A DNA stretch of 38,133 bases from an uncultured Selenomonadaceae bacterium. Its GTDB lineage: Bacteria; Bacillota; Negativicutes; Selenomonadales; Selenomonadaceae. Location: the NCBI GenBank assembly GCA_905234705.1, contig CAJOIB010000042.1, positions 1 to 38,133 on the forward strand. The letters run 5' to 3'. Both the position numbers and the translations under genes were made by a program. Position 1 is the first letter of the stretch; each line of letters starts with the position of its first letter. Below, piece by piece: positions 1-38,133 of the stretch. The notes under the pieces were generated by a model. The model was given only the letters and a program-made list of their open reading frames with translations. It was not told the DNA's origin and did not search any database.

Positions 1-136
1 GTAGTTCAGGTAGTGGCGTGAAGTGGAAGGCTGCCCGTTATCGTAAACCGCATTGACGCCGTTATTTTTAATGATATTGGCGGCAAGGGCGATGTGGTCG
101 GCGTGGGGGTGGCTCAGGATAAGTTTATCGATGTAT
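1..136 (-). pseudogene. Metallo-beta-lactamase-fold (ComEC-like) fragment, running off the window edge and lacking its N-terminal half
   Basis: Reverse-strand translation IDKLILSHPHADHIALAANIIKNNGVNAVYDNGQPSTSRHYLNY contains the MBL HxHxDH motif. An in-frame TGA lies two codons before IDKL, with no start in between. Confidence 0.6.
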
Positions 137-212
137 CATTGCGATAAAATATTTGCAAAAAGAATAAGTTGCCGTTATTAACAGCAACTTCAATAAAAAT
201 TTTTAGAACGGA

Positions 213-593
213 TTAAATTTTTACCATCCAAAGTCCGTGGAGGTTACAATATTCGTAGGCAGCGATTGGAGTATCGTCTTCCGCGATAAAAAATGTAGCT
301 TCGGGCTTATCGGCTGGCTTAAGGTAACGGTGTTGCCCGCCTTTTTTCGTTTGCAAATAAATCCATTGGATAAGGTGAGCGTCAGTCATTGGGTGCGCGA
401 TGCTACCAACTTTGACAGAAATTTTATTGCCGTCTACTTCGACCACGGGAACGTGTTTTTCTTGTGCGGCGTCGGTAGTATTTGCGGTTAAGACTTTCAT
501 TGGCTCGCCGTTGCAGAAAATTTCGGCGGCGTCTTTATTAATCAGCATTACTAAAGTTTTATCAGCGCCGATTAAGATTCTTCCGTTTGACAT
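213..593 (-). CDS. Superoxide reductase / desulfoferrodoxin-family protein with degenerate N-terminal iron site
   Basis: Contains EKHVPVVE, GSIAHPMTDAHLIQWI and EYCNLHGLW, typical of the desulfoferrodoxin catalytic domain. Start chosen at MSNGRIL because of an upstream GGAGTGAT SD. Confidence 0.85.
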   Translation of the reverse strand: MSNGRILIGADKTLVMLINKDAAEIFCNGEPMKVLTANTTDAAQEKHVPVVEVDGNKISVKVGSIAHPMTDAHLIQWIYLQTKKGGQHRYLKPADKPEATFFIAEDDTPIAAYEYCNLHGLWMVKI

Positions 594-621
594 AAATATC
601 ACTCCAATAAGTTTTTTATTC

Positions 622-657
622 GGCATTTCTTTCTTTTTGTAAAAAGCAAGAAACGCC
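622..657. repeat. Imperfect 36-bp inverted repeat (hairpin)
   Basis: GGCATTTCTTTCTTTTTGT/AAAAAGCAAGAAACGCC; about 15 of 18 arm positions complementary. Confidence 0.6.
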
Positions 658-788
658 TAGCAAAGAAAGAAAAACAGATGTAAATTGGTCGTGGAAATCC
701 TTGACTTTGTATGTATTTTAATGGAAGATTTTTCCAATGGCAAGTATTTTTAAAGGATATTTTATGGCGGCGGTGAAATAGTTAATCC

Positions 789-818
789 TTGACAATAAAG
801 GCGGCGGTGTTGTAAAAT
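789..818 (+). promoter_or_regulatory. Sigma70/SigA-like promoter
   Basis: TTGACA (789-794), 18-bp spacer, TAAAAT (813-818). Confidence 0.5.
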
Positions 819-1290
819 GCTCAACGTGCAGATTTGCAGGGGCGGTACTTTGCCCTTCAAGTTCAATTTATCAGCTCAAAATTTTTGCGGCGATAATTTT
901 TTAGATAGCGGTAAATTTATTGGCGATATTAAAATCTCCGGCGAAATCTACAATGACGGTTTGAAAGTCGTTGCCCGCGGCAAAATTATTTGCAGAAAAA
1001 TTTTCAACTGCGACCGATGCTTAACCGAGGCGACAGAAAATCAGATTATCGACTTCGACGAAGAAATTAATCGCGCAGATATTATCGACGAAACTGTTGA
1101 TATTACTGAACTTATTCGAGATACGCTCATTGTCAGCCAGCCGATTCAAAATCTGTGCAAGGCTGATTGTAAAGGGCTGTGTCCTGTCTGCGGAAAAAAT
1201 TTGAATGACGGCGAGTGTAATTGTAACAGGTTTTGTGTTGACCCGAGACTTGCACCGTTATTGAATTTCAAATCAATCGAGGAGGTGTAA
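817..1290 (+). CDS. DUF177 / YceD family protein
   Basis: Contains FNCDRCLTEA, DITELIRDTLIVSQPIQNLC and CKGLCPVCGKNLNDGECNC; immediately upstream of rpmF as usual. Confidence 0.85.
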   Translation: MLNVQICRGGTLPFKFNLSAQNFCGDNFLDSGKFIGDIKISGEIYNDGLKVVARGKIICRKIFNCDRCLTEATENQIIDFDEEINRADIIDETVDITELIRDTLIVSQPIQNLCKADCKGLCPVCGKNLNDGECNCNRFCVDPRLAPLLNFKSIEEV

Positions 1291-1293
1291 ACT

Positions 1294-1451
1294 TTGGCAG
1301 CACCTAAAAGAAAGACAGACGCCGTGCGAATTGGAAGTTGGAAACTCCGAACTATGTAAAATGTCCGAGATGCCACGAACCAAAACTCCCGCACCATGTG
1401 TGCCTGGAATGCGGTTACTATGACGGCAGAGAAGTCATTGAAACGGCTTGA
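1294..1451 (+). pseudogene. rpmF: 50S ribosomal protein L32, internal frame-disrupting deletion
   Basis: TTG start after GGAGG; LAAPKRKT in one frame, then RRANWKLETPNYVKCPRCHEPKLPHHVCLECGYYDGREVIETA in another frame. About 7 codons of the basic N-terminal region are missing. Confidence 0.8.
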
Positions 1452-1470
1452 GGATAGCGGAAATTGTTGG

Positions 1471-1500
1471 GCAGGCATTTAAAAACCTGCTCATTTTTTT
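1471..1500 (+). terminator. Weak rho-independent terminator/attenuator between rpmF and plsX
   Basis: GCAGG-N10-CCTGC followed by TCATTTTTTT. Confidence 0.45.
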
Positions 1501-1517
1501 GTTATGGAGAATGTTAA

Positions 1518-2543
1518 ATGAAAATTGCAGTTGACGCGATGGGCGGCGATAATGCTCCTGAGCAAATCGTCAAGGGCGCACTTGAAGCGGTTAAAAAATA
1601 TTCCTGCGAAATCATTTTGGTTGGCGACGAATCTAAAATTCGCGAAGTCCTGCGCGAAGAAAACGATTGGGAAAAATTTCCGCTGACCATAAAACATACC
1701 ACGGAAATTATCGAAATGGGAGAACATCCGGCTGACGCGGTTCGCAATAAAAAGAATTCGTCCGTCGTGGTCGCTACAAAAATGGTTAAGGATGGCGAAT
1801 GTGACGCGGTACTTTCAGCCGGTTCAACGGGCGCGGCAGTTGCGGCGGCTCAATTAATTTTAAAGCGCATTCACGGCATTGGTCGCCCCGCCATTGCTAC
1901 GCCAATTCCAACTCCCAAAGGCGTTACGCTACTTTTAGACAGCGGCGCGAATGTTGACAGCAAACCCGAACATCTTGTTCAAAGCGGAATTATGGGCGCG
2001 CTTTACGCCGAACACGTTTTAGGCAAAAAAAATCCTAAAGTTGGCTTGCTGAATATCGGCGAAGAGGAAACTAAGGGCAACGAACAGGCTAAGGAAACTT
2101 ACCAGATTTTTAAAAATATGAAGACGATAAATTTTGCGGGCAATGCTGAAGGGCGCGATATTCCAACGGGCGATTTTGACGTTATTGTTTGCGACGGTTT
2201 TGTTGGCAATGTGGTTTTGAAATTCGGCGAAGGGCTTGCTAATACGATTTTCAAGCTGATTAAAGAATCGATTGACAACGGCGGCTTGGCGGCGAAATTG
2301 GGTGCGATGATGTTAATGCCGACGCTCAAAGATTTAGCTAAAAGGCTTGACGCATCGGAATATGGCGGCGCTCCGCTGTTGGGCGTGAATGGCTATTGTA
2401 TAATTGCGCATGGCAGTTCGGATTCAAAATCTATTTGCAGTGCTATCGGCGTTGCCAATGGTTATATTCAGAGCAATGTTTTGGGGCATATTAAATCGGC
2501 GCTTGAGCAAGAAGAATTACTTCCCAAGGGCAAACGTGATTGA
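1518..2543 (+). CDS. plsX: Phosphate acyltransferase PlsX
   Basis: MKIAVDAMGGDNAPEQIVKGALEA; full-length 341 aa. Confidence 0.95.
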   Translation: MKIAVDAMGGDNAPEQIVKGALEAVKKYSCEIILVGDESKIREVLREENDWEKFPLTIKHTTEIIEMGEHPADAVRNKKNSSVVVATKMVKDGECDAVLSAGSTGAAVAAAQLILKRIHGIGRPAIATPIPTPKGVTLLLDSGANVDSKPEHLVQSGIMGALYAEHVLGKKNPKVGLLNIGEEETKGNEQAKETYQIFKNMKTINFAGNAEGRDIPTGDFDVIVCDGFVGNVVLKFGEGLANTIFKLIKESIDNGGLAAKLGAMMLMPTLKDLAKRLDASEYGGAPLLGVNGYCIIAHGSSDSKSICSAIGVANGYIQSNVLGHIKSALEQEELLPKGKRD

Positions 2544-2568
2544 AATAAAAATTTGCGCAGGTTATAAT
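2540..2568 (+). promoter_or_regulatory. SigA-like promoter for fabK
   Basis: TTGAAA - 17 bp - TATAAT, overlapping the plsX stop; GAGGAGG SD follows before the fabK ATG. Confidence 0.65.
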
Positions 2569-2592
2569 ACAGATAGTGAGGAGGAAGACTGA

Positions 2593-3552
2593 ATGTTTGA
2601 AAATAACGTAATCTGTAAGCTACTAAACATTAAGTACCCGATATTTCAAGGCGGAATGGCGTGGATAGGCACGGCGGAGTTGGCGTCGGCGGTATCGAAT
2701 GCTGGTGGTTTAGGGCTAATCGGCGCGGGACATATGCCGCCCGATGTTTTGCGAAAAGAAATTCAAAAGTGCAAAGGTTGGACGGATAAACCTTTCGGCG
2801 TGAATATTATGTTAATGTCGCCGTTTGTCAAGGAAGTAATGCAGGTCGTAATTGACGAGCGCGTCAAAGTTGTTACGACGGGCGCGGGCAATCCTGGTGA
2901 ATATGTTCCTGCGCTGAAAGAAATTGGCGCAAAAGTTATTCCGGTTATAGCGAGTGTTGCGTTGGCTAAGCGCTTGGTAAAATCTGGCGCGGACGCGGTT
3001 ATTGCTGAGGGCTGTGAATCTGGCGGGCATATCGGCGAAATTTCCACAATGCCGTTAATTCCTCAAGTTGTCGATGCGGTTGAAGTTCCGGTTATTGCGG
3101 CGGGCGGATTTGGTGACAGTCGCGGCTTGGCGGCGGCGTTTGCATTGGGCGCTCATGCTATTCAAATGGGCACGCGCTTTGTACTCAGCAAAGAATGTAT
3201 TGCTCACCCGAATTATAAAAATATCGTACTCAAGGCGAAAGATCGCTCAACCGTTGTCACCGGCAGAACTTTGGGGCATCCTGCGCGAGTCATAGCGAAT
3301 AAATTAACGCGCACTTACCTTGAAATGGAAGCGGCGGGCGCGTCGGCTGAAGAACTCGAAAAGCTGGGCGTAGGCAGTTTGCACAAAGCCACGCACGAAG
3401 GCGACGTTGAAAATGGCTCGGTTATGATTGGGCAAATTTCCGGTATGCTTGAAGATATTAAGACTGTCAAGGAGATTATTGACGATATTGTTAATGGTTT
3501 ACCGGCGGCTGTGTCGAATCTTCAGAGCAATTATTTAGGGGATAGGGAATAG
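2593..3552 (+). CDS. fabK: Enoyl-[acyl-carrier-protein] reductase II (FMN-dependent)
   Basis: YPIFQGGMAWIGTAELASAVSNAGGLGLIG and EGCESGGHIGEISTMPLIPQVVDAV. Confidence 0.92.
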   Translation: MFENNVICKLLNIKYPIFQGGMAWIGTAELASAVSNAGGLGLIGAGHMPPDVLRKEIQKCKGWTDKPFGVNIMLMSPFVKEVMQVVIDERVKVVTTGAGNPGEYVPALKEIGAKVIPVIASVALAKRLVKSGADAVIAEGCESGGHIGEISTMPLIPQVVDAVEVPVIAAGGFGDSRGLAAAFALGAHAIQMGTRFVLSKECIAHPNYKNIVLKAKDRSTVVTGRTLGHPARVIANKLTRTYLEMEAAGASAEELEKLGVGSLHKATHEGDVENGSVMIGQISGMLEDIKTVKEIIDDIVNGLPAAVSNLQSNYLGDRE

Positions 3553-3603
3553 AGACCAGGGGCTAGTGTTCAGATTCTAACCACTAATCCCCAATCCCTA
3601 AAA
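3535..3603. repeat. Degenerate heptamer repeat, inverted pair (site A)
   Basis: + strand TCTAACC ACTAATC CCCAATC CCTAAAA (3576-3603); opposite strand ACTAGCC CCTGGTC TCTATTC CCTATCC CCTAA. Confidence 0.7.
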
Positions 3604-3627
3604 AACAACCGAAGGGAGTTTTTTTCA

Positions 3628-4560
3628 ATGGGCAAATTAGCAATGGTCTTTCCTGGGCAGGGCGCGCAGTTCATCGGCATGGGCAAAGATTTTTATGACA
3701 ACTTCGACGCCGCTAAAAAACTTTTCGACGAAGCGGACGATACGCTTGGTTATTCGATTAAAAAAATGTGCTTTGAAGGCTCGGAAGACGATTTGAAATT
3801 AACGGCGAATACGCAACCGGCGATTTTGATTGTCAGCGTGATAGCGGCTGAACTTTTGAAGGCTGAAGGCGTTGAAGCTGAAGTTGCGGGCGGTCACAGT
3901 TTGGGCGAATATTCTGCGCTGGTGGCGGCTGGCGCATTGAAATTCAGCGACGCGGTAATGTTGGTTCATAAGCGCGGACAATTTATGCAGGAAGCCGTAC
4001 CGGTTGGCGAAGGCGCTATGGCGGCGATTATTGGGCTGGACGATAAAGTTATTGTCGACGCTTGCAATGAAATTTCCAACGCGGTTCAAGCGGTGAATTT
4101 TAATTGTCCTGGGCAAACGGTTATAGCCGGAACTGTGGCGGGCGTTGAAGCGGCTGTTGAAAAATTGAAAGCCGCCGGTGCGAAAAAGGCTGTGATTTTG
4201 CCGGTTAGCGCGCCTTTCCATAGCACGCTTATGAAACCTGCCGCTGAAAAACTTTCCATTGAACTTGATAAAACTGAAATTCACGATGCGGCTTTTCCGA
4301 TTGCGGCGAATTTTACCGGCGAATTGGAAAACGCGGCGGCTGACATTAAAAATAATCTCGTCGCGCAGGCGGATAATCCCGTCAAATGGATTGATTGCGT
4401 GCAGGCTATGAAAAATTTTGGCGCTGATACTTTCATTGAGTGCGGTCCTGGTAAAACTTTGTGCGGATTTAATCGCCGTATCGATAAGCAGCTGCAAAGT
4501 TTCAACGTCGAAGATTTGTCCAGCTTGCAAAAGACTATCGAGGCGGTTAAGCGTGTTTAA
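3628..4560 (+). CDS. fabD: Malonyl CoA-acyl carrier protein transacylase
   Basis: MVFPGQGAQFIGMGK, GGHSLGEYSALVAAGAL and SAPFHSTLMKPA motifs. Confidence 0.95.
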   Translation: MGKLAMVFPGQGAQFIGMGKDFYDNFDAAKKLFDEADDTLGYSIKKMCFEGSEDDLKLTANTQPAILIVSVIAAELLKAEGVEAEVAGGHSLGEYSALVAAGALKFSDAVMLVHKRGQFMQEAVPVGEGAMAAIIGLDDKVIVDACNEISNAVQAVNFNCPGQTVIAGTVAGVEAAVEKLKAAGAKKAVILPVSAPFHSTLMKPAAEKLSIELDKTEIHDAAFPIAANFTGELENAAADIKNNLVAQADNPVKWIDCVQAMKNFGADTFIECGPGKTLCGFNRRIDKQLQSFNVEDLSSLQKTIEAVKRV

Positions 4561-4936
4561 ATTCGACCATAGCAATTTACACGTTATGGATTTAGAGCGC
4601 AGTATAAAATTTTACGAAGAGGCGCTTGACTTTACCGAAATTACCCGCCTTGAAACGCCAAGTTTTATTTTCGCTTATTTGGGCGATTCTTACCGCAGCG
4701 AACACGTTTTAGAATTGCAGTTAGTCAAAAATCGCAGAGCGCCCTACAGCCTCGGCGACAGCAATTTCCATTTGGCATTCACCGCCGCCAATTTCAAAAA
4801 AGCTTACGCCAAACATAAAAAAATGAATTGCATTGACAAAGAATATATTAATTTTGGAATTTATTGGATTAGAGACCCTGACGGCTATTTGATTGAGATT
4901 TTGTCTGAGAAGTGGGAAATGGGGCGTCAACCTTGA
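4553..4936 (+). CDS. VOC family (glyoxalase I-like) protein
   Basis: GTG start overlapping the fabD end; FKFDHSNLHVMDLERSIKFYEEAL ... IYWIRDPDGYLIEILSE. Confidence 0.85.
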   Translation: MFKFDHSNLHVMDLERSIKFYEEALDFTEITRLETPSFIFAYLGDSYRSEHVLELQLVKNRRAPYSLGDSNFHLAFTAANFKKAYAKHKKMNCIDKEYINFGIYWIRDPDGYLIEILSEKWEMGRQP

Positions 4937-5064
4937 AAAAAATTTTAATAGTAGCGTTAATTTTAATCGCCACAATGGCAACGGCTTGGGCACGTGCACT
5001 TTTTGACACGCGCGAAGAAGCTATTCAAAAAGGTTATCGTCCGTGCGGGAATTGCAGACCGTAA
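4933..5064 (+). CDS. Tiny secreted protein with GYRPCGNCRP (Ada/nuclease-tail-like) motif
   Basis: TTG start overlapping the previous stop; LKKILIVALILIATMATAWARALFDTREEAIQKGYRPCGNCRP (43 aa), signal peptide-like N-terminus. Confidence 0.6.
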   Translation: MKKILIVALILIATMATAWARALFDTREEAIQKGYRPCGNCRP

Positions 5065-5073
5065 GGTGAAAAT

Positions 5074-5673
5074 ATGAGTTCAAAAGCTATGGCGAATCTC
5101 AAGGAGTCGCTAATGAAATTGCCGGGCGTCGGTGCGAAAACTGCCGCTCGGCTTGCTTATCATATCGTCGAAATGAAGGCTGAAGACGTTGAAAATCTCG
5201 CCTATGCCATTAAAAATATCAAAGCCGAAACGCACTCCTGCTCGATATGTTTTAACACGATTGACAAAGACAGCGATATTTGCGACATTTGCGCCTCGGA
5301 TAAACGCGACGGACAAACTATTTGCGTTGTCAAGGATTCCAAAGATTTGGACGCGATTGAACGCGCAGGATTTTACACGGGCAAATATCACGTGACTGGC
5401 GGCTTAATTTCACCGATGGCGGGCGTCACGCAGGAAGATATTAAACTCAAGGAATTGGTTCAGCGCGTTTACGAAAATGACATTCACGAAGTTATCCTTG
5501 CACTTGATCCGAATGTTGAAGGGACTGCAACGGCTCATTTTATCGCGAAACTTTTAAAACCTTTCGGCGTCAAAGTTACGAAACTCGCGCAGGGCATGGC
5601 GGTTGGCGCGGATTTTGCCGGTACTGACAGCGTAACCATTGCGCGGGCGATTGAAAACCGCGTGCCGATTTGA
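5074..5673 (+). CDS. recR: Recombination protein RecR
   Basis: LPGVGAKTAARLAYH, the C-x2-C-type zinc motif (CSICFNTIDKDSDICDIC), Toprim region GKYHVTGGLISPMAGV. Confidence 0.95.
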   Translation: MSSKAMANLKESLMKLPGVGAKTAARLAYHIVEMKAEDVENLAYAIKNIKAETHSCSICFNTIDKDSDICDICASDKRDGQTICVVKDSKDLDAIERAGFYTGKYHVTGGLISPMAGVTQEDIKLKELVQRVYENDIHEVILALDPNVEGTATAHFIAKLLKPFGVKVTKLAQGMAVGADFAGTDSVTIARAIENRVPI

Positions 5674-5685
5674 AGGGGGATTGTT

Positions 5686-5937
5686 ATGGTTAATTTTGAT
5701 ATAGAAATGTTCGCCGGTCCGGTCATTGGGATAGTTGTCATTCTGGTTTTGATTCAGCTGGTGTCGTTGCCTTACTGGCTCTTGAAAAACAGTCTTATCG
5801 GCGCGGTTATGCTTTACATTTTTAATTTCATCGGCATTTTCACAATAAAAATCACGTTCATTCACTGCCTAATCGTGGGCGTGTGCGGCGTGCCTGGGCT
5901 TGTGATTCTGCTGATTTATTTAAATTTTTTCAAGTAG
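5686..5937 (+). CDS. BofA-family integral membrane protein
   Basis: Small hydrophobic protein ending HCLIVGVCGVPGLVILLIYLNFFK, immediately after recR. Confidence 0.75.
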   Translation: MVNFDIEMFAGPVIGIVVILVLIQLVSLPYWLLKNSLIGAVMLYIFNFIGIFTIKITFIHCLIVGVCGVPGLVILLIYLNFFK

Positions 5938-5943
5938 GACGTT

Positions 5944-7573
5944 ATGATTCAGTTAGACAAAGTTACTAAATTTTATGGCGAGCGGCTGATTTTTTCTGAC
6001 GTTAGTTTTAAGATTGTGGACGGCGAAAAAGTCGGTATCGTTGGCAAAAACGGCGCGGGCAAATCGACGCTGATTAAAATTATGATGGGCGCTGAAGAAT
6101 TTGACGCGGGCAATATCAGCGGGCTTCGCGCAGAAGATATTGGTTACGCTGAGCAGATTCCGCAGTTCAAAAAATCTACGCTGCTTGCCGAAATGTTGAG
6201 CATTGGCGTTGAAGAATTTCAAGCTAAGAAAATTTTATTCGGCTTAGGTTTCAGCGAATTTGAATTGACGAAAAATCCGAATGAATTTAGCGGCGGCGAA
6301 ACTGCGAAAGCTGGATGAGCCGCGGATTTTGATTTTGGACGAGCCGACCAATCACCTTGACATTTACGCGATTGATTTTCTCGAAGATTTTTTGAAGAAT
6401 TATCGCTACACGGTTATAACGGTTACGCACGACCGGCATTTTCTGCAGAATTGCGTTGATAAGATTATCGATATGGAAAATGGCAAGGCGACGGTTTACG
6501 CGGCGAATTACGAAAAATTTATTCAGCTTAAGCAAGAGCGGCGCGAATACGAATTGAAGGCGTACGAAAAACAGCAGGAAGAAATTGCTAAGCTTGAAGA
6601 ATTTGTCCGCCGAAATAAAGTCCGCGCTTCCACGGCTAAACGCGCGCGCAGTCGTCAGATTAAGCTGGACAGAATGGAGCGCCTGGAAAAGCCGCCGTCT
6701 AATGATTTTGTCAAAGTCAAACTGGCTGACGCCGCCGAATCCGCTAACCGCGTGCTGATTCTCGACAATATCAATTTCAAAAACATTATCAAGAATTTCA
6801 GCGCCGAAATTTTCAAGGGCGAAAAAGTTGGTTTAATCGGCAGGAACGGCATTGGCAAATCGACGCTGTTAAAAATTATCGTGGGCGAATTACGGGCTGG
6901 CAGCGGCAATATCAAAATCGGCAACCGCGTTAAAATCGGCTATCTTTCGCAGGGACACGAAGAACTCAATGAAAATGCGACGGCGATTGAGGAACTTGTT
7001 AATTGTTTTAATTTGACATTGGAGCGGGCTCGCGCAGAATTGGCTAAACTTGATTTATTCGCGCAGGTTGTAGAAAAGCCGATAGCCGATATGTCGGGCG
7101 GCGAAAAAACGCGCGTAGCATTAGCAAAACTGATTTTAACCGGCGCAAATTTTTTAATCTTGGACGAACCGACGAACCATTTGGATTTACCGGCGCGCGA
7201 GGCGATTGAAGCGGCACTGCGCGAATTTGACGGCACAATTTTAATCGTCACGCACGACAGATATTTATTGGACGCAGTAACCAGTCGCGTCCTCGAATTT
7301 GAAGATAAGCCGGAAATTCCTAAACAGGAAAAAATTTCTAAGCCGAAAACTGAAAAACCTTCACAGCCGCCCAAATCCAAATCGCAGGAAAAATCGGTAC
7401 AACAGCTTGAAAAACTTGAAGCGCAAATCAAAATGGCGGAAATGGAATTGAAAATGATTGAGCGCGAAATAAACGCGGCAGTCGAACCGGCGAAATTGGC
7501 GGAATTGGCGGCGGCTCACGAATTGAAATTGCAGGAAATTGACGAATTGTACACGGCGTTCGTCGAAGAATAG
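5944..7573 (+). pseudogene. ABC-F family ATP-binding protein, frame-disrupted in the first signature motif
   Basis: N-part MIQLDKVTKFYGERLIFSDVSF...FSGGE (5944-6318) and C-part AAKLRKLDEPRILILDEPTNHLD... (to 7573) lie in different frames. The second ABC domain is intact (MSGGEKTRVALAKLIL). Confidence 0.85.
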
Positions 7574-7575
7574 GG

Positions 7576-8541
7576 GTGATTGATATGAAAATCTCGCGCA
7601 GAAATTTTATTAAAATGGCAGGCGTGACGGCGGCTGGTGCGGCGCTTTATAATTTTGGCGGATTTGGCAGTGCGGCGGCTGACGGCGAAAAATCCGCGGT
7701 TTATTTCACAAAACAAATTGACGCCGAGCATTTGATTCAGCTGTACAAAAAAATTAACGGCGAAATCAGCGGCAAAGTGGCGATTAAATTGCACACCGGC
7801 GAGCCGCATGGTCCAAATATTTTACCGCGTGATATGGTTCAGAAATTCCAGGCGCAAATTCCGAACAGCACGATTATTGAGGCGAACACGGCTTACGGCG
7901 GCGCGCGCTCAAGTACTGCCAGCCACAAACAGACGCTGAAAACCAACGGCTGGACTTTTTGCCCTGTCGATATTATTGACGAAGACGGCGACGCTGATTA
8001 TCCGGTGAATGGCGGTTTCCATTTGAAAAAAGTTGCTGTGGGCGCGCATTTGAATAATTACGATTCGCTGATAGTTTTGACGCATTTTAAAGGTCACGCA
8101 ATGGGCGGATTTGGCGGCAGTTTGAAAAATATTGCTATTGGCTGTGCGAGCGGCAAAGTTGGCAAGCGCGAAGTTCACGGCATTGTCGATTATGGGCGCT
8201 GGGTTACTGGCGGTGTGTTTATGGAATTGATGGCTGACAGCGGCAAGGCGATTTGCGATCATTTCGGCAAAAAAATTATTTTTATAAATGTAATGCGGCG
8301 AATGAGCGTGGATTGCGACTGCGCGGGAACTTCAGCTGCCGAGCCGACTATGAAAGACATTGGAATTGCGGCGTCGACAGATATTCTCGCAGTGGATCAA
8401 GCGTGCGTGGATATGGTTTACGCCGCGCCGGACGGCAAAGATTTGATTAATCGCATTGAGAGCCGCGAAGGTTTGCGCCAATTAACGGCTATGAAAGAAC
8501 TTGGTATGGGCAACAATCATTACGATTTAATTAATATTTGA
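7576..8541 (+). CDS. TAT-signal DUF362 domain protein
   Basis: SRRNFIKMAGVTAAGAALYNFGGF twin-arginine leader; VLTHFKGHAMGGFGGSLKNIAIGCASGKVGKREVHG is typical of DUF362. Confidence 0.8.
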   Translation: MIDMKISRRNFIKMAGVTAAGAALYNFGGFGSAAADGEKSAVYFTKQIDAEHLIQLYKKINGEISGKVAIKLHTGEPHGPNILPRDMVQKFQAQIPNSTIIEANTAYGGARSSTASHKQTLKTNGWTFCPVDIIDEDGDADYPVNGGFHLKKVAVGAHLNNYDSLIVLTHFKGHAMGGFGGSLKNIAIGCASGKVGKREVHGIVDYGRWVTGGVFMELMADSGKAICDHFGKKIIFINVMRRMSVDCDCAGTSAAEPTMKDIGIAASTDILAVDQACVDMVYAAPDGKDLINRIESREGLRQLTAMKELGMGNNHYDLINI

Positions 8542-8551
8542 GGTGATTTTT

Positions 8552-9211
8552 TTGAAAAAATTTTTAGTAATGGCGGTAACGCTATTGATGATGGTTTTAA
8601 TGGCAGGTTGCGGCAACAAAGTTGAAACTACTGCTGAAACTCCGCCTGAACCTGCGGTAGATGTGGGTGAACAGCCGCCCGCTGAACCTTCAAAAATTTT
8701 AGTGGCGTATTTTTCGCGTCCTGGCGATAATTATGAAGTTGGCGTAATTGCAAAGGGCAACACTGAGATTGTCGCCGAAATGATTAAGGACAAAACCGGC
8801 GCTGATATGTTTGAAATTGTGCCGGTGAATCCTTATCCGGAAGATTACCGCGCTTGTACCGAAGTTGCCAAACAGGAGCAAACTGAAAATCTGCGTCCGG
8901 CGATTATCAGCTTAGTTGAGAATATTGAGCAGTACGATACAATTTTCTTGGGCTATCCGATTTGGTGGAGCGATTTTCCGATGGCGGTTTATACATTTGT
9001 TGAGAATCAGCCTGGTTTGAGCGGCAAGACGATTATTCCGTTTTGCACTTCCGCTGGCGATTATATGACTGGCAAAGAGGCGAGTATTCCCGAAATTTCA
9101 AGGGGCGCGAATGTGCGTGAAGGCATTGGAATTAAAGGCAAGCGTTGTCAAGATGAGCCCGACCAAGTTCGTGAGCAAGTCAACGCCTGGCTTACCGGCT
9201 TAGGCTATTAA
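8552..9211 (+). CDS. Lipoprotein flavodoxin
   Basis: Lipobox LMAGC; KILVAYFSRPGDNYEVG...GNTEIVAEMI; YDTIFLGYPIWWSDFPMAVYTF. A GTG at 8543 is an alternative start. Confidence 0.85.
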   Translation: MKKFLVMAVTLLMMVLMAGCGNKVETTAETPPEPAVDVGEQPPAEPSKILVAYFSRPGDNYEVGVIAKGNTEIVAEMIKDKTGADMFEIVPVNPYPEDYRACTEVAKQEQTENLRPAIISLVENIEQYDTIFLGYPIWWSDFPMAVYTFVENQPGLSGKTIIPFCTSAGDYMTGKEASIPEISRGANVREGIGIKGKRCQDEPDQVREQVNAWLTGLGY

Positions 9212-9212
9212 T

Positions 9213-9845
9213 ATGAGCGCCTATAAAATTATCGACGAAAATAATTGGGCGCGCGCCGCTCATTGCAAGATTTTCAGAAATTATGTTGAGCCTGCGTTTT
9301 GCGTGACGTTTGAAGTCGACGTTAAAAATTTTCTCGCGCAGATTAAAAATCGCGGCTTGTCCTTTACGCTGTCGATGATTTACGCTGTTTGTAAATGCGC
9401 CAATGAGATTGAAAATTTCAGATACAGATTTTTAAATGAGCAAATTGTTTTGTTTGAAAAAATCGATACCGCGTTTACGTGGCTTGATGAAAATTCGGAA
9501 CTCTTCAAGGTCGTCAATGTTCCAATGTGCGATAATCTTGAAAATTATGTTGAAATGGCGAAACAGGCGATAAAAAATCAGCGCGAATATTTTACTGCGC
9601 CGCTGGGCAATGATGTTTTTCAATGTTCGCCGCTGCCTTTTCTGACGTACACGCACATATCGCACACCATTTCCGGCAACAAGGCTAATGCGACGCCGCT
9701 TTTTGATTGGGGCAAATATCGCGCAGTTGGCAATAAACTTTTGATGCCGCTTTCCGTGCAAGTTCATCATTCTTTTGTCGATGGTCTGCACATTGGCAGA
9801 TTCGTTGATAAATTGCAGAATTATTTAGACAGCAAAGTAGTTTGA
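9213..9845 (+). CDS. Chloramphenicol acetyltransferase-like (CatA family) protein
   Basis: FTLSMIYAVCKCANEIENFRYR; catalytic-type motif VQVHHSFVDGLHIGRF. Confidence 0.85.
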   Translation: MSAYKIIDENNWARAAHCKIFRNYVEPAFCVTFEVDVKNFLAQIKNRGLSFTLSMIYAVCKCANEIENFRYRFLNEQIVLFEKIDTAFTWLDENSELFKVVNVPMCDNLENYVEMAKQAIKNQREYFTAPLGNDVFQCSPLPFLTYTHISHTISGNKANATPLFDWGKYRAVGNKLLMPLSVQVHHSFVDGLHIGRFVDKLQNYLDSKVV

Positions 9846-9858
9846 AAAATTTTTGTGG

Positions 9859-9884
9859 CGTCGGAAATAATCCGGCGTTTTTTT
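9859..9884 (+). terminator. Rho-independent terminator after the CAT-like gene
   Basis: CGTCGGA-AATAA-TCCGGCG followed by T7. Confidence 0.75.
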
Positions 9885-9921
9885 ATTGCCAAGGTTGCCG
9901 ATTTGATTTATTATTGACGCG

Positions 9922-11526
9922 GTGATTTTTATGATTTCGGATTGGGTGAAATTGGCGGACAAATTTGCTGAAGACGGCGACGCAGAATCTATGTTCGGCG
10001 CGGCAAATGAGATTTTTGAACTGGATAAAAATTCTGCGGAAGGCTACGCGATTTTGGCGGAAGCTAATTTGTATTTGGGCGATTTAGAGGCGGCTGAAAA
10101 ATTCGCGCGTCTGGCTGATAATTTGCGCAGCAGATTAATTTTGGGCGGAATTGCGGCTGAAAATTTCAATCTGGCTGAGGAATTTAAAATTTTAAATGCA
10201 GTGATAAATGACGCGCGGGAAATTCACGCTGATAAAATTTTGTACAAAGCGCTAATTTTTATGACGAATGGCTTATATTTGGCGGGCGATGCGAAAACTG
10301 CCGCTGAATATCTGCGCGAAGCTAGCACTTTAACTGAAAATGTCGAACGCGCCGCTGAACTTTACTCTAAGCATTTGTTTTTCAAAAATTACAATGAGCC
10401 GGTTCAAAAATCCGTCGCGCAGGACTTCAATAAATTTTTCGCCAATATCCAGCCTTACACTTACAAAAAAAATTATTCTCACAAAAAAATTCGCATTGGC
10501 TACATTTCGCCGGATTTTCGCCAGCACGCCGTTGCCAATTTTATTCTGCCGCTAATCCGAAATTTCGACGCTGAAAAATTTTCTGTGACGTGCTATCAGA
10601 CCGGCAAGAGCGATTTTGTCACGGCTAAATTGCAGTCCAAAAAAATTCATTGGCGTAACCTGCAAAATCTTGACGCCGCCACTTCTGCGCGAATAATTTT
10701 TGAAGATGCGATTGATATTCTTGTCGATTTGTCTGGGCACAGCCAAAATAGTTGCCTGCCGATTCTTGCCTACAAGCCCGCGCCCATTCAAATTGTCGCG
10801 CTTGGTTATACTTCGACCACCGGCTTAAATGCAGTTGATTATTTTCTGTCCGATAAAATTTCCGGCGGCGGCGAGTTCACTGAAAAAATTTTACAGTTGG
10901 ACGGTTGCCATTTGTGCTACGCGCCGATTTTGAAAATGCCCGCCATTAATCACGTTGAAAATAATTGCGTAACTTTCGGCAGTTTCAATAATTTTGCTAA
11001 AGTTACTGACGCCGTGCTCGAACTTTGGCTGAAAATCCTTCGCGCAGTGCCAAATTCCAGGCTCATTCTCAAAAATAAAACTTGCAGCATTGAAAGCGGG
11101 CGTGAAATTATTCTTCGCCGCATGAAAGATTTTCCGCGCGACCGAATTGAATTGCGCCCCTACAGCAAAGATTATCTCGCGCAGTACAACGAAATTGATA
11201 TTGCGCTGGATACTTTCCCTTACAATGGCGGCTTGACGACTTGCGAGGCGCTTTATATGGGCGTACCGGTAATTACTTTGCGCGGGAATTATCACGGCTC
11301 TAATTTTGGCGCGTCGATTTTGACTGCCGCCGGTTTACCCGAACTCATTGCTGAAAATCCGGACGATTACATAAAAAAAGCCGTCGAACTCAGTCAGCGG
11401 CATTCCGATTATCATAAAAATCTGCGCGAGCGGCTTAAAAATTCTGCGTTGATGGACGGTAGAAAATATCTGCGCGAACTTGAAAAAATTTATTGCGAGG
11501 TCTATAAACTAAAATGGAACGCCTGA
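9922..11526 (+). CDS. TPR + GT41 (O-GlcNAc transferase-like) protein
   Basis: IRIGYISPDFRQHAVANFI, DILVDLSGHS, PIQIVALGYTSTTGL, TFGSFNNFAKVTDAVLELW, DTFPYNGGLTTCEALYMGVPVITL. Confidence 0.85.
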   Translation: MIFMISDWVKLADKFAEDGDAESMFGAANEIFELDKNSAEGYAILAEANLYLGDLEAAEKFARLADNLRSRLILGGIAAENFNLAEEFKILNAVINDAREIHADKILYKALIFMTNGLYLAGDAKTAAEYLREASTLTENVERAAELYSKHLFFKNYNEPVQKSVAQDFNKFFANIQPYTYKKNYSHKKIRIGYISPDFRQHAVANFILPLIRNFDAEKFSVTCYQTGKSDFVTAKLQSKKIHWRNLQNLDAATSARIIFEDAIDILVDLSGHSQNSCLPILAYKPAPIQIVALGYTSTTGLNAVDYFLSDKISGGGEFTEKILQLDGCHLCYAPILKMPAINHVENNCVTFGSFNNFAKVTDAVLELWLKILRAVPNSRLILKNKTCSIESGREIILRRMKDFPRDRIELRPYSKDYLAQYNEIDIALDTFPYNGGLTTCEALYMGVPVITLRGNYHGSNFGASILTAAGLPELIAENPDDYIKKAVELSQRHSDYHKNLRERLKNSALMDGRKYLRELEKIYCEVYKLKWNA

Positions 11527-11564
11527 ATCGACGTTCCTTGTGCGATAAGTGCGCTATGTAAAAG

Positions 11565-11649
11565 TGGTGCGGATGAAGGGATTTGAACCCTTACTCCCAA
11601 AGGAACTGGATTCTAAGTCCAGCGCGTCTGCCAATTCCGCCACATCCGC
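11565..11649 (-). tRNA. tRNA-Leu (anticodon UAG), CCA encoded
   Basis: Reverse complement GCGGATGTGGCGGAATTGGCAGACGCGCTGGACTTAGAATCCAG...GGTTCAAATCCCTTCATCCGCACCA; class II variable arm; anticodon loop CTTAGAA. Confidence 0.93.
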
Positions 11650-11697
11650 TACTCATAAGTTTTATATTGTATATAAATAAAAGTCAATGTAAACGGA

Positions 11698-12462
11698 GTG
11701 ATAATTTTGCGTTTTATTGGCGTAATTTTTTTTGCCGCCGCGATTTTTATTTTTATGACGCCCGCGCCGGAAGGTTTTCCGATTTTGGAATATCATACAA
11801 TCACAAATCACCCCGACCCAAGCTCCGAAATTTACAACGTACCGCCCGCTGAATTTTCCGCCCAGCTTGATTATCTGCAAGAAAACGGTTATACTACGAT
11901 AACTTTGAAGGATTACGCACGCGCGCGCCGCTTCGGTGAGCCTTTGCCCGATAAGCCGATTATTTTAACTTTCGACGACGGTTATGCCGATAATTATGAC
12001 GAAATGCTCCCAATTCTTGAGGCGCACGGTATGAAGGCTGTAGTTTTCGTCATCACAAATGAGATTGGCAAGAGCGGCTATCTGTCAATGTGGCAGCTTA
12101 AAGATATGCAACGGCGCGGCGTCGAAATTGGCTCACATACCGCTGACCATTTGCCGCTAATTACTTTGAGCGACGAATTTTTGATTAATCAGATTCGCCT
12201 GTCGAAGATTTTTTTGGAATGGAGCGGGATTGAGCCGGTGGCGAGTATGTCTTATCCAAACGGCGTCTACAATTCACAGATTATTGAAATGCTCGCGAAG
12301 GAAAATTATTTAGCGGCGGTAACCGGCGAGGCGGGCTTGAATACGCTTGAAACAGATCCGTATAGATTGCGGCGCGTTCATATCCGTAAGCCGCATTTTG
12401 GCGTCTATGAATTTCGTTGGCGGCTTATGAAGGCTGAAATTTTCGCAAAGTTGAAAGGTTGA
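11698..12462 (+). CDS. Polysaccharide deacetylase (NodB domain)
   Basis: ILTFDDGYADNYDEMLPIL, EIGSHTADHLPL, MSYPNGVYN; N-terminal membrane anchor. Confidence 0.88.
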   Translation: MIILRFIGVIFFAAAIFIFMTPAPEGFPILEYHTITNHPDPSSEIYNVPPAEFSAQLDYLQENGYTTITLKDYARARRFGEPLPDKPIILTFDDGYADNYDEMLPILEAHGMKAVVFVITNEIGKSGYLSMWQLKDMQRRGVEIGSHTADHLPLITLSDEFLINQIRLSKIFLEWSGIEPVASMSYPNGVYNSQIIEMLAKENYLAAVTGEAGLNTLETDPYRLRRVHIRKPHFGVYEFRWRLMKAEIFAKLKG

Positions 12463-12468
12463 CAGATA

Positions 12469-13569
12469 TTGAATTGGGCAAAAAAATTATTCGTAACGGC
12501 GATAACGCTGGTAACTTCAATCACGGCGCTACCTGTATTCGCGAAACCGTTTGAATCCGAAATTATGCACAGGCTGCCCGTTGAAGTCGAAGATACCGGC
12601 GGGACGCTGATTTTTTCTGACAGCCCCGAATACGTCACGCGGGACGGCATTTTGTACACCGACACCGTTAAGGGCGACGCGCGGATTCTGTTTTATCATC
12701 TGAATAATACCGGCGTTCCGAAAAAAATTGCTGTGGTTGTCGAAAATATTTCCGGCGGCAATAACACGATTGAAATCACGCGCGGCGGTTTTTCTGCGCC
12801 CAGCGATAATTTTTTGTGGGTCGGCAAGGAAACTCAGCTGAAGTATATGAAAAATCGTTTCCACGACACAATTCGCTTTCTCAAAAACGGGCGCAAACTT
12901 TTTCAGCAAAAAATGGACAGGACGATTATTCAGCCAGGGCATTTGGTTTACGGCGTGTACGACTTCAAAACCAGCGCGCCGGTTAGAATTTTCGTGCTTA
13001 TGTATCCTGTGAATGTCAATCCGCTCGAATTTATCAATGACGCCGAGATTTTGCCGAAAGACGAATATCAACTGCGCGGCACTTTTAAAAATATGAATCG
13101 CGTTATCAGTTTGAAAGGTGAGTACAATCCGGAGACTGACGGTATCGGCTACGTTTTGATTGGTGACGACGCGACCGATTTATTTAGGCGAGGCATTGAC
13201 GCAACCGACGGCTCTGAAACTGTCAACGTTGGCAATTACGGTATCAATTACATTTTGAATTTTAATACGAAGGCTGATACGCGATTTTGCTTGAGCCCGC
13301 TCGGCGGCACTTACGCGGGCGCGATGAGTTTTTACTACAACAAAAAACGCGGTACGATTTTGACGCCGCGCAGTAAACTTTATTTTGGCGATAAAACGCC
13401 GTCCGAGCCCGAAGAAGTTGCACGTGAGCGCGAAAAGGGCACGGCTTTTTGGACGAATTTTTTAGAAATTAGCGAATTGGGAAAATACAACGGCGAAGTG
13501 CGCTTTGAATATTCGCCGCCTGGCGCTTCAAATTTGCCGGTTCATATTGTTTTGATGCCTACCGATTGA
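12469..13569 (+). CDS. Secreted protein of unknown function
   Basis: Signal peptide KKLFVTAITLVTSITALPVFA; no domain recognised; TTG start 6 nt after the deacetylase stop. Confidence 0.75.
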   Translation: MNWAKKLFVTAITLVTSITALPVFAKPFESEIMHRLPVEVEDTGGTLIFSDSPEYVTRDGILYTDTVKGDARILFYHLNNTGVPKKIAVVVENISGGNNTIEITRGGFSAPSDNFLWVGKETQLKYMKNRFHDTIRFLKNGRKLFQQKMDRTIIQPGHLVYGVYDFKTSAPVRIFVLMYPVNVNPLEFINDAEILPKDEYQLRGTFKNMNRVISLKGEYNPETDGIGYVLIGDDATDLFRRGIDATDGSETVNVGNYGINYILNFNTKADTRFCLSPLGGTYAGAMSFYYNKKRGTILTPRSKLYFGDKTPSEPEEVAREREKGTAFWTNFLEISELGKYNGEVRFEYSPPGASNLPVHIVLMPTD

Positions 13570-13581
13570 GAGGTGTTTTCT

Positions 13582-14025
13582 TTGAAAATTTTGGCGCGTC
13601 AACTGACGTTGGACTTATACAACTGCAACGAAAAGAAATTAACCGATTTAGACGCCGTTAAAGCGGCGCTACGGGGGGTTTTCGGCACTGAGCCAAGTAT
13701 TATGTCTACCGCCCTCGACAATGAGCACTACGCCCTTGTAGGCGCGTTTAAAGAGGGACACGTTGCCATTCACATTTACTTTGCCTTTCGATACGTCTCG
13801 GTGGATATTTTTACTTGCCACGAGAGCGAAGAATCCGAGGAACTTTCCAAAGTTTTGAGCAAATATTTTCAGCCCGAAAAAACTAAGTCCACATTTCTGA
13901 AACGCGGCGATTTCGGCTTGGAAAAAGACATTATGCCAAAAATTATTACGCGCGTTGCGCCGCTCCGGAAAGTTCGCAATGTCAGCGCAAGAGTTGTTAA
14001 AACACTGATTCGGAGGGGCAATTAA
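13582..14025 (+). CDS. SpeD-family (AdoMet decarboxylase-like) protein lacking the pyruvoyl Ser
   Basis: LTLDLYNCNEKKLTD...KEGHVAIHIYF...VSVDIFTCHE aligns with SpeD [11 protein letters not shown]...[8 protein letters not shown]. A GTG at 13573 is an alternative start. Confidence 0.75.
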   Translation: MKILARQLTLDLYNCNEKKLTDLDAVKAALRGVFGTEPSIMSTALDNEHYALVGAFKEGHVAIHIYFAFRYVSVDIFTCHESEESEELSKVLSKYFQPEKTKSTFLKRGDFGLEKDIMPKIITRVAPLRKVRNVSARVVKTLIRRGN

Positions 14026-16122
14026 ATGACTTTCACCGATATAACCAACCAGTACCGCAGTATCGGCAAATCTAAAAAATGTACGTTTATTTTCTGCGCG
14101 GATCACGGCGTGGCAGATATGAACGTCAGCGCGTACCCGCAATCCACGACTGCCGGTATGGTTAAAAATTACCTTGTCGAACGCGGCGCGGCGGCTAACG
14201 CTTTTGCCAAATTCGCCAATTCTGAATTGGTCGTTGTCGATGTCGGCGTCAAGGCTGATGTTTCAAATGTTCCTGGGCTTGTCAATCGGAAAATCGCTAA
14301 TGGCACTCAGAATATCGCTGAAGGTCCGGCTATGACTAAGGCGCAGGCGAAACAGTCAATTAAAATCGGCAAGGATATGGTTAAAAAAGCCGTCAAGGCG
14401 GGCTATAATTGTTTTTTGATTGGCGAAATGGGAATTGCGAATACAACGGCTGCTTCGGCGATAACCGCGGCGATTTTGGAACTCAATCCCAAAAAAGTTA
14501 CCGGTCGCGGCTCGAATATTTCTGACGAGCGCTTGAAAAATAAATTAAAAATCGTGCGAAAGGCGCTGAAAGTCAACAATCCAAATCCGGACGATGCCAT
14601 TGACGTTTTGGCGAAAGTTGGCGGCTTTGAATTTGGCGCGATGGCTGGCGTGATTTTGGAGGCGGCGCGGCATAATTGCGTTGTGATTTTGGACGGCTTT
14701 AACACGGCGGCGGCGGCACTCTTAGCTGATTTGATTGATCCAGAAATTTGTTACAGCGTCATTGCCTCGCACGTTGGGCGCGAAATTGGGCATTTGGAAA
14801 TTTTGAAATATCTTGAACTTGAGGCGATGTTCACGCTGGATTTGGCGCTGGGCGAAGCTATCGGTTCGTCAATCGCGGTTAGAATTTTGGACAGGCTTGT
14901 TTACGTTTTTGTTTGCGGTTCTGACGACGATTTTCACGGCAACCTCGACGAATTTAAGGAAACCGACAATGAAGAGGCGATTGTTTCAAATCTGCTTGAC
15001 AAAATCGGCTTGAGCGAAATGACGCACATTGAGACGCTTGACGAACTCGAAAATTATCTTGAGAAAAATTTTGAGGGCGACATTCAGATTGAAGAAGTTG
15101 ATTTAGATTTTCAACTGAGCGACGACCGCCGCCTTGAGACTTTCAACGCGCCTTTCAGCGTGCAGGATTTTAATATTCCGCGCTCGTATCCTATGAATGT
15201 TCGCGAAATGGGCACTGAAAATGACGAAGGCGTTGCTGCGTCCGATCGCACTTTTAATTTTTATCTTGAGACGATGCCGCATTTGAATTTGAAGGCTATG
15301 GAGCGTTGCCGCGAATACATTGACAATCTTACTAAGCCGCAGAAAAGCCTGGGCTTGCTCGAAGATATTGCCGCGCAATTTTCCGGCATTACGAATAATG
15401 AGCGCCCGCTGAATAATCTTCGCCACGCCGCGCTCGCCTTCACAAATTCTGAAAATGTTCCTAACGGCGCTGTGAATAGTCGCAACACTTACAGCAAGAA
15501 ACATCCGCGGCAGAATGCGCCTATGGATTTTAGTATGACGGTGCGGACTTTCGCTATGAAGATTTTTATGGGCGTGGTTGATTCTAAGCAAAATCCGAAT
15601 GTGGCGTTTAATTTTGGGCGGACGATGGCGGAAGAAATTTCATTTGGCGTACCGATTTTGGCGCTGACACTTTTAAGCGATTGGCGGCTTGATAAAATTG
15701 ATGAGAGATTCGCGCGGGCGCTGCTTGACAAGGACGGCGAATTTAAAGTTGAGCCGGAAGAATTTTTAATTCACGTACCGAAAAATTTTCGCTGTTTGAC
15801 GAGTGCGATGATTGGCGCGATAGTTGCGGCGGCGCACAATTCGACTTTCATTGTGATAGACAGCGGCGCGGTTGAGATTATCGCGCGGTATGTTGAAAAA
15901 ATTTGCCCGCAGATTCGCCCGTTTATTTTGCACGCGACCGATTTGATTAATTATGATTTTAAGCCGGACGCGCCGCGGATTGGCTTTGACGGCGAGGCGG
16001 CTTGTATTGGCGTTGAGATTGTCGAGGCGGCGCTTTGTGCGCTTAACGAAATGAAAACTTTTGGCGATACAAGCGTTGACGTGGCGATTGACGGCGAAGG
16101 CGCGGGAGTTCAAACGAAATGA
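14026..16122 (+). CDS. Tandem CobT-like (nicotinate-nucleotide:dimethylbenzimidazole phosphoribosyltransferase family) protein, 698 aa
   Basis: First module: FCADHGVADMNVSAYPQSTTAGMV, GEMGIANTTAASAI, KVGGFEFGAMAGVILEAA, ASHVGREIGHLEILKYL, LALGEAIGSS. Second module: LTKPQKSLGLLEDIAAQFSGI plus degenerate core. Confidence 0.82.
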   Translation: MTFTDITNQYRSIGKSKKCTFIFCADHGVADMNVSAYPQSTTAGMVKNYLVERGAAANAFAKFANSELVVVDVGVKADVSNVPGLVNRKIANGTQNIAEGPAMTKAQAKQSIKIGKDMVKKAVKAGYNCFLIGEMGIANTTAASAITAAILELNPKKVTGRGSNISDERLKNKLKIVRKALKVNNPNPDDAIDVLAKVGGFEFGAMAGVILEAARHNCVVILDGFNTAAAALLADLIDPEICYSVIASHVGREIGHLEILKYLELEAMFTLDLALGEAIGSSIAVRILDRLVYVFVCGSDDDFHGNLDEFKETDNEEAIVSNLLDKIGLSEMTHIETLDELENYLEKNFEGDIQIEEVDLDFQLSDDRRLETFNAPFSVQDFNIPRSYPMNVREMGTENDEGVAASDRTFNFYLETMPHLNLKAMERCREYIDNLTKPQKSLGLLEDIAAQFSGITNNERPLNNLRHAALAFTNSENVPNGAVNSRNTYSKKHPRQNAPMDFSMTVRTFAMKIFMGVVDSKQNPNVAFNFGRTMAEEISFGVPILALTLLSDWRLDKIDERFARALLDKDGEFKVEPEEFLIHVPKNFRCLTSAMIGAIVAAAHNSTFIVIDSGAVEIIARYVEKICPQIRPFILHATDLINYDFKPDAPRIGFDGEAACIGVEIVEAALCALNEMKTFGDTSVDVAIDGEGAGVQTK

Positions 16123-17240
16123 AAGCTATTACTAATGGAAAATTTATTTTGCCGGATTCTGCCGGTAATTTTTTTGTCGCTGAAGAAAAATATTTGACAT
16201 TTGGCGATAAGATTTTAGCGATTGGCGACACGACGGCGGCGAAAGAAATTATTGACGCGGCAGGAAATTTTGTTGCGCCTGGCTTTATCAACATTCACAT
16301 TCACGGTTGTGCGGGCTTCGACGCAATGGACGATTCGCCCGACGCTTTGAAAAAAATTTGTGAATTTCTGCCGAGTACTGGCGTTACTAGTTTTCTGCCG
16401 ACGACTATGACGATGCCGCTTGAAGATATTCACCGCGCGCTGAAAGATATTCGCGAAACGAAATGCGGCGGCGCTAAGATTCTCGGCGCGAATGTCGAAG
16501 GTCCATTTATCAGCGAAAAGTACAACGGCGCGCAGGATAAAAAAAATATTCGTCGCGCAGATTTGACTCTGTTTGACGAATTTATTGACGTGATTAAAAT
16601 TATTACCGTTGCGCCCGAAGAAATTGATTTTGAATTTATTGACGCTTGCGTTGCGAAAAATATAATTGTGTCGATAGGTCACAGCGCGGCGGATTATGAG
16701 ACTGCGAAATTGGCGATAGAGCGCGGCGCAAATCATATTACTCATTTATTTAACGCGCAAACCGGCTTACATCACCGCAAGCCTGGGATTGTTGGGGCGG
16801 CGCTTGACACCTGCGCGACGGTTGAGTTAATCGCGGATAATGTTCATGTTCATCCGGCGGTTCAGCGAATTGTCTGGATGGTTAAGCCGCGCGGCGAGAT
16901 TATTTTGATAACGGATTCATTGCGGGCTTGTGGCTTAGGCGATTGCGAAAGTGAATTGGGTGGGCAAAAAGTTTTTGTGCGAAATGGCGTGGCGAAATTG
17001 GCTGACGGCACTATTGCGGCGAGCGTTGCGCCTATGAATGCCGTGGTTAAAAATTTCCAAAAAAATACGTCCGCGGAAATTGCCGCCGTGGTCGAACTTG
17101 TCACGAAAAATCCTGCGCGAGAGCTCAAGGTTTATGATAAAATCGGCTCATTGGAAATCGGCAAATCTGCAGACATTGTTATTTTTGACAAAGATTTTAA
17201 TATTCAGCGCGCCATTATCAACGGAAAAATTTCAGTTTAA
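16119..17240 (+). CDS. nagA: N-acetylglucosamine-6-phosphate deacetylase
   Basis: NIHIHGCAGFDAMD, GANVEGPFIS, SIGHSAADYETAKLAIERGANHITHLFNAQTGLHHRKPGIVGAAL. Confidence 0.93.
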   Translation: MKAITNGKFILPDSAGNFFVAEEKYLTFGDKILAIGDTTAAKEIIDAAGNFVAPGFINIHIHGCAGFDAMDDSPDALKKICEFLPSTGVTSFLPTTMTMPLEDIHRALKDIRETKCGGAKILGANVEGPFISEKYNGAQDKKNIRRADLTLFDEFIDVIKIITVAPEEIDFEFIDACVAKNIIVSIGHSAADYETAKLAIERGANHITHLFNAQTGLHHRKPGIVGAALDTCATVELIADNVHVHPAVQRIVWMVKPRGEIILITDSLRACGLGDCESELGGQKVFVRNGVAKLADGTIAASVAPMNAVVKNFQKNTSAEIAAVVELVTKNPARELKVYDKIGSLEIGKSADIVIFDKDFNIQRAIINGKISV

Positions 17241-17265
17241 AATTGACTTGATGGAATTTCAAAAT

Positions 17266-17299
17266 AAAAAATCCCGATTATCAGTCGGGAATTTTTTTT
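17266..17299. terminator. Bidirectional rho-independent terminator between nagA and lon
   Basis: AAAAAATCCCGA-TTATCAG-TCGGGAATTTTTTTT. Confidence 0.8.
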
Positions 17300-17322
17300 A
17301 TAAATCAGTGCAGTCTTCAAAA

Positions 17323-19644
17323 TTAGGATAACAGCGCTGTTTTTAAAACTTCGTCCATATGTTCGACGGGAACAAATTCAAGCTTTTCGCGCACGGTTTC
17401 GGGCAAATCTTCGATATCGCGCGCATTTTCTTTTGGCAAAATAATTGTGTGCATACCTTCACGATACGCCGCTAAAACTTTTTCCTTCAAGCCGCCGATT
17501 GGCAAAACATTTCCGCGCAAAGTAATTTCGCCCGTCATAGCCACGTCCGAACGAACTTTCCGCTTAGTCAGCGCGCTAATCATAGCCGTTGCCATCGTGA
17601 TACCGGCGCTCGGACCATCCTTGGGAACTGCGCCTTCGGGCACGTGCACGTGAATATCATTTTTTTCGTAAAAATCTTCATCGAGTTGCATTAAATCACT
17701 GCGGCTGCGAATGTACGTCAAGCCAGCTTGAGCGCTCTCCTGCATGACGTCGCCCAAATGCCCTGTAAGCAAAAGTTTGCCCTTGCCTTTCAAAACGATA
17801 GCTTCAGTGGGTAAAATATCGCCGCCAACTTCAGTCCACGCCATACCGGTTGAAACGCCGATTTGAGGCTGCTTTTCCGCCTTGGTTTGCAAATATTTCG
17901 GTCGCCCAAGAAAATCGCGCAGATTTTTTGTCGTTACGTAAACAGTGCCTTCTTCGCCCTCAACGATTTTCCGAGCCGCCTTTCGACAAGCACGCCCAAT
18001 AACCCGCTCCAACTCACGAACGCCAGCCTCGCGCGTATATTCCGCTATAATCGTTTGCAACACGCCTTTAGCAAAAACTACGTCGCCCGACTTCAAGCCG
18101 TTAGCTTCCTTCTGCTTTTTGGTGAGATACCGCCGCGCTATTTCAAGCTTTTCTTGCTCAGTGTAACTCGACAGCGTTATTATTTCCATTCTGTCGCGCA
18201 GTGGCTTAGGTATTGTGCTTAAATCATTCGCCGTCACAATCCATAAAATTTTTGACAAATCAAACGCCGTATCAAGATAATGGTCGGTGAAAGAATTATT
18301 CTGCTCTGGGTCAAGAACTTCAAGCAACGCCGAAGAAGGATCTCCGCTGTAACCGTCGCGCCCAAGTTTATCAACTTCATCAAGCAGAAATACCGGATTG
18401 TTTGAGCCAGCTTTTTTCAAACCTTGAATAATCCGCCCAGGCAACGCGCCAACATAAGTCCGCCTGTGCCCGCGAATTTCAGCCTCATCGCGAATGCCGC
18501 CCAAACTCGCACGAATAAATTTCCGCCCCATTGACTTAGCAACAGACGACGCCAATGAAGTTTTGCCAACGCCAGGCGGACCTACCAGACACAATATCGG
18601 CGCGGGCTTATCCTTAGTCAAAACTTTAACCGCCAGAAAATCTAAAATGCGCTCCTTGACTTTTTCGAGCCCGTAATGATCTGCGTCCAAAACATTCTTC
18701 GCATTGGCAATGTCAGTCGAATCTTCGGTTGAAATGCGCCACGGCAAATCAAACAGCCAATCAAGATACGTGCGAATAACGCTTGACTCCTGCGCCATTG
18801 ACGGCAGGCGCTCCATTCGCGTCAATTCTTTTTCAATGATAGTCTTAACTTCGTCCGGATAATCGCCGTCAGCTAAACGCTTGCGATATTCCGACGCATT
18901 TTCAGCAACATCTTCATCTTCGCCGAGTTCCTTGTGAATCGCCCGCAGTTGCTCGCGCAGGTAACTATCTTTTTGCAATTTCTCAATTTGCCCGCGCACC
19001 CGCTGATTTATCTGGGCTTCCATTTGCAAAACTTCAAGTTCCCGCGCCAATATCGTATACAATTTTTCAAGCCGCTGTTCCACATCGAGCGCTTCAAGCA
19101 ATTCTTGTTTCTGGTCGAGTTTTAAATTCAAATGGCTGGTTATCAAATCCGCCAGCCGCCCAATATCTTCAAGAATCGTCACCGCTACAAAAGTTTCTGA
19201 AGGTATGCGCTTGCTGAGTTTAACCCACTCTTCAAATTCGTGAACCACGCCACGAACAAGCGCCTCAAGTTGCAGTGAATCTTTCCAAACATCCTCGTGA
19301 ACTTCAACGTCAACTTCAGTGTAGCCTTCAAATTCGCGATAGCCCGTCATAACGCCGCGGTGTACGCCTTCAACCAAAACGCGCACATTCCCGTCCGGAA
19401 TCTTGATAATCTGCCGCACGTCAGCCACTGTTCCAACGTCGTACAAATCTTCGCGTTTCGGCGAATCAAAGTCTATGTCTTTCTGCGCGACCAAAAAAAT
19501 TCTGCGGTCAGCCACCATCGCCGCCTCAAGCGCATTTATCGAATTTGGGCGTCCTACGTCCAGGTGCATTATCATATTCGGAAAAACCGTTACGCCTCTA
19601 AGCGGCACTAGCGGCAACGTCACATTTTCTATTACGTTCGTCAA
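17323..19644 (-). CDS. lon: ATP-dependent protease La
   Basis: Full-length 773 aa; [41 protein letters not shown]. Confidence 0.97.
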
Positions 19645-19678
19645 TTTTTGTCACCTCTCATTCAAAAAGAAGTGGAAT

Positions 19679-20923
19679 TTAATTTTTGCTAAGCATTTTT
19701 TTAACATCGCTCCGTAAAATCGGGCTTTTATTGTGAACAACATCGTTTCTGGTTACCGTTACAACGGTGTTGCCTTCAATAGACGGCGTGTTGAACATGC
19801 TATCGCGCATAACCCGCTCCAGAATCGAACGCAAACCGCGCGCGCCGGTGTTCCGCTGAATCGCCTCATTTGCAATAGCCTGCAATGCGTCTTCTTCAAA
19901 TTCCAGGCGCGTGTCGTCCATATCCATAAGTTTTTTATACTGTTTAATCAACGCATTTTTCGGTTCAGTCAAAATCCTAACAAGTGTATTCTCATCGAGA
20001 GCGTCAAGCGTCGCGATTATTGGCAAACGTCCAACAAATTCCGGAATCAGCCCAAATTTCAATAAATCATCGGGCATAACTTCCTTCAAAATTTTGCCAA
20101 CGTCTTTATCGTTTTTTGAAGCAATATTCGCGCCGAATCCTAATTTACTGCCCTTAGTGCGCTCCTCAATAACTTTTTCAAGCCCGTTAAAAGCGCCGCC
20201 GCAAATGAACAGAACATTTTTCGTATCGATTGAAATCATTTCCTGCATTTGCTGATGAACGCTGCTCGGTATCGGCACATTAACGCTTGTGCCTTCCAAA
20301 ATCTTCAGCAACGCCTGTTGAACGCCTTCACCCGAAATATCGCGCGTCGTACCGGCTTTGCGGGCGATTTTATCAATTTCATCAATGTAAACAATTCCGC
20401 GCTCCGCTTTGCCAACGTCGCCATTCGCCGAATTTATCAGCGCCAATAAAATATCTTCAACATTTTCGCCAACATAACCGGCTTCAGTCAAAGCATTCGC
20501 ATCGACTATCGCCAGCGGCACATTCAAAATCTTAGCTAAAATCTGCGCGAATAAAGTTTTGCCGCTGCCCGTCGGTCCAATCATCAAAATATTCGACTTC
20601 TGCAATTCAACATCGTCCTCAGCTTTTCGCTTCTGCCCAATGCGCTTGTAGTGATTGTAAACCGCCACCGACAAAGTTTTTTTCGCGTCGTCCTGCCCAA
20701 TAATGTATTGGTCGAGAATCGTATAAATTTTTTTCGGCTTAGGCAGGTTGGTATTGGTAGTAGTTTCCTCCTTGACTTCGTTTTCCAAAATTTCATTGCA
20801 AAGTCGAACGCACCCGTCGCAAATGTACACGCCTGGACCTTGAATCAGCCGGTTAACCTGCCTGTCCAATTTCCCGCAAAATGAACATTTATAAACTTTG
20901 CTACTTGTTTCATATTTAGGCAA
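19679..20923 (-). CDS. clpX: ATP-dependent Clp protease ATP-binding subunit ClpX
   Basis: [28 protein letters not shown] zinc domain; [20 protein letters not shown] start. Confidence 0.96.
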
Positions 20924-20930
20924 TTTTTTA

Positions 20931-20939
20931 CCCCCCCCC
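20931..20939 (-). repeat. Homopolymer G9 (coding strand) at the clpX ribosome-binding site
   Basis: Reverse complement GGCAGGGGGGGGGTAAAAAATTG(clpX start); the G tract ends 7 nt before the TTG. Confidence 0.8.
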
Positions 20940-20997
20940 TGCCGGATTTTGCTTTTCGAGTAAATTTATTAACCAACATAAAAATTTAATCCAGCTG

Positions 20998-21618
20998 TCA
21001 TTGTGCATCTTGTTCGGATTCCGTTTTCGTTGGAATTGGGCGAACAATAACATCATCAATTAAGCCGTAAGCCTTAGCGTCCTCTGCCGTCATAAAATTA
21101 TCGCGCTCGGTATCAGCCATAATTTTTTCGCGCGGCTGACCGGTATGTTTGCATAGAATATCATTGCCGACTTCGCGTAGGCGTAAAATCTCACGCGCTT
21201 GAATTTGAATGTCAGTCGACTGTCCGCTTGCGCCGCCCAATGGCTGGTGAATCATAATTCTAGCCAAAGGCAAGGCAAATCGTTTACCTTTCGCGCCCGC
21301 CGTTAAAAGCAGCGAGCCCATTGACGCCGCTTGACCAATACAAATCGTTGAAACGTCCGGCTTGATATACTGCATTGTGTCATAAATCGCCAAGCCCGCC
21401 GTAACCACGCCGCCAGGGCTGTTTATGTACAGGTGAATATCTTTGTCGGGATCTTCCGATTCAAGGAAAAGCAACTGCGCTACAACCGAATTTGCAACGT
21501 CGTCATTTATCGGTCCGCCCAAAAAAACAATTCTGTCTTTCAGAAGTCGCGAATATATATCGTAAGCGCGCTCACCAAATCCGGTCTTTTCGATAACCAT
21601 CGGCACGTAATATGCCAT
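20998..21618 (-). CDS. clpP: ATP-dependent Clp protease proteolytic subunit
   Basis: [41 protein letters not shown]. Confidence 0.96.
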
Positions 21619-21715
21619 AAAAAATCACCTCTAAAATATAAGAATATGCGATTGAGAAATAGGCAACGCCCAAATCTCAACCGCCTTTCAAAAAAATTTT
21701 TTATTCAGTTAGAAT

Positions 21716-23086
21716 TTATTTGCTGTTTTTAGTTTTATCGGATTTTTTTTCGTCAACTTTAGCCGGTTCTGTTTCAATTTTTTCAGCGTCTGCGCCTTTC
21801 GCCATATTTTCAACGATGAACTGCATAACTTTGCGCCTGCGAACATTCGCCACGACATTTGAGATTTGCCGATTTTCATTTAGAACCTTGACGATTTGCT
21901 TAGGCGTAGTGCGATACAGGCTGGCAAGGTAGGCAATTTCGTAATTGACTTCTTGATTATCAGCCTTAATATCTTCAATGCGGGCGACTTCGTCAAGCAG
22001 AATTTCAGTAAGCACGTCGCGCTTAGCGGCTTCGCGGTAAGTTTCGCGCATTGCGTCCATATCCATTCCGGAAACCGACATATACTGTTCGAGTTTCATA
22101 CCCTGGCTTTGAAGTCTAACGTCGAGTTCGTCAATGAGCTGGTCAATGCGCTCTTCAATCATAACCGGCGGCACATCGACAGTCATATTTTCGACAGCTT
22201 TTTGAACGACGTCTTCCTGCTGTTTCTCGATGGCGCGGCGTTTGGCGTTAGCTTCCATATTTTTGCGAATGTCAGCTTTGAAATCGTCGAGAGTCTCAAA
22301 TTTGCTGACTTTCTTAACAAATTCTGCGTCGAGTTCGGGCAGTTCCTTATGTTTAATGCTGTCAATTTTGCAATGAAAAACTGCGGGCTTATCGGCAAGT
22401 TCCTTGACGTGATAATCTTCGGGGAAAGTAACTTTAACGTCTTTTTCGTCGCCGATTTTCAAACCAATCAGTTGCTCTTCAAAATCGCCGATAAATCTGT
22501 GAGAGCCAATTTCCAGCGGATAATCCTTGCCTTCGCCGCCTTCAAATTTTTCGCCGTCAACAGTACCGACAAAATCCAGCGTGATAAAATCGCCGTCCGC
22601 AACTTTTGCCCCTTCCGGCGCGTCAACCATATTTGCGTGGTGATTTCTCAACGCTTCAATTTGTTCGTCAATATTTTCGTCGGTTACCGGCTCAACAACC
22701 TGTTCGACTTCGAGCCCCTTGTAATCGCCCAGTTTAACTTCAGGATAAGGCGTGAAAGTCAGCGTGAATTTAAATTCTTTGCCGTCTTCAATGCTGATAA
22801 CTTTGGGCTTCATTTCCGTTACGGGGACGATTTTCATTTCGTTGATAACGTCATTTGCGGCTTGGCGGATAAGAATATCCTGCGCCTCTTCGAGCACAAC
22901 GCCTTTGCCTAAATGTTGTTCGAGAATCAAAATCGGCGGAACTTTGCCTTTGCGGAAACCAGGAATGCTCGCGTGCTCGGCAAGTTGTTTGCAGGCGCGC
23001 TGCTTAGCTTTCTCAAGCTCGGCGGCATCGTATTCTACAGTTACTTCATTTTCGTAATCGCCTATTTTCCTTGTGCTAGTTTTCAT
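21716..23086 (-). CDS. tig: Trigger factor
   Basis: ASIPGFRKGKVPPILILEQHLGKG; PPIase domain VADGDFITLDFVGTVDGEKFEGGEG. Start placed at MKTSTRKIG rather than the longer ORF. Confidence 0.95.
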   Translation of the reverse strand: MKTSTRKIGDYENEVTVEYDAAELEKAKQRACKQLAEHASIPGFRKGKVPPILILEQHLGKGVVLEEAQDILIRQAANDVINEMKIVPVTEMKPKVISIEDGKEFKFTLTFTPYPEVKLGDYKGLEVEQVVEPVTDENIDEQIEALRNHHANMVDAPEGAKVADGDFITLDFVGTVDGEKFEGGEGKDYPLEIGSHRFIGDFEEQLIGLKIGDEKDVKVTFPEDYHVKELADKPAVFHCKIDSIKHKELPELDAEFVKKVSKFETLDDFKADIRKNMEANAKRRAIEKQQEDVVQKAVENMTVDVPPVMIEERIDQLIDELDVRLQSQGMKLEQYMSVSGMDMDAMRETYREAAKRDVLTEILLDEVARIEDIKADNQEVNYEIAYLASLYRTTPKQIVKVLNENRQISNVVANVRRRKVMQFIVENMAKGADAEKIETEPAKVDEKKSDKTKNSK

Positions 23087-23167
23087 TGTCAAAATATGAC
23101 CTCCTGTATATCCATTGTGCAATACAACACGAATTTTAACACGACGGGCAAAAAAAAACAAGACTTA

Positions 23168-25317
23168 ATAGCGATAAGTAGGGCTTTGAATTTATCGCTG
23201 CCTTTTCCCCCGCTCCGCACCGTACGTGCGCCTTTCAGCGCATACGGCGCTCCATCTTTCACTTCTACTTTCAATCTAATCAGTTTACCTTAAAATTTCA
23301 TTTCCAGCTTTTTGTCTGATTTTGTTGCTAAGATTAAGTTATCGTAGTCGTCCTTGCCGCCTAATATCCGTGATGTAATGTGGTTATATCTTCAGCGGCT
23401 GTGAACTCTTCGCCAGTTACTGCACATTTGCCCTTCTGAGTGTTGTATAGCGAAATGCGGTTGTCTGCGTATTCTATGCTCCGTCCGTATAGTGGTTGCT
23501 GTAATAATTTAATGCTGATTGTGTCATAGTCCCTTTCATATGTTCTGCTTGTTTTATTCCTTGGATTTTTATGTTGTACATAACTAATTGGGTACATTAG
23601 TTCGTTTGCTATGTATTGTAGCATTTTAGATTTGCCATACCGCGCCATTTCAATTTTGGTGAGATTGCGTCCCGTTCGCTTGACGTCTAGTTTGTGCGTG
23701 ATAATACTGTGAACTGCTTGACTGATTTTATTGCAGTCTAAATTAATAAGCGTCGCTATTTGGTAGTAATTTTGTACGCCTCTAACCATTGCGTTGTATA
23801 AGTGGATTTCTCCCATTAGCTTGTATTTTGGTCTAGGGCGTGCCATATGTTTTATCTGCCTTTTTAGTTTCTGCGTTATTATTTTGACTTTTTTGTCTGT
23901 GATATGAGATTTAACAACTTGTTTGTTGCCTTTCGGGTGGACTTTGATTTTGAAACCGAGAAATTCTGAGTATTTGCGCTTGACATTAACCACCCGTGTT
24001 TTGTCTGGTGATACTTCTAATTTCAGTCGCTCCGTTAGCCATTGCGTTATTGCAATTTTGGTTTTCTCAGCGGCTGTCTTTGTTCTACAGAATATCCTGA
24101 AGTCATCAGCGTATCTAACAGTGTACATCTCCTTCAATTTGGTCTTGCGCATTGCTTCATAACCGTGTCCCTTATTCTTTGTGCCCGTCGGATTGATTTT
24201 CCCTTTGTATTTGTCGATTATGGGGTTTTGTTCCCAATTATTTTCAACCCAATGGTCAAGTTCGTTTAGTACGATATTTGCTACTTGTGGAGTGCCTTTG
24301 TTTGGATATATGAGTTTGCCATTTTCTTTAATTGGCGTCTTGAGTATGCGCCGGATTTTATTTAGTAAGTGTCGGTCTCTTATTCCTAGCGTCCACATTT
24401 GGCGTATTAATTTTGAGTGATTAACATTGTCGAAGAATTTTCTGATGTCAAATTCTATTACAAAGTGTAAGTGTCCGCGTTGCATTCTCAGTTCCGCATC
24501 CGCTATTGCATTTTCAACTGATTTACCTGACCTGAAACCGTAACTGTGCTTACTAAAACGTGCTTCACATTACGCCTAATAGGTTTCGGGCGGTAACCGT
24601 GCTTACTTCCTGATACTATGAATTTAACTTTCTCGACAACTTCATCTGCGTTAAGTTTCTTAATGTCATTAATGGTAAGTTTGTCCGTTCCGTTATTCTT
24701 AATGTTCCGGTATGCAAGCAGAATATTTTCGCGGCTAAAAACAATTTCCATTAGGTTTGTAAAAACGCCGCCGCATTTTGCTTGCTCGTAAAGTTCGCTG
24801 TAAATGTTATTTTCTGGCAAGTGGCAACACCTCCTTAGGTGCTCCTTTTTGTCGTGCTCGAATCCCCTTTCAACTGTTGATTGATTGTTAAAGTAAAAGA
24901 CTTGAGCCCATTCCTCCAGCGCCATCCTATCTGTACATTTAGCCTTAGGTCTTTGCTATGAGCCTGCAAGCTTGCCAATGCCCGTAACACTACTGGGTTT
25001 TTCATAATCAGGATTTTTACTAGCCCTACTTGCAACTGTTATCAGCTAAATACATTTCTGTATTTTCGCCATTTAGACCCGTACACTCACAAATTCGTCA
25101 GTTCCGTGTGAAACATTCTAACCATAGCTAATTTATAGACTAGGATACACAACTCACCGCTGAGCCGCTAATGTTACGGTATCTGTCCGCCGCCTTTAAC
25201 GGGCTTCTAACATTACTGCTAGCCATGGGCGCTTCGGGGCGTTACTCCTTCATTTCACCCTTCGGATAATCAGTTCGCTTTACGCGCAGTATCTTTTCAA
25301 TACTGAACATGTCGCAC
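23168..25317 (-). mobile_element. Group II intron (with RT/HNH ORF), inserted between tig and a hypothetical gene
   Basis: 5' end GTGCGAC at 25317; domain V AGCGCCGTATGCGCTGAAAGGCGCACGTACGGTGC at 23217-23251; domain VI-like stem AGCGATAA...TTATCGCTAT; 3' end approximate. Confidence 0.85.
23361..24925 (-). pseudogene. Group II intron reverse transcriptase/maturase, disrupted
   Basis: Split across ORFs 24503-24925 and 23361-24485. YADD present; CEARFSKHSYGFRSGKS recovered only by joining frames; HNH tail GGKDDYDNLILATKSDKK also out of frame. Confidence 0.85.
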
Positions 25318-25325
25318 TAAAGCAA

Positions 25326-25679
25326 TTACTCAGCTTTCAAATCAGCCTTGACCATTTCGACGAAAATTTTTCCATTGGCGCGCATACCGGATTCATCGAC
25401 AATTTTTTTCATAGCTTGAGTAGTTGCGTCCAAGTTAAAGCAAATATTACCAATCGCGGGCGCGGTAACTATTGACATTTTCGCGGTATAAACATTGCTG
25501 TTGTACACGGTTTTGCTGAGTTCTTCCTGCGCGGCTGTAAACATATTTTGAATTTTTTCAAGGTCAATGTCCTTAGTGCCGAGATATTTTAAAATACCGG
25601 AAGGAAAATAATTACCGGCGATTTTGTTGCAGGCGGATTTAGCGACCATTGCCTTCAAAACGGCTGGAACATTTTTCAT
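25326..25679 (-). CDS. Hypothetical protein (117 aa)
   Basis: ORF with GAGGTA SD; adjacent to the upstream hypothetical gene. Confidence 0.65.
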   Translation of the reverse strand: MKNVPAVLKAMVAKSACNKIAGNYFPSGILKYLGTKDIDLEKIQNMFTAAQEELSKTVYNSNVYTAKMSIVTAPAIGNICFNLDATTQAMKKIVDESGMRANGKIFVEMVKADLKAE

Positions 25680-25688
25680 AGCGATACC

Positions 25689-26249
25689 TCATTCAAATTT
25701 ATGTACAAAAAAATTATCCGCCGCTTCGGTCGTGAAGGTCAAATTTTTAATATCGTCCAATTTGCCGCCGCTGACAATCAGATTTACAACTTTGCACCAA
25801 TCGCGCAGAATATTTTCGTCGAAGTCGAAGCAGTACGCCAAATCGACAATTCCGGAAAGTTCGGCGCTGTAAATGTCGTCATTAATCGCCGCGCTAAAAA
25901 GTAGCCAAAAAATTAATCTATAATAGACGTGGTAATTCTTTTCAGTGCCGCCCTTGTATTTCATATCCAAGTAAGTTTGAACCAAATCCTGGTCGCTCAA
26001 AACTTCCAGCATACTCGATTTATTTGGGTTGAAAATATTTTCCATAGCGGCGATAAGTGGGTCGGAATTGTAGCGCTTGAAAATCGGCACGGAATAAGAT
26101 TTGAATTTGGAGCGCATATTTCCAAAAACAAATACGCCATTAGCTCGTCCCGCTAAATAACGGTCTGTATTCTGGACTATCGTTCGGAATTTTAGCAACT
26201 TCATATACTCCGCATCGGAACTTAGGGCATCATAATTCACAAGCACCAC
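25689..26249 (-). CDS. Hypothetical protein, possible TerB-like helical domain
   Basis: 186-aa ORF; segment AAINDDIYSAELSGIVDLAYCFDFDENILRDWCKVV resembles TerB-like proteins only loosely. Confidence 0.6.
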   Translation of the reverse strand: MVLVNYDALSSDAEYMKLLKFRTIVQNTDRYLAGRANGVFVFGNMRSKFKSYSVPIFKRYNSDPLIAAMENIFNPNKSSMLEVLSDQDLVQTYLDMKYKGGTEKNYHVYYRLIFWLLFSAAINDDIYSAELSGIVDLAYCFDFDENILRDWCKVVNLIVSGGKLDDIKNLTFTTEAADNFFVHKFE

Positions 26250-26312
26250 CGCCTATTAATTTTTTTATGGCTTATTTTAGCAATTTGGTTTCATTTATTC
26301 AAGTAATTGTAT

Positions 26313-26341
26313 CAACTTTCTTTTAGCGTAAAAGAAAGTTG
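26313..26341. repeat. Perfect 13-bp inverted repeat, 3-nt loop
   Basis: CAACTTTCTTTTA-GCG-TAAAAGAAAGTTG. Confidence 0.9.
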
Positions 26342-26352
26342 CAAAGAAAAGC

Positions 26353-26390
26353 GCGGCGCGGATAGTCACATCACGTGACTAGCGCGCCGC
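26353..26390. repeat. Second inverted repeat
   Basis: GCGGCGCG-ga-TAGTCAC-atcac-GTGACTA-g-CGCGCCGC. Confidence 0.85.
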
Positions 26391-26393
26391 AGG

Positions 26394-26419
26394 GGCGCTC
26401 ATCCTTGAGCGCCTTTTTT
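26394..26419 (+). terminator. Strong + strand rho-independent terminator
   Basis: GGCGCTCA-TCCT-TGAGCGCC-TTTTTT. Confidence 0.8.
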
Positions 26420-26436
26420 GGTTGATTTTAATTATT

Positions 26437-27408
26437 TTAGCGATTTCTGCTAATCACAAAATCGGCTACCTGTTTCAATGTCAAATTTATTGTAGCGTCA
26501 ATCGCCGCGGGTAAATTATTTTTGGCGGCGGCTATGTGATTCTCCGCGCAAGTCCGGCAATATTCAACTGCATCTGTCTCACGAATTATTTCAATCGCAA
26601 GCGCTACATCCGCACAAGAAATTTTCTCCTGCGCGATTATTTTTGTCAAAGCGTCAGCGCGCGGACTAACTTCCAACGCCCGAATTATCGGCAAAGTTAT
26701 TACGCCGCTCTTCAAATCGCCGCCTACAGCTTTGCCCGTCAATTTTTCCTCACCAAAAAAATCTAGTAAATCATCAATAATTTGAAACGCCAAGCCCAAA
26801 TTGCCACCATAATCAGCAAGATTTTCAATTTCCGTCCGCTCAAGTTTCGCTATTATCCCGCCCAATCGACAGCACGTTGACAAAAAAAACGCCGTCTTCA
26901 AATTTATTCGCGTGTAATATTCTTCCAGCGTTGGCACTACAAAAAATGAGCGGTCTTGAATAATTTCTCCAAGGCACAAATTTTTTACCAGTTTCGACAA
27001 AACCGCGCTAACTTCAGAGCCGTAATCATTTTCCGCTACCAGCTGAAACGCCTTCGCAAAAAGATAATCGCCCACTAAAACCGCTATTTGTGAGCCGTGC
27101 ATTGAGTTAATCGTTTCTACGCCGCGCCGCTTTTTCGCGTTGTCCAAAATGTCGTCGTGTACCAGGCTTGCCGTGTGAATTAGTTCCAGCGCCGCCGCTA
27201 ATGGGATTTCTTTCGTCGGTGAAAAATTTTTATTCGCGCAGGAGCAAGTTAAAAATAATAGCGGGCGCAGTCTTTTTCCGCCGCCGATTAATGGCGTGCA
27301 AATTTCTTGTATGAATTTATCTTCGACGACCGCCTGTCCTATGCAATTTTCTAATTCCTGCAAATTTATTTTTGTCTCCAACGCAGATATGAAATTCAAA
27401 AATCTCAC
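26437..27408 (-). CDS. Polyprenyl synthetase (trans-isoprenyl diphosphate synthase)
   Basis: GGGKRLRPLL, LIHTASLVHDDILDNAKKRRG, LAFQIIDDLLDFFG. Confidence 0.92.
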   Translation of the reverse strand: MRFLNFISALETKINLQELENCIGQAVVEDKFIQEICTPLIGGGKRLRPLLFLTCSCANKNFSPTKEIPLAAALELIHTASLVHDDILDNAKKRRGVETINSMHGSQIAVLVGDYLFAKAFQLVAENDYGSEVSAVLSKLVKNLCLGEIIQDRSFFVVPTLEEYYTRINLKTAFFLSTCCRLGGIIAKLERTEIENLADYGGNLGLAFQIIDDLLDFFGEEKLTGKAVGGDLKSGVITLPIIRALEVSPRADALTKIIAQEKISCADVALAIEIIRETDAVEYCRTCAENHIAAAKNNLPAAIDATINLTLKQVADFVISRNR

Positions 27409-27425
27409 CTATTTCAAAAATTTTT

Positions 27426-28076
27426 TCAGTAAACGAACTTCAAACTGGCAAATCGCAATTCGCTCAACTCAACCAATTTATAAAAATTCGACCAGCTGTA
27501 AAGTTCATTGTACTTTTCGCGGCAATGCAAAACTCGCTTGACATAATTTCTGGTTTCAGTGTAGGGAATGGCGTCAACATCAGAAAAATTTTTCTGCCAA
27601 CCGTTTTTTTCAATCCAATGGCGAACGTTGCCGCGCCCCGCATTATACGCCGCCAGCGCCAATATGTCATTCCCAAAAAATTCGTCTTCCAGCTCCGCCA
27701 AATACCAAATCCCGTACTTAATATTCGTGTCGCTGTCGCTCAATTTATTCAGATTCGGCGGTTCTTCGTCAAGGCAGGACGCTATCCACGCCGCTGTTTC
27801 CGGCATTATTTGCATCAAACCTACCGCGCCGCTTTTCGACCGCGCATTTTCCGCAAAGTTGCTCTCGACCTTCATTACCGATATTGCTAAAAATCTGTCG
27901 ACTTGATAACGCGCCGATAAATCTTCAACGGTTTCGCGGTAAGGGAACGGATACAAAATTTTTTTCTGCGTCGAAGGCAGGTTTATTAAAAAATAGCCGA
28001 TTAGGCAGACGGCGAAAGTTATTACGAAAAATTTTTTCAAACCGAACCCCACCTTAATTGAAACTGAAACGACCAT
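27426..28076 (-). CDS. Lytic transglycosylase (SLT domain)
   Basis: AISVMKVESNFAENARSKSGAVGLMQIMPETAAWI; ALAAYNAGRGNVRHWI. Confidence 0.9.
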   Translation of the reverse strand: MVVSVSIKVGFGLKKFFVITFAVCLIGYFLINLPSTQKKILYPFPYRETVEDLSARYQVDRFLAISVMKVESNFAENARSKSGAVGLMQIMPETAAWIASCLDEEPPNLNKLSDSDTNIKYGIWYLAELEDEFFGNDILALAAYNAGRGNVRHWIEKNGWQKNFSDVDAIPYTETRNYVKRVLHCREKYNELYSWSNFYKLVELSELRFASLKFVY

Positions 28077-28656
28077 TCAACGCTCTTGTGACTTGTTTAT
28101 AAATATTGGAGCGATTTTTTCTGTTATTGTTAATGACGATGTCGGCGCGGGCGCAAATTTCTTCGACGGGCATTTGAGCATTGACGCGGGCGACGGCTTG
28201 CTGATTTGTCAAATTGTCGCGTTGACGCAGCCGCCAAATTTGCAGAGCGCGCGGAATTTGAACCGCCCAAATTTCATCAAATAAAAATTCCCAGCCAGCC
28301 TCAAATAAAAGCGGCACTTCGACAACCGCCAATTTTTTTCCGCGATTCGCGCAGTCCACAAGAAAATCTCTGGTGTAATTCAGCAAAATCGGATGCGACA
28401 CAGAATTTATCCATTGCCTTTCGTCCGCGTGATTGAAAATAATTTCGCCGATAATTCGCTTGTTGAGTTGTCCGTCCGCGCCGATTACGTATTTGCCGAA
28501 ATGCTGAACGTAAATATCGAAAAGCGTACCTTCGGGCATTAAAAGTTTGTGCGTTATTTCGTCAATGTCCATAATCCACGCTCCGAATTTCCTAAGCACG
28601 AATGAAACCGCAGATTTCCCGCACGCAATGCCGCCGGTCAGTCCGATTATTAGCAA
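28054..28656 (-). CDS. coaE: Dephospho-CoA kinase
   Basis: IIGLTGGIACGKSAVSFVL; VVEVPLLFEAGWEFLFDEIWAV. Confidence 0.94.
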   Translation of the reverse strand: MLIIGLTGGIACGKSAVSFVLRKFGAWIMDIDEITHKLLMPEGTLFDIYVQHFGKYVIGADGQLNKRIIGEIIFNHADERQWINSVSHPILLNYTRDFLVDCANRGKKLAVVEVPLLFEAGWEFLFDEIWAVQIPRALQIWRLRQRDNLTNQQAVARVNAQMPVEEICARADIVINNNRKNRSNIYKQVTRALNGRFSFN

Positions 28657-28668
28657 AAAAATTTCCCC

Positions 28669-29523
28669 CTAAGTTAACTTAAAGCCGCCGCCAGATTTCT
28701 CAATGAGCCGCTCTTTCAGCAAATGCCCAATTGCACGCTTAAACGCCGCTTTTGTGATTTTAAAAACCGCGTAAATTTTTTCCGGCTCACTTTTATCGCC
28801 CAAATCAATCTTACCGTCATTTTCGCGAATAAATTTCAAAATCTTTTCGGCGTCGCCATTAATCGCCAATTCCTTAGATTCTTTGAGAGAGCCGTTGAGC
28901 CTGCCGTCTTCGCGGATAAAAGTCACGCGCACGTCAACCACTTCGCCGCATTTCAGCACCCGCGGAATTTCCTTCTGCGCGATAAACGCAATGTACCGCT
29001 CATTCGTGAAAACAAACGCGCCATCTTCCGTAATATTGAAAATAGTTCCGGTAACTTTATCGCCAATTTTAACATTTTCCGCAGGTTTGGACGCGCGCCG
29101 AATTTCATCAGAAACTTTCATTGAAGTTGCGAATCTGCCGGATTTGTCAATGTACAATTTTGCCCAAACCACGTCGCCAATTTTCGGCTTACCAATCATT
29201 TCGGCGAATGGCATAAAAATTCCACGCTCCGCGCCAGCTTCCAAAAAAGCGCCGTCATTCGTCATATTAATAATTTCCAGCCGCGCAATTTGTCCAACTT
29301 TCATTTTCGGCACGCGCATTGACGCCGTTAATCTTCTTTTCGGGTCAAGGTACAAAAAAACTTCGACAGTATCACCGATATTCACGGGCGCGGTTTGCTG
29401 TGTTTTATGCAAAAGAATATCGTCATTGGAATTGCCAGTTCCCGCGTCAAGAAATGCGCCAAAATCGCTTTGCCGCACAACTTTTAATTTGGCAACCGTC
29501 ATAGGTTTCAATTCAATCTTCAT
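28669..29523 (-). CDS. CvfB-like S1 RNA-binding domain protein
   Basis: Multiple S1-like repeats (SDFGAFLDAG, NDGAFLEAGAERGIFMP, EDGAFVFTNERYIAFI). True start inferred at MKIELKPMTV. Confidence 0.85.
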   Translation of the reverse strand: MKIELKPMTVAKLKVVRQSDFGAFLDAGTGNSNDDILLHKTQQTAPVNIGDTVEVFLYLDPKRRLTASMRVPKMKVGQIARLEIINMTNDGAFLEAGAERGIFMPFAEMIGKPKIGDVVWAKLYIDKSGRFATSMKVSDEIRRASKPAENVKIGDKVTGTIFNITEDGAFVFTNERYIAFIAQKEIPRVLKCGEVVDVRVTFIREDGRLNGSLKESKELAINGDAEKILKFIRENDGKIDLGDKSEPEKIYAVFKITKAAFKRAIGHLLKERLIEKSGGGFKLT

Positions 29524-29866
29524 AGCGTTTAATCTCAGCGTCGCCCCAAAGTTTTTCCAGAGCGTAATATTCGCGGTTTTCGTCTTTGAAAATGTGCACA
29601 ACCACATCGCCATAATCCAGCAAAACCCATTCGCCTTCTTGGTAGCCTTCCTTGTGGTTGAAATGAACGCCCGCCTCAGCAAGTTTTTCTTCAACATTAT
29701 CGGCAATGGCTTTAACCTGCGTAGCGGTCGGCGCGTTGCAAATCACAAAATAATCAGTTGAGAACATAACGCCATGCATATCCATCGTTACGATATTTCC
29801 GGCTTTTTTATCGCTCGCCGCCTTGCAAATTTTTTGAGTAAGTTCCGTTGTTTCCATAAAAATCAC
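29513..29866 (-). CDS. rsfS: Ribosome silencing factor RsfS
   Basis: YFVICNAPTATQVKAIADNVEEKL; EWVLLDYGDVVVHIFKDENREYYALEKLWGDA. Confidence 0.93.
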   Translation of the reverse strand: MIFMETTELTQKICKAASDKKAGNIVTMDMHGVMFSTDYFVICNAPTATQVKAIADNVEEKLAEAGVHFNHKEGYQEGEWVLLDYGDVVVHIFKDENREYYALEKLWGDAEIKRYED

Positions 29867-30870
29867 TCCTCGTCTTCAATAACCGGCTCATCCGCTATAT
29901 CGTGTACAGGGAAAAGTTCCTGTATTTTCGCGTCGATTCCTTGAATATCGGGTATCCAAATTCCCTGTTCGTTTTCGCTGCCAGGCAACATTACAGTTGT
30001 AGGCGGGTCGCTACTCATACTGTGCAAAACGCTCGCCAAATGCGCCGAGTCAAATATTTCCGCGCTGGTTTCCATTTGGTTTCTAAAAATATCGGCAATG
30101 GCGGGCAATTTCGGTATCGTTTCAAGTTGTAAAACTTTCGCGTAAAATGCTTTGATAAATTTTTGCTGACGCTGAACTCTGCCCACGTCGCCTAATTTTT
30201 CACTGCGAAATCTTAAATATTTCTGCGCCTCGTCGCCGTTCAAATGCTGGTAACCTTGCCCCAAATGAATTTCTAAGCCGGATTCCGGATCTTCATAATC
30301 CATATCTTCCTCGACGTAAATATCAATGCCGCCGAAAACGTCAATCAATTCCGCGAAAGTCGCCATATTAATTACAACGTACTGATGAATAGAAATTCCA
30401 AGCAAGCCCGCCACGTGCCGCACAATCAAACTAGCGCCGCCCCAACTGTACAGACTGCCAATCCTGCCCGCCGAAGAATCAGCCGATACCCAAGTATCCC
30501 GCGGTATCGAAATTAGCCGCGTCTTGCCGGTGTCATTTGAAAAACTCAGCACCAAAATTGTATCAGCTTCCGGTCCGCCGTCGTAGCCGTCATCTATTCC
30601 CAATATCAAAATATTTGTGTAGCCGTCAAATTTCGGATCTATCTCACCGGTTCGCGCAGCGCGCCGCTCATTATAGCCCGCGTACATTGCGCTAAATTCA
30701 TTGTAAATGTGGCTGATTCCATTGTAAACGCCCAGACCGATAAATAAAATTGCAGAGCAAATTAAAGCAGTGAGCACGCACATAAAAATTCCGCGAAAAA
30801 ATCTTGTCCTTCGCCGTTTCTTCAAAAATTTGCGCTTCTTTTCGATATTGTCTTGAGTTGTATTTGCCAT
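29863..30870 (-). CDS. LytR-CpsA-Psr (LCP) family protein
   Basis: NILILGIDDGYDGGPEADTILVLSF, TRLISIPRDTWV, FGGIDIYVEEDMDYEDP. Confidence 0.92.
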   Translation of the reverse strand: MANTTQDNIEKKRKFLKKRRRTRFFRGIFMCVLTALICSAILFIGLGVYNGISHIYNEFSAMYAGYNERRAARTGEIDPKFDGYTNILILGIDDGYDGGPEADTILVLSFSNDTGKTRLISIPRDTWVSADSSAGRIGSLYSWGGASLIVRHVAGLLGISIHQYVVINMATFAELIDVFGGIDIYVEEDMDYEDPESGLEIHLGQGYQHLNGDEAQKYLRFRSEKLGDVGRVQRQQKFIKAFYAKVLQLETIPKLPAIADIFRNQMETSAEIFDSAHLASVLHSMSSDPPTTVMLPGSENEQGIWIPDIQGIDAKIQELFPVHDIADEPVIEDEE

Positions 30871-30882
30871 TTCAGCAACAGC

Positions 30883-31452
30883 TCACTTTTGCAGTAGTAA
30901 AAAATTTCGGGCGGCAATCGTGTCGGGGTGAATCAAAGTTTTTTTCTGCACAATAAATATAATCGATTCGTCAAGTGCAGTCAAAATAATTTCGTCAAGG
31001 CTGGTAAATTTTTCCGCAATCTCGCGCAGTTTCTCAACACCTGGATAATTCCTGTTCGGTTCAATCATATCAGCGAAATAAATAATTTTGTCAAGCGGCG
31101 TCATATCGCGCGCGCCGACCGTGTGCCGATAAATCGCCTGCGCGATTTCAGTATCTTCAACGCCGTAAATTTCGCTAATCATTTTCGCACCGATATAAGC
31201 GTGCAACAAAAGCGGCATAGAATTTTCGACTTCACCAATTTTTATACCGCGCTTAATCGCCTCGGCGGGCAAATCTTCATTTTCAAATTCGCGGGCGCAA
31301 TCGTGCAAAAGTCCGGCAATGTAAGCTTTGTTTGTGTCGACGCCGAATTTTTCAGCCAATTTGACAGCGGTATTCGCCACGCCGATTGAATGAGCAAAGC
31401 GACTGTTTTTGAGCCGCCGCTGAAGTTCGCGACGCATTTCGTCAATCGTCAT
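30883..31452 (-). CDS. yqeK: HD-domain YqeK-like phosphohydrolase
   Basis: RFAHSIGVANTAVKLAEKFGVD, AGLLHDCAREF, HTVGARDMTPLDKIIYFADMIEPNR. Confidence 0.92.
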   Translation of the reverse strand: MTIDEMRRELQRRLKNSRFAHSIGVANTAVKLAEKFGVDTNKAYIAGLLHDCAREFENEDLPAEAIKRGIKIGEVENSMPLLLHAYIGAKMISEIYGVEDTEIAQAIYRHTVGARDMTPLDKIIYFADMIEPNRNYPGVEKLREIAEKFTSLDEIILTALDESIIFIVQKKTLIHPDTIAARNFLLLQK

Positions 31453-32048
31453 TTGTACAGCCGCTCCTTTATGATGTATTCTTCAACGACTTCGGGAACT
31501 AAATATTTTATCGACCTGCCGGATTTGATTCTTTCGCGAATGTCTGTTGAGGAAATTTCTAAGCTTGGCGTTGAAACCGGATGAATATGCGTCATTGCCG
31601 ATTCGCCGAAAAAGTTTTTGACTTCCGCTAAATCCACTTCGACATTTGGGCGGTTTGTGGCTATGAAATGCACTTTGCTCACCAATTCGCGCGCTTTGTG
31701 CCATTTGAATAAATCTGCCATTGAATCCGCGCCGATTATGAAAAATAATTCTGAGCCCGCGCCGAATTTTTTTAAAAGCGCTTCCATTGTGTCCAGCGTG
31801 TATGACAAGCCGTCGCGCAGAAATTCCATCGGCGATACTTGAAAAAATTCGTTTGATTTTGTTGCCAAAAATGTCATCATTAAGCGGTGAACTTCCGGCG
31901 TAATTTGCCTTTCGACTTTGTGCGGCGGGCGCGCTGACGGTATGAATAAAATTTCGTCCAGCTTGAAAATTTCGCGTACCGATTCCGCCGTCGCCAAATG
32001 CCCCAAATGTATCGGGTCGAACGTGCCGCCCATTATTCCGACTTTCAT
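31449..32048 (-). CDS. nadD: Nicotinate-nucleotide adenylyltransferase
   Basis: VGIMGGTFDPIHLGHLATAE; EISSTDIRERIKSGRSIKYLVPEVVEEYI. Confidence 0.95.
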   Translation of the reverse strand: MKVGIMGGTFDPIHLGHLATAESVREIFKLDEILFIPSARPPHKVERQITPEVHRLMMTFLATKSNEFFQVSPMEFLRDGLSYTLDTMEALLKKFGAGSELFFIIGADSMADLFKWHKARELVSKVHFIATNRPNVEVDLAEVKNFFGESAMTHIHPVSTPSLEISSTDIRERIKSGRSIKYLVPEVVEEYIIKERLYK

Positions 32049-32051
32049 ATT

Positions 32052-32198
32052 TTACCACCCCAACCCGAAAATTAGTCCGATTACTAAAGCCGTCGCCAAA
32101 ATTATTATTCCTGCGCGAATGTAATCTAAAAAATCGTGCCGCCCCTTCGGCGTTTGCAAATAATTTTTTAACGTCATCACGTACCTAAAGATTTTCAT
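32052..32198 (-). CDS. Small single-pass membrane protein (48 aa)
   Basis: MKIFRYVMTLKNYLQTPKGRHDFLDYIRAGIIILATALVIGLIFGLGW, between proA and nadD. Confidence 0.5.
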   Translation of the reverse strand: MKIFRYVMTLKNYLQTPKGRHDFLDYIRAGIIILATALVIGLIFGLGW

Positions 32199-32217
32199 TG
32201 TATTTTATTTTTTGAAC

Positions 32218-32252
32218 ACTAATCCCTAGCCCCTAATCGCTAATCCCTTATC
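32218..32252 (+). repeat. Heptamer tandem array (site B)
   Basis: ACTAATC CCTAGCC CCTAATC GCTAATC CCTTATC. Confidence 0.85.
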
Positions 32253-33510
32253 TAACTTGCCCGTTGCCTTCGATTAAATATTTCATCGTGGTTAAAGCTT
32301 CAAGCCCCATAGGTCCACGCGCGTGCAACTTCTGCGTGCTAATTCCAATTTCCGCGCCAAAACCAAATTCAAAGCCGTCAGTAAAGCGCGTAGACGCATT
32401 GACATAAACACAAGCCGCGTCAACCAGCGTCTGAAATTTCTCAGCGGCGGCTTTATCGTTGGTGATAATCGCGTCGGAGTGCAACGTGTTATATCTGTTA
32501 ATGTGGTCAATCGCTGCCTCGACGCTGTCAACAATTTTCACGCTCAAAATCAAATCGTTATATTCGGTGCGCCAATCTTCCTCGGTCGCCGCCTTCATAT
32601 TGGGCAAAATTTCACGGCAAAGTTCGTCGCCGCGCAATTCAACTTTATTTTCAATCATCAATTTAGCAATGTCCGGCAAAAATTCATTGGCGATATATTT
32701 GTGGATTAAAAGCGTCTCCATTGAATTGCAAACGGACGGGCGAGAAATTTTCGCGCTCAAAACAACTTTCAGCGCCATTTCTAAATTCGCCGCCTTGTCA
32801 ACGTAAATGTGACAAACGCCTGTGCCAGTTTCGATAACCGGAACTGTGCTATGCTCAACAACGCGCGCAATTAAACCAGCGCCGCCGCGCGGAATTATAA
32901 CGTCAATCAATTTCCGCAAACGGCACATAGCAATGACAGCGTCGCGGTCGGTGATTTTCAAAAATTCAATCGCGTGTTCAGGAATGCCGCAAGAAATTTC
33001 CGCATCAATCAAAATGTCAGTCAACTTTTTATTCGTACGAATCGCTTCAGAGCCGCCGCGCAAAACACAGGCATTGCTGGACTTCAAGCAAAGAGCCGCC
33101 GCGTCAACCGTAACATTAGGGCGCGCCTCATAAATAATTCCAACCACGCCAAAGGGAACTCTTACACGGCGAATTTTCAAACCATTGGGGCGCACAATTT
33201 CAAAATCTTCGTGACCAATCGGATCTGGTAAAAGCGCCGTCTGCCTCAAGCCTTCCGCCATATCCGCAATTCGCTTTTCATTTAAAATCAGCCGGTCAAT
33301 CATATTTTGGCGCGTGCCTTTTTCCTGCGCCGCCTGCACATCTTCAGCATTAATTTTGATAATTTCATCTTTACGTTTTTCAAGCGCGTCCGCCATTGCA
33401 AAGAGCGCTGAATTTTTTTGCTCGGTCGTCAAGCCCGCCATTTTCAACGCCGCTTGTTTCGCCAATTTCGCCTGTTCCATCACAACTTCTTTCATCAACA
33501 TCAAAATCAC
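32248..33510 (-). CDS. proA: Gamma-glutamyl phosphate reductase
   Basis: VPFGVVGIIYEARPNVTVDAAALCLKSSNACVLRGGSEA. A start at a downstream ATG (MKEVVMEQ or MEQAKLAKQ) is also possible. Confidence 0.95.
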   Translation of the reverse strand: MILMLMKEVVMEQAKLAKQAALKMAGLTTEQKNSALFAMADALEKRKDEIIKINAEDVQAAQEKGTRQNMIDRLILNEKRIADMAEGLRQTALLPDPIGHEDFEIVRPNGLKIRRVRVPFGVVGIIYEARPNVTVDAAALCLKSSNACVLRGGSEAIRTNKKLTDILIDAEISCGIPEHAIEFLKITDRDAVIAMCRLRKLIDVIIPRGGAGLIARVVEHSTVPVIETGTGVCHIYVDKAANLEMALKVVLSAKISRPSVCNSMETLLIHKYIANEFLPDIAKLMIENKVELRGDELCREILPNMKAATEEDWRTEYNDLILSVKIVDSVEAAIDHINRYNTLHSDAIITNDKAAAEKFQTLVDAACVYVNASTRFTDGFEFGFGAEIGISTQKLHARGPMGLEALTTMKYLIEGNGQVR

Positions 33511-34304
33511 TCCTTGTAAAATATAGTCCCAATTTCTTCGCCATTCAACGCGCGCCGCAAATTCCCAATTTCTTTGCCGCTGATAATCAGCATAGGAATA
33601 TTTTTTTCCGCGGCAAGTTTCGCCGCCTGAATTTTGGTGAACATACCGCCCGTACCCAATTTCGTACCAGCGCCGCCCGCCATTCGCTCAATCTCAGAAT
33701 TTATTTTAGGAACTTCGCTAATCAGCCGCGCATTTTTATCAGTTTTCGGATTGCCATTATACAGCCCGTCAATATCAGTCAAAATAATCAGCGCGTCGGC
33801 GTCGCTCATACCGGCAACCAGCGCGGAAAGATTATCGTTATCGCCAATTTTAATTTCGTCGGTGGAAACGGCGTCATTTTCATTGATAACCGGAGTTACG
33901 CCCATTTTTAAAATTGAAGTCAGCGAATTGTGGAAATTTTCGCGGGCGTGTTCGTCGGTCGCGGTATTTTTCGTAATTAAAAGTTGCGCCATCGTTTGCC
34001 CGTATTCGCCGAAAAATTTTTCGTAAATGTGCATAAGGACGCCTTGACCAATCGCGGCGAGTGCTTGATTTTCCGGAATGGTATCTGGCTTTTTCGTCAA
34101 GCCCATTTTGCCAATACCGGCGGCGATTGCGCCCGAAGTCACGAAAATAATTTCCTTGCCAGCGTTGTGCAAATCCGCCATTTCGCGAATCAAATGCTCA
34201 ATCCGGTACAAATTCAGTTTGCCCTCGCCGTATGATAAAGTGCTCGTACCGACCTTGACAACAATCCTTCGCGCAGATTTTAATTTTTGCCTTGCCGCGC
34301 TCAT
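33507..34304 (-). CDS. proB: Glutamate 5-kinase (no PUA domain)
   Basis: RIVVKVGTSTLSYGEGKLN, FVTSGAIAAGIGKMGL, GGMFTKIQAAKLA. Confidence 0.94.
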   Translation of the reverse strand: MSAARQKLKSARRIVVKVGTSTLSYGEGKLNLYRIEHLIREMADLHNAGKEIIFVTSGAIAAGIGKMGLTKKPDTIPENQALAAIGQGVLMHIYEKFFGEYGQTMAQLLITKNTATDEHARENFHNSLTSILKMGVTPVINENDAVSTDEIKIGDNDNLSALVAGMSDADALIILTDIDGLYNGNPKTDKNARLISEVPKINSEIERMAGGAGTKLGTGGMFTKIQAAKLAAEKNIPMLIISGKEIGNLRRALNGEEIGTIFYKE

Positions 34305-34361
34305 ATCACATCACATCCTTTGTTTCATTATAAATTCATTTTGACTATTACGCAAGGTTAG

Positions 34362-34398
34362 CAAAAAAAAATTCCCGCCTAAAAAATTTTCAGCAGGA
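34362..34398 (-). terminator. Rho-independent terminator after the aldo/keto reductase gene
   Basis: Minus strand CCTGCTGAAAATTTTTTAGGCGGGAATTTTTTTTT. Confidence 0.6.
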
Positions 34399-34424
34399 TT
34401 AGTAGACATTTCGATTAAAAATTT

Positions 34425-35573
34425 TCAGTAGCCGAAAGTTTTAGCCGCCAATTTCATATTTTCGCGAATTTTAACGCCGAACGGGCAGCGCTTTTCGCAA
34501 GCGCCGCACTGAATACATTCGCCCGCGTGGTGTTTTAAAGCCGCGTAATGTTCGCGCACGGTTTCCGGAATGGATTTTTGCGCGATTGTCAAGTTCAAAA
34601 ATTTGGTGACGTAAGCAATATCAATTTTCTTGACGCACGGCAAACAGTGACTGCAGTACATACAATGCCCCGTCCAATTAATTTTTGGGAAAGTGGCAAA
34701 CGCCGCCGCATAATCTTTTTCAGCGTCGGTGGCGGTTTCGTAAGCTAAACTCTGCTTGAATTGCGCGACCGAATGAGCGCCAGACAAAACCACAGCAACC
34801 GCCGGACGCGTCAAAGCGTAATGGATGCACTGATTGACAGTCAACGCCACGCCCGCCGGTGAAAGTTTCGCGTCAAGCAAATCGCCGCCGCCAAAACATT
34901 TCATAACAGTAATACCAACGCCCAAACGCTGGCAAGTCTCGTACAAATTCTGTCTGTCGGCGTCCATATTCGTCAAAGTATTTTCGTAATTCGCCGGATT
35001 CCAAAGTTGCTCGACGTCTTCAGAGGCGGGTTGTAAATCGTAACAAGGATTGACACTGAACATTAAAACTTCGATAGCGCCGCTGGTCACCGCTTCTAAC
35101 GCAACTTTAGGATTGTGACTGCTCAAACCGATATGGCGAATTTTGCCAGCTTTTTTCAATTCGCGCGCATAATCCAAAACGCCGCCGTTAACAATATTAT
35201 TCCAATCGTCGAGCGCGTCGCAGTAATGAATCATGCCCACGTCAATATAATCGGTCTGCAAAAGTTTCAAAAGTTCGTCAAAACCCGCCGCAACTTCCTT
35301 GACATTGCGCGTGCGTTTGTACTGCCCATTTTGCCAAATCGAACAAATATGCGCCTGCGCGATGAATTTTTCACGGCGTCCTTTCATAGCCGCGCCGATA
35401 GCTTTTCTCAAATCTGGATTGGAAGCGTACAGGTCGAAGTAATTAACGCCTTCGATTTCAGCCACGTCAAAAATTTTTTTCGCCATAGCAAAATTTTCTT
35501 CGCTCAAACCTTCGCAGCCAATGCCGATTTCACTAACTTTTAGCCCAGTCTTGCCGAGCATTCTGTAATTCAT
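34425..35573 (-). CDS. Aldo/keto reductase with C-terminal Fe-S cluster motifs
   Basis: MLGKTGLKVSEIGIGCEGL; CMYCSHCLPC and CIQCGACEKRCPFG. Confidence 0.9.
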   Translation of the reverse strand: MNYRMLGKTGLKVSEIGIGCEGLSEENFAMAKKIFDVAEIEGVNYFDLYASNPDLRKAIGAAMKGRREKFIAQAHICSIWQNGQYKRTRNVKEVAAGFDELLKLLQTDYIDVGMIHYCDALDDWNNIVNGGVLDYARELKKAGKIRHIGLSSHNPKVALEAVTSGAIEVLMFSVNPCYDLQPASEDVEQLWNPANYENTLTNMDADRQNLYETCQRLGVGITVMKCFGGGDLLDAKLSPAGVALTVNQCIHYALTRPAVAVVLSGAHSVAQFKQSLAYETATDAEKDYAAAFATFPKINWTGHCMYCSHCLPCVKKIDIAYVTKFLNLTIAQKSIPETVREHYAALKHHAGECIQCGACEKRCPFGVKIRENMKLAAKTFGY

Positions 35574-35590
35574 ATTAAGCTCTCCCTTTG

Positions 35591-35638
35591 TTTAGGGGTT
35601 AGTGGAGAGGGGCTAGCCCTTTACACTTGTCCCTTAAA
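35591..35638. repeat. Heptamer repeat, inverted around GGGCTAGCCC (site C)
   Basis: Minus strand GCTAGCC CCTCTCC ACTAACC CCTAAA; plus strand GCTAGC CCTTTAC ACTTGTC CCTTAAA. Confidence 0.65.
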
Positions 35639-38133
35639 TCTTGCCTGCAAGATTTTTGTAGCCGTTAATGCGCTCTTCGGCGTCTTTCTGAGTCTTCTTG
35701 AAAAGTTCTTCGGCCTGTTCGGGGAAATTGCGTTTCAATGAAGAAAATCTAACTTCGCCCTGCAAAAATTCCTGGAACTTGGAAAAATCGGGCTCTTTAG
35801 AATCCAACGTAAACGGATTTTTGCCGCTGCCGATAAGCTGAGGATTATAACGCCAATTCGCCCAATAACCGCACGCCACAGCCAATTTGCCCTCAAGCTG
35901 ACTATTGCCCATACCTTTTCTAATGCCATGATTAATGCACGGCGCATAGGCAATTATCAGCGAAGGTCCATCATACGCTTCAGCTTCGGTAATGGCTTTG
36001 AGCAACTGATTTTGATCCGCGCCCATTGAAACCTGCGCGACATAAACATAGCCGTAACTCATAGCCATTTTGCCAAGGTCTTTCTTCTTAGTTTTCTTGC
36101 CGGTAGCCGCAAATTGCGCAATAGCCGCCGCCGGTGTAGCCTTGCTCGCTTGCCCGCCGGTATTTGAATAAACTTCGGTATCGAACACAAACACATTTAC
36201 ATTTTCGCCGCTCGCCAAAACGTGATCGACGCCGCCGTAACCAATATCATAAGCCCAGCCGTCGCCGCCGAATATCCATTGCGAACGTTTGATAAAATAA
36301 TCGCGGTTATTGTAAATCTTGTTCAGCAAAGCGTCATCGCCTTTTTCAGCGGCAAGAATTTCTGTCAACTTATCGGCGCGCTCACGAGTATTTTCGCTGA
36401 CATTAAGATTTTCCTTCCAATCAGCAAGCGCCGCCCGCAATTCGTGACTGCCCTTGTTTTCTTCAATCGCCTGTGCAACGTCATTTGCCAGCGCCTTTCT
36501 AATCGCCTTAACGCCCAAGAACATTCCAAGACCATATTCAGCATTATCTTCAAAAAGCGAATTGCCCCAAGCCGGACCGTGCCCCTTGTGATTCGTGGTA
36601 TAAGGCATTGCAGGAGCAGACGCGCCCCAAATCGACGAACAGCCCGTAGCATTGGCTATCATCATTCTGTCGCCGAAAAGTTGAGTCAAAAGTTTAGCGT
36701 ATGGAGTTTCACCGCAGCCCGCGCAAGCCCCGCTAAATTCAAACAGCGGCTTTTCAAATTGACTGCCGATAACTGTATTTTTCTTAGTCGGATTGTCTTT
36801 GGGAGCAACTTTCTTTTCGTCAACGCCGTAGTCAAAATATTTCTGGCGAGATTTAGCCGCGTCATCGAATTTAACCATAGTCAAAGCCTGTTTCGGGCAA
36901 ACCTGCGCGCAATTTCCGCAACCAAGACAATCATAAGTTGAAACGGCGATTGTCAAATTGTAAGCGCCGCGAGAAATTTTTGAAGGAATTGAATCCATAC
37001 CTTCCGGCGCGTTTTTCAATTCGTCGGGCGTAGTCAAAATCGGGCGAATAGCGGCGTGCGGGCAAACAAATGAACACTGGTTACAGCCAATGCATTTGGA
37101 TTTATCCCACGCGGGAACTTGAATAGCTGTGCCGCGCTTTTCGTACGCAGTGCCGCCAACAGGGAAAGTGCCATCTGCAAATTGTTCGAGTTTGCTGACA
37201 GGTAAAATTTCGCCTTCCTGCCGATTCATAACGTTTTGAATTTCGCTGATAAATTCGGGGACATCCTGCGCCTTAGCACTTTCCTTTTCGCCTTTAGCGT
37301 TAATGTCCCAGCCGCTAATAGCCTTTGTCAATCGCGCCGCAATTCATTTCGACAATCTGCGGACCTTTCTTGCCGTAAGATTTTTCAACAGCGTCTTTCA
37401 AATATTTAACAGCCTCTTCAATCGGAATGATATTCGCAAGCTTGAAAAACGCCGCCTGCATAACCATATTAAAACGACCGCCTAAGCCCAATTCGCCCGC
37501 GATTTTCACCGCATTAACCGTATAAACATTAATATCATTTTCAGCGATATATTTTTTCATATAAGACGGCAATTTGCGCCCAAGTTTTTCGTCGCTCCAA
37601 TCGGTATTGAGAAGGAAAGTGCCGCCCTTCTTCAAACCGGCGATAAGATTGTAATGGTGGACGTAGCTTTTTTGTGAACAAGAAACAAAATCCGGACGCG
37701 TGATAAGATACGGCGAAGTGATTGGCGATTTGCCAAAGCGAAGGTGGCTCATAGTAATGCCGCCAGACTTTTTAGAGTCGTACGCGAAATAAGCCTGCGC
37801 GTAAAGGTCGGTGTTATCGCCGATAATTTTAATGGCAGATTTATTCGCGCCAACCGTGCCGTCAGAGCCCAAGCCCCAGAATTTACAAGCAGTCGTACCT
37901 TCCGGCGTCAAATCGAAATCGTGATGATCTGTAACCAAAGATTTATTTGTCACATCGTCATTAATTCCGATTGTGAAGCCGTTCATTGGATTATCTTTCG
38001 TCAATTCGTGGAAAACAGCAAGCATTTGGTCGGGCGTGGTATCTTTGCCGCCAATACCAAATCTGCCGCCGATAATCACCGGCGAAATATCAGCGTCATA
38101 GAAAGCCGCGCGTACATCAAGGTACAAAGGCTC
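35634..38133 (-). pseudogene. nifJ: Pyruvate:ferredoxin (flavodoxin) oxidoreductase, frame-disrupted, 5' end off window
   Basis: Upstream part ends KKGPQIVEMNCGAIDKGY*; downstream part resumes in another frame with SGWDINAKGEKESAKAQDVPEFI...CIGCNQCSFVCPHAAIRP. Confidence 0.88.

Follow-up and report, generated by a model that had tools for sequence, protein, structure and literature searches.

A SpeD-like protein with glycine at the pyruvoyl serine position and a basic C-terminal tail: a probable pseudoenzyme in the Negativicutes

Results

A SpeD-like gene in an apparent operon

The window, a stretch of 38,133 nucleotides from an uncultured Selenomonadaceae bacterium (assembly GCA_905234705.1, contig CAJOIB010000042.1, forward strand), carries an apparent operon that begins with a polysaccharide deacetylase gene and ends with nagA (Table 1). 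The gene under study, which encodes a SpeD-like protein, lies between a 366-residue frame, kept together with its neighbours across the genus, and a gene for a tandem CobT-like protein. The first half of the CobT-like protein lacks the 43 N-terminal positions of the CobT profile, which are present in the second, degenerate half. Similar tandem CobT-like frames of 630-690 residues were found elsewhere in the Negativicutes, and we take the protein to resemble a fused ArsA/ArsB-type pair. The named close relatives of the locus come from six uncultured Selenomonadaceae rumen MAGs (deer, sheep, reindeer and buffalo samples). The window also holds two matches to group II intron RNAs (Intron_gpII, group-II-D1D4-5), at 23168-23252 and 25132-25278 (-).

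An earlier reading of this DNA, made from the sequence only, placed the start of the SpeD-like frame at GTG 13573 (13573-14025, 150 residues). TTG 13582 is the likelier start, as the GTG falls inside a putative ribosome-binding site, GAGGTG, and the relatives begin with MKILARQ. Residue numbers below follow the 150-residue form.

Table 1. Features of the SpeD-like gene and of the apparent operon around it
Feature	Position	Strand	Remarks
Polysaccharide deacetylase	11698..12462	+	Gene 1 of the apparent operon
366-aa gene	12469..13569	+	5' of the SpeD-like CDS in the operon; no Pfam or NCBIfam family matched
GAGGTG, Shine-Dalgarno-like	13570..13575	+	6 nt 5' of TTG 13582; overlaps GTG 13573; predicted from sequence
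SpeD-like CDS	13582..14025	+	147 aa plus stop from the likely start TTG 13582
AdoMetDC-fold core, residues 5-115	13585..13917	+	PF02675 match 11-112; AlphaFold pLDDT mostly >90 in strands; Foldseek
Gly62 (GGA)	13756..13758	+	At the pyruvoyl/autocleavage serine position (T. maritima Ser63)
His67	13771..13773	+	Equivalent of T. maritima His68; H in 139/143 family members
Cys82	13816..13818	+	Equivalent of catalytic Cys83; C in 104/143 members, F in 20
Basic C-terminal tail, residues 116-150	13918..14022	+	Class-specific; net charge +8; strand 123-128; lower-confidence helix 136-148
Tandem CobT-like (DBI_PRT) protein, 698 aa	14026..16122	+	Operon partner; ATG immediately after the SpeD-like stop (TAA)
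nagA (N-acetylglucosamine-6-phosphate deacetylase)	16119..17240	+	Final gene of the apparent operon
Terminator-like stem-loop with T-run	17272..17290	+	3' of nagA; weak: regional count not above shuffles

Homology, fold and active-site residues

The translated frame matched PF02675 (AdoMet_dc) with E=2.6e-15 and 57.1 bits, against a cut-off of 25, and TIGR03330 with E=5e-13 and 49.3 bits, which is below the equivalog cut-off of 75.65. A phmmer comparison with Thermotoga maritima AdoMetDC gave E=1.9e-5. The AlphaFold model had T. maritima AdoMetDC (1vr7) as its best Foldseek match (probability 1.00, TM-score on the target 0.82), and the matches listed also include the non-processing S63A mutant of that enzyme and the trypanosome prozyme heterodimer. 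The protein thus has both the sequence profile and the fold of the AdoMet decarboxylase superfamily, and its homology to SpeD, as the sequence-only reading had proposed, is by these comparisons far above chance.

In the phmmer alignment the ESH of the T. maritima enzyme is paired with EGH, which places glycine where the pyruvoyl-generating serine would be and bears out the replacement named in that reading. Residues 47-75 contain no serine, threonine or cysteine, so that realignment brings no alternative residue to the cleavage position, and a different cleavage-site serine was accordingly rejected. With Gly62 and no nearby nucleophile, the sequence supports the earlier proposal of a SpeD paralogue that does not process itself. 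Of the other active-site residues, the histidine and cysteine were correctly said to be kept. The W-P-E motif is gone, as had also been stated, and Y69 F70 A71 stand in its place; its two changes differ in extent, in that W to Y is near-universal across the class-wide family described below, whereas the E was lost specially in this branch and is retained by many relatives in the genus (HVYKELRY). Measured against SpeD as defined by TIGR03330, the His68 and Cys83 equivalents are present, and the pyruvoyl serine, W-P-E and an equivalog score are absent. Ser63, which SpeDA and SpeDC retain, is likewise missing.

A basic tail specific to the class

Beyond the core the protein continues into a tail with the consensus RGDFG..DMKPK.K....APLRRV.NTGAKV. 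Across the family it averages 36 residues and a net charge of +9.8, and the minimum charge is +6. The core is modelled with high confidence and the strand and helix of the tail with moderate to low confidence; a deeper alignment of 125 sequences gave the same result. Three residues, D14, R111 and P122, are invariant in the family, the latter two by the tail, and C18, T107, H63, H67, G112, D78 and Y16 are nearly so. Within the tail, positions R132, G138 and K121 hold one residue in more than 80% of members.

When 200 genomes were sampled across the phylum, 138 had a match to the family profile. Matches from the same class alone covered the tail, reaching about position 146-150; the rest ended at about 110-128 and were ordinary SpeDs. 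Two matches from outside the class reached about position 140, and did so only by reading through an in-frame stop. On this evidence the basic tail defines the family and is without counterpart in the SpeDs sampled elsewhere in the phylum. The sequence-only reading had noticed neither the tail, under stronger constraint than any other new feature of the protein, nor the class-wide family and its repeated loss of serine.

Distribution in the Negativicutes and loss of the serine

A profile built from 41 relatives (A1) was used to search 251 Negativicutes genomes and found the family in 238 of them, including 194 of the 197 genomes with completeness of 90% or more and contamination of 5% or less. 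The gene is single-copy in nearly all; a few genomes have a weaker second match, which is another SpeD or a fragment at a contig end. One partial second copy (G006, L066 6173-6346, at the end of contig 57), in which the start of a CobT-like gene is fused to an internal segment of the SpeD-like gene, was set aside as a probable assembly artefact. Phage or plasmid relatives of the gene were looked for and none was found.

The 143 distinct members have Gly at the cleavage position in 88 cases, Ser in 41, Cys in 4, Thr in 4, Ala in 3, and His, Phe and Val in 1 each; the tail-less SpeDs have Ser there in 22 of 22. Counted by genus, 46 have Gly and 30 Ser, the remainder having another residue or a mixture. 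The sequence-only reading had anticipated a clade with conserved glycine, and one exists: Gly is present in every member examined of the window's genus and in each of the 19 genera sampled from its family, which rules out a sequencing error or a mutation private to one genome. Cys83 is retained in 104 of the 143 and Glu72 in 72, and only 24 combine Ser63, His68, Cys83, Glu72 and Ser/Thr55, as against 22 of 22 ordinary SpeDs.

A family tree built without the cleavage column requires a minimum of 11 switches between Ser and non-Ser. This count is independent of the root, and cannot alone separate loss of the serine from gain; that every outgroup SpeD has Ser favours loss, and hence a serine that was lost many times in the family rather than once. 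Among the Gly-bearing genes of this branch dN/dS is about 0.09-0.17 (about 0.1 between the window gene and its nearest relatives). Such purifying selection with glycine in place indicates a working protein.

Gene neighbourhoods

The sequence-only reading had put weight on the CobT-like operon partner. A CobT-like gene does adjoin the SpeD-like gene in nearly all genomes of the window's genus, but not in a divergent member (G003), at 13 loci of other genera in the same family, or in the rest of the class, where the tandem CobT genes sit apart from it. Outside the genus but within the window's family, the surrounding genes vary (lgt, mqnA, dnaG-rpoD and ileS, by sequence inspection). In most other families the gene is divergent beside a nitronate-monooxygenase-like gene, followed by a flavodiiron protein and then ctsR-mcsA-mcsB(-clpC), names that likewise come from reading the sequence. 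A CtsR-box pattern was sought in the 500 bases upstream of 22 genes and was matched at one only (L063), which lends no support to a functional tie with the stress operon. No neighbour is common to the whole family, and a constant functional partner was therefore rejected; with neighbours that vary and no adjoining CobT-like gene outside the genus, the operon partner cannot explain the family.

Relation to polyamine synthesis

A canonical SpeD of E. coli type (TIGR03331) scored above its cut-off in 30 of 61 relatives. It belongs to a different class, is about 260-300 residues long, and in the loci examined is never adjacent to the tailed protein. In some members of the genus its neighbours are speE, an agmatinase-like gene and one for a PLP-dependent decarboxylase, so that in those sister genomes AdoMet decarboxylase need not come from the tailed gene. 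It was not found in the window's own genome; in that genome the matching contig ends near the site that the gene occupies in a near sibling (G006), and the assembly may not have captured it.

In 17 other genomes of the genus (G009, G010, G012-G014, G016-G018, G020-G023, G026, G027, G030, G031 and G033; drafts, completeness 59-96%) speE is present, and a cross-reading by hand revealed no E. coli-type SpeD, ordinary SpeD or nspC above cut-off. All 17 retain the Gly-bearing tailed protein. The nucleotide-binding motif of speE, GGGDGG, was intact where examined (loci L138-L143, L150 and L151; G009, G010, G013, G016, G017, G023, G033 and others). With speE intact and no other SpeD detected, a source of decarboxylated AdoMet is wanted in these genomes.

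Discussion

The SpeD-like gene works, but apparently not by pyruvoyl decarboxylation. The explanation that we favour, with moderate confidence, is that its product descends from SpeD but is a pseudoenzyme whose function is binding, through the retained fold and the basic tail. The AdoMetDC beta-sandwich would be kept, while neither self-cleavage nor a pyruvoyl group would occur, and a protein of this kind would decarboxylate neither AdoMet nor arginine nor ornithine. Its body would present a conserved face formed by His63, His67, Tyr69, Tyr74 and Asp78 and would probably be dimeric, like its relatives, and the tail may dock onto a protein or polyanionic partner such as nucleic acid, the ribosome or the envelope. 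A serine-less SpeD fold joined to a conserved, positively charged tail in nearly all Negativicutes suggests that the fold has been put to a new use other than decarboxylation. This claim is firm only for the members that lack the serine: with 41 members that carry it and 24 that have the full set of residues, the family may still hold active decarboxylases, and the retention of His67 and Cys82 could hint at residual chemistry.

A broader proposal, which we put forward tentatively and consider less likely than not, is that a change of function preceded the loss of the serine and took in the entire Negativicutes family, along with the members that still carry Ser. The SpeD fold with its new tail would then have become a binding protein characteristic of the class, for example in polyamine-related work at the cell wall or ribosome, leaving the serine free to vanish at least 11 times.

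Those 24 complete members, together with the 17 genomes that have speE and no other SpeD, are what could be expected if the family were still an AdoMetDC, or a SpeD-derived arginine or ornithine decarboxylase, to which a tail had been added, with the Gly-bearing members making the cofactor in some other way. We regard this as unlikely, given that S63 of the T. maritima enzyme is required for pyruvoyl formation (PMC10407285) and that Glu72 and Cys83 are not retained family-wide. Loss of catalytic residues might also be read as a gene on its way out. With dN/dS low, reading frames intact, the gene present almost throughout the class and non-catalytic residues invariant, that is hardly credible, and for practical purposes purifying selection refutes a pseudogene.

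The same 17 genomes weigh differently on the idea of an activator that, as in trypanosomatids, pairs with the active SpeD of the cell (here of E. coli type) and raises its activity. The trypanosomatid prozyme is also unprocessed (PMC5201418), our protein appears from its sequence to be an unprocessed AdoMetDC paralogue, and about half of the relatives do have a canonical SpeD with which it might pair. That SpeD is, however, of another class and, in the loci examined, never adjacent to the tailed gene, and at least 17 genomes of the genus keep the tailed gene with no other SpeD detectable, although an activator that depended on its partner should have gone there; such a role is therefore improbable. 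Still less do we expect the protein to be a subunit working with the CobT-like protein in activation of the cobamide lower ligand. The two genes abut in the window and are neighbours throughout most of the genus, but the tailed family is class-wide, the linkage is confined as described above, and a shared operon may serve expression only.

Among the known systems closest to it, the pseudoenzyme that we propose shares with bacterial SpeD of class 1b (TIGR03330, PF02675; T. maritima TM0655, PDB 1vr7/1tlu) the fold, the histidine of ESHxxIH, Cys82, the Y-x-x-x-D region and the length of the core. It differs in the change of Ser to Gly and of W-P-E to Y-F-A, in its TIGR03330 score below cut-off and in the addition of a 35-residue basic tail. 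The trypanosomatid AdoMetDC prozyme is likewise a paralogue of AdoMetDC fold that is unprocessed and lacks active-site residues, but is a larger protein of eukaryotic type that activates its paralogue, whereas the gene here is retained without one (PMC5201418). SpeDA, SpeDC and the SpeD1-SpeD2 fusions are also extra SpeD homologues of altered function. SpeDA and SpeDC retain the pyruvoyl serine; in the Victivallis vadensis fusion the C-terminal SpeD domain has lost critical residues and cannot cleave itself, but it is a fused domain and not a free-standing, tailed protein found class-wide (PMC10407285). A weak Foldseek match (TM about 0.4) was to the N-terminal domain of human spermine synthase (PDB 3c6k), which serves dimerisation (PMC11203672) and differs in being fused to an aminopropyltransferase. 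The prozyme and these two domains are precedents for reuse of the AdoMetDC fold in the absence of its cofactor; no precedent among them is bacterial, free-standing and equipped with such a tail. Dead AdoMetDC paralogues are known from trypanosomatids and as fused domains. We found neither a free-standing, class-wide bacterial example nor a description of the Negativicutes tail family in the freely accessible literature, although this does not establish that the family is new.

Because the serine was lost again and again within one orthologous gene, the family forms a natural series in which one can ask when and why an enzyme ceases to be one. It also bears on annotation in a class to which common bacteria of the gut, the rumen and the mouth belong. 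No fewer than seven Gly-bearing members (G037/L040, G040/L038, G041/L046, G045/L048, G052/L039, G057/L052 and G060/L050) exceed the equivalog cut-off of TIGR03330 and would be annotated as AdoMet decarboxylase, which makes predictions of polyamine pathways in the Negativicutes unsafe.
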